From: Tilletia caries
Taxonomy: Eukaryota; Basidiomycota; Exobasidiomycetes; Tilletiales; Tilletiaceae
Direction of reading: 5' to 3'
DNA length: 64,000 nucleotides
Assembly: GCA_032718865.1 (NCBI GenBank)
Contig: JALUTQ010000038.1
Coordinates: 1-64,000, forward strand
Shown piece after piece: positions 1 through 64,000 of this stretch. The notes beneath the pieces were generated by a model. That model saw only the letters and a program-made list of their open reading frames with translations. It did no database searches and was not told where the DNA came from. Position numbers and translations under genes: made by a program. Every line of letters starts with the position of its first letter. Position 1 is the stretch's first letter.

Positions 1-1700
1 GGGAATGCGTGCGAAAGGTCGAACTTCTTGATGAACTTGTCAAAGCCCTCGGGCTTAAGCGGACTTGGTGATAGGGCAAGACTGGCAACCATGCTCAGCC
101 TTCCCACAGAGGGAGCACTCGTGGAGTCCGTATGGACACTTGTCGCCTTTGCTGTCGCATCCTCTCGTGAGGTTGTAGCGGTGGCAGATGACTTGACCAT
201 CTGATGCTCGGCAGAGCTTGTTGGTCGCATTTCTCTTGGCGTACCCGTCCTTTCCGTCCGGGCCTTTGTTGCACTCCTCGAGGTTGTGCTTGGCGCGGCT
301 GCCACATTGGAAGCAAGCACCTCCCTGCTGTGGCTTCTTGCCGGGGGTGCTTGTCGGAAAGGGCTTGTTGGATGATGATGCCGACGCCTTGCCTTGCTTG
401 GGGGCATCCTGAGTTGGGGCCGATGGGGCGGGGAGCGCACGGCGCATGTCCATGGCGTCCTTGGTCCGGCGCCAGATCCGATCCTGCCACACACTTGGGT
501 CAGGTCGATCTCCGTATGGCGAGTTGTAGTACTCCTGTCGCAGCTTGTCCACGTACAGGGCCAGGTATTCCCAGCTCGACTCGCGGTCCGCGTATTCACT
601 TTCGCGGACCATCTCCCAGCCATCCTGCCAGGCGCGCTTCTCGGTGCGAATCCACTCCTTCGCCTCCCCGACAGTCTCAAGGACCAGCTTGTCGTATATC
701 TTGAACAGTATCTTGAACGCCGATGACATTTCTTGATATGTCATGTAACAGTCCTCTTTGCGATGACCACCGAGTTGGGCGGAAGCGCCGAAGGTGTCGA
801 GGAGCTTTGACAGGGCCGCAGTTGTTGCCGAGGCGACGTTGGCGTCCCGCGCGCGGCCAGCCTTGATGCCTTCTTGGGTGAAATGCCACAATGGCACATA
901 CATGCTGTTTCTGAGTTTGTTGAGTATGACCAACGAAGGCATGTCGACGGACGAACCACTCTGGGCGCCGGGCTTGAAGGGCGCGCCCTTCATGATGAGA
1001 GGGTCGGACGCCGAGTGGTGAAGGGAATAGGCATCGAGGCGGGAGCGCTTGAGGTCTTGGATCTCCCGGGGCGAATGGCGCCTCTTAAGGGACTCCGTGA
1101 CTTCTTGTCGAGATTGAGCCTTAGTTGAAGACTCAGCAGCTGCTTTGCGGTAAGGGTTGATGCTGGCCCGTCGCTCCTCGTCGGCCTCCTCTTCCTTGGC
1201 AATGTTGGCCTCGAAGTCGAGGGCCCGGGAGATGGCGGCCTGACGCGTCTTTGGCGACATGTCGTCGAAGAGAGCCGTAAACTCGTTGAGTTGCATGGCG
1301 CGGACTTGTTCCGGGCGCGACTTGACGATCGGCTCCATGAACCGCTTCGGAGGGGTTGAGGGCGCGGTGACGGGGGGGCCTCGTGTTGGTCTCCGAGGAC
1401 GGATGGCCGAGGCGAAATGCGCCGCTGTTTGCCCTTGTCTTGAGCCCCTTGCTCTTCGTCCTCCTCCTCCTCACCGAAGCCGTTGTCGGAATCCTCGACA
1501 TCGATGTCGAGCTGTCGGGACGCCGAAGGACCTCCTTGGTCAGCGCGAATGCGCTGTGCCTCCTTGAGGGAGGACTTGAACCCTGCCATGAGGGCGGCGG
1601 AAGCTTGTTGTGCTGTGGAAGGGGGTGCCGCACCGGCAGCTTGCTGGGAAGTCGGAGGGGGAAGGGCGTGTTCGCCTGACGGATTGTCCGTCATGTTGAG
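1..1700 (-). mobile_element. 3'-truncated (by window edge) retroelement with Gag-like ORF
   Basis: The first 1.7 kb reads as the 5' coding part of a retroelement on the minus strand. A Gag-like ORF with zinc-binding Cys/His clusters ends near base 55. A second frame is open from there to the window edge (LKPEGFDKFIKKFD...), so a downstream ORF starts at or overlaps the Gag stop and leaves the window. No LTR or terminal repeat is seen upstream, so the 5' boundary is a guess. The class (LTR, DIRS-like or other) cannot be settled because no reverse transcriptase or integrase lies in the window. Confidence 0.55.
55..1338 (-). CDS. Gag-like zinc-finger protein of a retroelement
   Basis: The ORF is 427 aa from the first in-frame ATG. 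The N-terminal two thirds are charged and helical and contain a Trp/Tyr-rich stretch (WEYLALYVDKLRQEYY), as in nucleocapsid precursors. The C-terminus has a CX2C knuckle (CFQCGSRAKHNLEEC) followed by a CCCH-like cluster (CHRYN...C...CPYG) and a last CX2CX4HX3C group, resembling fungal retroelement Gag proteins. The frame is open upstream of this ATG, and a separate N-terminal frame starting with MTDNPSGEH at 1694 runs into it with an offset at a run of seven G (1372-1378). The true product may therefore start at 1694 and be interrupted by an indel. No host function is proposed. Confidence 0.5.
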   Translation of the reverse strand: MEPIVKSRPEQVRAMQLNEFTALFDDMSPKTRQAAISRALDFEANIAKEEEADEERRASINPYRKAAAESSTKAQSRQEVTESLKRRHSPREIQDLKRSRLDAYSLHHSASDPLIMKGAPFKPGAQSGSSVDMPSLVILNKLRNSMYVPLWHFTQEGIKAGRARDANVASATTAALSKLLDTFGASAQLGGHRKEDCYMTYQEMSSAFKILFKIYDKLVLETVGEAKEWIRTEKRAWQDGWEMVRESEYADRESSWEYLALYVDKLRQEYYNSPYGDRPDPSVWQDRIWRRTKDAMDMRRALPAPSAPTQDAPKQGKASASSSNKPFPTSTPGKKPQQGGACFQCGSRAKHNLEECNKGPDGKDGYAKRNATNKLCRASDGQVICHRYNLTRGCDSKGDKCPYGLHECSLCGKAEHGCQSCPITKSA

Positions 1701-2068
1701 TTGCAGCCTGTGAAGAAAGATGTATGTATGTGTGTGTGTGTATAGGATGGGAGAAGAAAGAAGTATCAAATGGATACGATGGCTGCGATTCGCAAGCTGT
1801 CGGTGAGGCAGGTGATGGTGAGCAAGGTGAGCGATGTGCTCAACTTTTCATCCACCTGACCGCGTGACGCGACGCGCGTCACGCTTATCGGTCCGACAGC
1901 ACATTTTCGCGTACTCGCAGCCGAGGACGCACGACAGCCGCACAAGGAGGCTGACGCAACACTTGTCTCACTGCTCCCGACCCCGAGAACCGGTATTGGA
2001 ACTGCGCTGCGCTCAGACCGCTCCCGTCCGGCATTCGGCAGAAACCTTCCTGAAACTCACAAGTCACA
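1695..2068. other. Intergenic, shared upstream region of the retroelement and DGK1
   Basis: About 370 bases with no supported gene. They hold a short TG-rich tract (about 1722-1742) and a perfect dyad at 1862-1884 with 10-base arms (GCGTGACGCG, 3-base centre, then its complement). The stretch should contain the DGK1 promoter and 5' UTR. Confidence 0.5.
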
Positions 2069-2319
2069 ATGCCACGCAAAAGCCACGCTCGGTCCGGATC
2101 CAAGGCCGGGCCCAGTGCGTCTGCTCCTGGCGCCAGTCCGGTCCTTCCCCAGCGGTCGTCGTCCATCGCTGCGTCGCCCTCCTCGACACCGCCAGCACAA
2201 GAAGAAGTGAACACCACCGCCCTCCCGGCTTCGTACCACAACTTGACCTCTCTCACCGCGAAGGCAGAGGCCATCATGTCTGACAACAACAGCAGCAGCA
2301 ACAACGGCGGCGACTTGCA

Positions 2320-2353
<34 letters not shown>

Positions 2354-3874
2354 GCGACTTCCACCGCCATCTCTTCCTCCCCTTCATCCACATCCACCAC
2401 CTCCCCATCAGCTCCAGTCATCCGACACGTCCGCAGACCCTCCATCCCCGAAAAGTCAGTCGCCGTCCTGCGCGCCCTCAGCCGCAGCCCGTCCCAAGAC
2501 GATGACCACTACTTCCACGTCGCTGGTCTGACTGCCATCAACAATGGCAATAGCAATGGAAACGGAAATGGTCATGTAGTCGAGAAGGTTCCGGAACGCG
2601 TCACGAGCCCGGCATTGGGCGCGGGCGCGGGCGCGGGCGCGGGCGGCGTCAAGCCTAAGGGACGCTTCCCTACGCCTTTGATCACGGAGAAGCCGCGAAA
2701 AGTCTTCCACGTGAGTTTTCTCTTGCACCATGTCTCCATCCCTCTCAGTTCAAACAGAGCTCACAATTCCCCATACTTGATCACAGTCCTCTATAGGGTT
2801 CCTCGTCCTCGGCCTGTACCTCTCCCACGCCGACATCGCACTGATCGTGCGCGGCCTGTCCTACTTCCTCGGCATCGTCGTCACCGCGGACGTGATCCGG
2901 CTGAACTACGCGCCCTTTGAGCGCGTGTATGAGAACACGCTGGGGTTCTTGATGAGGGAGTCCGAGAAGACGAAGGTGAATGGGGTTGTTTTTTATCTAG
3001 TGGGGACTGTTGCTGCGCTTAGGCTGTTTCCGGAGGATGTGGCTTGTGTGGGGATCATGACGCTTTCTTGGTGAGTCTTTGCTTTCTACAGGGGTTGAGT
3101 AGGTGTGGTTATGCCTAACTGACAATCTTTTTTGTTTTGTAATGGTATAGGGCGGACACGGCCGCCTCGCTCTTCGGACGCATGTTCGGCTCCTTCACCC
3201 CTCCCCTGCCCTCCCCACCCTTCGCCTCCCGCAAGAGTCTGGCAGGCTTCATCGCAGCCGCCCTCACCGGCGCAGGGATAGCCGCCCTCTTCTGGGGCAC
3301 CGACATCGCCTCCACCGGCGAGCGTGCCATGGGTTTGAGCTGGTTGGGCAACCTGTCTTCAGCGGCAGGGGGGATCGACCCGGGCGCGACGTTTGGTACG
3401 GCTGCTGTTGGGACGGGGTGGATGGGGTTCGGGAGGGGGTTTATGCCTAGGCCTAGGGTGGCCGGTGTTGGGGCTGTGCTGGCGAAGGCGGCGGAGGCTG
3501 CGTCGGGCGCGGCTCAGTCTGCTTCTGCCTCGTCTTCTGGGACGCTGTCGAGTTGGTTCTTCGGCAAGGCCAGCTCGGCTGCTTCGGGCGCGGCGTCTGG
3601 TCTTGCGTCTGCTTCGAACTTGGTCCCTTCCTCCACTCCGCTTGCAGCGGGCAAGGTCGTACCCTCGATGCCGCTCTGGTTGCTCAGTCTCTCCACGGGC
3701 CTCGTCGCTGCTGTGGCCGAGTCGCTCGAGCTCGGCGGGTTGGACGATAACCTTACGTTGCCTTTGATGAGCGCGGCTGGGATTACGGGGGTGCTGTATG
3801 CCTGGGGACGGGTGGGCGAGTGGGTGTTGAATGGCTCTGGGGCGGGCTTGGTGGAGAGCGTCTTGGGTCGTTGA
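2069..3874 (+). CDS. DGK1: CTP-dependent diacylglycerol kinase (Dgk1/Hsd1 family)
   Basis: Three exons (2069-2710, 2787-3070, 3151-3874) encode 549 aa. Residues 1-205 are a disordered Ser/Asn-rich tail with an Asn/Ser repeat and a Gly/Ala run. The membrane domain starts at KVFHSSIGF, made by joining exons 1 and 2; choosing the acceptor at 2786 rather than the AG at 2798 restores this family motif. It continues through DVIRLNYAPFERVYE and WADTAASLFGR to RKSLAGFIAA, all typical of Dgk1, which phosphorylates diacylglycerol with CTP in the ER/nuclear membrane and opposes phosphatidate phosphatase. A long Ala/Gly/Ser-rich stretch follows RKSLAGF before the last hydrophobic segments and looks like a lineage insertion. 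The start ATG has a good context (CACAATG). The family call is strong; the length of the N-terminal tail is unverified. Confidence 0.85.
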
Positions 3875-4701
3875 AGGCCTGAAGGAGCGGGATCCGACGT
3901 CCAAACTTATAACAGGTCTCAACACACCCCATCTCTACGCGTCGCGGACGTCGCCCGAACGCGTCGGACCGCGGACGTGCCTACTTTAATCAAAATGTCG
4001 ACAAATAAGGAACCGTATGTCCCTGAACGAAGCATCTTCCTCTACCTTACAGTCTTCTTTCCTTTCCTATCTCTCTCTCGTTCCTTCTCCCTCTCCCTTT
4101 CACTCTCTCTTCCACTTCAAGTGTACATGAACATCTGCCTGTGTTCGCCTCCTCTTGCTTATCGATACCCCCAACTCTTTTCCCCAACCCCTCCCAAGCT
4201 TTCCGGGAACGCTGCCCTCCCTTCCCGCCATGCCAATAGAATCGGCCTTCTTCACTTCGACGTGACGCAGACCGGTTCGAACGGATTTCCGTGGGGGTGT
4301 GCTTTATTTTCGGTCGGTGTGCAGGTGGGGGAATGAAGGGGGTTGTAGTAATACAGAGCGGTTAAGCGGAGAAAGGGCGGTCGCCAGGGGTTCCGTGTTG
4401 GGGCCTTGAAGAAGGGTTTCGAGTGTGAGAGCCTCCTCCAGGCCTTCGTGGAGGGCTAGGATGAGGCGGGTGTCTGTGCGCGTTTTTGCGAAGATTTGAG
4501 GTCGGGAGGGCGGGCGCACTGACTCTAGAGAATCTGTGATAAGGCGGGAATGAAGAGGCAGAAGAGAAGGTGTTGAGCAAGTTTAAGGCGGAGCTCGAGT
4601 ATATATACAGACTCACCTCGTTCCGCTCCGAAGACGTGGACCTTAACAAGGGCGGTGGTGGGGGGTATTCTTGCTCGTTCCTCCCCAAAAAGTGAGCTCG
4701 C
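3875..4701. other. Intergenic/UTR between two convergent genes
   Basis: About 830 bases. Pyrimidine-rich (CTCTCT) tracts occur at 4060-4125. A start-like ATGTCGACAAATAAG followed by a GTATGT donor sits at 3994-4021, but I could not find a continuing exon. The 4362-4701 part is probably the 3' UTR of the minus-strand DUF1748 gene. Nothing else is supported. Confidence 0.4.
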
Positions 4702-4926
4702 TCATGAAAGGACAGGCTTGACAAAGTACCTGCTAGCATGTGCAGCGGCCATCAAGCTATCGAACGTGAACTCGCCAAAGCCGAGGAATTTTCCGGTCAG
4801 GTCCCGGGGCGTTCCCTCGGGGATCTGGGTCAGGTCGGGCGCGAGGCCGGATGTGCGCTTGACGCCGGCGAGGACGGTGGAGAGGAGGACTGCGTCGACG
4901 CTGTAGTGGAAGATCCGGCTGAGCAT
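4702..4926 (-). CDS. Small DUF1748 family protein
   Basis: A 74-aa ORF beginning MLSRIFHYSVDAVLLSTVLA and running through AGVKRTSGL to GFGEFTFDS. This matches the DUF1748 family of short fungal proteins (about 75 aa) by its conserved N-terminal helix, the GVKR/TGL segment and the (G)E-F-x-FD motif. The function of the family is not known to me; the first 25 residues form one amphipathic or hydrophobic helix, so a membrane association is possible. The frame is open upstream to an ATG at 5028, but the internal ATG at 4926 gives the family-standard length and start. A GTACTT donor near the end leaves open a different last exon. Confidence 0.7.
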   Translation of the reverse strand: MLSRIFHYSVDAVLLSTVLAGVKRTSGLAPDLTQIPEGTPRDLTGKFLGFGEFTFDSLMAAAHASRYFVKPVLS

Positions 4927-5179
4927 TGCTTTGGTTGAGTAAGGGCGACGAGGGCGAGGACGGGGACGGGATGGCGGGATGGCGGGAGCTGGATGTCGAG
5001 GTGAGAGTGCTTGAGCTCCTCCAGGCATGACGAGGCTGAGGAAGGGCGGGAGTGGTTGTTGCTATGCAGCGGGCCATCGCCTCACTCACTCACTCAGTAT
5101 ATGCAGCAAGGAGATCAACAAGAACAGCATCGACATTCGACAGGACGGCCACCACTCAGTACTCAGCTCACAACCAACA

Positions 5180-5237
5180 ATGGCCTTCAGCTTCGGAGCT
5201 CCAGCAGCAGCGCCCGCCAGCTCGGCGACGACGGCCA

Positions 5238-5268
<31 letters not shown>

Positions 5269-6941
5269 ATCCTCAGCAGGCTTCTCCTTCGGGAACACAG
5301 CTCCTCAGCCCAACACCCAGCCAGCATCATCAACAGGGACAGCAGGAAGCTCTCTCTTCGGCGGGCAAGCTGCTGCGCCTGCTTCGTCGGGATTCAGTCT
5401 TTTTGGCGCTAAGCCTGCTGCGACGACGACTACGTCCGCACCTACCGCTTCTGGCGCGACAGCTACGAACTCGCTCTTTGGGTCGAAACCTGCGCCTGCG
5501 GGAGGGCTGTTCGGCGCGGGTGCTTCTACTGCTCAGCCTGCTGCTTCTAATTCCCTCTTTGGACAAGCGCAGCAAGGGGCTGCGGCGCAGGGTAGTACCA
5601 CGGCATCACAGCAACAACAGCAACAACAGCAGCAGCAGCAGCAACAACAACAACAAGCCCTCCTCTCCCCCTCCTCCCAACTCCGAAAACTAGGAAACCC
5701 ACTCTCCCCCCAACTAGCCTACATTTACGACGCCTGGAACACCTCCAACCCGTCCACCTGTGCCTTCCTGTACTACTTCTACAACAATGTGGGAGCGGAA
5801 GCTGTGCAGGCGCTGTTGGCGCAGGCGGGGCAGGGAGGGTGGGGGAGCATGCGGATGATGGAGATGGTTAGGAGACGGGATGCGGGGGGGAATGTGAATG
5901 ATGCGCTGTGGGAGGCGGCTGTTAGGCAGAATCCGGATCCGACGCGGTACGTCCCCCTCTCCCTCTCTCGTTCCTCGCTTTCTTGGCCCTGTTGGAAGAA
6001 CTGACACCTGCCTTCTATGTATTGCTTTGATATACACAAAACAGCCTCGTCCCCGTCCTAGCAGTAGGCTTCCCCGACCTCGCCAAACGGCGCGCAGCCC
6101 AAGAAGCCGAGTCTGCCCGGATCGCCTCCACCCTGTCCCAATCTTCGCAACGCACCGACGCCCTCCTCAAGGCGCACACCCTGGGCAACGCGGCCCGGCT
6201 GGGGAACGCGCAGCGGAGACAGGTTGTGCTGCATGCGAGGATTTTGGGGTTGGTTCGGAGGTATTGGAGGATGTTGGAGGGGGGCAAGGCGGGGCTTGTG
6301 GGGGGTGGTGCGGGTGCGGGTGCGGGTGGGCTTGGGATCGGTGGGTCTTCGGGTGCTGGCTTGGGTGCGAGTTCCGGTGGGGGAGCTCAGTCGGCCGATT
6401 GGCAGAGGCAGGACGAACGCACGAGGGAGGTGTTGGAGATGTGCAATGCGGTCCTCAACGGCTCAGGCTCGGGATCGGGATCGGGATCGGGATCTTCAGG
6501 GGAGCTCTCACTCTGGAACGGCGGTGGACAGGGTGCCGGTGTCGGTTCGAACGAGCAAGGGCCCCCACTGGCGGCCAAGTTGGCGGAGCTTTGGCCGAAG
6601 GTTGCTAACTTGAGTGCGAGGAGGGCGGCGAAGGCTGCTTCTGCGGGCGCTGGGGGCTTTTCCTCTTCGTCGACGGCGGCGGGACAGCAACCGAATAGGA
6701 ATTGGGCGGTGGTTGATCAGGAGGGAGTGGAGGAAGTTGCGCAGGTGAGTCCCATTTTCCTTCCAGGATTGCTAAGTGGGTCTTCGATCTGTGAACTCAC
6801 CCCTTCCCTCCTTTCCTTACGCAGATTCTCGCGTCGCAGCAAGCTGGTCTTTCGCACCTTACGCAGACGCTGAATCAGGATCGGGCCATTGTGAGCGCGC
6901 TGGGCGAGATGCTCAAGGGCGTGCGGATCGTCGCGAATTAG
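5180..6941 (+). CDS. NUP57: Nucleoporin Nup57/Nup54-type FG nucleoporin
   Basis: Three exons (5180-5946, 6045-6744, 6825-6941) encode 527 aa. The first ~150 residues are an FG-repeat region (SFG, SLFG, GLFGAG motifs in a Ser/Thr/Ala/Pro background). A polyglutamine run (bases ~5608-5656) separates it from the folded part. The conserved block LAYIYDAWNTSNPSTCAFLY and the later QRRQVVLHARILGLVRRY and coiled-coil C-terminus are typical of Nup57/Nup54, which forms the central channel complex with Nup62/Nsp1 and Nup58/Nup49. A Gly/Ser low-complexity insert lies between the coiled-coil pieces (bases ~6290-6510). Joins use GTACGT..ACAG and GTGAGT..GCAG and keep the frame. The start is the ATG in CAACAATGG. 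Confidence 0.88.
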
Positions 6942-7298
6942 AAGTCGACCTACAGCCGGGGGCCCTACGTACGTACTGTCTGCGCTTTCGCGTCGCATTC
7001 ATCATCCCTCAATCAACTACAATCCAACACACTTCCACCTGTGTCGCTGGGCGAGTCTCGAAACGCGCGAGGTTGATAATATTATGGTGATAGAAGGCGA
7101 GATATGTAAAGCAGAGGGGATGGGATTGGTCCGGCAATCCGAGATGGGAGAAGTGAGGTCCGAGTGTATATATGTATGTACGGGATAGAAAGCAAAAGCG
7201 AGAGTGAGAAAGCGAAGGACGAAAGGAGTGAAAACGGAGGAAGGAGTGTGTGTAGTGGGCCGAAGCGGGGTGTCCAGGATCGAGGTGTTGAAGGAGAT
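6942..7298. other. 3' intergenic region of two convergent genes
   Basis: About 360 bases between the NUP57 stop and the stop of the minus-strand gene. I see no ORF, repeat or RNA; it should hold the two 3' UTRs. Confidence 0.4.
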
Positions 7299-8144
7299 CT
7301 ACTGATCCTTGAAGTAGGCCCGAAGCGCGCCCTTCTGATAGGCAAAGCGGACGTCAATGCCGTCATGCTCCAACCTCGGATTGACATTCTCGAACGCCCA
7401 TCGATTGACCTGATCCCTCAACGGCGTATTCCCCACACACTTATTATCAATCAGCACGCACCCAAGGCCACCCAACAAAATGCCCAAGCCACAGCACAGC
7501 AGTCCTTTATTCCGCTGCGAGTCTGCGCGGATGGAGCATGCGAAGTGTTGGATCTGGATCAGGCGGGACTCGTCGAGGCCGCGTTGAGCGAGTGGAGGCG
7601 GGAACACGCGCGGGCCGGAGACGAGCGGGTCGTAGTACTGATTTGGCTTTGTGGGCGTGGACGGGTACCAGGGGCTGAGGAGGGGGAAGGTGATGAATGC
7701 GTTGTACGCCGACGGTACGCCGACGCCCTTTGTGGGACCCGTGGCTGGGACGGCTTCCCGCCCGTTCGGTGATGTGGGTCCGCGACCGCTGGCGGTGTAG
7801 GAGTCGTCGATTGTGGAGTATCCGCGGGCGTTTGTGTTTGTGGGAGGGGCGGCGTTGTTGTATGCGTCTGTGTAGTCGTGCTGACCGTTGGTGGTGGTGT
7901 GTGGGTTCGGGTATGGGTCGGAGGGCGGGTAGGAGGCCATCTTGCTGGATGAGGCGGGGGGCAGGAAGGTGTTGGCTTGCTGTGTGGTTGAGGAGGAGGG
8001 AGGGCTGTATGGGATGGGGAGGGGCTTCTGCTGGGAGCGGTAGGGGGAGTGCTGTGCCGGTGCTGGTGCTGGTGCTGGTGTTGCGACTTCTCTGTATGGG
8101 GGAACGTCCTCGGTGGTGTACGGCAGTCTTCCTTGCTTCTCCAT
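7299..8144 (-). CDS. Uncharacterised proline-rich protein with one membrane segment
   Basis: A single-exon 281-aa ORF starting MEKQGRLPYTTEDVPPYRE. I do not recognise the family. The first ~150 residues are Pro/Ser/Thr/Gln-rich and disordered. A folded-looking part follows (SAYNAFITFPLLSPWYPSTP, then YYDPLVSGPRVFPPP). It contains one strongly hydrophobic Gly/Cys-rich helix (KGLLCCGLGILLGGLGCVLI) and a short charged tail ending YFKDQ. This suggests a membrane-anchored or palmitoylatable protein with a cytosolic proline-rich arm. The ORF is open upstream to 8366, but the ATG at 8144 begins the conserved-looking part. It is divergent from the prpD gene with 430 bases between. Confidence 0.6.
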   Translation of the reverse strand: MEKQGRLPYTTEDVPPYREVATPAPAPAPAQHSPYRSQQKPLPIPYSPPSSSTTQQANTFLPPASSSKMASYPPSDPYPNPHTTTNGQHDYTDAYNNAAPPTNTNARGYSTIDDSYTASGRGPTSPNGREAVPATGPTKGVGVPSAYNAFITFPLLSPWYPSTPTKPNQYYDPLVSGPRVFPPPLAQRGLDESRLIQIQHFACSIRADSQRNKGLLCCGLGILLGGLGCVLIDNKCVGNTPLRDQVNRWAFENVNPRLEHDGIDVRFAYQKGALRAYFKDQ

Positions 8145-8575
8145 ATATGTATCACAGCGGGGGGCGGGCGAGTCAGCGAGCGGGGTGCGCGTGTGTGGGT
8201 CTGTCGGTGTCGAGGGCGAGTTCGAGGATCTCCACAGCTGGAGGCGAGGCGAGGCGAGCGGGTGGAAACTGGAAAGTGGTAAGCGAGGTTGGGGATAAAC
8301 CACGTGGGAGTGAGTGTGAGTGCGGACTGCGGAGAGAGTGAGATCTGCACGTGACTCCCTCGGCACTCGGCTTCGGCCATTGAATTGGAGCGAGCGCGAG
8401 CTGAACCGGCTTCGGGTTCGGCGTCCATCCCTCGCTCCCTCAGAAGATCGACAGCCTCGCCCTCAAGAAGGATCCCTTCCATCCTCGCGCTTCATCACCA
8501 CCGATCTGACATCTCCCCCTACCCGCACCCTTTCCTCCTCTCACTACCCCCCCGTCCCACCCTCTTCTCCAGGTA
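8145..8575. other. Divergent promoter region (proline-rich protein / prpD)
   Basis: About 430 bases between two divergent starts. The right half is strongly pyrimidine-rich (CTCCCC, CCTCCT) just before the prpD ATG, as in fungal core promoters. No specific site can be named. Confidence 0.4.
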
Positions 8576-10844
8576 ATGCCCCGCATCGCTACTGCCGCTC
8601 TCCCTCGCCTCGCCGGCTCACTCATCTCCTCCTCCTCCTCCGTCTCCTCCGTCTCCGCACCCGCAATCCGCGCATTCTCCATCGCAGCCGCATCTGCTGC
8701 CACCCGCTCCCACCAAAACTCCGCTGCTGCTACCACTGCCGCAGCTCGCATCCCTACCTCTCTCCGCGCTCTTTCGACCTCTGCTGTTTCCATGGGTGGT
8801 CACGGTGGTGAAGGTGTCGGCGAGGACAACGCTCGTCCTCCCTACGACCAGTGAGCATCCCTCTCCCTTCCTCATCCTGCTCTCTCATCTCCTCATAGCT
8901 GCTCATCTCTTTCCCTCTCTCCTTCGTCTCCAGGGTGGTCCAAGACATCGCCGACGTGAGTCTCAGTAGGTGTCCACAGCAGGTACCAAGTCAATGCTGA
9001 ATCTGCTCCCCCCATTCTCCTCCCCCTTTTTCTTCACACCCCGCCCAACGTCTCTCTCTGCAGTACGTCCACAAGTGAGTATGCCCCGTGCCCCCAACAG
9101 ACCTTATTCCGCACGTTCCCCCAAAAGCTTACTTCTGGGTCCGTGCCTCGCTTAGCTACGAGATCACCTCCGAGGTCGCCTACAACACCGCGCGTCTCTG
9201 TCTGCTCGACTCTCTCGGATGCGCGGTCGAGGCTCTCCACTTCCCCCAGGCCGTCTCCGTCCTTGGCCCCGTCGTGCCCGGCACCACCGTCCCCAACGGT
9301 GCTCGCGTGAGTTGGTCGATCGATCTCCCTCCAATACAGACGCGTCTCTAGTGACTAACATTCGCTCTGTTTCTTTCTTTACAGGTCATTGGTACCAACC
9401 ACGTCCTTGACCCTATCCGTGCCGCCTTCAACAACGGCGCCTTGATCCGCTGGCTCGACTTCAACGACACCTGGCTCGCTGCCGAGGTATGTTTCTCCAC
9501 AGCACATGCGCTCTAAGACGCGTCTCACAATTTCCTCCTCCTCTTCTTTTGCATCGTATAGTGGGGCCACCCCTCCGACAACCTCGGCTCCATCATCTCC
9601 GTCGCTGACTGGCTCTCCCGCACCGCCGTCGCCAACGGCAAGAAGCCCCTCACCGTCCAGGACATCCTCACCGCCGCCATCCAGGCCCACGAGATCCAGG
9701 GCAACCTCGCCATCGAGAACTCGTTCAACCGCGTCGGTCTGGACCACGTCCTCCTCGTCAAGGTCGCCTCTGCTGCCGTCGTCTCCAAGATGATCGGCAA
9801 CTCCCGCGACCAGACCGTCGATGTCATCTCCCAGGCTTTCGTTGATGGTCAGAGTCTCCGCACGTACCGTCACGCGCCCAACGCGTCCTCCCGCAAGTCC
9901 TGGGCTGCCGGAGATGCCTGCTCTCGCGCTGTTAACCTCGCCCTGCTCGTCCAGAAGGGTCAGCCCGGCCTGCCCAGTGTCCTCACCGCCAAGGTCTGGG
10001 GCTTCTACGACGTCCTCTTCAAGGGCAAGGAGTTCGCCTTCCAGCGCCCTTACACCTCCTACGTGATGGAGAACGTCCTCTTCAAGCTGGTTCCCGCCGA
10101 GTTCCACGCACAGACCGCCTGCGAGGCCGCCATCCTCGCCCACGCCGAGATGACCAAGGTCGGCAAGACGTCGGACGACATCGAGAAGGTGAAGCTCCTG
10201 ACCCAAGAGGCCGCCGTGCGAATCATCAGCAAGGCCGGCGCATTGCACAACTACGCCGACCGGGATCACTCGCTCCAGTACATGGTCGCTGTCTCGCTCA
10301 TGAACGGCAAGTTGACGCCGGACATGTACAACGATGACTATGCGGCGAACCCGAAGATTGACGAGTTGCGGGCCAAGATGGAGGTCAAGGAGGAGGGCCG
10401 GTACACGAAGGAGTACATGGAGCCGGAGAAGAGGAGCATTGGTAACTCGGTTGAGATCGTCTTTAAGGACGGTAGCACCATTGGGCCTATTGCGCTTGAC
10501 TACGTGAGTTTCTCCCCTCCTTCCCCCTTTTTTTCCCTTTGACTCCATGACTGAACGCGTGCCCTTCAATTAACGAAAAACACAGCCCGTCGGCCACGCC
10601 CGTCGTCGTGAGGAGGCCATCCCGCTCATTGCGAAGAAGCTGCGCAAGCACCTCGAGGGCCACTTTGACCAGGCGCGCGAGAGCAAGATCATGTCCCTTA
10701 TTGAGGACCACAAGGCGCTGACGGCGATGCCTGTTCCGGAGTTCGTTGACGTGAGTACAGAAATCTGGCCTTCTTTCAAGCGACGCAGGAGCTTTGCCTG
10801 ACTTTGGGGTCTTCCTTTCTCTGCAGCTCTGGCTCAAGGCTTGA
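8576..10844 (+). CDS. prpD: 2-methylcitrate dehydratase, mitochondrial (PrpD/MmgE family)
   Basis: Eight exons (8576-8850, 8934-8955, 9064-9074, 9156-9306, 9385-9486, 9562-10503, 10586-10750, 10827-10844) give 561 aa. The first ~70 residues are Ser/Ala/Arg-rich without acidic residues, a likely mitochondrial presequence. The mature part has [52 protein letters not shown] and [17 protein letters not shown], all characteristic of eukaryotic PrpD. The enzyme dehydrates 2-methylcitrate in the methylcitrate cycle, which disposes of propionyl-CoA. Exon 3 is only 11 bases (TACGTCCACAA) and encodes YVH plus part of N; without it the frame is lost. The ATG lies right after a pyrimidine tract. Confidence 0.93.
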
Positions 10845-11704
10845 TTTGGATGTCTTGCATCTGGATCTGTTTAACATACAGCCCGCCCCCTTCGTCAGGC
10901 TGGGATTATATCGTCTTCCTCCACCATTCGGCCCAACTCTCCGTCTGTTGTCCATGATGAATGTTCTATCCCTTCCTTCTCGAAGACATAAAAAATGACC
11001 TGCATGAACGATTTGAACCTTCGGTGTCGGACCGCGAGCTTGGCATGGCGATGAGAGTGTGGGTATTCAAGCTCGTCTGATTACTTGCACGAAAATACGA
11101 TGCTTTTGGCCGGCTAGAGCTGGGCCCTATCCACGCCTCCATCGTCCGTGGCAGAGAGGATCTGCCACTTTCGACTCCGGCTGGCTCAGATGATGATGCG
11201 GGTACGAGTGCAAGTGAGGCAGGCAGGCGATTATTGAGGTCGGCAAGGATGAGCGACGAGCGTGCGCACGGCCAATTCGTTGCGCAACGATCCAAGCCAT
11301 TTAATTGATGCCCAAAGACAGAGATGATCATCGCAAATGATCACACTCGGCTCACACACTAACTCACTCACTCACTCGCTCCGCTTGCCCACGCTGAAGA
11401 CGGTGAGCAAGGCGCAGACCATCGTCAAGGAAGGCAAGCCAGCATGGATGAATCACGCTGCGCAGCAGCAGCGGCAGCCTCGTCCAAGTGGAACCATTCC
11501 CAGTCGCAGCAGCACCACCAGCGATGGCATCTACGGGGATACTCTCCATGAGCGCGAAGGCCGAAGCGTGCGTATCCTCATCGTTATAAATTACAATCAC
11601 ACCCTTCCGATCCATACTACTGACTCTTTTTCCTTCCCGATCACAGCATGTACCCAAGAACGATATCAAGAAATGAAGGCGGGGTGGCATTAGACGCAGG
11701 TAGC
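10845..11704. other. Intergenic stretch, no supported gene
   Basis: About 860 bases. The first ~150 are the prpD 3' region. An antisense frame at 10966-11331 is open but has no coding character. A tract of ACTCACTCACTC occurs near 11358-11375. The right end may include early exons of the unresolved plus-strand gene that follows (a frame with MNHAAQQQRQPRP from 11451 and a GTGCGT..CACAG intron to 11646). Confidence 0.3.
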
Positions 11705-12834
11705 CGAGGAGGAGGAGCAGGGGCAACATCTGGTGGATCACGTCGTACCCAGACTCGGACATGCCGACCTCGGCTTCAGGCGCTGTTCTCCGGTCCACCA
11801 GGTCCCGCACTGGCAGATATCGTGTGGGTCGCTCCTCGCATGCCGATGCCTCTCGCTGCTCCTCCTTCGGTACATCAGCGGGAGACCACCCCCGGTTCGC
11901 CGTATTTCGGGAATGGAAGAAGAACGAACACTTTACCGCTGCGCAAGATGTGGACGGGATCCACCTCGACACCTTCAACGTGAACCTCAACAACGGCAGT
12001 AACATCTACAAATGCAAACGCCTCACGGTGTACGAGGTCACGATCACCGTCACCGGGTTGCTGTACGCCTACTTTGCCCCCTCCGGATGTGGCCTCAACG
12101 AATTTCTTCATCCTCCGTCAACCTAAGACTACGACCGTCGTCGTCATCGGAGCCGCCGGCACCTTCCTCGCAATCGCGTACTCCAACTCACGCGCAGCCA
12201 CCCAGTCCAGCGCACTCGTCGGCAAACGCAGAGCACAGCTCAGTGTATCATCGTTCATCATCCTACCCATCCGCATCTTCCTGGTACGGCGCGTATGCGT
12301 CCGGGTCTCCGGGACCTCTCGCCACTCGTGGCGATTCCATCGACGACAACCTCGCCAGCGCCGAAAGCCGTGGCTCAGCCGACGCCATCACCTCCTAGCC
12401 CACCTGGAAAGGACTGCCTCCGCACACAAGCTCTCATGGCCGCCGTCGAAGCAGGCTCCCTCCCCGCCTCCGCTCTCGATGAGGAGGACGAGGATCAGGA
12501 TAACTACGTTCCACATATACTCTGTACACTGTTCGCAAGTCGCAACTCTCCTGCCAGGGCAAGCTCGTCATTTTTCTGCAACGTTTTGAGGCATTGCTTT
12601 CCATCCCCCTTCCTTCCCTTTCCCGAGTTACTGATCGTTACCAGCCTTTCTTCCCTTCATTCCTTGCTAACCTGACCGCATCGTTCTCTTCCACAGGTTC
12701 ATAAAGACGACCCTTTTGCCAAGGCCATTCGGGACGCTGAGGGCTGCGAGTGGCAAGACCTTGGATGGCAGATACACCAATCCGCCAGAGCATACCAGCG
12801 AGTGCGAGCGCATACAAGCCGGCCAGCATGCTGA
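11705..12834 (+). CDS. Unresolved multi-exon gene, function unknown
   Basis: Several stretches look coding but lie in different frames. One (11705-~12063) includes FREWKKNEHFTAAQDVDGI followed by FNVNLNNGSNIYKCKRL. A GTACGC..CTAAG intron (12064-~12128) would join it in frame to a Ser/Pro-rich stretch. Further on, KDCLRTQALMAAVEAGSLP and an acidic segment lead to ILCTLF at 12534. There a GCAAGT donor and a TGCTAAC branch site with CCACAG (intron 12535-12696) join to VHKDDPFAKAIRDAEGCEWQ and a stop at 12832. The start and one middle join (near 12284-12398) are uncertain. I do not recognise the protein. It could also be a decaying gene. Confidence 0.25.
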
Positions 12835-13469
12835 CACTCTTCATTCCTCCACATCTCTCCCCTCTCCATCCCCTTTGATCCCACCCTCGCCTGTCAAGCC
12901 ATTCCTTCACTTAGTCTCCTCACCTCCCTCCCCTCTCCTCCAGTCTTCGAGCAGTGTCCAGGACCGATCGGCTACTTCGACTCCATCCTGCGTTCGTCGA
13001 CATCGACACCGAGTGCGTCGAGCCTCAAGAGTGAGTGGAAGAAGCGGTAGAAGCCCGAAGCTTCGAGGACGCACTCGCTGATCCTACCCATCGCCGTCAG
13101 CATAACGCCACCCTCCCAGGAACACCATCACCCGGCAACGCACCCTACCTCGTGCTCGTGCTCGTGCTCGTGCTCAAATCGGATAAGAGTAGGACAGGAT
13201 TGATGCGAATGCCGGCAGACAAAGGGAAAAAAACACAAAGGGAAAGAGATGAAAGATCTTTGCTCGGTTGGGCTGGCCACTACCACCACTCATTGCCACT
13301 CCCACCTGGTCATTACTTTCCCTCTCCTCTCCTCTCCCTAGACACACCAGCTCCTACTCATACCCTTGCTGTTCTCTGCGTCCTGGACGAGGATTCTTCT
13401 TTCACCAACTTCGCTCAGAATATCATCTCTCCGCCCGCTTTCAGCCAGACGAGTCCTTGATCACGCAGG
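12835..13469. other. Intergenic stretch before the kinase-like gene
   Basis: About 635 bases. A short exon-like piece (FEQCPGPIGYFDSILRSS, 12944-13050, after a CTCCAG acceptor) might belong to the preceding unresolved gene. A TCGTGC trinucleotide-pair repeat (CTCGTG) is at 13149-13175. Nothing else is supported. Confidence 0.25.
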
Positions 13470-14991
13470 ATGTTCCGGATCAACAACTCGGAATATCTCG
13501 AAGGAGATCAGATCGCATCAGTGAGTATTCAACGTCCAAGTATGTACCAGTACTCGAGAAGCTGACTCTAGACTCTTTACCTTCTGATAGAAGCCCGACG
13601 AATTCAAGGTCGTCGAATACCTACTTGGTCGGAGCGATCAGTGTCTGCGATTGTCTTATGCCTATCAGCACATGCTGATTCATGTGCTGGTTCCTCGGAC
13701 ACCTGTCACAGACGGCGCTGCCGTTCCGTTCGAGACTCTCTTCTTCGACACGATCACCAAGACCTGGGGAGATCCGCAGCGCACTAATTGGCGTCGCCGG
13801 GGCAAGCCCCAGAGCAAAGATCAGCCCGATGAGGTCCATCAGCTCGAGGAGGAGCTCGACCGCAAAGCCAAGGCACTCTTACCCTCCGTCATCAAGGATC
13901 ACCACAGCAAGGGCTCCCAGCTCTTCGTCAAACTGGATACGGATCCGACTACTGGCGAGGTTCGCATCAGTGTCGTTGGGGAAACCTTCCGCGACATCGT
14001 ACATGCGACTCTTCCGTTCCTGCCAGCGAGCATGTGTCCGAACGTTCCCAGGATCACCTTGGCCGGCATCGATGCCTACGTCACCTGCTCGTTGGCTGAC
14101 CATGTCGTGCTCGTCGACGTCGTGATTCCACCTGCGACCGTGCCAATTCGTGCGTTGCTAAAGACGTTCCGTCTCCCAACCAACAGCAAGATGGCCGCCG
14201 ACCACGCTGCGATGGTAGGAGGCCCGCTGCGGGAGGCAGAGATTCTCTCCAGCCTTCCGCCTCACGCGAATGTGATGCCGGCTCCACTTGCTCTCGTCAC
14301 TGTTCCTGATCCCGAAACAAGCACAGATCTAGCCAACAGTGAGGGAGAACGATTGGTCGGCATGGTCCTGCCCTTTTTTTCCGGTGGAGATGCCAGCGAT
14401 CTCCAGCATTTCTTGTCGGTTGAGGACGGACTTCGCCACTGTTACGAGTTTACGTCGGGTCTGCTTCACATATACTCCCACGGCGTCGTCATGGACGATA
14501 TTTCGATGAAGAACGCGGTTCTGTCAGCGCCGCCGCCAAACAATCGCATGATAGTGATCGACCTCGAGCCTGTGAACATGTATCGCAATCTTGATGGAGA
14601 TCCGGCACCGGAGGTCAGCGGGCACTGGACTGTGTCCATGCGGGACGGACAGCTTCATTACAGCCACACCGAGGCTCGCACCGTTGACGCGGACGCTGTC
14701 CGTTCCGAGCTAGCCGCTATGCCCGAGGCGATTGAGCGCCTGGATGTCTTCAACGTCGGCTGTGCCTTGTCCCAGCTGGTCCAGTGTTCAGTGGAATTCC
14801 CCTGGATGGAACGCTGCACCTATGATCACGTTCACATTGCCGGCCCAAAGATGCATGCGTATACCCCCACCAAAAAAGAATTGCAGATGCCTTCGGCCTT
14901 CAAGGATCTGGTGCGACGCTGCTGCACTTACGACCCGCGAGACCGACCGCTTCTCAAGGAAATCGTCGAAGTACTGAAGCAGTGGGCTTAA
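13470..14991 (+). CDS. Divergent protein kinase-like protein
   Basis: Two exons (13470-13520 and 13591-14991) give 483 aa beginning MFRINNSEYLEGDQIAS. Residues 1-165 match nothing I know. The kinase-like part has a candidate ATP lysine (RALLKTFRLP, K208), a helix-C glutamate (REAEIL, ~232-234) and a catalytic-loop equivalent MDDISMKN (318-325). That loop lacks the HRD His/Arg but keeps the Asp and Asn. The metal-binding triplet is DLE (341-343) instead of DFG. A C-lobe follows with LVRRCCTYDPRDRPLLKEIV, the conserved subdomain XI Arg region. No glycine-rich loop is obvious. The Lys, Asp, Asn, Asp set suggests it could still bind nucleotide, but activity is uncertain. It converges on the nucleotidyltransferase-like gene. 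Confidence 0.65.
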
Positions 14992-15458
14992 TGTCACCAA
15001 CGTTCAGTCGTCCGCCGGGTCGCTTTTTCACCCAAAGTCCTTCAATTACTTGGTGCTGGTAGATCTGCTGCACTGAAATTGTCTCTACCTCTTTGTTGCC
15101 ATGTCGACTGGTTCTCACCAATGCGCTTGTAAGGAAAATGTAATTGCAACAAGGGTGTTGACATAGGTAGCTCTGAGACCGACGACACCCCGCTCATCAT
15201 CCATGTCTTGTCCCCTTCGGCCGTTCCCTTGGCGAGCGCTCGAGATGCCAAGCCAGCACAGTTGTGCTTTCCTTCCACTCAAGGAGGGTTGAATGCCATG
15301 CACATGGCGGGACATCGACTTGGCTGATGCTTCTCCTTGACTGCGTCTGATACTGAGATGCACAGTGTGAGCTGTTGCCCTCTCGCTCCGCCTCGTCGGC
15401 CCCCACCCAAAAGATCGCCCCGTCCTTGCTTGGCTCCGTCAGTCGTCCTCCCGGCTGA
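14992..15458. other. 3' region between two convergent genes
   Basis: About 470 bases with no supported gene. The minus-strand frame is open in places but changes frame and lacks coding character, so it is probably the 3' UTR of the gene that stops at 15459. Confidence 0.4.
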
Positions 15459-18400
15459 TTACGTTGCGGCTGTCCCAGATACAAGGGCAGGAAGCAATTC
15501 CACCGGTGGAAGCCTCTGCCGGTACCACAGCTTCCAATGAGTCTGCGGACCAGTGAACGGACCTGTGATCCACTCTTCGACCGTCTTAGGAGGCCGGTAG
15601 CTGTCGAGTTGTGCTGCTCGACTGTCATTGTCTGCATCGTCATACGTCTTGGAGATCTCATCCTCGAGATCCAAGGCCTCCTCTTGGGTCAACTCAAAGC
15701 GGCGGAAGACGGCCCAGCGGGGAGCTCGAAACATCGCCGAGTTCTCCTTTTCCCCGTCATACGTGTCCACTCCGTTGTGCTCCTGTTTGACATCAAATTC
15801 CAGATGAACAGAAGATTCAGTGACGGGCCCAGACGACAAGCACATGGCTTTGGAAAAGATCCAGCCTGAAGAAGGCGTCTACATACCATAGCTCGCATGC
15901 ACGCCCATCGTCCGAAAGCATCGCGTTCGCTCCGCTCCGTCGGCCTGACCAGTCGGCGACTGACCTGCGTCCGCACCCTTCGATTCCGCACCGCCGCTTC
16001 CAATTTGAGGTTTCGATGTGCTCGGCGGAACGCCTGCAGAATTTCGTGAACCTCGTCCATCTCGCGCGACACGAGTTGCCAGTACGGCGCGATGGCAGCA
16101 TCGCCCTTCTTCTGGCCTTGGTCCTCCTGCTTCGGTTTCGGTTTCGGCTTCGCATCGGGTCCCTGAATCCAGTACGACAGGACCAGCTCAGAGTCGCTCC
16201 TGATTTCGGTCGCTGCCTCAGCATCATCCCATTCCTCAATACGGCGATGACAAGGTGCGCCTGGCTTGGTGACGTCTGCCAAACGAGATCGTGATCCCTG
16301 CAGCTTTGACTCGATGTGCGCGCGGAGGTTCTTTGGAAGATGCTAAACAGGCACAAAAAAGGGGTTAACGAGGGAAAAGGTCAGAGATATCTCCGTAAAT
16401 CGTGCCGTCAGCCGTCTGCGAATTGTTGCACTTACGACCATGGCCACCAAAGGTTCGAAGAAGGCTTCGCGCAGTGACGAGGCCAGGATTACCCGCTTCA
16501 GCGGGATCCTCTCGTTTACGTGGGTCTCCATGTGGGCTGTGAAAAAAAAAGTGATTGTCAACATCACAGGTGTGGGAGTGCGTTCAAATCATGCGTAGCC
16601 TTGTAGGATAGCCCTACCTCTGGTAACCTCGTCGAACTCTTCTTGAGGCACATCATCGTAGTCCGGCGAACGTGCCGGTAGCACCCCAAACTGATCCTGG
16701 GTAGATGAATTGGGGCGAGTCAGTTTTCATTATACGGATCTGATGGTGTGTGAGATCGATAGGTAATGCAAAACGTACCAGGCCATGTTCCAGTCTCTCT
16801 TCCTCCAACTCATTCGCTGCTTTCACACTATATTCTAGTGCTTCCAACGAAAAATGGGAATACCAGCGAAACCTATGCCAGGACGGTAGGAAGAGAATGT
16901 TGTGGTCAGCTAGGTCGATTGAACAGGGGAAGGGGCTGGAGTAAACTACGCACTCTGGACCGTCTTGATACGCGAGAGGATCATCCGCATAGGCTTCTTC
17001 CGCCCAGCCCTGTGTACCCAGGTCCAAGATGAAATAGCCAAGCTGGGCATATTCCCACAAGGCAACATGCCGGACGAACAGCTGCCACCCACTCAGACTG
17101 CCGCGCTCTGCGACCTCACCCGAGACTGCGGTCCGACAGTCGATATCGACCATACGGATGGAAGTCCTCTCTGAAAAAGGAAGTTTGAACATGTCGTTTT
17201 TCTGTGCCAGCCACCAGGCCATACGGGCTCGTTCCTCTCGTAGAATGACATGGAGCTCGTCTCGGGGTAGTGTGTTCTCTGGCACGTCCGCTTCGGTCGT
17301 CGTTTTTTCTTCCAAGGAGACTGTGGGGAGGGTGGCGATGTAGGAAGGCAGGAAGCGGAGTCCGTAACCTCGCTGCGCATATCTGTGATCGACAATAGGA
17401 TCAGTATTTGCCATCCACGCCGTTCATTTCGTGCCTTGGGGAAAGGAGTGGTCTCTCACTTGAAGACCCGGCTATCTTGGGTGGCCTTGCGAGGAGCGAG
17501 GAACGAGCCGTGAATGAGATCCATCGTGAACGTCGTATAGCCCGTGGCCAGCGCTCGTGAGGCACGAGGAAGCATCCAGACCTCATCGCCCGTGTAGCCG
17601 ATGGCGACCTGATCGAGGTCGAAGTTGAGCAAGATGGCCATCGGGTTCGGGCAGAGCTTGAGGACGACCTGGACGCGACGGTACGGGTAGCGCTGAGGTA
17701 TGAACGTAATCGTCTGCGAGTTACGCAGAACTCCGTACGTGAATGGCTTGCCTGTTTCTTTGTCGAGAGGTAGATTGGATGCGAAGACCTTCTCGATCTC
17801 CTGAAGCTTTGCATTCGCCTGATCGACTGTGAGTCCCCACAGATAGAGACTGCAGTGCAAAAAGAGCGGAGGTGTGCCGTGTGAGTATGTGAAGGTCAGC
17901 ACAAATGTGAAGGTAGGGCTGTAACATACTCGATGTCAGAGCTTTCCGACGTCTTGGCCTCCTCGTCAGTGACACTGGTCAAAGCGGCGAGTGCGATGCC
18001 GCCTGCGACGAGGACGTTGCTCCAGTCGAGCCCCTTGAGCGCCCCAAATGTCATGGAGTCGAATCGAGAGTGGAAAGCGGACAAGGTGTTGATCTCGATG
18101 ACGTCCTTGCGGTGCTGGTCGAGCAGGAGTAGACCGGAGAGATCCGCCTTATCCGGACGCTCGATGCGGATGGTCGAAGTCGAGGATGCTTTCGCATCGC
18201 TACTGACGGGAAAGACGCTCGTGGCATCGCGTCCGAGCCCAACCATGAACTGTTTCCAGTGCGATTCCGACTTGTCGATACCGAGCTCAGTCATCGACGG
18301 GTCCTCGTCCTCGTCCTCGTCCGCCTGAGACATTTCCGAGTCGCCATCGCAATGCTGATCCAAGATCAGACGGGCTCGCATGTACTTCTCGTTGCGTGTA

Positions 18401-19005
18401 ATCCACTCATCGATCGTGGCCGTTCCATCACTTGCTGCACCTTCCGTGTCCTTGGCCTGCGAAGCACCAGCCGTTGAAGCGTATCGGAGCGCTTGGCTGA
18501 CGACAGCGTACGGAAGGCGAACGAAATGATTGACCACAGCGCTCTTGAACGCGAGCGAATTGACCAGAGGAACCCGTTTCACAATCTTTTGCGCCTCTGC
18601 TTCCGACGCCCTGCCGAGCTCGATCGCAACTCGTGCAGCTGCATGTGCGAACAGTGTGGGTGGGTGTTGAGCATCGCCTCCCGCCGTGGGAAGCACGTTG
18701 TCCTGACCGTCTCCGCTACCTGGCTGGGTAACGGGAAGAGCGATGTCCTCCTGCCGCTCGTCGACCATTTCTCGGTACCTGCGGTCTTGCTCGGCATGAA
18801 GTTTGAGCTGGATATCGATGACGCGAATCATGGCTTCGCCCAGCTGGGATCCTGCTAGTCCGACATGACTCAGAATGTCGCGCACTTGCGGGTGGGCAGT
18901 TGAGGCCAGCAGTGAGGAGCCCTCCTCCTCCAGGTCAGAATTATACATGTCGCTTGAGGCCAGCAGTGAGGAGTCCTCCTCCTCCTCCAGGTCAATGTCA
19001 GACAT
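15459..19005 (-). CDS. Large basidiomycete protein with nucleotidyltransferase-like DID motif
   Basis: Eight exons (19005-17930, 17849-17460, 17382-16954, 16872-16779, 16696-16618, 16536-16436, 16342-15887, 15782-15459) keep the frame and give 982 aa. The N-terminus is acidic with a near-tandem repeat (DLEEE..SSLLAS twice). The core (about 325-560) has VLVAGGIALAAL, then SDIDLYLWGL, RRVQVVLKLCPNPMAILLNF, a VAIGYTGDEVWMLPRASRAL block and RVFKYAQRGYGLRFLPSYI. I know this core from many uncharacterised basidiomycete proteins often labelled only 'ankyrin'. GG followed by DxD suggests a Pol-beta-type nucleotidyltransferase fold; that is inference. The C-terminal half is charged (KPKPKPK stretch). 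A ~310 bp inverted copy of its promoter and first codons lies at 25.4-25.7 kb. Confidence 0.7.
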
Positions 19006-19328
19006 GTCGGCTTCTGGTAGGAAGTAGTAGGGGGAAGAGACGGGGCAATGTGTGAGGGTGGGAAAAGTCAGAGCGAGGACGGGGGAAAGATCAGGAAAGA
19101 GGAGGGAGGACGGAAGAGGTCAGTAGCGACGAGCCCAGAGCTGGAGCGAAGAAGGAAGATGGTGAGCAACCTGCAACTCTTTCTCGCTCTGGTCACGACG
19201 GCCGCTGAATGATGGTGGGAAGGATGAAGGAACGAAAACGTACGATGGCCTCCGCTGCCAACAAGGAGGGAGTGCGCAGCCCTTAGCGCTCATAGCATGC
19301 ACCCATAGTACCAACCCCACGTCCCTAC
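19006..19328. repeat. Inverted repeat, left arm (promoter of the NTase-like gene)
   Basis: The complement of this stretch matches 25421-25746 almost base for base (by eye, well over 90% identical with a few short indels). It covers the promoter and 5' UTR of the NTase-like gene and continues into its first codons. The GTTGGTACTATGGGTGCATG segment and the TCGCTACTGACCTCTTCCGT segment are identical in both arms. The repeat flanks the ADE12-BMS1 pair. Confidence 0.9.
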
Positions 19329-19604
19329 CATACAGTCGTCAGTGAGCTGCATGCTGTCCACCATCAGGATGACCTGGCTTGTGCTGGCTAGTGGCTGTGT
19401 GCTGTGGGCTGAAGCGCGGACCGCGTTGACACCGACGCAAAGACGCCAGCAAAAGTGCGCATCTTTTGCAGAAAGCGCTTTTGTGATGTGCTTCTCGCGT
19501 GATACGCCGGCGAGTCAGTCACACTCACTCACCCACACTTCTTCCCAGCCTGCGCATCGACCAGGACAACCACCAACACGTTCCTCTCTCACTCTGCGCA
19601 GGCG
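19329..19604 (+). promoter_or_regulatory. ADE12 upstream region
   Basis: About 275 bases between the inverted repeat and the ADE12 start. A pyrimidine-rich stretch (CACTCACTCACCCACAC and CTCTCTCACTCTG) precedes the ATG at 19605. No known operator is recognised. Confidence 0.35.
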
Positions 19605-21280
19605 ATGAGCTCTGCAAGCGACAAGACGCAAGTCTCCGTCATCCTCGGCGCCGTCTGGGGCGACGAGGGCAAGGGCAAGCTCTCCGACATCCTCTCCCAG
19701 GAGATGGACATCTGCGCACGCTGTGCCGGTGGGAACAACGCCGGACACACCATTGTCTGCGACATCGACAGCAAAACCACCAAATTCGACTTTCACCTCC
19801 TCCCCTCTGGTCTTGTCAACCCCGGTTGCGTCGGCTTCATCGGCTCCGGCGTCGTCGTCCACGTGCCCAGCTTCTTCGCCGAACTCGAAGCGCTGGAAAA
19901 AAAGGGTGGGTAACAGCCCGCGCTGGTTTGGCTGGTCGTTCCGCTCACTTGCCGGATCTCGTTCTCTTCAGGGTTGAACTGCGACGGCCGACTGCTCATC
20001 TCCGACCGCGCCCATCTCGTCTTCGACTTTCACCAGGTCGTTGATGGACTCAAGGAGATCGAGCTCGGGGGCAGCAGGTGAGTTTCCATTTGGGCAGCGG
20101 GGATTTCTCTGCAGATTCCTCCGCGTAAAACGGGGTTGCTGACACCCTGACCTGTCGAAAACTTTTATCCGTGGGATATGAAAGCATCGGAACGACCAAG
20201 AAGGGAATCGGGCCAGCGTACTCATCAAAGGCGTCGCGCTCCGGTCTTCGCGTGCATCACCTGTACGACCCGGAGCTCTTCGCGTCCAAGTTCCGCAAGC
20301 TTGTGGAGAGCCGGATCAAGCGGTACGGTCACTTCGAGTACGACACCGAGGGCGAGATCGTGAGATACAAGGTACGCAGCAGCTTTTCTCCACGTCGCGC
20401 GTCGCGTAGCGATAAGAGCATAGACGCGCGCTACAAATACTGACTACCCACGCGCCATTTCGCGATCGTTCTGGAAGGCCTTCGCTGAGAGGCTCAAGCC
20501 GCACATCGTCGACGGCATCACGTTCCTCCACGAGGCGCTTGCTCAGAAGAAGCGCATCCTCGTCGAAGGCGCCAACGCGCTCATGCTCGATATCGACTTT
20601 GGCACCTACCCCTTCGTCACCTCGTCCTCCACCAGCATCGGCGGCGTGTGCACCGGCCTGGGAATCCCGCCCACCGCCATTGGTCGCGTTATCGGAGTCG
20701 TCAAGGCGTACACTACACGCGTCGGCGGTGGGCCGTTCCCCACCGAGCTCCTTGACAACATTGGAAGCCACCTTCAAGAGGTTGGGGCTGAGTTTGGCGT
20801 GACGACGGGTCGACGCAGAAGATGTGGCTGGCTTGACCTCGTCGTTATGCGATACTCGTGCATGATCAACGGCTATACTTCTTTGAACCTGACCAAGCTG
20901 GATGTGCTTGACGATCTGCCGGAACTTAAGATCGCGACAGCATATTCCATCACAGGGTCGGATGGCAAAGAAACGGAGGTCAAGACCTTCCCAGGTGAGC
21001 TTGGCCCGTCTGCTTATCTATGCTGTCTTTCTCCCCTCGCAATGCTCACCCGTGAATCTTCCCTTTGTCTCCTGCCCAAGCCGATCTGGAGCACCTGGCC
21101 AAGGTTAACGTCACCTACAAGACGGTGCCCGGCTGGAAGACCGACATCACAAAGTGCAAGACGTTCGAGGAGCTACCGAAGAACGCCCAAGACTACGTTC
21201 TCTTCGTCGAGGACTTCCTTGGTGTCAAGATCGAGTACATCGGCGTAGGGCCAGGGCGCGAGAGCATGATCAAGCGCTGA
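19605..21280 (+). CDS. ADE12: Adenylosuccinate synthetase
   Basis: Five exons (19605-19905, 19972-20077, 20185-20371, 20478-20994, 21081-21280) encode 436 aa, the normal length for the family. The enzyme makes adenylosuccinate from IMP, aspartate and GTP, the first committed step to AMP. Visible signatures are the P-loop GDEGKGK (residues ~19-25), [25 protein letters not shown] made across the exon 2/3 join, [20 protein letters not shown], and [14 protein letters not shown]. The exon 3 acceptor was chosen at TATGAAAG (20184), because only this gives the invariant S-S-I-G-T-T. It is convergent with BMS1, with only ~140 bases between stops. Confidence 0.96.
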
Positions 21281-21417
21281 TGGGAGGGTCCTGGGGAATT
21301 CCAAAGGAGTAGAGGGGGAAATGGACTTCGGAGTTCATAACATGCTAAGATTACACACAAACAGGGGGAAAAGATGGGGAGGGGGGAGGCCCTCCAGACT
21401 CCAGATCGGATCAAATA

Positions 21418-24400
21418 TCACATCTTCTGTCGTTTCTTCTCCCGCTGTCCCGCCGCGCGATAGTGTTCCTTCATCTCCGCCTTCCTCTTCTCCGCCTTCG
21501 CAGCGTCGGTCTTGAGTATCGTCTTCTGTCGGATCGCCAATCGTTCTTGGTTCTTGTCAGACCTGAAGAAGAAAAATAAGAAAGGAATCATCCATAAGTA
21601 AATCGGAAACCTCCAATGGAGGCGAGAAGCCTGTGTTTCGTGAAAATACGTACCTCTTCTGTGCCTTCTCCTTCTGCACAGCTCGCATCTGTTGCAGCAA
21701 CGACATCGCAGCCCGTTCCTCGTCCTCCAGAATCACAGCCCGTTTCTGCAGGTACGTCTTCTTGCCCTGCTTGCCCATATCCTTCGGCTTGCTGTTGAAT
21801 GGCAGCGCAGCCTGCAGGGACTTGGGCACCTTGAGCGGGTTGAACTTGCGCTGGCCCGGTGGGGCCCGCTCTGAGATCGGCTTGTAGTGCGAGTCCACGT
21901 TGAAGAGCGGGGTCTTGATGCGCTCGTCGCGCCGGATTGCGCCTGTTAGACGCATGCCTTGCCACTGACGCGACTCGGGAGAAAGAAGGAGCGAGCAGAC
22001 GGGGTTGTAGAACTTGCGTGGCTCGATGGCGAACCATGCCCGAAGGAACACAATGTCTGTAGGAGCACGATAATGGTGTCAGTGAACTCTGCACCCGCAC
22101 ACACACTGTTCACAGCAAGCCTACTCACCACTCATCAAGATCTTATCCTCAAAGGTAGCACGGAAGTTCCCCTCCGGCTTCGCCAGCGCTCGCTTGACCT
22201 GACCGCGGATCCCACTGACCGTCTTCAAGAACGCGCCTTCAAACTTAGCAACCTCTAGCGGCGAGTTGAACATGCCCCGAATGAAAGCCGTATTCTTGAA
22301 CACTTTGGTCGGATAGCCCGTCAGCTTGAGCTTCTTGACGATACCGTGCGCGAGCGCACCGCGGTCGACGGAGAGGACCGTTCCCGTCGCGCTGATTCGG
22401 AAGGCAGGCGTGTCCGAGCCAAGCGTGTTAAACGCACAGAAGCCGCTGTTGAGCTGGACAGGCGGGCCCCAGAACGTAGCCAAGCAATGCATGTGCTGCG
22501 GCGTATACTTCAGCATCCGATTCCGCGTCCCGTCGTTCAAGCTGTACACCGGAATACTCTGGAACCGGCGCCAGCCCATGCTGAAGATGACAGGGTCATT
22601 CGTCTTGAGCACCTGACGCGGGTACCAGCGATGCTTCTTGAGTCGGACTTGTACGAAGCCCATCTGGCCCTCTTCTTCCTCCGCAGCCAACAGGCCGCCG
22701 ACGATGAGCGGGTACATCGGGTCGAAGTTCTCCACGAGCTCGCATGGCATGCCGCGAAGTTGCAGGCGCACGTAGGTGCCGGGAAGGAAGCCCTGCACAG
22801 CGTCCCGAACCTCCGTGTCCATACCCTCAAACTCGGCCCGGTTGATCTCGGCCTGACGCACAAGTTCGGCTTTTTGCTCATCGTACCAGTCCTGATCGCC
22901 GCCCTCACTGCCTTCATCGTCATATTGCTCGTCAAACTTCTTCTTGAGAGCTTCCTTCTTGGCTGCCAACGCCGTTGTGCGATTTTCCTCGTTATCCGCC
23001 TTCTTGCCTGCTGCCTCGCCATTGTCGTCTTTTCCTTCAAGGTCTTCAAAGGCGGACTCCTCGAGATCTTGGAAGCCTTGGTCGTCTCCTTCGGCACCTT
23101 CGGCGGCCTGCCCGTCACCACCGGTGATGAACAGATGCCGAATCGCGTTCAGGAAGCGTTCGTTCTCCCACTTGAGCAACTCTCGGTCCTCGTGCTCGAT
23201 GCGGAGCTGGTCAGGCACGTCCCGATCAAGCGCGGCGGTGCTCTGCTGTGCAACACCGCTGAAGAGCTGATTATCGGCGTCGGCAGCGTTGGTGTTGGCG
23301 GGTTTGAAGAATTCATCGTCGTCGTCTTCTTCCTCCTCGTCAGCTCCTGCTGTCCGCCCACCGATCTCCGCATCTTGTTCCCAACCATGCGTGGCTATTC
23401 GGACAACCTCTCGCGGTGTTTTGTCTGTTGAGTATACGAGGTGCATCCAGTCCGCGGGCTTGCGAGCACGGTTGGCGAGAATCGTCTGTTGTGCCAGATC
23501 GGCACGACTGGGGATCCCAGATGCCCCGACATCATCGTCGTCGTCCTCGTCGCCAAATCCGAGCTCGGAGTCTGTGTCCGCATACGCGATGTTCTCGTCT
23601 GCGTTGCCGGAGTCCAAGACTGGCATTTGCGCCAGCTTGCGGGAGGAAGCTGGTCGCTTGGAAGTCATTGATCGGCTTGTGCTGACGTCTCCGAAGCCAT
23701 CTTCATCTTCGTCGAGATCGTCCTCATCATCATCATCTTCGCCCTCTTCCTCTTCGTCATCATCATCATTGACATCCTCGTCGCTGTCCCCGTCGTCTGC
23801 ATCTCGCACGTCATCTTCAAAGGCAGCCTGCCGAATACGCGCTTGTGACGCGCCTGACCGACTGCTCTCTCCGCCGCCACCCAGAGTTTGTGCATCATCC
23901 TCGTCCTCGAAGATGCGGAATCTCGAAGAACCAGCGCCATCGTCCAGAGTCCGCTGAGCATCCTGTAGATCCATGATCATACGCTCTCCCTCCCCGAGCT
24001 CCTCATCGTCCGAGAGCTCCTCGCCGTCCTGTCCGCGTTTGCGGGTAAAGTTGCCGGGCACGTTGACGTAGACGGCGTCCTTGTCGAAGAGAATGCCGCC
24101 GACGTCACTCATGGGTGCATGGATGAGGCGTGCCTTGTCTGCGAGTTTCCTCCGCTTCTCTGTGTCGTTGTCCGGCAAGGGACAGGGATCGGATAGACGT
24201 TCAACCGTGTCGATGCGTAGGTCACCGACACCGGGAATGTGGACCATCTGGTCACGTCGCAGATTGGTTCCGCGCAGGTATCCGTAGACAGTGACTGTGC
24301 GGTCTCCCTTGGGGTCCATCCGAACTTGCTCGCGAGGAGTGAGGTCTTCGAGGCGATCGGCAAGAAGATGTGGGTGAGAGTTGCGGAATTGGAGCGGACG

Positions 24401-25208
24401 GAACTTCATGACGGAGATGAAGCGACTCAGATTCTGAATCTCCACGTCTGGATATCTGCCGTTGATAACCCCGGACAGGTAAAAGAGCTTTGCGCCCTGG
24501 TAGATCTCGGTCCAGAATCGCTGCTTGAGTCGCTTCTTGGTCGCTCGCAGCGTTTTTGCCTGTTTGATGAGGTCAAGGTGGGTGAGTACGCCGATGACTT
24601 TGGGAAAGCCGTGTGCTTGAAGGATGTTGAGAAACTCCATCGTTTCCTGAGACGATGTGAGAAGAAGAAAAAGATGGTGAGCAGAAGCTGTGGCAATACG
24701 AGCGCGACAGAGATAATGGGAAGATGCTCACCATTTCGAAGCCAAAGGATCCGTCGATCATGAGCAGAATCAGATCGGCCACTTTGCCGATATCGATCAT
24801 TGAGTTGATGTCGTTGTTGCACTCGATGAAGGTAACGCGTCTCTTCTTGCCAGTGACGACGGTGAGGGGCCCAGCGATGTGGGCGAGAGTATGCTTGGCG
24901 TATCTCCTGACCAGACTGCGGACCAAGGTGGTCTTGCCCACGCCCTCAGGCCCGACTACAGCGACCAGGACAGGCGGAGGCTCTTCGTCAGGCGTGCGAT
25001 TGACGAGGGGGACGTGCAGGCGCTGCTGATCGCGCTCAGCATTTCTGCGGATGAGCTTGTCGGCCGTCCGCGGGTTGGCAGAGATGAAGGCGCGCGGGTC
25101 GTTTCCTTTCTTGCGGGGCTCCTTGATTTTCTTCTTCGCCTCCGCCTTGGGCCCGTGGATCGCCGGACGATGCGCGCGGTTCTGCTGCGTCGCCGCCGCT
25201 CCTTCCAT
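21418..25208 (-). CDS. BMS1: Ribosome biogenesis GTPase Bms1
   Basis: Four exons (25208-24732, 24646-22129, 22056-21654, 21562-21418) give 1180 aa. Residues ~80-250 are the GTPase domain with P-loop GPEGVGKT (86-93), the IECNNDINSMID segment and THLD (base-specificity equivalent). The AARP2CN-type block follows (SGVINGRYPDVEIQNLSRFI, then FRNSHPHLLADR). The middle is highly acidic (long Asp/Glu runs). The C-terminal RIBIOP_C domain has YVRLQLRGMPCELVENF, KHRWYPRQVLKTNDPVIFS and FVRAWFAIEPRKFYNPV-like sequence. Bms1 works in the nucleolus in the SSU processome and recruits Rcl1 for 18S rRNA maturation. The last exon is very basic (KAEKRKAEMKEHYR), as in orthologues. Antisense frames are open over much of exon 2 because of base composition. 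Confidence 0.96.
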
Positions 25209-25420
25209 CTTGAATACGTTCGTGAGGATCCTCGTGTTGGCGATGTGCGAAGGAACTGGAAGCTGGAATCAAGTCTCCAAAAAAAATCAGTGAGCGGGAG
25301 GGACCGGAAATCGCGGCAAGCTGCGTCACAACCCACGTGGCGTGCTGGCGTACTGCCCCCCATATTAAGCCAGGCCATGATGGTGGACACTGGACAGCAT
25401 GGAGCTCAAGCTAACCCTTT
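25209..25420 (-). promoter_or_regulatory. BMS1 upstream region
   Basis: About 210 bases between the BMS1 start and the right arm of the inverted repeat. An A-rich run (CCAAAAAAAATCAG) at ~25278-25290 is the only visible composition feature. The divergent promoter of the repeat arm abuts it. Confidence 0.3.
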
Positions 25421-25746
25421 CGAAAGAGTTATGGTAGGGTTGGTACTATGGGTGCATGCTATGAGCGCTAAGGGCTGCGTACTCCCTCCTTGTTGGCAGC
25501 AGAGGCCATCGTACGTTTTCGTTCCTTCATCCTTCCCACCATCATCAGCGGCCGTCGTGACCAGAGCGATAAAGAGTTGCAGGTTGCTCACCATCTTCCT
25601 TCTTCGCTCCAGCTCTGGGGTTCGTCGCTACTGACCTCTTCCGTCCTCCCTCCCCTTCCCCCGTCCTCGCTCCGACTCTTCCCACCCTTACACATTGCCC
25701 CGTCTCTTCCCCCTACTTCCTACCAGAGGCCGACATGTATAACATT
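25421..25746. repeat. Inverted repeat, right arm
   Basis: This is the near-identical inverted partner of 19006-19328. It runs from GTTATGGTAGGGTTGG through the GACCTCTTCCGTCCTCCCTC stretch into the start codon and the following codons (ATTGACCTGGAGGAGGAGGA) of a second, truncated copy of the NTase-like gene start. Identity ends shortly after GAGGACTC. Confidence 0.9.
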
Positions 25747-25842
25747 GACCTGGAGGAGGAGGACTCGAGGGGACGACTGACGGAGTCAAGGACCGGCGGG
25801 CGATCTTTGGGTAGGAGGCGACGAGGCGGAACGAGGGCATGA
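25735..25842 (+). pseudogene. Truncated copy of the first codons of the NTase-like gene
   Basis: The repeat carries the start codon and about ten codons: MYNIDLEEEDS here against MSDIDLEEEEDSS in the intact gene. After that the sequence is unrelated, and the frame ends at 25842 as a 35-codon basic ORF. It sits ~190 bases upstream of the Ohr/OsmC start, so if the copied promoter is active this would be a leader ORF. I read it as a remnant of the duplication and not a functional gene. Confidence 0.7.
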
Positions 25843-26033
25843 ATACATGAATCCCCTCACCTGTATCGTTCTGAGTGTCAAATAGATATGCTTCTGCATG
25901 AATCCAAAGAGAGCCTTTCACCCGGCGAACGCTTTTGTGTCATGCGCACGGACTCGACCTCCCTCGGCCTCTTCTTCCTCCCTTCCTTCCTTCCTTCCTT
26001 CCTTACCTCCAACTCATTATTCATTGCTCAAAG

Positions 26034-26634
26034 ATGTCCTCCCCTCTTGCTCGCGTCCTCGCTCGCTCTGCAGCCCGCAGCGCCTCAAGCGCGCGCGTCG
26101 TCTCCGCGGCTCGCTGCTCCTTCAGCTCCTCAGCTAGAACCTTCGAACCATCGTACACCGCGAGCGCCAAGGCGAGCGGCGCCGGTCGCAATGGAAAAGT
26201 CGAGCTTACGAACGGGAAGGAAGTCGTCTTCAAGCTCGCCATGCCAAAGGAGCTCGGTGGCACCGGTGACGGCGAGAATCCGGAGCGGCTCTTCGCGAGC
26301 GGCTATGCCTCGTGCTTCCTCAGCGCTCTTCAGCTCGTGGCCCGCGAGGCGAAGATCAAGCTCCCCGAAGATTTGGCCATTCACGCCGATGTCACCATTG
26401 CCAAGGGCGACGATGGGTTTGCCCTCTCTGCGGTTCTCACCGGCAAGAGCGACAAGATGCCCAAAGATGAGCTGAAGAAGCTCTTGCACGAAGCTCACAA
26501 AGTCTGCCCGTAAGTTGCTTCTGAAACAGCATGACCTGGATGGCTCGCAAGCTCACCGTATCATTCATTCGACATGCAGGTACTCCAAGGCCACTCGCAA
26601 CAACATGCCTGTGGAGCTCAAGGTCGCTTCTTAG
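26034..26634 (+). CDS. Organic hydroperoxide resistance protein (Ohr/OsmC family), mitochondrial
   Basis: Two exons (26034-26509, 26580-26634) give 176 aa. The first ~35 residues are Arg/Ser/Ala-rich with no acidic residues, a likely mitochondrial targeting sequence. The OsmC fold follows with NPERLFASGYASCFLSAL (peroxidatic Cys) and HKVCPYSKATRNN (second Cys), the pair used by Ohr for thiol-based reduction of organic peroxides. The Arg of the active site is likely in the GKVELTNGKEVVFK to GENPERLF region. A (CTTC)n tract (25978-26005) lies just upstream of the ATG. I chose the ATG at 26034 because it opens the presequence; the call of Ohr rather than plain OsmC rests on the two cysteines. 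Confidence 0.85.
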
Positions 26635-26769
26635 AGCAGATAGGAAAGCTGGTAAACTTGTCACATTTGCACGAGCGCTTCTCCGAATCACTCCTTCCCT
26701 TAATCCTGTACCACTCCAGTTCGTCCTTGTATTAATGCCTGCGAAGAAAATACAGTCGTCCAGTTACAT

Positions 26770-29700
26770 TCAGATATGCCCTGAGACGCCTTGAGCCGCG
26801 ACGTCCGCCAAAGCTGCCTGGTATTGCTGACGTTGCCCCTGCTCTGCTGCCCGGATCGCAACAGCCGGCTCCTCCAATCGTAGCTTTGTCCCCGAAGGCG
26901 CGTCCACAGCAAGAGCAAGATCCGCAAACCCGCCCTTCCTCACAGCCTCAAGCCTCGCATCGTCCGCATAGATGTATCGAGCATACTCCTCCCCGCCAAA
27001 GATCCCATAGGCCGTCAAGAGCGACTGCTGGCTATTCCGCGTATGTCGCGTCAGTCGAAGTTGCATGAATGGGTTCCCCACTGCACCGCTGCCGCTTGTG
27101 TCCATCGCTGCACACGCTGCCGCTTTCGCCGCTTGGACGTCGGCTGTATGTCGGGCTGCTTCGACGTCGTCTGCGCGTACCATGGCTCGAAGGTAGGGTG
27201 CATAATCGAGTACGAGGGCCGGCGCTGGTGGGCGGCTGAGAGACAGGTTCGAGATCAATGGTCGTGAGCCGGAATCCTTGCCCAACGCAGCCAGGAGCTC
27301 AGAGTGCTCGATCCTGCAGAACAAGAGGAGAAATTTAGGATAGGACGCGCAGACTCCATACACAATTCCCTATACTCACCTCCCCTGCACTTCGCGCGTG
27401 CAGTCCGACTCCGGAGCCGAAGGCCATAGCGACGACACCAACGAGATGCACGCGGAGCGGAAGAGCTCCGTTTGAACGTATCCACATTCCGCCATTATCT
27501 GCTGTTCATCCCTCCAAGCAGGTTTGAGGAGCATCCTGGCATGTTCGTGCTGAATTTGGTCTCTGGCCGCAGACGACGACAGCGGATGATATGCGTTGGG
27601 CTCGTGTACCTGTTGAAGTAAGAAAAAGAGCGGACAATGGTCAGCAGAATGGAGAACATCGACATCCAGTGGTCTGGCGTACCTCTGTCACCGTCGAAAA
27701 TGGGGACCGGAGATTCGCCTCAGCAAACGAAAGCGCATCAGAGTACCGGCAGATCTCCTTGAGATCACAGGCTTCAACAGATTGCAGAAGACCAGCTGTA
27801 TCCGCGTCGCCGTTCGGCACTTTGGTCTCGTGCACTGAGGCTTGCTCAGGTTTGGACCAAAATTGAAGTTCGTTCAGGGTAAGTCGAAGGTCGAGCACGG
27901 GGATCGGTCCGTCTGTACGCGTTTTCTCAGCGCCCCAGACAGCAGCCCGAGCCTGGAGACGCGTAGAGCCGCCGTGGACCAGGCCTGCAAGTGACAACGT
28001 ATCCCCATCGAGTGCCGAGCTTGTGCCTTCATACAGTCGAAGAGCATCCGTTGAAGACAGCTGATGGTCTTCTTGCTGAGCCACATGCTGAAGATAAGGG
28101 ACGACCTCTTCTGACGTCGGTGGTACGAAGGTCAAGGTTGTTTGGAGAGGGAGGTCTTCGACTGGGACCGCGCTGACATCTATCATGATAAAATAGACTG
28201 GCTCAATCAGATTCGGCATATTGGGCAGGCAGTATTGTTTTAGGCTGACTCACCGTTGCATGTAATGATCACAGGTCTCCGAGAGCGTCCGATGAGTTGG
28301 ATGAGGGCAGGCCAGAAGCCCTTGTCGTCCTCGAAGAGAATATCGGCTTCTTCTATTAAGATCAGGCTTTGTCGCACGCTGTTGGGATGCCGTAATCTGC
28401 TGGGACTCAGCATGGCCGGCCCCTTCGACACTGTATCCGTCTGAGTGTCCACGTCGATTGGGCTGTCGCTATTTCCTTGTGGAGGGATGACGCTGGCGCC
28501 AGTTGAAGCCCCAGCCAGTCCGTCCCCTGGCGAGTCCGTCGCGTCGCCATTTTCCGCACTAGGCCCCACCTCGCTCAATTTCCTAAAAGCCGCAACAATA
28601 CTACCAGCCTTCGCCGGCGCCTTCTTCTTATTCCGACTTCCGGCCCCACCTCCGCTCCCGCCGCCCGCCACCATGTGATTCGCAGCCAAAGCGCCAACCG
28701 CCGACTCGATCTCCTTCCCCGTCCGTTTCCCGACGCCTGGGAAGAGCTCAAAGACTTCGAAGCCGAGCTCGGAGGCGCAGGCGTATACAGACGCGGTCTT
28801 GCCTACTCCTGTCGGACCGGCGAGGAGGATGCAATTGGTCAGATGGTCTCCGAAGGAATGTCGGGATTTGGCTGGTCTGGTGGGTGATTGGGGAGCGGCG
28901 GTCGCGGTTCGGTTGCTGCGGGGGGTTGAGCTTGTTGACGATGGCTGCTTAGCGGGCAGCGCTCTTCCTGGACCGATGACAGGAGATGAAGAGGGTGGAG
29001 TACGTGGTCGTGAGGCAATTGATTTCCTTGGTGTAGATGGTCCTGCGACGGCAAGATCCGACCCACTTGCGCTGGGTACCTGTTCTATCGCAGTGGCTTT
29101 GTCAGTAACTTGAGAGCTCGAAGGGCCCGCGTCATCCCAATCCGAAATGATTTCTTCTTCTTCGTACCCAAGGTCCGCACCGTCATCGATGACAAAGTCC
29201 GCAATGTCATCGTCCGAGTCGTCCAATGCGGTCCAACCCCGACGAGCGTGCCGAGCCGCCTTCGCCTTCTTCTCACGCTCTCCCTTCTTATCCACCTTGC
29301 GCTGAATCTTGCGCCGCCCCGGCTCGGGCTCTTCCTTCCCCTTGCCCTTCTTGCTGCCGCCGAGCATCGGCAGCTTGGGACGCTTCGAGGGTCGCATGAG
29401 GAGGTCTACGGCTGAGCGTCTGGGAGCGTCCGGGCCCGCGTGCGCCGTGTTGAGGGGTGCTTCCAGCATAAGTTCTTGAAGCCAGTCGCGGAGGTAGATG
29501 GCTGAGGCTTGATTGAGGGCACCGAGCACTTCAGACGCGCGCTGTGGTCCATGTGCATGTGCCCATAGTTGGTCCTGCTTACAGGGTCGCGGTGGAGATG
29601 CGGGCGCGGCCTTCGGCGCTGGTGCAGGCGCAGCTGGGGGCGCCAGCAGGACACGAATGCGCGGGCGAGCTGGAACTGAATTTGGAACCTGAGCAGGAGC

Positions 29701-29826
29701 TGGAGCTTGAGCTTGAGCTTGGGCACGCGTGCGACGTCCAGCTGGAGCCGCGGCTGGCTTCTTCTCCACTGGGGCGGGCGCCTTGGCCTGTGGGCGCTGC
29801 CCGAAGGACAGCGTGCTCTGCCGCAT
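26770..29826 (-). CDS. ELG1: ATAD5/Elg1-like AAA ATPase (PCNA-unloading clamp protein)
   Basis: Four exons (29826-28254, 28179-27683, 27609-27380, 27313-26770) give 947 aa. The N-terminus starts MRQSTLSFGQ, a degenerate PCNA-box-like motif, followed by a long Ala/Pro/Gln and basic disordered region. The AAA module has Walker A GPTGVGKTAS (~residue 350) and Walker B LILIEEADILFEDDKGFW (~490). It continues RRPVIITCNG, which closely resembles the Elg1/ATAD5 arrangement (E-E-A/V-D-x-x-F-E/D, then RPVI). A basic KKKAPAKAG stretch is inserted between the two Walker motifs. Elg1 replaces Rfc1 in an RFC-like complex that unloads PCNA after replication. The C-terminal exons are helical and match no domain I can name. 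It is divergent from the next gene with MCB-like sites between. Confidence 0.82.
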
Positions 29827-30079
29827 CAGGAACGAATCTCGCCACTAGGTCGCGCTTGAGGAAGTCGACGTTGGCAGCATTGTCCGGCGGTGTTGTTCTT
29901 TTCGTCTCCCAAATCCAGACGCGTGACTTTCGACGCGTCGCGTGTTGGACGCGCCTCGATTTTCCCACGTGGCCTTGCCAAAAGTCCAACACCTCGTTTC
30001 AGCTGTCCCCTTTCGCGACCACCATCGCCACAGCAAGACTCGCGACGACGCGCAAGGATCAACGTCGACGCGTCAGAAC
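29827..30079. promoter_or_regulatory. Divergent ELG1 promoter with three ACGCGT (MCB-like) sites
   Basis: The 253 bases between the two start codons contain ACGCGT at 29919-29924, 29933-29938 and 30068-30073. ACGCGT is the MluI cell-cycle box bound by MBF-type factors that drive G1/S genes, and ELG1 is a replication gene, so the site fits. The motif also occurs singly elsewhere in this GC-rich window; the cluster and the neighbouring gene make the call. Confidence 0.5.
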
Positions 30080-32839
30080 ATGGCGCGCAGCTCTGCCCCG
30101 CTCGGAAAGGCGCGTGCTCCTCCCGCGACCGAACGCGCGCCATTGTCTCTAGGAGAGGAACCCTCCTTGTCGTGGTCATCAACCCAGGCATCATCGGCAT
30201 CATCATCGTCGCGCTCCCGCACGATGCGAGATGAAGACGACGCGTACAGCGCGAGACCGGCAAAGCGCGCCAAGATGGGTACATGGGAGCGTAGCCAGTC
30301 CGGCGGACTGCCTTCCTCTCGGCCAGGCAAAGAGAACATCCCACCCCCTCGCTCGACTTTCTTCGGCTCGCGTCCGGGTTCATCGACATCAACGCCAGCC
30401 AGGTCCAGAGCATCATTGACGTCCGCGGGCAAAAAGCAGAATGTCAAGGCGGACTCAAACACCGGGCCAAAATGGCATCAACCTACCCTCTTTGCTCATC
30501 TCAAATCAACCTCAACTTCGAGTCAGCCACGGGCTTCACAGACACGGACGGCAGATAACAGTGCGACATCGAAGGGAGGCCCAAGCGGAGGAAAAGGGTC
30601 ACAAGCGTCGGCTTCTCGCGACCGCCCATCGTCATCTGTTCAGCCTCACCAGCAGGCAAGGACGACCAGCGCTGTTCCAGCCCGTCTGCCAGGCCACAAA
30701 ACGGCCCGGGCAAAGGGTAAAGCTCGCGCCGAAGAACCTGAACGGCTGAGCCCAGAACCGACTGCGAGTCGATCTCAAACCGAATCCGGCGAAGAAGACA
30801 CCCTGCCAGAGTCCAACTGGGAAGCTCCCCCACCATCAACCTGGCAAAAGAACGCTGCGCATCGTTTGCACCTATACCGACTCGTCAATGGGACCACCCC
30901 ACAAGAGGACGACCCGGTCTTCACCCAGGTTCCCGGCGATGCTGGGAAGAAGGTAGTGCGCAGCATCGGTCGTCAGTTGGACTTTGAGGCCAACAAAAAG
31001 AGGCGAGAACAAAACAAAGCTGAGGCTGAACGGCTTGCGGCGGGGACTCGGCAGCGTATGCGCGGGGACGAAGTTAGGCCCTTCCGTATGCATCGGACTC
31101 GTAACGAGCCAGCTCCCGTCAAGAACAAGGATCCCGAGCCCAGCCAGACGTGTCCTTCCGACGAATCGCAGCCTACAGAGGAGGAGGCTGTCCCCGCACG
31201 GTCGCCTGGCAAGGAACGCGAGTCGGATCTGCTCGAGCCTGGGAGTTCTCCTCTGCGCTTCGAGCCTGTGAACTTAGATCAGCGATTGGCAACGCTCCTT
31301 TCGAACTCGAACAAGAGGAGTGGCGAAGACGGCCCGCAGAACACGGGCCTCCCCTCTGTCGGTGCCCGGATCCCCAAACGGCCGGCTGGGAATCAGCCCG
31401 CTCGTACTTATGCTTATAGTGAGTTGTCCAGATACATGCTCGAGTCTCGAATATGGTGGACTGATATCAAGCGTGACCGAACAGAAACGGAGGATCCGGA
31501 TTCAGAAGTGAACGACGTCGACACTCGCTCCGAGACGGCTTCCTCCTCTGAGACCGAACCGGAACTGCCGTCGTCGAGTGCTGTGCCTCCTCGGTCCAGC
31601 TTGCAGTCGAGGAAGGTTCCGGTTGAGACATACGCAGGATCAACAGCCAGCGATCACAGCAGTCCCTTCGAGGCTCCTATGTCGATCGGACAGGTCAACA
31701 AGCTTCCCCAACGCTCAACAATGCGAACACAGAGGGAGTCGATGACCCTCGGACCTGAGACGATGATTTCCGAGTCGCTGCTCATCGGCCCGTCTACGTC
31801 GGACGCCGGCAATGCGGCCCAGTCGACTTCAACGCCACCACGGCGGAACAGATACATCGCAAGCGCAGACATACGTGACAATTTTGATGGTCTATCACCC
31901 ACTTCCAGGAACAAGGTCCTCGCTCTCGATACCCAGTTCGAGCCCAGCTTCGTCAAGAAGCTCGTATCGGCGGGAGCCAAGGGCAGTCTTCGATACCGGA
32001 TGGTCCCAGCTGGGATGGAGGACGATGAAGGCGATGAGGACCGTACGATCGTGGGTGAGGGATCCGGGTTAGTGCCGGACAAATCGTCAGCACGCAGTCG
32101 TGGAAGTACCAACAGCCGAAAACAGCGCTCGCAGGGAAGCTCGACGGAGGCGCAAGGTCAGGGCTCTCAGCTGTCACTGACGAACTATCCCGGGTTTGCC
32201 GAGATGGAGCGCAAGCGGAGGGAGAAGCTGGCCGCTCGGGAGGAGGAACGTGTTCGGAAGCACAGGGAGCGGTATAAGGTGGATGAGCATCAGCAGGCTA
32301 TTTGCGATCGTATGGAGGGCAAGACGGATGTCCTGGACGATCCTTCTGACGAGGAGGAGGATGCGGACAAGACGAAAGTCGATCCTGAATGGGGTTCTCA
32401 CGAGCGGAAGGCGAACAAGGGCAACTTCGCGGACCACACACGAATACGCTTCCAAGCTCGGGATGATTTCTTTTCGATTGGCGAACCTTCATACTCAGGC
32501 GACACGGAGGACAACAGACGATACCGCCTCGCCGACATAACCGAAACGCAGCTCCGACCCCTGATGGACTCCAACGCGATACAAGCCGCGTTCCAGCTAG
32601 CGATCGACGAAGAAGCCGACGAGACGCAACCTCTACCCGAATCACAGATGAGTGCTGGGATGGCATCGTCGACGTCCTCGGGCTCGGTGGTGGTGCCGGT
32701 GCCGGCTAGTTTTTTTAGGAGGAATCGGGTTGGGAGGGATGGGGTGAAGACGTTGGATAGCGAGGGGAACTCGTTGGAGACGATTCCTTTGGCTTTTGGG
32801 AGTAGTTTGTCGGAGGGGGAGGAGGAGGGGGCTAGCTAG
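30080..32839 (+). CDS. Uncharacterised, largely disordered nuclear-type protein
   Basis: A single-exon 919-aa ORF starting MARSSAPLGKARAPP. I do not recognise it. It is rich in Ser/Arg/Pro/Glu with several basic clusters (ARPAKRAKMG, KRREQNKAEAERL) typical of nuclear localisation. A few ordered islands are visible: WHQPTLFAHLKS near residue 130, WQKNAAHRLHLYRL, YSELSRYMLESRIWWTDIKR and VLALDTQFEPSFVKKLVSAG. A SMC/histone-like coiled coil is suggested by EMERKRREKLAAREEERVRK. A KEN motif (GKENIPPP, a classical APC/C destruction signal) occurs near residue 77. Together with the shared promoter with ELG1 and its ACGCGT sites, this hints at a cell-cycle-regulated chromosome protein; that is inference. 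The frame is open upstream to 29942, but the ATG at 30080 has the better context. Confidence 0.6.
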   Translation: MARSSAPLGKARAPPATERAPLSLGEEPSLSWSSTQASSASSSSRSRTMRDEDDAYSARPAKRAKMGTWERSQSGGLPSSRPGKENIPPPRSTFFGSRPGSSTSTPARSRASLTSAGKKQNVKADSNTGPKWHQPTLFAHLKSTSTSSQPRASQTRTADNSATSKGGPSGGKGSQASASRDRPSSSVQPHQQARTTSAVPARLPGHKTARAKGKARAEEPERLSPEPTASRSQTESGEEDTLPESNWEAPPPSTWQKNAAHRLHLYRLVNGTTPQEDDPVFTQVPGDAGKKVVRSIGRQLDFEANKKRREQNKAEAERLAAGTRQRMRGDEVRPFRMHRTRNEPAPVKNKDPEPSQTCPSDESQPTEEEAVPARSPGKERESDLLEPGSSPLRFEPVNLDQRLATLLSNSNKRSGEDGPQNTGLPSVGARIPKRPAGNQPARTYAYSELSRYMLESRIWWTDIKRDRTETEDPDSEVNDVDTRSETASSSETEPELPSSSAVPPRSSLQSRKVPVETYAGSTASDHSSPFEAPMSIGQVNKLPQRSTMRTQRESMTLGPETMISESLLIGPSTSDAGNAAQSTSTPPRRNRYIASADIRDNFDGLSPTSRNKVLALDTQFEPSFVKKLVSAGAKGSLRYRMVPAGMEDDEGDEDRTIVGEGSGLVPDKSSARSRGSTNSRKQRSQGSSTEAQGQGSQLSLTNYPGFAEMERKRREKLAAREEERVRKHRERYKVDEHQQAICDRMEGKTDVLDDPSDEEEDADKTKVDPEWGSHERKANKGNFADHTRIRFQARDDFFSIGEPSYSGDTEDNRRYRLADITETQLRPLMDSNAIQAAFQLAIDEEADETQPLPESQMSAGMASSTSSGSVVVPVPASFFRRNRVGRDGVKTLDSEGNSLETIPLAFGSSLSEGEEEGAS

Positions 32840-33161
32840 CTGTAGGACGACGGCGGGAGAGTATGGAGGGGACCTTTAGCATTAATGTGTATTTCCTCTC
32901 AAGTCCATACTGACTCGTCTCCACATGTCTGAACGGTGCAACGAGGTGATGAGTGTGTGAGCTGTCTCGGCCGAGACTGAGCCCGTGCGGTCTTCATGGC
33001 GGGAGCGTTGACGTCGAGGTCGCGCTGATCGACGACGGCGACCACAGAAGCCAGGTCGAGTGGTCCGACATCTCCCATACTCCTCGAGCAGGACACCTAT
33101 CCAGTCAGACTCCATCAGCAAACCCCCGCTCCAGCCAGCCCCCCCAAAGAAAGCTCCAAAC

Positions 33162-33620
33162 ATGCTCCTCAGACCAACCCTCCGCCTCCTGGCCCAACAG
33201 GTCTACAAGCCCTCTATGCGCTTCCCCGACCGCTCCCAACCCAAAGACGCCTCCGCGTCACACGAACCCCACGCACACCCCGCCGCCCCGCCGGAGATCG
33301 CCAAGGACTTCAACCACTTCAAGGAGGTTTATTCGAGTGGGCCGCATTTTCACCCGGAGAAGCTCCAACAGGCGGCGTCTACCGCTGAGGAGGAGGAGAT
33401 GGCTGCGCCGCCGCCGGTTGCGGAGGATCTGCATGAGTTGCCGCCTCGGTTCTGGCGGACGAGCTCGTTGGTGATGGAGGAGGATGAGATGGAGGCGATC
33501 ATGGTGAGTTCTGCCCTTTGTCTTCGGCAGGCACACTTGCTGACCTCGCTGCCCGCTTTTGTCTTCCCATACCTCGCGCTCCCCCAGACCGGAGGCGCTT
33601 CAACGAGGAGTACGAAATAG
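33162..33620 (+). CDS. KGD4: KGD4/MRPS36-like subunit of alpha-ketoglutarate dehydrogenase
   Basis: Two exons (33162-33503, 33588-33620) give 124 aa. The N-terminus is a short basic mitochondrial-type leader (MLLRPTLRLLAQQVYKPSMR). The C-terminus LPPRFWRTSSLVMEEDEMEAIMTGG matches the conserved end of the small Kgd4 (Ymr31/MRPS36) family: an R-[FY]-x-R stretch, acidic residues, then M-E-x-I-x-x-GG. Kgd4 recruits the E3 subunit to the E1-E2 core of the 2-oxoglutarate dehydrogenase complex. The second exon is only 33 bases but supplies the conserved GGA. Confidence 0.72.
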   Translation: MLLRPTLRLLAQQVYKPSMRFPDRSQPKDASASHEPHAHPAAPPEIAKDFNHFKEVYSSGPHFHPEKLQQAASTAEEEEMAAPPPVAEDLHELPPRFWRTSSLVMEEDEMEAIMVSSALCLRQAHLLTSLPAFVFPYLALPQTGGASTRSTK

Positions 33621-33842
33621 AGCCAGCTAGGACTGGGTTCTTTCAATACAAGCTTACGACGATCCGGTTTGAATGATGGGTCCAGAAGGAGTGAGATGCG
33701 TCATGAAATTGTCCAAAGATAGAGAAAGAGTGGAGACAGGCGTATGGGATGACGAGAAGACAGGGTAACGGTGGGCGTGATCCAAACGTTCGCAAGGGGT
33801 GAGGTGCGGAGGAAGCGGTGTCAGAGGTGACGATCCTTTCCT

Positions 33843-35347
33843 TTACTTGATGTTGGCCAGCTTCTGCGTACCTGTGTGCGGCAATAGAAGTCGAAGTCAG
33901 GACACAGTGCAAGAGCGAGAATAAACGGAAGCGTCCCAACTCACTGGAGTAAATCTTCGTGTCTACATGCGCAGCCTTATCAGTCATCCGCTTAATGCGC
34001 GTATTCTGATCATCAATCTCCTGCCCCATCGCGCGACCCATCTTATTAAGCCGACCAGTAATCGCCGAAATCTCGTCCATATTCGCATCGAGCTCATCCT
34101 CAAGCTCGTCGTCCGAGGTCGAGGCTTCGAACTGGTAGCGGGCGCGCTGGGCCATGCGCGCGGCGGGGGAGTTCGGGTCGTTCGCTGGTTGCTTGGATCC
34201 GCCACCGCTGCCGCCGCCTCCGAAGCGGTCGAGGCCGAACCGATCGCGGGCGAAGCGGGAGGATGCCTTTTGGTTCTCCTGCACGGTCTCCTCCACGCGA
34301 GCTCGGGCACGGGCGGCCTCTTCGCGCAGACGTTCGCGCTGTTCGCGCTCTTCGATGTGTCGGTTGGTCAGTCGGGCTTCTTCGGCCAGACGCTTGCCCT
34401 TCTTGTCGGTGGTGATGGCGGGGATGAAGATGGAGCGGTTGAGCTTGACGATGTCGCGGGTGTTGTCGTCGGCGCGGGTGGAGGCCTGCTTGGCCAGATC
34501 AAAGTTGTGCTCCGTGTTACCGAGTTTCTCTGCCGACAAGCAAGCCAAGATGAGCCATTTCCGAATTATACAAAAAGCTTTGCAGAAAGCGAATACTCAC
34601 CACTCTGGTCACCAAGACGCGTGATGCTGTTGGTGGCCGTCTCCTCAGCCTCCCTGGCCATTCGGATGGCTTCCCGCGTGCTCTGGAGCGAGTCCTGCTT
34701 AGCATACCGCATCTGCTGCTTGATAGCTTCGATCTCCTCCTCTTCCGAATCGACTTCCTGCGTCTGTTCGAGCTGTGCTCCATAGCCACCGCCGCCTCCA
34801 CCGCCCCGTCCGTTCCCGCCGCCTGTTCCTCCGTATTCCTGATCAAGGGTCGATTCTGTGACGGAGGGGGCATACCTGCTGCGACCTGCCTGGCCCTGAC
34901 CCTGACCCTGCCCCTGCCCCGAGTTGGAGGGCTGGTACGGGTGCGCCTCGCGTGGCTGGACGCCTCTGGCAGCTAGCTGCTGCTGGTATAGAGTCTGGAA
35001 GGGCTGCCCCTGCCCCTGCCCCTGTCCCTGTCCCTGGCCCTGCTGTTGCTGCCCCTGCTGCTGGTACGATTGCGGCTGTGGTGGTGCGTATCCGCCCGAG
35101 TTCTGCGCTGGGCGACCGTATGACCCATATCCTGCGGCGTTGTTCTGAGCTGCGCCGTAGTGCTGGTCCTGGCCGGGCTCGTAGAGTGCGTGGGGCGGGG
35201 GCTGTTGCTCTCGCTGCCACTGTGAAGTGACGGGCGGCGCTTCTGGGATCTTGGAGGACGAGGACTGTGGGCAGAGTGGGAAGGGATGAGCTTAGGCGCG
35301 GCTCTAGAGAGTCACACTGAAATGCTCACCTTCTTGAAGAGCGGCAT
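33843..35347 (-). CDS. SEC9: SNAP-25-type t-SNARE (Sec9)
   Basis: Four exons (35347-35330, 35264-34601, 34529-33945, 33871-33843) give 431 aa. Exon 1 is 18 bases (MPLFKK). A Gln/Gly/Pro-rich arm follows, including a GQ repeat. Two SNARE helices are present: a Qb motif around QEVDSEEEEIEAIKQQMRYA to RLGDQSEKLGNTEHNFDLAK, with the zero-layer Gln in GDQ, and a Qc motif in the C-terminus (LDANMDEISAITGRLNKMG to DDQNTRIKRMTDKA). An Arg/Glu-rich linker separates them. There is no transmembrane segment, as expected for Sec9, which pairs with Sso and Snc in exocytosis at the plasma membrane. The last exon encodes only TQKLANIK, completing the second helix. Confidence 0.88.
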
Positions 35348-35653
35348 GTCTGGAGATCTGCGTGCGTGCGTGCGCGTGTTGGTTGTGCTGAGTGCTGAGT
35401 GCTGAGTGCTGAGTAGTGCGAGGCTGTGGAACTGTGGACCGAGCGGGTGTGTTGGACAGGAGCGTGGGAAAATGCCCTGATCCCGGCCTCCACATCTTTG
35501 CTTCTCGGAGCGTTGTCGGCTCTCTCCGATCTCAGGTCCACGCTCTCGACTCTCGAGCTTCCCGCCTCGCTTTGCTGGCTGCGGACGACGTCGACCACGA
35601 GAGCAGCGCGCATCCACTCGGAGCAGGGCAGGGCAGGGATCCACGCTGGACGG

Positions 35654-35701
<48 letters not shown>

Positions 35702-35942
35702 CCCACAGGTGAGTCAGACACGCACGCCCCATGTGGCGAGTCTCGCTCCACAGCTGGCAAGCACGCTGACAGCCGCTTGAGCGAAAGTCAGTCTGCCTTT
35801 TCCAGAAGATCCACAGCTTCGTCTTTCTGTACAAGTACAGCGAACGCATCCATCACGCACAGCAGTCGGGAAAAAAAGGGAAATCACAGCGCTCACGCTT
35901 CAGAATCGTGAGTTCAAAGTGCAGTCAAGCAGAAGTCGCCGG
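35348..35942. promoter_or_regulatory. Divergent promoter, SEC9 / DUF4211 gene
   Basis: About 595 bases between divergent starts. Besides the microsatellite it contains a G/T-rich repeat near the SEC9 start. No known transcription-factor site can be named. Confidence 0.35.
35652..35702. repeat. (GGCA)n microsatellite
   Basis: About 12 uninterrupted copies of GGCA, ~300 bases upstream of the SEC9 start and ~240 upstream of the DUF4211 gene, so in the shared divergent promoter. A short direct repeat (GTGCTGAGTGCTGAGTGCTGAGTA) lies nearby at 35387-35410. Confidence 0.95.
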
Positions 35943-38900
35943 ATGAAGGCCCCATTACTAAACCACGGTGTTCCATACAGCCTCATGAATTCGAGCAACG
36001 ATCTCAGCCTCGCTTACAACCGCATGGTCGAGCAGCACAGGTTGTCAGGCTCATCAAATCCAGCAAACTTTCAGCTTCGTCGCGCTGCAACTGCCAGCCC
36101 AGGTCCCAATGCCAACGGGCCCAGTCCCCAGCGCGGCCGTCTGCCATCGGCATCCCCAGATTTGTTCTGCGGATCTTCACAAGGAGGAAGTCCTGAACGG
36201 TCTGGCTCGGCGTCCTCAGATTCAGGCGCAGGCCAAAATGAGCCTCCCAACGGCGCCGATGGTCTCCACCTAGGCTCGTATTTTCACGATCACGACCCCG
36301 AATCGGGCGGCGATGTCGAGATGAACAGCTCTCAGCCCTTGTTTCGCGAGGACGGCGACAGAATTTCCATGGCGGGGGGCAGTCCCTATGCGGCGCGGCA
36401 AGCGTCTTCAGCGGTCCAAGGTCAAAATTTCAGCAGTCCTGGCTTTGACGAGCAACCACAGCCGGGTCCGCAGTTGGCCGGACAGGCAGCCATCCAGTTC
36501 AGAGACGAAGAGAATTTGGAGGCGGATGATGAGGATGATCTCTGGGGCTCGCCTTCCGAAACAAGGCGCTCGCCTCTCAGGGACCCTCCGAAGCGCGCAT
36601 CGGCTGCCTCGGCGACCTCTCAAGCCGGTCGATCCGCTCAAAAGAAGGCTTCTCGACCAGCAGCGGCGTCTTCTTCCAAGAAGGATCCAGTGTTGCTCGG
36701 CTTTAGTCACTCCAAATCCGCCAGGGCCGACGCGAAGAAGGGTCTCCCAGTCGCTCTCTGGATTGACGTCCCGCCTATCAGCAACAAGCTCCGGCGTCAG
36801 TTCAGCATCGTACGCGACTTCAAGCCAACTTCCACCACTGGGAGAGGCCAACGCGCAGCAGCAGCGGGCGCTAAGGAGAAGAACAAAAAGCTGGCTGAAT
36901 TGTCATCAAAGCCCTTGATCATCATCAGCGATGACGAGAGCGGAGACGAAACAAAGTCGGTGTGGTTCGATCCTGAAAAACGAAAACAATCCCAGGAGCA
37001 GCGCAAACGTCGTCCGGACCCCTCTCGGCGCGTAGACCGTGCCCATAACCGACTTTCACAGCACGTCGTAGACACAGACTCCGGCTCAGATGACGCGTCG
37101 AGCGCGACATCGTTCCAGCGTCTCAAGATCGATCTCAGTCAAATACCCACCGTTCCCACACGGATGTGGGGAACCCCGCCCCCCGAAGACGCGATACAAG
37201 GGCTTCGCGCAGCTCCGAGGGACGGCGGAGACGGCGGGCCTTCAGCCACGCAGGCAGGCAATGATCAAAGCACATCGAATATAGCTTCGCCGCCGAAGCC
37301 TGCACCAAAGAAGGCTCCGAAGAAACCGCAAGGACCTGAACACAGCTTTGAGGAACTGTTCATGCAGCATTCCAGCACTTCTTCGGACGAGGTCGAGGTA
37401 TTGCCCTCCGGCGGGAGGTCTCCTGCCAAAGGCAAAACACTCGCGATGTCGACGTCTGAGACGCGTCGTCCGAGTCCGCATGCTTCCAATGGTGGTCCAG
37501 CCAATGGTCGCGCTGCTTCACGCATTCAAGAGGAGAGTGATGATGAGTTCCACCCGATCGAACGACCTGCTGGTACCTCTAAGGAACAACCTCGAGCGTC
37601 GACATCAAAGGGCAAGGGGGCGGCTGCGCGTCCTGTCAAATCAACCGCGGGGACGGCAGCAGGACCGGCGACGGGTCCGAATCAACCACGATTCTTCCCG
37701 AAGCCAGCGATCGCGCCTCTACCTGCTATCCCCATGAAGCTGCCGGCCAACATGCACCCGCCGACGGGGCGCGTCCTTTCCAGGGAGGAGTACGCCAAGG
37801 AGGACAGACCGAGGAAGAGGAGATCCGATGCAAATGGAGGAGGGAAGACGGCTGCTAATGGGCGCAAGCGCCAGCATTCGAGCGATAGCGAGCGCGGGCC
37901 GTCGCCTCAGAGGGGCCATCGCGGTGGACGCGACGACCGGCACGCCCGGTCCGACTCGGACGACTTTGAGGTGACAGCAAGTCATCGGGCGGTGAACCGG
38001 AGTACGCCGCCGCCTGGCTCGCGACCCAAGGCAAGAGCTTTCAGTTCGGGCGGGCGCGGGCGGAGGGACAGCTTGAGCCCGCCGCGCAGGTATAGTGGGG
38101 GAGGGAGCGCGCGTCGTCGTGATCGCAGCATTACGCCGAGTAGTGCGAGTGAAACGGAGCGGACACGTCGACGGAAGGGCGGGAGTGGAGATAAATCGAA
38201 GAATGGTCCTTCTCGTCCCTCCTCGTCCTCCAACAAGGCTGGTCCGGGTCGTTCTTTCGTGATGCCAGACTCGCAGCCGCCTCGGAAGAAGCTCAAGCCG
38301 TTTACGATGAGCCGGGACAAGATCCTCGGAGCGGCGGAAGGCCGGAAGTCTCAGAATGACGGGAATCGGGCGTCGGGGTCACAATCACGCTCCATGGGCG
38401 GAGGAGGGATGGACTACGGGGCCGCAGGTGACGATTCAGATGACGAGGTGGAGATGCAGCCGGGGAAGTCTAGTCCTAGTAAGGCGCGACGTCAGAGTCG
38501 AGAGGCGGGCTCAGACGACGAGGACGTACGGAAGCGGGCACCGAAGAGTCTGCAGTCGCAGATCAACGAGGACGCGTGGGTGTACACGTCGGGCACGCAC
38601 AAGAAGGACGTCTACCGCGAGGATCTGAGCAAATTGCGTAAAGCTCGCGAAAAGGTTCTGTCGCAGCGCGCGTCGAAGGGCAAGGGCAAGGAGAGGGAGA
38701 GGGAAAAGAGGAAGGGGAAGAAGCGGGCGGAGACGAGCGACTCGGAAACTTCGGACTCCTTTGCGGCATCGACGGGCGAAAGCAGTCTGTCCAGCGAGAG
38801 TCGACTCAAGAACAAGGCTTCTCTCAACGATTTTGTGATAGACGACGACGACGAGCCCGTCGAGTCGCTCGTACGGAGAGTGCCCCGCCAGCTTTCGGGC

Positions 38901-39812
38901 GCGGCGCCGCCACGCCGTTCGGGGGACCGCGATCGACGTTCTCCACCGCGTTCGAAGAAGTCGTCGTCCTCGAGCAAGCGCCGCTCGCGTCCCGAGTCGT
39001 TCTCCGAAGATGACAGTATTGAGGAGAGCGGCGAAGGCGAGCGTGAGATGCAGCCGAGCGACTACATCCGTCTGGAGCGGGAGCGGATGCCGGAGGAGGC
39101 GCTGACTATGTCGCTGGATGACGCGTACTGGTGGGAGATGGTGTGGCTCATCATGCAGCTGCTGGACCAGAAGCTGCCTCCTGAGGATGCGCGATCAGCA
39201 AGTCATGCGCGGCGGATAGTGAAGGAGCGGATGTCGGATGGACAGCGGCAGCTGCAGACGATGGCGCAGCGGAAGAACTTCCTCTGGTATCTGAAGACGT
39301 ACCCGAAGCTGATACGGATGACGCTCACGAACGACGAACTGCAGGCCCGGATCGATCGGTTCGGGTCCGGATGTGGGATGTGTCCACGGAAGAAACAGCG
39401 GCCCGATAGCCGGATCTGTCTCTTTGGCCGGCCGTACGGGCCCGACCTCAACGTGCGGGACAAATCCGAGATCTCGTCGTCAGACTGCGACAGCGACCAA
39501 TCGACCGAGCTCAAAGAGACCGGCTTCGAAGCACTGCAAGGCAAGGGAAAGAAGAACTTCACCGCCTTCTTCCTCGGATCCAAATGTGCCGTGCGTGCCG
39601 AACTGCTGCATCGGGTGCTGCACTGGGAGGTCCTAGCGCAGGACGAAGCGAAGCGGCTGAGTGCGGACCGGTTGGACGATTGGGTTGATCGGCCGTTGAG
39701 GGTTGTGCTTACGGAGGTACAGGATCATGTTAATGGGAAGTGGCCCGCTTTTAAGAAGTATTGCGAGGCGATGCGGGAGGAGGCGATGGACTTTGTGAGG
39801 GAGGGGGGTTGA
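35943..39812 (+). CDS. DUF4211-domain nuclear protein
   Basis: A single-exon ORF of 1289 aa from MKAPLLNHGVPYSLMNSS. Residues 1 to ~1050 are disordered and Ser/Pro/Arg/Asp-rich with many basic KKRR-like clusters, suggesting a nuclear protein. The C-terminal ~230 residues are folded: YWWEMVWLIMQLLDQKLP, RKNFLWYLKTYPKLI, then CGMCPRKKQRPDSRICLFGRPYG and NFTAFFLGSKCAVRAELLHRVLHWEVL. The Cys pair followed by the L/F-G-x-P-Y and F-LGxxCxxRAxxxHxxxHW pattern is that of DUF4211 proteins in fungi, whose function is not established. Conspicuous charged tracts (EREREKRKGKKRAE) precede the domain. The frame extends 24 bases upstream without another ATG, so 35943 is the start. Confidence 0.75.
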   Translation: MKAPLLNHGVPYSLMNSSNDLSLAYNRMVEQHRLSGSSNPANFQLRRAATASPGPNANGPSPQRGRLPSASPDLFCGSSQGGSPERSGSASSDSGAGQNEPPNGADGLHLGSYFHDHDPESGGDVEMNSSQPLFREDGDRISMAGGSPYAARQASSAVQGQNFSSPGFDEQPQPGPQLAGQAAIQFRDEENLEADDEDDLWGSPSETRRSPLRDPPKRASAASATSQAGRSAQKKASRPAAASSSKKDPVLLGFSHSKSARADAKKGLPVALWIDVPPISNKLRRQFSIVRDFKPTSTTGRGQRAAAAGAKEKNKKLAELSSKPLIIISDDESGDETKSVWFDPEKRKQSQEQRKRRPDPSRRVDRAHNRLSQHVVDTDSGSDDASSATSFQRLKIDLSQIPTVPTRMWGTPPPEDAIQGLRAAPRDGGDGGPSATQAGNDQSTSNIASPPKPAPKKAPKKPQGPEHSFEELFMQHSSTSSDEVEVLPSGGRSPAKGKTLAMSTSETRRPSPHASNGGPANGRAASRIQEESDDEFHPIERPAGTSKEQPRASTSKGKGAAARPVKSTAGTAAGPATGPNQPRFFPKPAIAPLPAIPMKLPANMHPPTGRVLSREEYAKEDRPRKRRSDANGGGKTAANGRKRQHSSDSERGPSPQRGHRGGRDDRHARSDSDDFEVTASHRAVNRSTPPPGSRPKARAFSSGGRGRRDSLSPPRRYSGGGSARRRDRSITPSSASETERTRRRKGGSGDKSKNGPSRPSSSSNKAGPGRSFVMPDSQPPRKKLKPFTMSRDKILGAAEGRKSQNDGNRASGSQSRSMGGGGMDYGAAGDDSDDEVEMQPGKSSPSKARRQSREAGSDDEDVRKRAPKSLQSQINEDAWVYTSGTHKKDVYREDLSKLRKAREKVLSQRASKGKGKEREREKRKGKKRAETSDSETSDSFAASTGESSLSSESRLKNKASLNDFVIDDDDEPVESLVRRVPRQLSGAAPPRRSGDRDRRSPPRSKKSSSSSKRRSRPESFSEDDSIEESGEGEREMQPSDYIRLERERMPEEALTMSLDDAYWWEMVWLIMQLLDQKLPPEDARSASHARRIVKERMSDGQRQLQTMAQRKNFLWYLKTYPKLIRMTLTNDELQARIDRFGSGCGMCPRKKQRPDSRICLFGRPYGPDLNVRDKSEISSSDCDSDQSTELKETGFEALQGKGKKNFTAFFLGSKCAVRAELLHRVLHWEVLAQDEAKRLSADRLDDWVDRPLRVVLTEVQDHVNGKWPAFKKYCEAMREEAMDFVREGG

Positions 39813-40187
39813 TTGGTGTTCGTTCGCTTTGGGGCTGGGAGGGTGTGGGGAGAATGCTGTTCGGGGAAGGGCGGGTTCTCATGATGGAACAGCCAACTTT
39901 CGTTTCGAGTCGGGGCTTCCTTACAGGTATCCATACCTCTGCGGGAGAGCAACGACATGCTTTCGCTAGAGGTCGGCCCAACAAGCTGTATTCAAACGCT
40001 GCCAGAATGTTTTCGGGATGGCAAAATCAAAGCCCCCATCCGTCATTTGACGAGACGATCCCTTACTTGTTTGACTTCGCTTCCCTCTCTCTGGGTCATT
40101 CGCTCTTCACTGGAACAGGAACTTGGAAGCAGGCACGCGTGAAGAGAAGCAGTAAGTGTCCTTGAAGCGGGAGAGAAAGCGGACACC
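39813..40187. other. 3' region between convergent genes
   Basis: About 375 bases between the DUF4211 stop and the stop of the minus-strand RRM gene. Short frames exist on both strands without coding character. Nothing is supported beyond UTR. Confidence 0.4.
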
Positions 40188-40869
40188 CTATACATCCTCG
40201 ACCATGCCTGCCTCTGCCCCTGCACCCTCTGCCTCCGCCCCAGCCCCAGCCGCCGTCTTCTCCTCTCCCGAGCCATACTGCTTAATCCAGTCCTCACTCG
40301 CCCAAACGGCCCGATTCCCCGAGGCCGTCATGGTCGTCCGCATCGGCTTCGCAATGGTCACGTTGATCACCCGCTCCCGTTGTTGTCCTCCCGGAACGGT
40401 GATGGTGTTCAGGTGCATGTTGTCGATTGCGTCCTCGGCTTCGGAGCGGTTGGAGAAGGTGATGAAGCCGAAGCCGCGTCTTTTGCCGTCTTTTGAGGGG
40501 GGAGTATGGATGGATGGGGGTTGGGGAGGGGGCGAGGCGGGATTTTTCGATTTTTTTATCGAGTGAGGGCCGGGTTGGAGCATTTCCAGGAAGGGCGAGG
40601 AGGGAGAAAATGGGATGTCAGCATGGCGTTAGGGTAAGGGATAGGACGCGTGACTTCGCAGTACTGACCTCGACCTTCTCTTGGTATTTGGACTTCGATG
40701 ATGTCTCCGAATGGCTGGAAGACGGAGACGAGGCCAGCCTCATCCACCCCGTCGGGAATTCCTCCTGTGCCGCAATGAAGAGGTTCAGCGCTGAGCATTA
40801 CAGACACCACAGCAGACTCTGTCCTCATTACACACCTACGTAGATTGTTCTCTTGCTCTGCTCTGCCAT
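40188..40869 (-). CDS. RRM protein of the CYP33/PPIE type without a cyclophilin domain
   Basis: Three exons (40869-40836, 40764-40669, 40489-40188) give 143 aa. It is one RNA-recognition motif: RNP2 is TIYVGGI (made by joining exons 1 and 2) and RNP1 is RRGFGFITF in exon 3. The sequence after the RRM, INVTIAKPMRTT and AVWASEDWIKQYG, matches the extended RRM region of cyclophilin E (CYP33), where VNLAKPMR and VWSDDDWL follow the domain. Here no cyclophilin domain follows; the protein ends in an acidic Ala/Gly/Glu tail. In animals this RRM binds RNA and a chromatin PHD finger and is spliceosome-associated; the fungal role is inferred. Only 160 bases separate it from the divergent GPI2. Confidence 0.8.
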
Positions 40870-41029
40870 CCCTTCCTTTGCCCAAGTTTGATGGTGATGG
40901 TTGTCATGCTGAAGAATTTAAATTCGCGGTCGGCCTGGATGTCTTCAACCATCACATCACTCATCCGCAACTGAAGGTACGGATTATAGGGAAGCGGATA
41001 CGATGTCACGCTGAAAGACTCGGACGGCC
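40870..41029. promoter_or_regulatory. Short divergent promoter, RRM gene / GPI2
   Basis: Only 160 bases lie between the two start codons, so both promoters must overlap. The central part is relatively A/T-rich (AAGAATTTAAATTCGCGG), a palindromic GAATTTAAATTC at 40915-40926. Confidence 0.5.
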
Positions 41030-42348
41030 ATGGACTTGGGATCGATGTCTCCTGCTGATGCTCCGACTTGGGAGCGTCTGCTGTGGAAGAAGCAGCCTTT
41101 CCCGGACAATTACGTCCCACCTTCCTTCCTGAACAAGTTGCAGACGAATGGTAAGCCCACTCCCATATTGATGCTAGACGGAACCCTTTGCATGGAACGA
41201 TTGAGCCTCTTCATTCTGTCTTTACCGCAGCGACGATTATCCTTCCTTCGTATTCGACCCTGGTCATCTGGTCGTTGCCCATCACCCAGCAAATTGCATC
41301 GATCCTCGCCTTCGTAGGCGCCTTCGCACATCTGCTCAATGGCAAAGTATCCGCCATCGAGCTCGCCCTCGGAAGCTCGCTCACGATGCTCCTCGGCTGG
41401 GCCATCTTCGAGGTCTTTATTCCCGAACAAAATCATCGCCACCCTGCAGCAAGAGCTGGCGGAGCGGGAGGTCGGAAAAAAGGCCCGGGTCGGTCGGAGA
41501 AGTCGACTCGGGAGAGGATCCGACAAGCGGCCAATACGATTGTCAGCCTCTTCCTGCTCTCCCTCGTCCTCCTCGCACTCTCGCCTGTGCTTCGAACCTT
41601 GACGGAAGCCACGACGAGCGATAGCATTTGGGCACTGTCCGTCGGCATGTTCGCCGTCAGTGCCGCCCTTGCCGATTATTCCAGCGCCGGTCGGTCAATC
41701 TGGATCGCCAGGACAGTCTCCGACGGAGGAACTGCCGATAGATCGTCTCCGGTAGCCTCGATGCCGTCCAGAGAGGACCATGGACTGACGGAGGGCGCCA
41801 GTACCGGCGGTTTGACCTCGGCTCTGTCCCTAAATGCGGCTATATGCGCATCGGTGGTACTGGGCAGCCGCTTACCTTCCGACTTGGACGTCTTCGCCCT
41901 CATGCTCCTTGCAGTACACTTCTTCGCTCTACTTCCCCTCGCAAGTGTCCGCTTACGAGCTTGCGAGCTCGAGATCGTCCCCGTGCGTGCAGACGTACAT
42001 CCAATAAAGGGCGAAGTCATGCACGCAAGCCCGACACTCCAGGACCGAACGCTTGCTCAAGACAGTAGCGAGCCCTTGTCACGCGCTTCGGTGCCCATGT
42101 TACGGACAAGACATCCCTTCCTGGTCCCACAGATCATCCTCACAGCATTGTTGGTGATTCTGTCCTCGGGGACGCTTGCGCTCCTCAACACATCGGCGGC
42201 GTTGCTGAGTGTGATGGCATATGCATTCATCAGCGCAGGATGTCCCGCGTGGATGCGTTGGGCTCAGCTCTGGAAGCGAGAACTCAAGGGCCCCTGGGAT
42301 CCTGCCGTCCCTCGCGTCTGGGGCACTGCCCAGTCCCAGTCCCAGTGA
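41030..42348 (+). CDS. GPI2: GPI-GlcNAc transferase subunit Gpi2/PIG-C
   Basis: Two exons (41030-41150, 41231-42348) give 412 aa. The N-terminus WERLLWKKQPFPDNYVPPSF is the PIG-C hallmark (W-x-K-x-L-x-x-x-QPFPDNYVD). The rest is a polytopic membrane protein with about eight hydrophobic segments, including QIASILAFVGAFAHLLNG, IVSLFLLSLVLLALSPVL, SLNAAICASVVLGSRLPS and FALMLLAVHFFALLPL. PIG-C is part of the ER enzyme that starts GPI-anchor synthesis by adding GlcNAc to phosphatidylinositol. Two Arg/Gly/Pro-rich and polar inserts between membrane segments (near residues 125-150 and 215-235) are longer than in yeast. The intron is GTAAGC..CGCAG. Confidence 0.9.
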
Positions 42349-42468
42349 TCTGTCCCCCCACCCTCCCTTCCCTGCTCCTTCCGCAATCCCATGCTGGTGA
42401 CCTTCTGCCGGAAATCACGGCAAGCTCGAATCTCGAAATTTTTGACCTTGGCAGCGGAGGTCGAGCTG

Positions 42469-44403
42469 ATGATGAGCGCAGCCACAACGACGACATCGCG
42501 AACAGACAGCAAGATGGCGAAGAAGAAGTCAGCAGCAGCGAAGAAGGGGATAGCAGGCACGAGCAGCAGCAGCACAGGAGCAACTGGACCTGTCACTGCC
42601 GGCACTGTTGCGACTGCTTCCACCGCAAAGACAACTTCCACCACTCCCGCTCCTGCATCCCATACCACTCTTCAGACCTCACTACTCCGATGCGCAGCTC
42701 TCTGCGTTGCGTCCAAGTCTGCCCTCCGGTCGCAGGAGATACCAATCAGCAACACCCCGCTCGACGAGCTACCTACACACGAGCAGATCTTGAGCGATGC
42801 GCGTGCCCTGTTCAAGCGGCTGAGCTCCACAGCCAATGCGCTCGCACTAGCGGTCAAAGTATCAGGAGCGCAGTCCAAGGTGGATAGCGCGAAGGGGACA
42901 TCCTCGGCCGGCCAAGCAGGCGTGGACAATCCGCTGGCGGGGTTGGATAGCGGAAGCATCGCAGCGGCGCAGGCTCAGCTCGACCTTCTCACAACCGACA
43001 TCCTCCCCAAGCTGGTGTACGTCTCGCGCAAGGTCACCAAGGAAGGGTTCGTCCAGCATGACTCTCACACGGACGATCAGGGCCCACACAACTCTTGCGC
43101 ACATATGGGCGGACTCGGCCAAGCCTTTGACAAGGCGATCAACCGGGCCGTGCGCGAGACCGTCGACTCGGTAGATTCTTTCATCGAGTGCTTCATGGAC
43201 CTTAAGACACGGTCGGCATTGCTCGCGTCAGAGCAAGCGCGGTATAAGGCAGCCGTACAGCGGGGCGACGAGATGTCAACACCACCCAGACCCCCTGCGT
43301 ATCCACGGATCGAAAACCTGTCCCCATCAGCGCTCCGGAAACGCGCGCTCATCCGCTATGATTCCCTCTTCAAGCTGTGCGAGCGTCTGGCCGACCCTAC
43401 ACCGCCTGCAGAATCACCCATCGTTGCTAGCGACTACAAGCACCTGTTCAAGAGCGACGAAGATGAGGGCGAAGACGCTGGTGACAGGATTAACGAGTTC
43501 GAAGTCACCTTGGCGCAGAATTATATGCAAGCTCACATTCGTGGCTTACCACGGGATAACTGGGAGGCATTACAGCGCTTCCACGATACGAGGACACATC
43601 AATTGGGCGATGCTGTGCGAGAGATAAGGGAAGCGCTTATCTGGTCCGAGCAGAAGGAGACGGAGGATGCTGCTGCTGAGGGTGGAGCTCCAAAACAGAC
43701 TGCGGTCGTCAAGAAAGACGAGCCGGCTGCGGAAGACGAGGAGGAGGACGACGACGACGACGAAGATGAAGACGACGAGGATGATGATGATGACTTCGAG
43801 GACGACTTCGATGACTTGGACGACATGGACGAGTACGCCGCTGCGGACATAGATCGAGCAAAGCGAGCCTTGCCCGTAGTGGAGAACGTCATCCGGGCGC
43901 ACAACCTCCTTGGCACCATCTTCCGCGACCCCGCCGCCCGGCTCAGCTTCGCCGAGGTGCCACGGTATCTGTTCGACAACCTGTCCGAACAAGCCGACGA
44001 CCTCGTCGCCGATGTGGACAACATGATTGGGGTATGCATCTATGCGGGCGATGCTGTTGTTGATGCTCGACATGCGGCCGAGCAGCTGGGGTTGAAAGAG
44101 GGGAAGAAGGAGAACGGCGACGGCGACGGCGATGACGACAAGGGCAAGAAGGGGGAAGAGGAGGGCAAGACGGGCGGTCCGTACGACGCCGCCATAGCCG
44201 AAGAGTTGGAAGAAGACGCAGAAATGGTCTTCGCGGAGCATTTGGTTGCGTTCGCCCAGAACGGCATGGCGATCGCGACGCACGGCATCGAAGTGGCGGT
44301 CCGGGAAGAAGAGCTGACGGCGCTGGCGAAGGTGGCGGAACAGATCGAAGCGACGTGCAAGGAGGCTGTGGGCGAGGAGCGGTGGCTTTCCCTTCAAGAT
44401 TGA
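42469..44403 (+). CDS. GCIP (cyclin-D1-binding protein)-like helical protein
   Basis: A single-exon ORF of about 644 aa if it starts at the ATG ATG at 42469; the frame is open to another ATG at 42391. After a Lys/Ala/Ser/Thr-rich tail the protein is mostly helical. It has LQTSLLRCAALCVASKSAL, LTTDILPKLVYVSRKVTKEG and AFDKAINRAVRETVDSVDSF. A very acidic tract (about 25 Asp/Glu around base 43750) separates this from a second helical part with GTIFRDPAARLSFAEVPRY and a C-terminal MAIATHGIEVAVREEELTAL. The overall plan (two helical halves joined by an acidic linker) resembles the CCNDBP1/GCIP family. I recognise it only by pattern, so the name is tentative. Confidence 0.5.
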   Translation: MMSAATTTTSRTDSKMAKKKSAAAKKGIAGTSSSSTGATGPVTAGTVATASTAKTTSTTPAPASHTTLQTSLLRCAALCVASKSALRSQEIPISNTPLDELPTHEQILSDARALFKRLSSTANALALAVKVSGAQSKVDSAKGTSSAGQAGVDNPLAGLDSGSIAAAQAQLDLLTTDILPKLVYVSRKVTKEGFVQHDSHTDDQGPHNSCAHMGGLGQAFDKAINRAVRETVDSVDSFIECFMDLKTRSALLASEQARYKAAVQRGDEMSTPPRPPAYPRIENLSPSALRKRALIRYDSLFKLCERLADPTPPAESPIVASDYKHLFKSDEDEGEDAGDRINEFEVTLAQNYMQAHIRGLPRDNWEALQRFHDTRTHQLGDAVREIREALIWSEQKETEDAAAEGGAPKQTAVVKKDEPAAEDEEEDDDDDEDEDDEDDDDDFEDDFDDLDDMDEYAAADIDRAKRALPVVENVIRAHNLLGTIFRDPAARLSFAEVPRYLFDNLSEQADDLVADVDNMIGVCIYAGDAVVDARHAAEQLGLKEGKKENGDGDGDDDKGKKGEEEGKTGGPYDAAIAEELEEDAEMVFAEHLVAFAQNGMAIATHGIEVAVREEELTALAKVAEQIEATCKEAVGEERWLSLQD

Positions 44404-44522
44404 GGTTCACACTGTATTGTGCCTGTCATCATCATCACCAGCTGCCTGCAATGAATGCTCATGCAACGAACATCTGCACAAGATACAGAAGGGGCAGTTC
44501 ACGCGCATCGTCAATTTCACGT
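44404..44522. other. 3' flank of the GCIP-like gene
   Basis: About 120 bases; no gene. It ends where the copied GAL1 3' flank begins. Confidence 0.4.
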
Positions 44523-44956
44523 GTTTGACGAGTTCTGACCCGTTTGACGCGCTCTGAGCCGCTCCAATCCTCCGAGAAGCATCGTCTGCCTGGAATCAGA
44601 CCAACACCATCTTCGTCGTGTAAGGCAGCACCGTCTGAATGATGATACGCTTCAAGAAAAGATCCTGGACGTGTTGATGCTGCTACATATACATGTCGCG
44701 TTGCGGTGCCCAGCGAGAATGTGTATGCGTGCTGTGTATATATATTTGTCACAGGGAGAAATATTTAATTGACACCTGGTTCGTCTAGTTGGTTTCCATG
44801 TTGGTGTCTGGTTGGGATATTGGTGCAGCTCCGTCTCGCTGCTGTATCAATCTTTTGTTTTTTTTCTTCTTTTTTTCCTTTTTTCTTTCTTTTCTTTTTC
44901 TTTTTCTTCCCCAGCTGATTTTTAAAGGACCCCCCTCCTTCAAACGACGTCCTCCA
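44523..44956 (+). repeat. Displaced inverted copy of the GAL1 3' flank (segment A, copy 1)
   Basis: This stretch matches the complement of 54148-54588, which is the DNA directly after the GAL1 stop. Shared landmarks in the same order are TTTGACGAGTTC, GAGAAGCATCGTCTGCCTG, GATGATACGCTTCAAGAAAA, TATTTAATTGACACCTGGTT and GGTTGGGATATTGGTGCAGC, then a T-rich tract and CAGCTGATTTTT..GGACCCCCC. The T-rich tract differs in length. There is no GAL1 coding sequence beside this copy. Confidence 0.9.
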
Positions 44957-45156
44957 CTGTCCGCCTCAACAGCCCACCGCAGGAAACGATGCACGACATA
45001 TTCACTCCGTTTGTCTGCCGTACTCGTATATCTACGGCTGGCTGACTTTCTTCCCTTTCCCCGTTTGGGTTTGCTTTGGCCACCACCTCCCCATCTCTGC
45101 TTCGATTCCACTCACCTCTCTATCTTTCTTTCAGCACGGTGTTTCTTCCCCTCTTT
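44957..45156 (+). repeat. Segment B, copy 1
   Basis: It matches the complement of 52371-52612. Shared landmarks are TGTCCGCCTCAAC, CGCAGGAAACGATGCACGAC, ATATTCACTCCGTTTGT, ATCTCTGCTTCGATTCCACT and TTTCAGCA..GGTG. Here B directly continues segment A, whereas in the minus-strand copy A and B are separated by ~1.5 kb. Confidence 0.85.
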
Positions 45157-45310
45157 TCTTCTGATCGAAAGTATAAGCCTTGACGGCCCTCACTGCGTGT
45201 TCATACTTCTGGATTCCCTCCTCTCTTTCTCCTCTCAGGATTCCCCCCTCTTTCCCCCTATGCTTTTCTCACTCTCACTCTCACTCATAACTCCAGCAAC
45301 AGGAGACAAA

Positions 45311-46209
45311 ATGTCAACCTCCAGCCCACCCCGCCGGCTCAACACCTTCCCAACCAACTTCACCGCCCTCCTCCTCCTCGACTTCCTCCTCACCAGCTCA
45401 CTCTCACCCACCCACGCAGCCCGGATCTCCAACAACACCACAGCATTACCGCCGCTCCAACACGACCCGCTCGAGCGGATATCGTACCGCACCTTCCAGG
45501 CTGGCGACACTCAGGGAGCCGAATTCAACGTGAGCACGTACACGATGGATACGGGGTTGGCTTCTAGGACGCGGTCGCCTTCTGGTATCTATGGTTGTAA
45601 CTTTATTGTGAGCTTTTGGGTTCCTCTTTCCTTCGCAAAAGCTTGGTTCGTAGGGCACTGGCTCATGCTTCTTTCTTTGATTTCACACTCTGTGTGTAAT
45701 AGTGGCGCGGCGAGGCGTACGATCCCTCTGGCCCTCTTATGGTCTGGTTCGGCTCGTCTGCGTCTAGATGGTACGTATCCAACCCCCATCCACACTCCTC
45801 CCAAGAAACGACAGCTAACTGCCGCTCTTCTAAACTTTTACCAGCAACGACGTCTCCGACCCCACATGCGTCCTCTCCAAAGGCCTCTTCGAAGGCTGGC
45901 CCCAAACGAATCGCCGCCCACAGCCCGTACACCCGCACCCTCCTCACCGACGCCCACCTGTCCATCCCAACCATCCTCTCCCCGCTCTGCTACAACACAT
46001 CCACCTCCTCCCCCCTTTCCAATTCTTGCGGCTCGCCCGTCAAGATGCATGTGTGGAAGCATCATCGGCCAGAATTGGTCTTGGGAATTATGCAGGTTGT
46101 TAAGTATCGGTTTGGTTTTAATGAGCGGAGGGTTGTGGGTCCGCGGATGTCGATGGGTGTCAAGGCTGGTCCTTGGTTGAAAGGAACTAGAGGGTATCAG
46201 CAAGCATAA
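45311..46209 (+). CDS. Putative secreted protein, lineage-specific
   Basis: Three exons (45311-45607, 45703-45770, 45924-46209) give a frame-consistent 216 aa. It starts MSTSSPPRRLNTFPTNFTAL, followed by a Leu-rich hydrophobic stretch and SLSPTHAAR, which reads as a signal peptide with an Ala-x-Ala-type cleavage site. Potential N-glycosylation sites (NNTT, NVST) and two exon-spanning blocks follow (ISYRTFQAGDTQGAEFNVST; YDPSGPLMVWFGSSASR). The third exon (TRTLLTDAHLSIPTILSPLC) keeps frame only if the acceptor is CCCACAG at 45923; the nearer TACCAG acceptor gives a different tail. I do not recognise the family. The signal-peptide region shares DNA with the junction of the GAL1/EF-hand chimera at 51.5 kb. 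Confidence 0.4.
45340..45424 (+). repeat. Segment C, copy 1 (CTC-rich)
   Basis: The stretch AACTTCACCGCCCTCCTCCT through CTCCTCACCAGCTCACTCTC to ACCCACGCAG matches the complement of 51506-51618, where the CTC/CTT tract is longer. Both copies read [17 protein letters not shown] in one frame. Here it encodes the signal peptide of the preceding entry. Confidence 0.75.
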
Positions 46210-46706
46210 GACACGATCCGGCACTCGTACTGCTGGGAAGAAGGAGACCATAGCACATCAGCAGATTCTTTCACAGGAACAGAGCAAAACGTTACCCGAG
46301 TCCCGAGCGGCGAAACAGGCCCAGAGGAAGAAGGTGAGATCCCGAATGAGATGGGTTGCAAGTCTGAGCGCGGTCCTGACTCCATCTATACACACGCGCC
46401 GAACTAGATGAGAAAGGGGAGGATCGCCCGGACCGACCACTTACCTTCTCATTTGACACCTGCGTGCGTTGAGGACGACATCGACGCTGAAGTGGCAGGC
46501 GCATGATCGTCGCGGTCTGCAACTTGCAGCTCGATGGACCGAGCAAGGCGGACAGCGGACAGGTTCTCAGGTGGCCCGTGCCGATGTCCCGAAGAAATCA
46601 AGGAGGTGTCTCGCTGGCGGGTTGCGACGACGACGGCATCCGACTGACCACCAACGTCGACGCGCGCGTGTGAGGCGATTCAGTGACTACATACTCCGAG
46701 TGCGAC
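46210..46706. other. Intergenic stretch, no supported gene
   Basis: About 500 bases. Short frames only. The right end contains the 5' leader of the RD-rich protein gene. Nothing specific is seen. Confidence 0.35.
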
Positions 46707-48984
46707 ATGGCGGGCCTGGGGCTGACTCCCAGCGAGATCCGCGCGCTGCCAGAGCACGAGCTCATCCACCTCCTCGACAGGGTGAGGCTACTCGACCATA
46801 GACTCCAGTCCGAACTCGACTCCCACAGTCATGCTGCTGCTGCTCCGCCGGCTGCTGCTGCGCCGGCTGCGGCTGACGGCCAACATACCAGCAATCAGGC
46901 GCCCCAGCAAGAGCAACAGCCTTCGGAATTGATCGCAGCCATGGGCCAAATGCGCCAGCGGATCGACGAGTATGGCGCACGCTTCCGCGCTCGCGAAGCA
47001 CAGGTGCGCGCAAGGAGGGATCTCCTCGACCGGCTTCGACAGCCTCTCATCCCCGAGGGCATGCGCACCTCTGACCAATGGCGGACGTTGCTCACCCAGC
47101 CGCCCTTGACCCTGTCTCCCACACCTCCGCCTACCACCACCTCCCAGCCTCGGCAACCTGTCAATCCTCAGGGCGTGTCCGACTATGAGCGCTGGCTGGC
47201 GGTGTTCACCCAGCCGCCCGGGACGGTGCCCATTCCTCCGCCTCTTGGGAGCAACTACTTGGACATCCCGGTGCCGAGCCTCGTCCGGCGTCTTGAAACG
47301 CTGTCAACCTCGCACATTGTCGAGGTCAACAATGTGCCCACAGGTGAGTCTGTCGCTGATCGTGAGCACACTAATGATTGTTTTGACTGAACTCTACTCC
47401 GCCTCACTCTGAAGATCACCGGCCCAATCCGCTATCTGACGGAACCGAAGACGTCAGACTCAGGATCGGTAGACTGGGTGGACTCGGCCACGAAATACGG
47501 CTCATTCAGAACCTGCCTCCCTCCCGCGAACGCGTCAGCACCCTCGCCCACAAGAAGATTCTCCGCGCCCCATCGCAGGGCTTTTACTGCCAAGGACAGA
47601 ACCAGCAGGCACAATGGCCGAACTCGTTCTGGACCGCCCCCAGTGAGAAGAAGAAGAAGCCAGCAAAGAGAAGGGTCGCATTTCGGGATGCGAACGCTTC
47701 GAGCCTGATGTTGGATATCGGCCGCGATCCCTCGACGGGGACATCACTCAAGAGATTGAGAATTCAGCTTGGGCTGGTGGACCCTCCAGCAACCAGCCGG
47801 ACCTTTCCGCAGTCGACGTGTTCATGGCGCCCGCCGAGATCGAGGCTCTACCTGAATCCGAATTTCTCGTCCCCTACCCACCCCCGGAATTCCCCTTTGC
47901 AATCCTCGTCGACACCCTCCGCGAGTTCATGCACGAGAACGAAGGCATTGCTATGTCTTTCAGTCTTCTCGGTCAGAAGTTGTCCAATCGTGGGTTCAAC
48001 TGCAAGAGGAATTTGGGGATCAAGACTATGAAGGAGATGGTCTGGATGGCTCGGAGAAGCATTGGTTTTGGATGGACTGATCCCGCGAACCCCACCGCCT
48101 CGTGGATTTGGCTTTGGGATGTCGACAGGCCCTATCGGGCCCCTTTGTGCACTGAAAAGCAGTGGGAGGCCTTCCAAGCATCGAGGAAAGGATGGGAGCC
48201 GCCAGGTCTCAAGCGGGGCATGGTCAACGTCATGCGCGGCGGCGTCGGCTTGGTTTCGGACAAGGGCAAGAAAAAGAATTCGGCCTTCTGGGCGTCGCTT
48301 CCGAGGGGCGAAGGGTATTCACGGCCGCCTCGCGCCAACACGGCCGGCCCGGCCACGACTCGTTGGCCCGACAACGACCATCGGCGGCACGAAGTTTTTG
48401 CGGCCTCCGTGGGCCCGTCCACGGGGAGGGCCACACGTGCGCCGATGGATGACCACGACGACTGGCGACATGTCCCTGATCATTCACGAGGGAAGGGCAA
48501 AAAGCGTATGCTTGATGAGCATGTTGTGGAGGAGGACGACTGGTTCGAACGTCGCTCTCGGGACTTGGGGCGAGAGCAAGACCGAGAACGGGAACGGAGA
48601 GACCGAGAACGAGAACGAGGGCCGCGACATATCGACTCGGACCGAGATCGCGACCAGAGTCGTGACCGTGACCACGACCGCGACTGGAATCGTGACCACG
48701 ATCGTAACTGGGGCCGCAGCCAGGAAAGAGACCGTAGCCACGACCGTGACCGTGACCACGACCGCGACCGCAACCGTGACCGGAATCGTGACCACGATCG
48801 TAACTGGGGCCGCAGCCAGGAAAGAGACCGTAGCCACGACCGTGACCGCGACCGCGACTGGATTCGTGACAGCAGCCGGGACGAGCGGGGACGATACGGG
48901 CCCCGAGAAGAAGAGCGGAACTGTCGACGTGGTGGAAACGGGTCGGATTCGTACCCGCTCGAGAAGCGGGTGCGTCGGGATTGA
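46707..48984 (+). CDS. RD/RE-repeat protein with two similar PxEIxALPExE motifs
   Basis: Three exons (46707-47343, 47415-47642, 47813-48984) give a frame-consistent 678 aa. I do not recognise the family. The N-terminus has LTPSEIRALPEHELIHLL and a coiled coil (RVRLLDHRLQSEL, RQRIDEYGARFRAREAQ). Exon 3 opens with MAPAEIEALPESEF, strikingly like the N-terminal motif, then a compact domain (FAILVDTLREFMHENEG, LGQKLSNRGFNCKRN, MARRSIGFGWTDP, SWIWLWDV). The C-terminal ~150 residues are dominated by alternating Arg/Asp or Arg/Glu dipeptides, as in RNA-processing proteins. The second intron (170 bases) is uncertain: the skipped DNA is also open in the exon 2 frame. Confidence 0.5.
48640..48866. repeat. 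Degenerate CGTGAC repeats with a ~98-base duplicated unit
   Basis: Within the coding region, CGTGACCACGAC-like hexamers are tandem. A longer unit containing AACTGGGGCCGCAGCCAGGA and AGAGACCGTAGCCACGACCG occurs at about 48704-48757 and again at about 48802-48855. The duplication is in frame and repeats the same residues (NWGRSQERDRSHDRDRD). Confidence 0.9.
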
Positions 48985-50068
48985 GGGGATGATGTCTCCC
49001 CTAACTTCTTCCCCTTATCTTTATCAGGTTAACATAGTCGACGGACACACACGAGATTTCGATTTGGCCTCCTCTCCCTGAGGAACTCATGTACCTTTCC
49101 CTCCAGGACGCAAGACGCAATAATTATCGCTAGTGGCCACGCTCTTCCGATCCCTCCCACCATGCTGCCTCGATGGGAAGCCATCGTTCTTGCGCCCCGA
49201 CGAGGTGGAAGCTCAAAAGCCCAAGAATAGTTGCTGATCTTCTTCCTCCCTCCTCCCTCCTTTCCACCTTTCTGTCCCTTCCCCCCCTTCTTTCCCATTC
49301 CTCCTCCTTAGTACTGATTGGTACAGGCGTACAGTACCTCGGCACCGAATACTTGAACCACGATGGCCGATAGTTCCGTTTCCAGCTCCCACCGACTTCA
49401 CGCCGCGGCCAAATGAGTCGCTTGGCTCAGGCATCACGTCCGGCATGGGTTCGTCCTGACACATGAACGGTCAGCCAACGACGTCGCACGGCTCATGGGG
49501 AGAGTCGATGTCCCACGGGACTTGCCTTGTAAGGTACGATGAGCTGGTGCTTCGTGTAAGTAGAGGTAAGATTGTAAGAACTCATGTGTTTTGTGTGCTC
49601 TTGTTACGAGTATGCAACGCGACGAGGGCTGACTTCCGCGGAAAGTTCCACCCCATCATCACCTGTATCGAGTTCACTCCCATGCCTTGGCCTTTGCCTT
49701 CACTTCAGTTCACATCTTCATCTCCCTCTCATTCTAGACCGCCTCGCCGAACTCTCCCTTCCCAGATACGCATTTGTGCTCCGTTTCGCCATCGCTCTCG
49801 CTCGCCATCTCCATAGATGGCGAGCTCGTAAGTTCGTAACTCGCCGGTGTTCGACGTTTTGCTCACACTTTCTTCCTCTGTCACTTCTCAGCTCGCCCTC
49901 GTTTGATTGCTCCTCGCTCTCGCCCGCTAACCCTCTCTCTTCCTAATAAACCCGACTCTCGAACAGGTTATCGACCATACCCCTCTCCGCCATACCTAAA
50001 CCGTCTCGCCTTCTCCCCTCCCATATCCCCTCTGCACAGATATTCTCTGAGGTTCTGTCTTCCCTCAG
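48985..50068. other. Intergenic stretch, no firm gene
   Basis: About 1.1 kb. A start-like ATGGCGAGCTC followed by a GTAAGT donor at 49817-49833 and a CGAACAG acceptor at 49969 could be the first intron of the next gene, but the frame does not reach its later exons cleanly. Pyrimidine-rich DNA at 49240-49310. Nothing else is supported. Confidence 0.3.
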
Positions 50069-50976
50069 AACGACTCGGCTGCCCCCTGGAAGGATGGCGT
50101 TGTCAGCTTGGCGGTGAGTCGTCTTTCGGGCTACCCCAGCGCCAAATTTGCAGCCGATCTTCCACCACGAGGAGCGGGAACGGCAGGGGCGGGGTATCCC
50201 CCGTCATCATCAGCATCAGGGTCAGGGTCAGGAGCGGGAGCGGGGCGAGGTGGGGATCGGGGCATTGGACGAGCCGGAGACGAGGAGGGGGAGGAAGGCG
50301 TTCTCCCATCAGGGCCTGTTCGCTCCGGAGTCCGGATGGTACGTCTCACTCCTCCCTGACTGACAAACCGATCTATGCCATCGCGCTCGACCGTCGGCAT
50401 ATGCGCTCCCCCAGGGCCCGGGGATGAGGGCCTCGGTCCCAATGAGCGAGACGACCGGTACGGAGTTACATCCCGCTACGATGAGCGCGCTCGCCTCTTC
50501 TTCGACCCCTCAATACCAAGCCCATCAACAAGGATAAACACAGTCGCAAAGTACCTCCCCCTGCCCGCACACGTGGCAGGTCATCCGTACTACACGCGCG
50601 CACGGATCAAGGTGGACGATCTGAAGCATGCGTTGCGGAAGGATGGTAAGAAGTATGCGAGGGTGGAGGAGTTATTGTCATTGGATAAGGAGGCGAAGAG
50701 GCAGATGAACGTGGGTGTGGAGGCGGTTGCTGCTGTTGGTGGGAGTCAGTGGGAGTCAGTGGGAGTGTGGAGAGGGTGGGGCGACCTGAGGGGTGGAATG
50801 TCAAGTGTTGTTCGCTTCTCTTCGTCCTTACTCTCGCCTCTCGATGGAACCTGACATCTGATCACAAGGGGGACAAAGCGAGCTGTTCCTCAGACAGTGT
50901 ATCAGAAAGTAGTTACGACGAGCAGGAGGGGAGAAGTGAACAAGGGCCATACGGGGACGACGAGGGGGTGTTATGA
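50069..50976 (+). CDS. Lineage-specific protein, 5' end unresolved
   Basis: Three frame-compatible exons can be read: 50069-50338 (after a CCTCAG acceptor; NDSAAPWKDGVVSLAV, then Gly/Ser/Ala-rich), 50429-50710 and 50869-50976. The middle exon has YGVTSRYDERARLFFDPS, STRINTVAKYLPLPAHVAGH, YYTRARIKVDDLKHALRK and VEELLSLDKEAKRQM. The last exon is acidic and Ser-rich and ends at a TGA at 50974. I do not recognise it. The GATGAG acceptor of the middle exon is weak, and the first exon(s) with the start codon were not found. Confidence 0.35.
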
Positions 50977-51523
50977 TACAAGGCCTGATGCCTGATGCCT
51001 GATGTCTGATGACGCTTGGGGGCCGGGTGAACCTGGCGAGGCGAATGAGGGTGTAGGAGGAGGGGGGATGATCTGCTCATTGGGAGAGGATGACCTAGAC
51101 GAAGTGGCGGTAGTCTACGGTCCCGTCACTGCAGCCGAGAAAGCGTGTAGGACAAAGAAAGGGACCAGGGTCAGACGAAACGTCAACCAAAGCGTGGAGA
51201 GTGAAAGATATGCACGCGCCAACCTGTACGTTCTTGAGCAACTCGTTGACCTCCTCGTGCTCGAGCTTCTCGCCGAGGGAGGTGAGGAGGTAGCGCAGTT
51301 CGCCGACGGAGATGTACCCATCGCCTTCCTTGTCGAACACATGAAAGCCGCGAATGAACTCCTCTATATGAATCATAGGGAGAGAGTCAGCACTGGGTGT
51401 TGCAGTCAAGAGAGGTGAGTAAGAGGAGGAACCTGGAGTACCAGCAGGCTCAAACTCATTAGGCCTGTTCAAGATGTGGAAAGAAGTATTGAAGTCGACC
51501 TTGCGTGGGTGAAAGTGAGCTGG

Positions 51524-51598
51524 TGAGGAGGAGAAGAAGGAGGAGAAGAAGGAGGAGAAGGAGGAGAAGGAGGAGAAGGAGGAGAAGGAGGAGAAGGG
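51524..51598. repeat. Polypurine GGAGAA/GGAGAAG tract at the chimera junction
   Basis: About 75 bases of G/A-only sequence (GAGGAGAAGGAGGAGAAGG type). On the coding (minus) strand it is CTC/CTT-rich. It lies exactly between the GAL1-derived and light-chain-derived parts and is an expanded version of segment C at 45.4 kb. Confidence 0.95.
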
Positions 51599-51619
51599 CG
51601 GTGAAGTTGTTTCCGTCGG

Positions 51620-52369
51620 CGCAACTTCGGCCATCTCCGTCCGGTCCACAAGTGACCTCGCTCCAAAGGCCTCGAGGATGACCAAGCTGGAGCAGACAGT
51701 CATAGCTGCGCTCGAACTCAGACTGGATTCCGGTGGGATAGAGCCATCGACGAGGATGCTGATTGTCCGGGGACGGGTCGAGGCGGAGAGTACGGAAGGT
51801 GGCAGATGGGAGTGAAGGCCCTGTGAAATGGGCGTTAGCAGAGACCACAGCGTCAGTTCTAGCCTCGCAATTGCACTGCTCAAGCTTGAACCGGCAAAAG
51901 GCAGACTCACCTTCCATGCCACAGCAAAGTAGTTCCCCCACCGCTGCGAGCCCTCATCATGATGAATGAGGTCCACCGCGCCAGAGTCAAGCACACTGGG
52001 CGCAGTGAGCGTGACCGCCTTGAACCGGTCGCGCGTATTGGCGAGGTAGAACTCGATCGGGTCCGAGGGGTCCAGCGCAGGCGTCACGGAGACGGCCATG
52101 AGGATGTCCTTCTCGATCGCTGCTGGCAGACAGCTGCATGGAAGACAGAGACAGCCTGGTGTAAGAAGGGCATGGTACTTCGGCAGGCCAGCACGAGATC
52201 CACCCCCGTGGCGCGTCTTGCTCACCTGAATCCCTGATGGTCGACATGGCTGAGAGAGAACAATGTCAGCCGCACATGTCACACCACACGCAATAACGCC
52301 ATACTCACTCGCCAATGATGTTCACCCTGCCCGGCGCGCGCGCAACAAAGGCAGGCTTGCGTCCGTAAA
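51620..52369 (-). repeat. Segmental copy of GAL1 exons 1-4 (partner 55914-56659)
   Basis: About 750 bases match 55914-56659 in the same orientation at an offset of ~4.29 kb, including introns. By eye only scattered differences are seen (for example GTCCGTAAAT against GTCCATAGAT at one edge and a small indel near 51885-51905). Identity across introns means the copying was recent and DNA-level, not from mRNA. Confidence 0.93.
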
Positions 52370-52370
52370 T

Positions 52371-52612
52371 TAGAGGGGAAGAAGCACCCTGCTGAAAGAA
52401 GAATAAGAGAGAGAGGAAGAGACAGAGATGAGTGGAATCGAAGCAGAGATGGGAGATGGTGGTCAAGCTTCGAACAAAAACCAAACGGGGGAAAGGAAGA
52501 GAGTCAGCCGTAGAGATACGAGTGAGGCAGAACAAACGGAGTGAATATGTCGTGCATCGTTTCCTGCGGTCTGCTTCGGACGCGTGTGTGGACGGTTGAG
52601 GCGGACAATGGA
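52371..52612 (-). repeat. Segment B, copy 2
   Basis: The complement matches 44957-45156. It abuts the GAL1-derived copy, so it would supply the 5' region of the chimeric gene. In-frame reading into the GAL1 part gives TTYSLRLFCLTRISTADSLP and then YGRKPAF, without an ATG in that frame. Confidence 0.85.
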
Positions 52613-54147
52613 TGATTTCTGAACCTCTGGTTCGGATCTTGATGGTGGTGAAAAGGTGGATTGATGTTGGTGGTTATGAAGAAGTACAAACGGAAGACAA
52701 GAAGGGGGGACAAAAGGCTCAAATGAGGGACCTAGTATAGACGGAGCGCAAATGTCTCTGCTCTGGACCTAAGGAGAGAAATAGAAATAGCGTTGAACAT
52801 GTAAGAGAAAGAGTGCATAACCCCGCGCCAGAATGGTGGTTAGTGTACTGGTTGTCCATAAGATTTCTGCTCGACCATACGCATTCACCCGGCCGAGAGA
52901 ATTCACCATATAAAGACACCTTCTCGATGCACAAAACAACAGCAAAACCACATCCATTCAAAATCCTTCTGCTTCCTTCAGTACAACTCAAATGCGTTCC
53001 CGTCACTCGTCACGCGTCCCGGTCCACTTACGGGTACCTTGTTTCCTTTCGCACGGAGCTGACATTCTCACTTCCTGCCCACGTCGACAGTACTGACGAT
53101 GATTTTGTGGCTGACCGCTGACCTGTCTGTCTTTCCCCTGTCTCTGCCTCCCGATGTCACTTCAACAGCAGCCTTCCCCCTGTGTTCCTGTCTTTCCTGG
53201 CTTTGGATTGCCGCTTTCCTTTCCCTTTTCCAAGGTGTTGCTTTGGCTTCCTGCAGTCTCTGATCTCTCCAGTCTCTACTCTTCCTCACTTTTTCCCATC
53301 CTTTTGCAGTCCGCATCGCCGCACACCAGATCGCAACACGGCATCGTCATCACCAACACCATCTCGCCTTCCCTCTTCTCACCTTTTCTCGTCCCTTCCC
53401 ATCATCACACAGGTGATTATCAGCGCTGCCTCACATGACACTTCCTGCTCAAAGTGCTGATAGTAACACGATCTCTCCTTCTACGTAGCCCCGGCGTCTC
53501 CAAGGACGGTCATTTCGCATGGCCTCAAGTACGTTCCATTCGACCATTCCCTTTTTTTCCATCGCGATTGCGTTTGCTGACCTGTTTTTCCCGTTGGCCT
53601 TTCCTTCAGCACCGTCTCTACAGCCACATGATCCTGGCGTCCTCATTCTTGTCCGACTTCGGCATACCGCTCGATGTTGCTGAGCCCGCCGCTCCCTCGC
53701 CTCGTCCACTTCCTACGACTGTGGAAAACTGCTCGACCTCGCCGACGGCCTCTTGCCCTGTCCACAAGTGTGAGTTTGATCCGACGCTGGAGATAATGAC
53801 CGTGCATTGACTGGCACTTCTGTCTTTCTCCTCTCTCTCAGCCGAATTCACAGCCCTGGTGGAGCTCCTACAGACAGACTGCATATACCTCTTCTCCGAT
53901 AGCTGTACACATATAACAGATTCGATTCATTATTCATTCCTTTTCGGAGTTCATAGTTCATGCCATCAGGCATACTTTACATTCTTCACCTCCTTCCCCT
54001 TTCACTCCCGTCTTCGCACGTTCCTTTTGCTGGAACGAAAGAAGATGCTGTTCCTTTTATCCTCACCTTGTTTATGCTACCCTGTGTATATGCTTCTGAG
54101 ACCTTTGGAGGTTCAGAACTCCGCCGCTTGTCGGCTATCCCCCACTC
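52613..54147. other. 1.5 kb between segments A and B; possible small gene exons
   Basis: This stretch separates segments A and B on the minus-strand copy but is absent from the 44.9 kb copy. On the plus strand, exon-like pieces occur at 53489-53527 (PGVSKDGHFAWPQ, after a CTACGTAG acceptor) and 53610-53770 (HRLYSHMILASSFLSDFGIP, ending near CPVHK). After a GTGAGT..TCAG intron a third piece may follow at ~53842 (EFTALVELLQTDC). The frames join, but no start was found and I recognise nothing. The left part (52613-53480) shows no coding signal. Confidence 0.3.
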
Positions 54148-54588
54148 TCATGGTCGTTTGATGGAGGGGGGGGTCCTCCAAAAATCAGCTGGATGGGAAG
54201 AAAAAGAAGAAAAAAGACAAAAAAAAAGGAAGAAAAAAAAAAAGGAAAAAAAGACAAAAGATTGATACAGCAACGTGAAGAGGCTGCACCAATATCCCAA
54301 CCAGACACCAACATGAAAACCAACTAGACGAACCAGGTGTCAATTAAATATCTCTCCCTGTGACAAACATATATACACAGCACACACACACATTGTCGCT
54401 GGGGCACCAATAAACCGCGACATGCATGTCACATAAAGTAGCAGCATCAACACGTCCAGGTTCTTTTTCTTGAAGCGTATCATCATTCAGACGGTGCAGG
54501 AAGATGGTGTTGGTCTGATTTCAGGCAGACGATGCTTCTCGGAGGCTCGGAGCGGCTCAGAGCGCGTCAAGCGGGTTAGAACTCGTCA
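54148..54588 (-). repeat. GAL1 3' flank (segment A, copy 2, original position)
   Basis: The DNA just after the GAL1 stop codon. Its complement is repeated at 44523-44956. It contains an A-rich tract (54200-54260 on the plus strand) that differs in length between the copies. Confidence 0.9.
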
Positions 54589-54599
54589 AACTTCTTCGC

Positions 54600-56786
54600 T
54601 CAGATGTAGTACAAGCAAGCTCCTCCAGCAGGCTCGCTAACAAGCACTGCGCTCTCAAGCTCCTCGGCTGTCTTGTGCTGCGGAGAGGATGGGTCTACGG
54701 AGGACGAGAAGCGCTTCTCAAAGTACCCTTTCCGGATCGCGGAGATGAAGCGCGGGACGTCCGGCTGTGGGACCAGATTTACGGCGGACCCGCCCCATCC
54801 TGCGCCTGTGAGGGAGGGGAATATAGATGGGTCAGTCTCGGATGAAAGCGCTTCAAGTCAAGATCGAACGCACCTGTTTGACGGGCCGCCCATGCCCCAT
54901 TCTTCAGCGCAATCTCCACAATCTCATCCAACTCAGGACAGCTGCTCTCAAACTCGCCCCTCAAGCTGGTGTGCGAGTCGTTCATGAGCTTGGCCAGTTG
55001 CTTGTACGCCTCGGTGGCCGAGTTGTCGCTTGTGTTGGCACAGACGTTCTTGAAGGCCAGGACGCGAGCAGACTCGGAGAGGACGTGGGAAACTCGGGCG
55101 CTCAGCTTGAAGGTGTCCGCTCGGACTGGGAAAAGGAAGGCGAGTCTGTCAGCCACTAATTAGCAAGCCCAATCTCTTCGGCTCAAGGCCATGAAACAAC
55201 GTACTGGGGAAGCGCTGCAAGAACTCCTTATCATACGCCTCGCCACTCAAGCCCGTTGCCTCCTCCACCTGCTCGCGAGTAAGCGCGCCAGAAGGCAAGT
55301 TCTCCGCAGCCACCTTGGCAAACGCATTCAGTTGCTCCTCCGTCTCATCCCCCTTATCCTCCGAGCCAGCACCCTGCTGAGTAGCCAACCAAGCGCGGAA
55401 GATGCTCCGAATAGTGACGTCCTCCTCTTGCTGTCCGCTCGCAGTGGTATGAGTGGGCAATTTGAGACCGAGACGTCTCTGGAGGGCCCGACTTGCCATT
55501 CGGAGCTCGGCCGTGCGGAGGTTGTAGTGGATCGGACCTGTGACCTTCTTGTCGGAGACGACGAGGGTGTTCACGATCACGAACTGCATGGGCGGGTTGA
55601 TGGGAGGTAGGGCTGTGGGGGTGGCTAGCAATTTGGGCTTGAAGGCGATGTGGAGAGCATGGGATGGTACGCCGAATATGGAGGCTGCTTGGTCCATTCT
55701 GCTCGTTTCCGGCACAGGAGAGAAAGGAGATCACTGATCAGAGAAAGGAGAACGACCTAGCGAAGCCGCCCAGGATGACGCGAAGCTCACCCTCCCGAAT
55801 TGACACCGACCAGACGTTCTGTAGGGCGAATACGGAAGCATGTAAGCAACAATCCGCTTCGGAAACGCCGCTTCGAATTGCCAGTATGAAAGCCCAACTC
55901 ACCGCTCTCAATCGCAACTTCGGCCATCTCCGTCCGGTCCACAAGTGACCTCGCTCCAAAGGCCTCGAGGATGACCAAGCTGGAGCAGACAGTCATAGCT
56001 GCGCTCGAACTCAGACTGGATTCCGGTGGGATAGAGCCATCGACGAGGATGCTGATTGTCCGGGGACGGGTTGAGGCGGAGAGCACGGAAGGGGGCAGAT
56101 GGGAGTGAAGGCCCTGTGAAATGGGCGTTAGCAGAGACCATAGCGTCAGTTCTAGCCTCGCAATTGCACTGCTGAACTTGAACCAGCACAAGAGACTCAC
56201 CTTCCATGCCACAGCAAAGTAGTTCCCCCACCGCTGCGAGCCCTCATCATGATGAATGAGGTCCACCGCGCCAGAGTCAAGCACACTGGGCGCAGTGAGC
56301 GTGACCGCCTTGAACCGGTCGCGCGTATTGGCGAGGTAGAACTCGATCGGGTCCGAGGGGTCCAGCGCAGGCGTCACGGAGACGGCCATGAGGATGTCCT
56401 TCTCGATCGCTGCTGGCAGACAGCTGCATGGAAGACAGAGACAGCCTGGTGTAAGAAGGGCATGGTACTTCGGCAGGCCAGCGCGAGATCCACCCCCGTG
56501 GCGCGTCTTGCTCACCTGAATCCCTGATGGTCGACATGGCTGAGAGAGAACAATGTCAGCCGCACATGTCACACCACACGCAATAACGCCATACTCACTC
56601 GCCAATGATGTTCACCCTGCCCGGGGCGCGCGCAACAAAGGCAGGCTTGCGTCCATAGATCTCCTCAAAGCGCGTGGCGAGGTTGTCCCAGCGAACGCCT
56701 TGCTCGGCGAGTGCGGCGGAAGAAGGGTAAATTTCGGCCAGCGTCTTGACTGCGGGCACGGCGTCAAAGGAGGAAGAGGAGCTCAT
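54600..56786 (-). CDS. GAL1: Galactokinase
   Basis: Eight exons (56786-56599, 56516-56539, 56423-56201, 56113-55903, 55818-55791, 55698-55205, 55125-54874, 54805-54600) give 541 aa. The GHMP-kinase signatures are all present: [19 protein letters not shown] (galactose/ATP site, made across exons 1-2), the Ser-rich nucleotide loop [13 protein letters not shown], the VGVNSGGMDQAASIFG block, and GAGWGGSAVNLV near the C-terminus. It phosphorylates galactose in the Leloir pathway. Two exons are tiny (24 and 28 bases). The start is the ATG opening MSSSSSFDAVPAVKTL. No GAL7 or GAL10 neighbour is present, so galactose genes are not clustered here. Half of this gene and its 3' flank have been copied elsewhere in the tract. 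Confidence 0.95.
55914..56659 (-). repeat. GAL1 segment duplicated at 51620-52369
   Basis: The source copy of the duplicated GAL1 piece, inside the intact gene from exon 1 to exon 4. The edges are GTCCATAGAT (56651-56660) and GCAACTTCGGCC (55914). Confidence 0.92.
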
Positions 56787-57073
56787 CTTGATCGCTTTCT
56801 TTCGTTTGTTCTCGCAAGTATACAGCTATGTAAGTATGGGTGATGGTGATCAGGACGTTGACGATGGCGAGGTCAAGGTCGCGGATGAGATGGACGAGGG
56901 TTAGCGATGACGCTGAGTGGGATCGGTCTCGCACGGTCCTTCGCAAGTCAGAACAGGTCAAGCTTTCATCAAAGCAAGCGCATGAACGATGCATGGAGCA
57001 GCTGCTAGATTACGACCGGCTCCTTCCGAGGGGTTGGTCCTCCTTGGAAACGAAAGAAAGAGAGAGAGTCCCA
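56787..57073 (-). promoter_or_regulatory. GAL1 upstream region / aconitase 3' end
   Basis: About 290 bases between the aconitase-fusion stop and the GAL1 start, both on the minus strand. No CGG-N11-CCG-type Gal4 site is seen. Confidence 0.35.
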
Positions 57074-60000
57074 TCACGCCGTCGCAGATGGCCAACCCTT
57101 CCGCGAAGGCGTCAGCACCGGCGCCCTCATCTCCCGCGGGAACAGACCCATCAACCTCCTCCTCGCAGTCTCAGCCCGAACCGTCCGTCTGGTCTCAGCA
57201 CTGATACCCCGTCCCGTTCCCGCCGCCTCCTCAGCCGAGCCAGAGGACGACGAGGGTACATGCGGACGAGGCGCGATCCCCAACTCGATCAACCGCTTCT
57301 GCTCCTCGGGTGTCCTTCGACCGAGTTGGACCCGATACCGCGCCGCCTCGAAAAGGTTCTCGTCCGTGTCGCGCAAGTCGCGCACCGCTTCGTCCATACG
57401 CGCTTTACGACGGACGAGCTCCGCATTCAGCGTCTCGCGTTGTTGGCGCTTGTGGAGCAGGTACGCTCGTACGATGGTGTCGTGCACCTCCGGAGGGTAG
57501 GAGAGTACCTCCGAGCCGAGGGCGAATGCATGGCGCTCACTGGCCGGAAGCGAAGCAGATCCCTTGCTGGCATCCTTGGAACTCTTCTCCTTCTCCAGCC
57601 GGGCCATCTCCAACTTCCGTCGCTCGTCCTGCTGCTCGACGACAGCCCGGTTCGGGAAGACAATGTTCCGCAAGGCCTCCGTCCGCGCATCCGCAGCGGG
57701 TGCGACATATCGAGGGTCGTTCGGGTTCAACACGGTGCTTCCCTTGCTGCTGCCGGACGCATATCCGCGGCGTTGAGTCGAAGCCGACGTCGTGCTCGTA
57801 TCAAGACGTGCCCGGGTGTGCATCGATCGAATACCGGCAACAGCAGCGCCCGCCGCACTCGCCGTCTTCAACGCACTCTGAACCGCACCCTTGACCGCAC
57901 CAACAGCCTGGGCCGCTGCCCCACCACCCATTGCCGCCAGCCGCGTCACATTCAGCGCCGAACCAGCCCGAATCCAGTCCAGATGCGTCTTGCTCAAGGT
58001 GTGCACCGTCTCGAGCTCAAACGTCTCGCCCTCCGAGCCATCGGGCTGCACCTTGGTCACGACGAGCTTGACCTGGTAATCCCGCGGGTCCCAGGCGTCA
58101 CCCTTCTCCAACCGCTCCGGCGCGTTGGGGTCCATGAGCGCACTCAACCCAACTGTTCGGACCTTGTCGCCCGCAGCCACCTTGAGGTAGTCATTCTCGT
58201 CTTTGAACAGGAGCGTGAGCACACCCTGCTTGCGCAAGTTGGTCTCCGCAATCCGCGCCACACTGCGCGCGACGATCAAGCGGCACCCGAAGAAGCGCGG
58301 CTGCAGGGCAGCATGCTCACGAGCCGAACCTTCACCGTAGTTGTGGTCTGCAATCAGAAGCCAGGGCTGATCGCGGCTCTTCCAGAGCTTCGCGACAGCA
58401 GGGATGGTGTCCTCTGCGTCAGTTCCGCCGACAGACTTGAAGTCCACCGCCGAGTTGACGCGTCCAGTCTCATCGTTCGTTGCACCGATCAAGGTGTTCT
58501 CCGCCAAGTTCTCGAGATGTCCCTTGTACTTGAGCCAGGGCCCAGCGCTAAGGAAGTGCTCAAAAGAGCGTCAGTAATCGCGTATTCCCGTTGTCGACGC
58601 AAGTAGGCGATTCAAAACTCACGCAGAGATATGGTCAGTAGTCGTCTTGCCCCGCAAGCGCATCAACACCCGCATCCCATTCGCACCCGTGCCAAGCTCA
58701 TAGTCCGACCCCGGCACGAAGTCCGTCCCGAAAGGCGCAAGATGTTGCAACCGCGCCGAAGTCGGGCTGATGAGGACTTCCACATCAGCCTGGGGCGCGG
58801 GCATGACCTCCGGCATGAGCTTCTCATCGCCATTGTCAAACCCACGCGGGGGCAACTCATCCCCCGCCGGAGGCTGGAAGCGGAACTCCTTCCCCTCGGG
58901 CGTCGTGAGGCTGTCAGTAAGCGGGTTAAAGTCCAACCGCCCGGCAAAAGCCATGGCGGTGACCATCTCCGGACTGGCGAGCATGTTCCAGGTCTTGATG
59001 TTGCCGTCATTGCGGCCCTTGAAGTTCCGATTGAAAGAGGTGAGAATGACGTTGTCCTCGCCTTGGGCTTCGCGGCGGTCCCATTGGCCGATACAAGGCC
59101 CACAGGCATTGGCGAGAACGCGGGCGCCGGCGCGCTCGAGGTCACTGATCAGACCATCGCGCGCGACAGTAGCGCGCACCCGCTCCGAACCGGGTGTCAC
59201 ATCGAAGGTAGTGTGAGGAGCGACCTTAAGCCCAGCCTGAGTAGCCTGGCGGGCCAGGGAGGCACAACGAGCCATGTCAGCATACGAGCTGTTGGTGCAG
59301 CTACCAATCAAGGCCGCGCTAAGTTCCAACGGGTGGGTTCTGGTCTCGGCGTCCTTGGCGCGCTGAACGAACTTGGAGATGGGCGTGGACAAGTCCGGGG
59401 TGAAAGGTCCGTTCAGACAAGGTTCGAGCTCGGAGAGGTTGAGCTCAATGCGGCGGTCGTACGGGGCGTCAGCGTCTGCGGACAACAGACCGGCGGCGGC
59501 GGCGGCGCGGGCGTGCTCGGCGACTGCGCCACGACCGGTCGCGCGGAGGTATGTACCCATGTTCTCGGTGTAAGGGAAGCAACTGGTCGTAGCACCGACT
59601 TCGGCACCCATGTTGGACATGGTCGCGAGACCGGTTGCCGCAAGTGTCTCGAGGGCCGGGCCAGAGTATTCAATGATGTGACCAGTTCCACCACGAACGG
59701 TGAGAATGGAAGCGAGGTGGAGGATGATGTCCTTGGGGGTGAGCCAGGGAGACAGTTGACCGGTGAGATGGACATTGAGGACCTTGGGGGCTTGGAGCTC
59801 CCACGGAGTAGCGGTCATGGCATCGACCCTATGAAATGCCGGCAAACGGTGAGTACTTTCCTACTAGCTAGAAGAGGAGGAGCGCAACTTACGCATCTGC
59901 ACCACCGACACCGATGGCGAGGCAGCCGAGACCAGAAGCATTTGGTGTATGCGAGTCGGTGCCGAGCATGAGGAGACCAGGTCTGGGTAAAGCAGAAGGA

Positions 60001-60659
60001 ACCCATACGTCAGTTTAGAGAGTAGAGATCTCGCATGACAAGTTCTAGGCTCAAGCCACTCACGCTGCGTAGTTCTCAAGCACGATCTGATGAATAATAC
60101 CCGAACCGGGGCCCCAGAACTCGATTCCGTACTTGGCAGCGGCGCTCTCAAGGAAATCAAAGACCTCCTGGTTCGAAGCAACGCTGCGCTTGAGGTCCGC
60201 CTCAGCGCCCTCGAAGGCCTGAATGAGATGATCGCAATGTATACTGGCAGGTACCGCACTCGACGGCAGTCCGCAGGTCATGAACTGGAGCAGGGCCATC
60301 TGAGCACTGGCGTCCTGCATTGCGAGGCGGTCGATCTTGAGGCCGAGGTACCGACTGGAGCGCACATTGGAGGGATCCTTGCCTGCACCAGCGAGCGCTT
60401 CTTCCGGGTTGATCAGGTGGGAGTACAGGATCTTCTCGGAGAGGGTCAGGGGCCGATCGCCGAGCAAGGCGCGGACCTTGGGCAGCTGGCGGAGGAGGTC
60501 TGCGTACGGCGGGATGCGGGACGGGTGTACGTCTGGCTGGACATCGTTGGCGGTGGCTGTCGCGAGGCTGCGCGCATTTGTGACGGCGACGGACGAGCGC
60601 AGTGCCGCGGATGCCGAGCGCGTCGAGGCGCGTCGAAGGACAGCCGCAGGAGGAAGCAT
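57074..60659 (-). CDS. Mitochondrial aconitase fused to mL40-like mitoribosomal protein
   Basis: Four exons (60659-60064, 59982-59893, 59828-58623, 58547-57074) give 1121 aa, far above the ~780 of aconitases. A Ser/Arg presequence ([20 protein letters not shown]) precedes the complete enzyme: [38 protein letters not shown] (first Fe-S Cys), [14 protein letters not shown] (the CxxC pair), [12 protein letters not shown], and domain 4 with [19 protein letters not shown]. Aconitase ends near residue 837. A linker rich in Ala/Arg/Ser without acids follows, with RRGYAS at ~890, a typical MPP site. Then ~220 residues resemble mL40/Mrpl28: [43 protein letters not shown]. Fission yeast Aco2 is a comparable fusion with another ribosomal protein (bL21m). 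The mL40 name is tentative; the fusion ORF is not. Confidence 0.85.
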
Positions 60660-61050
60660 TTCCCAGAAATCTCGCTCCCAAGGTGGTGGAAGGACGGGGT
60701 CATGCTGAGAAATAGGAAGAAGCTGGGTTTTGTTGTGTTTTCTTTTTCTCAAAACTCGCCTATTTCCATGGCTTTTGACATTTGACGATCAGAAGGCAAC
60801 TCACGTGACCACCAAATAGAGCACGCGTATCAAAATCGCGCTAAGCCGTGTTGGTCTGTTGTTCTCTCTCTCGTCCATCCAGAGCAACACTTTCTCGTAC
60901 CACTACCCTACTCTTACCCGTTGCTTCCCTGTGTACATACACCTCGCTCACAACAAAGGAACACAGCTCGCAGTGATCAGCGCCCGACTCGTCCGCCTCG
61001 CCATCTTCCCTGCGCAACTTTCCTTTTTCCTGCAAGTAAAACTGGCTCCA
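60660..61050. promoter_or_regulatory. Divergent promoter, aconitase fusion / Ser-rich protein
   Basis: About 390 bases between divergent starts. An A/T-rich stretch (TTGTTGTGTTTTCTTTTTCT at 60729-60748) is near the aconitase start, and a pyrimidine-rich leader (CTCTCTCTCGTCC) precedes the plus-strand gene. No CCAAT box was noted. Confidence 0.35.
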
Positions 61051-63792
61051 ATGGCCGCCTGTATGCACTCGCCATCTCCAACTTCACTACATGCGCCTTG
61101 GAAAGTGGCTGCGTCCCCATCCAGCAATCATCATCCAGCATCCAAGCGGAGTCGTTCTGGAGCATCTGCATCACCTCTGAAGACGCAGCAAGACGGGCTC
61201 AAGTCCAGCTCGAGCTCTGTTCCATCAGAGGTCCTGCCCAAGACAAGGAGGCCTCTTGCGACCATTACGCCGGTCAATGCATCCAGAATGACCTCAAAGG
61301 AGAATGTATGTACGGAGGAGGTGCTTCAGCTCGAAGCGCATGTCCCCTTCCCGCGTCGAACAGCCTCGCCCTTGCTCCAGCTACCTTCTCCCCCGGTCTC
61401 CTCCTCGATCCAAGCATCTCCAGCACGAAGCCAAACTTCAACCACGTCTTCCACACACCGAAGCCCATCCTCCGCCTCTTCCATCTCCTCCTTCTTCCGG
61501 CCATCAACCATCCACCATCCTCAGGCACGAAGCCCCTTCGCGCTCGAATCGGCTTTGGGACAACATCGTTCGGAACGGAGCGGTAGCAGCGCCGCATCGG
61601 TCTCTTCCGCATACTCGTACTCATCAGCAGCCTCCCATCAATCCGAGGATACGCCGGTCTGTGATCCTCCTACTGTCGAGCTGAACATGGGTACCCTCAC
61701 ATCATATGGCAGGGGCGAACTCCCACCGGGCGTGACACCAGCATTCCTTGTCATCTCTGTGATCAACCACATCCTCTTCTCAAGAGGAGCACTCGACATG
61801 CCCCTCAGGCTCGAGCCTTTACTGTCGGCTGCACCAGATGTGGCAGGAGCATTGGAAACGTCTCGGTCCCGAACGCAGAGCTTCGGGTCCATACATACCG
61901 GCGGAGGAAGTCGAGGCAGGGGAAAGCAAAACAAGGTGAGTCCCGTCCCGCAAGGCTTTGGAGCACTGAACGCGATCCGCCCTGACACCAACTTTTGCTC
62001 AAAAGCTCATTGTGTCGCTACACAAGCTGCATGCCAACCTCCTATCCGCTTTCAATGCCATCTATGCGAATGGCTTGGCCGCGTCGTTCGACCATACTTC
62101 CACACTTCCCTCCACGTCTGACGCCCGTGTTTCCATCCTCATCTCCTTCGGTGCCTCTCCTTTATCACCCAAAGAACACTTGCACATCGCCCTTACCCTC
62201 CCAGACGTTCCAAACCACCCGGCATCATCAGCCCGTGCACCCGACACGCACGCCCATCAACCTGTTGAACGACCGGTGCAACCTACACTACCATCAAACA
62301 CAAGACTGATCTCAAAGTCGCTAACAGCCCTGCAACGGAAAGTGTTGCGGTTCATCGTCTCAGAAGATAGCCTTCAGCCAGAGGTATTCAGCACGAAACT
62401 ACGTACGTCTTAGCATCTCTATGTTGATCATTTTCTCTTCCTGGCGCACGGAAAACTGAACGCATACTTTCTTTGACCAATTCACCTTTAGCCAATCGCA
62501 TGCATGTCATGCTCAACGTACATCGTGCATCAGAGGCATCTATTGTTTTCCCTGCTTCCGATGCGATGGCAACTATGACGCGTGCCGGGGAGGAAAGTGT
62601 CGAGCGTCAGGGAACGTTCTTCCCACCTATTTCAGCGGAAACCGATGGCATCCCCAACGTCGCTGGTGATGCGAACGTCGATGCTGATATGAGCGGGCTG
62701 CAAGTGCCTAAAGGATGGTCATTCCGTCGCAACGCAAGAATACCCCTTGAGGTCATCCGACTACAGGACCATCTCCGCCATCCATTCGCCGAGGATAATT
62801 CCAACAGAGGCGAGGGCTCGTCTGCGGCTGTAAGCGCGCGCGAGATCAACCCCCCGTGGACTACCTCGTTTCACTCCCGGTCTGGATCGCCGTGCTCAAC
62901 TGCGGACGAGTACCGCTCGTGCTACAGCAGTACGACTTCTTCGAGTCGGTTGGGATCAGTCTCGCCGACGTTGCCCCCGGTCGACGACGAGGACTTGCTT
63001 CCCCAACTTCCAGTCTATCGCGATGAGGATGGGATCGCAGCGGCAGCGGCGGAGGACATGACAGTCCCACCCGCTTCGCAGCCACATTCCCATTCGCAGA
63101 CGTTCATTCATTCGGCTGGAAGTTCGACACCGACGGCCCTTCCCTTCGCGCCCTCCCCCTTGCGCCGGAACGACAATGGCGAACTGGCGGAGGAGAACGT
63201 AAGCTCGCCTCATAGCAGCGGCACCAATACCAATACCGATACCGACAACAGTCCGCACAGGCCCAATCTCCACTCGTCCCCCTCCCTGCCCCGCAGCCTC
63301 CTCCTCGGCGGCGGACCCAAGTCAAGACTCCGCGGCGGCTTCGTCCTGCTGCGAAAGACGACATCGTCTACATTCCCGCAGCCCCACCTCCGGGCCAGTC
63401 GGGGTCCGCGCTTGTCGGGAGCGTCGAGTTTGAGCTTGTCGTTCTCTGCTCCGAGCGTGGGTGAGGATGAAGGAAGCTTGGTGCGGAGAGAGGATGAGGA
63501 GGATGGAGTGGGACAGTTGGGGAGGATGAGGTCGCAGTCTGCTTTGAGCATGAGGGGGCGGGCGATGCAGAGCGGGCTCAGCAGGTCGGGCCGGAGGAGT
63601 GTGCCTGTTCATGCGTTGGTCCTGGACTTGCGGTCGAATCGAGCAAGTGCTGGCGCGGGATCGGAAGAGCAGGGGTCTGGAGCGGTCAGTGATGGTTCGG
63701 AGAGACGGGCCTTGCGAGGGAGCCAGAAGGGCGAGGAGGAGCAGCAGGAGCCACAGTGGTGGATTTGCGACACAGTCCTTTCTCTGAAGTGA
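61051..63792 (+). CDS. Uncharacterised Ser-rich protein
   Basis: Three exons (61051-61935, 62006-62402, 62492-63792) give 860 aa. I do not recognise a domain. Residues 1-220 are Ser/Pro/Thr-rich with basic patches. An ordered segment follows: TLTSYGRGELPPGVTPAFLV, ISVINHILFSRGALDMPLRL, then across the first join LIVSLHKLHANLLSAFNAIY and VSILISFGASPLSPKEHLHI. Exon 3 opens with NRMHVMLNVHRASEASIVFP and a PKGWSFRRNARIPLEV segment, then returns to Ser-rich disorder to the end. It may be a fungal-specific regulatory protein; this is only a guess from composition. The ATG at 61051 lies in CCAATGGCC. Confidence 0.6.
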
Positions 63793-64000
63793 TCGACACG
63801 AGCCTTGAAGCTCCCACACGCTGAGCCTGTTCTCTCAGCTTCACCATTACACTGTATCGGCAGCTAGTACTGTATCTTGTCTCCGTTCGGGCATCACATT
63901 CGAAATCGACTTGACTGAAATTGCACCCAGAGTGACGAAGGAGATACGAGACCGAGTGACTACCTGAGTGGGGGATATGCTACAATGTATGCTCCCAATC

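What the first reader, a model, noticed from the sequence alone, without database searches (positions are those of the whole stretch)
51095..52369. GAL1/EF-hand chimera with matching splice phases
A 750-base copy of galactokinase exons 1-4 is joined, without a break in frame, to the last two EF-hands of a Cdc4-like essential myosin light chain. The donor and acceptor sites on both sides are intact, and my hand-spliced exons agree in phase across the junction, so one transcript could encode a GHMP-kinase N-lobe plus an EF-hand pair. GAL1 introns are included, so this is DNA-level shuffling. The missing GAL1 start codon and the TAG near the end argue for a pseudogene, but new chimeric genes often look like this early on.
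Basis: partly seen in the sequence, partly recalled or inferred. Interest (0 to 1): 0.8.

Follow-up and report, generated by a model that had tools for sequence, protein, structure and literature searches.

The report
Accidental join of two broken genes
In a bunt-fungus genome, a broken copy of a sugar-processing gene lies in frame beside a broken copy of a cell-division gene; the join is real in this assembly but looks like debris of copying and deletion rather than a new working gene.

Summary
In detail: on the minus strand a 745-bp GAL1 copy (exon 1 part to exon 4 part, introns kept) runs without a frame break into the last EF-hand exons of a Cdc4-type light chain, ending at a TAG six codons early. 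A new chimeric gene is not supported. The GAL1 piece is a truncated duplicate (98.4%) of the full GAL1 gene nearby. The EF piece belongs to an old copy of a two-gene block whose other gene (TAF13-like) is broken; the intact light-chain gene is on another contig. The 118 bp between them derive from a third predicted gene and are open in all three frames, so staying in frame had about a 1/3 chance. No ATG lies in the open frame upstream, GAL1 exons 5-8 are absent, and both EF-side splice donors lost +5 G. The locus lies in a ~12-kb patchwork of duplicated pieces; the Helitron beside it does not enclose it. Best reading: a chimeric pseudogene made by duplication, deletion and end-joining. Transcription could not be tested. 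The organism is a Tilletia close to T. caries.

The parts
51620..52370 (-). GAL1 fragment: exon 1 part (52309-52370), exon 2 (52226-52249), exon 3 (51911-52133), exon 4 part (51620-51820), with introns
   Evidence: 98.4% over 745 bp to window 55913-56654; exons 2-4 placed; exon 1 end inferred from the constant offset to the GAL1 gene
51502..51619 (-). Junction: piece resembling predicted gene X (window 45358-45414, hydrophobic N-terminal stretch, putative signal peptide by eye) with an expanded TTCTCCTCC-type repeat; read in another frame than in gene X
   Evidence: 59-bp match E 9e-6; alignment; frames
51433..51501 (-). EF-hand exon A (coding match from 51499), continuous with GAL1 exon 4 through the junction; donor GTTCCT
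51216..51363 (-). EF-hand exon B; donor GTGCAT
51077..51128 (-). EF-hand exon C; TAG at 51095-51097, native stop at its end
50127..50862 (+). TAF13-like neighbour gene copy, broken by a 117-bp deletion and other gaps; part of the same old block as the EF exons (end approximate)
   Evidence: TFIID-18kDa family in the C36 copy
52371..52573 (-). S block: upstream region of gene X; joined to the truncated GAL1 at the same point in C33:96063-97023
52612..54151 (+). Non-autonomous Helitron (Helitron2-like ends, ends placed by eye) carrying a piece of a ~190-bp dispersed repeat; beside the chimera, not around it
54600..56786 (-). GAL1 gene: 8 exons, 541 aa, open from ATG to stop
   Evidence: a 232-aa T. 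caries partial protein is an exact substring
44976..46165 (+). Predicted gene X copy with its S block, matched at C5:296911-298122 (about 83%)
44523..44948 (+). Copy of the GAL1 3' flank (86% to 54153-54591), next to S and gene X: the order inferred for the ancestral locus

Best explanation
A chimeric pseudogene. All steps are inferred: (1) a head-to-tail duplication of a unit running from inside GAL1 exon 1 through the GAL1 3' flank to the S block upstream of gene X placed S directly before a start-less GAL1 copy; (2) a deletion from inside exon 4 of that copy into the start of gene X removed the rest; (3) end-joining put this remnant against an old copy of a TAF13-CDC4 segment, of which only the 3' exons of CDC4 remain; (4) a Helitron inserted between the GAL1 3' flank and S (its order among the steps is not shown). 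The open frame is inherited: the GAL1 piece is recent or was refreshed from GAL1, and the CDC4 copy had probably been under selection before it was cut. It most likely makes no protein.
For: Shown: a full GAL1 gene 2.2 kb away and a second copy at C33:96277-98345 sharing the S-GAL1 breakpoint. The EF homology runs on into the broken TAF13-like copy. Junction matched to gene X. Stretches 34.0-42.3 kb and 56.7-63.9 kb have only matches of up to 63 bp or distant ones (65-75%) in the genome, whereas 44.5-56.7 kb is duplicated in pieces. No ATG in the open frame upstream to 52673. Both EF-side donors lost the +5 G that 9 of 9 donors of GAL1 (7) and C36 CDC4 (2) have. EF part: 9 amino-acid changes plus one stop; T. 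maclaganii keeps the C36 residue at all nine (compared by eye). GAL1 exons 5-8, with NSGGMDQ (recalled as holding the catalytic Asp) and the GHMP C domain, are absent.
Against: The reading is open, and the four exonic differences from GAL1 change no amino acid. The fragment has 2 private exon changes against 13 in the other truncated copy (two-sided binomial p 0.007), which selection would explain, as would gene conversion or recent copying from GAL1. EF exons have no gap in 267 bp where about 6 are expected from the rest of the block. S here against S' in the other copy differs by about 10% over 142 bp, more than the GAL1 copies (about 3%) or S against S (4.1%), so one simple tandem duplication is not a perfect fit. 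No RNA data were available.
Confidence: 0.86

Rival explanations
1. A young chimeric gene: transcribed from the gene X upstream region (S), spliced, and translated into a GAL1 N-part plus EF-hand protein under selection.
For: Open reading through the join; gene X upstream sequence precedes it; few exon changes in the GAL1 part; no gaps in EF exons.
Against: No ATG in the open frame upstream; weakened EF donors; TAG; half of a GHMP N domain; the gene next door explains the GAL1 part; no two-part protein among the 120 listed of 635 hits.
Confidence: 0.07
2. Helitron gene capture made the chimera.
For: 60 Helitron_like_N matches in the genome, some being pieces of one element; a Helitron lies directly beside.
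Against: Both ends of that Helitron (52612, 54151) leave the chimera outside; no second copy of either end within 3 mismatches in the window. Ends of other Helitron families were not tested.
Confidence: 0.04
3. Assembly artefact: similar copies mis-joined during assembly.
For: Three similar GAL1 copies on one contig; a T. caries record holds only a partial GAL1 on a contig of 961 bases.
Against: The S-GAL1 breakpoint is present at two places with private changes in each; the copies differ by 1-4% and have distinct flanks. The GAL1-gene X-EF junction itself is seen only once, so this is not excluded for that join.
Confidence: 0.03

Closest known systems
Chimeric pseudogenes in segmental-duplication mosaics (general kind, recalled)
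   Same: Partial gene copies with introns, abutting at non-homologous junctions, beside intact source genes
   Different: This one happens to keep frame and has a third gene's low-complexity piece at the join
Galactokinase GAL1 (GHMP kinase)
   Same: Galactose-binding signature and first half of the GHMP N domain, same exon boundaries
   Different: No start; exons 5-8 absent
Cdc4-type essential myosin light chain
   Same: Third EF-hand and most of the fourth, same introns and phases
   Different: First 52 residues absent; premature TAG; weakened donors
Helitron-captured gene fragments (Fusarium FoHeli survey, PMC5148889, passages read; Pleurotus, PMC4289320, search listing only)
   Same: DNA-level gene fragments near a Helitron
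   Different: The fragments lie outside the element's ends

Membership tests
Galactokinase (GHMP kinase) | Galactose-binding signature PF10509 | tested here: met
   E 7.9e-19
Galactokinase (GHMP kinase) | Complete GHMP N domain, catalytic-Asp motif (recalled) and GHMP C domain | tested here: not met
   Profile 15-63 of 87 only and no PF08544; exons 5-8 absent
Cdc4 essential light chain | Two EF-hand pairs over about 140 aa | tested here: not met
   Only residues from VDFN on remain, stop six residues early
Functional chimeric gene | Open frame across the join | tested here: met
Functional chimeric gene | Start codon in frame | tested here: inconclusive
   None in the open frame up to 52673; an upstream spliced exon cannot be excluded without RNA
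Functional chimeric gene | Strong splice donors | tested here: not met
   Both EF-side donors lack +5 G; the GAL1-side donors are intact
Functional chimeric gene | Transcript or protein | not testable with these tools
   No RNA-seq held; no two-part protein in the 120 listed of 635 hits
Helitron gene capture | Fragments enclosed between Helitron ends | tested here: not met
   (one Helitron family only)

The most novel reading that the evidence does not exclude
A newly born fusion gene in a Tilletia, driven by the upstream region of another predicted gene, whose GAL1 half is kept by purifying selection as a non-catalytic sugar-binding module tied to an EF-hand. The low number of exon changes in the GAL1 part and the gap-free EF exons do not exclude it.
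Probability: 0.05. Interest if true: 0.65.

Novelty: new member of a known kind. Interest (0 to 1): 0.2.

Why it matters
It shows how an in-frame, spliceable-looking chimera can come from debris: one recent truncated copy, one old segmental copy, and a stop-poor low-complexity linker. It is a caution for gene-birth calls made from open frames alone, and points to a patchwork, Helitron-bearing genome in bunt fungi. If RNA did span the join, it would be a very young fusion gene with all parent genes still present.

Tried and rejected
Helitron capture: tested after finding many Helitron matches; the element's ends exclude the chimera. Gene conversion from GAL1: three sequences alone cannot show it, so it is kept only as a possibility. 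An upstream ATG exon: no ATG in the contiguous open frame; a spliced 5' exon was considered by eye only and left as speculation. Junction origin: a genome-wide search with 161 bp found only itself, but a local comparison matched gene X (59 bp, E 9e-6; alignment). Rfam on 44-57 kb and tRNA search on the window gave nothing. Pfam (E <= 0.01) on the gene X start and on five raw window frames gave nothing. Literature: 'Tilletia galactokinase' gave 2 papers, neither on this by title; 'Tilletia / Helitron / gene capture' listed 8 of 60 papers, none of the 8 naming Tilletia; some searches listed 15 of 61, 12 of 35 and 15 of 23 papers. None of these listings shows a report of this locus.

Full report
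Where it is. The window is the first 64 kb of contig C33 of a 38.1-Mb genome in 40 contigs. GAL1 from the window is 89% identical in protein to Tilletia indica and 83% to T. horrida, and a 232-aa partial protein of T. caries is an exact substring of it. A decayed CDC4 copy on contig C4 has the peculiar residues of a predicted T. controversa protein. The organism is thus a Tilletia near T. caries, T. controversa and T. laevis. Since the genus includes a listed crop pathogen, I describe only.

The observation. On the minus strand, 52370-51620 is a copy of GAL1 from inside exon 1 to inside exon 4, introns included. Against the full GAL1 gene at 56786-54600 it has 4 substitutions in 504 exon sites, none changing an amino acid, and 6 substitutions plus 3 gap columns in 238 intron sites. 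It continues through 118 bp into three exons matching the 3' part of a Cdc4-like light chain. The spliced reading is open up to TAG at 51097-51095. Pfam finds the galactose-binding signature, part of the GHMP N domain, and an EF-hand pair.

What the pieces are. EF piece: the homology does not stop at the gene but runs on, from 51501 to 50127, into a copy of the neighbouring TAF13-like gene of contig C36 (77-81%), which here has lost 117 bp and other pieces. The intact light-chain gene, 140 aa, is on C36; a further broken copy is on C4. GAL1 piece: a second GAL1 copy at C33:96277-98345 is open over 501 codons but lacks the same 5' part and is joined to the same upstream block S at the same point. 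At 18 residues where this copy differs from the GAL1 gene, the T. indica residue agrees with the gene at 12, with the copy at 1, and with neither at 5, so that copy is decaying. S is the upstream region of predicted gene X, present next to gene X at 44976-46165. The junction piece resembles the start of gene X, a hydrophobic, signal-peptide-like stretch judged by eye, with an expanded 9-bp-type repeat, read here in a different frame.

Why not a gene. The contiguous open frame upstream to 52673 has no ATG. Exons 5-8 of GAL1, with the motif recalled to hold the catalytic Asp and with the GHMP C domain, are absent. Both EF-side donors lost the +5 G that 9 of 9 donors in GAL1 (7) and C36 CDC4 (2) have. 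The junction is stop-free in all three frames, so an in-frame result needed only luck of about one in three. All nine replaced EF residues are unchanged in T. maclaganii (by eye); one of them (G to E) is shared with the C4 copy and the T. controversa protein. None of the 120 listed of 635 hits carries Pfam domains of both halves; that search admits proteins of 0.55 to 1.75 times the query length (about 160-509 aa) and scored 7989 candidates.

Results that go the other way. In the block copied from C36, EF exons have 0 gaps in 267 bp against 25 gaps in 1067 aligned bp elsewhere (one of the 25 is at the edge of the alignment); 6.3 expected, Poisson P(0) 0.002. dN is 0.054 and dS 0.252. The light-chain copy was therefore probably under selection for a time before it was cut. 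The GAL1 part has 2 private exon changes against 13 in the other truncated copy (p 0.007). Recent copying or gene conversion from GAL1 next door explains this as well as selection does; three sequences cannot decide.

Setting and mechanism. Stretches 34.0-42.3 kb and 56.7-63.9 kb have only matches of up to 63 bp or distant ones in the genome; the rest of the flanks was not tested. In contrast 44.5-56.7 kb is largely a chain of abutting duplicated pieces from C5, C32, C36, C35 and C33. The order GAL1 - 3' flank - S - gene X is preserved in parts at 44.5-46.2 kb, at C33:96.1-98.9 kb and here, which suggests a tandem duplication followed by a deletion from GAL1 exon 4 into gene X. These steps are inferred. 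S here against S' of the other copy differs by about 10% over 142 bp, against 3-4% for other parts, which is not fully explained.

Helitron. The stretch 52612-54151 has a 37-bp match to the 5' region and a long match to the 3' region of a Helitron on C35, whose frames hit PIF1 helicase and Helitron_like_N. By eye it has an inverted repeat and a hairpin near the 3' end, as described for Helitron2 types (PMC5148889, passages read). Helitrons in T. caries, T. controversa and T. laevis are already reported: PMC9172201 (passages read) lists helitronORF among the transposon classes, and 37% repeats in a long-read T. controversa assembly. The element separates the GAL1 3' flank from S; the other two copies of that site lack it, with a 5-bp difference. 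The chimera lies outside it.

Verdict. A real but ordinary chimeric pseudogene in a duplication patchwork; not shown to be expressed.

Noticed in passing
window 52612-54151; C35:1169958-1178336: Non-autonomous Helitron2-like element holding a piece of another repeat, with a coding relative on C35; 60 Helitron_like_N matches genome-wide, some being pieces of one element.
   Followed up: partly
window 52641-52831: About 190-bp repeat with 10 near-complete copies at 91-100% identity elsewhere and shorter copies that mostly share one end; type not determined.
   Followed up: partly
L003 / C33:96277-98345: Second GAL1 copy, open over 501 codons but lacking the first 43, with mostly derived amino-acid changes; a start-less copy behind the gene X upstream block.
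   Followed up: partly
L005 / C4:166094-167005: Broken CDC4 copy with an insertion and a frameshift; its counterpart appears as a predicted protein in T. controversa (P0172).
   Followed up: partly
window 44523-56660: Patchwork of abutting duplicated gene pieces; how common such islands are in this genome was not measured.
   Followed up: partly
window 18977-19320 and 25434-25763: Inverted pair of about 340-bp copies, 92% identical.
   Followed up: no
window 48664-48858: Two neighbouring 99-bp copies, 93% identical.
   Followed up: no
L005 1010-1120 and 1268-1350: A tRNA-like stretch that seems to occur twice, the second time cut short (seen by eye).
   Followed up: no
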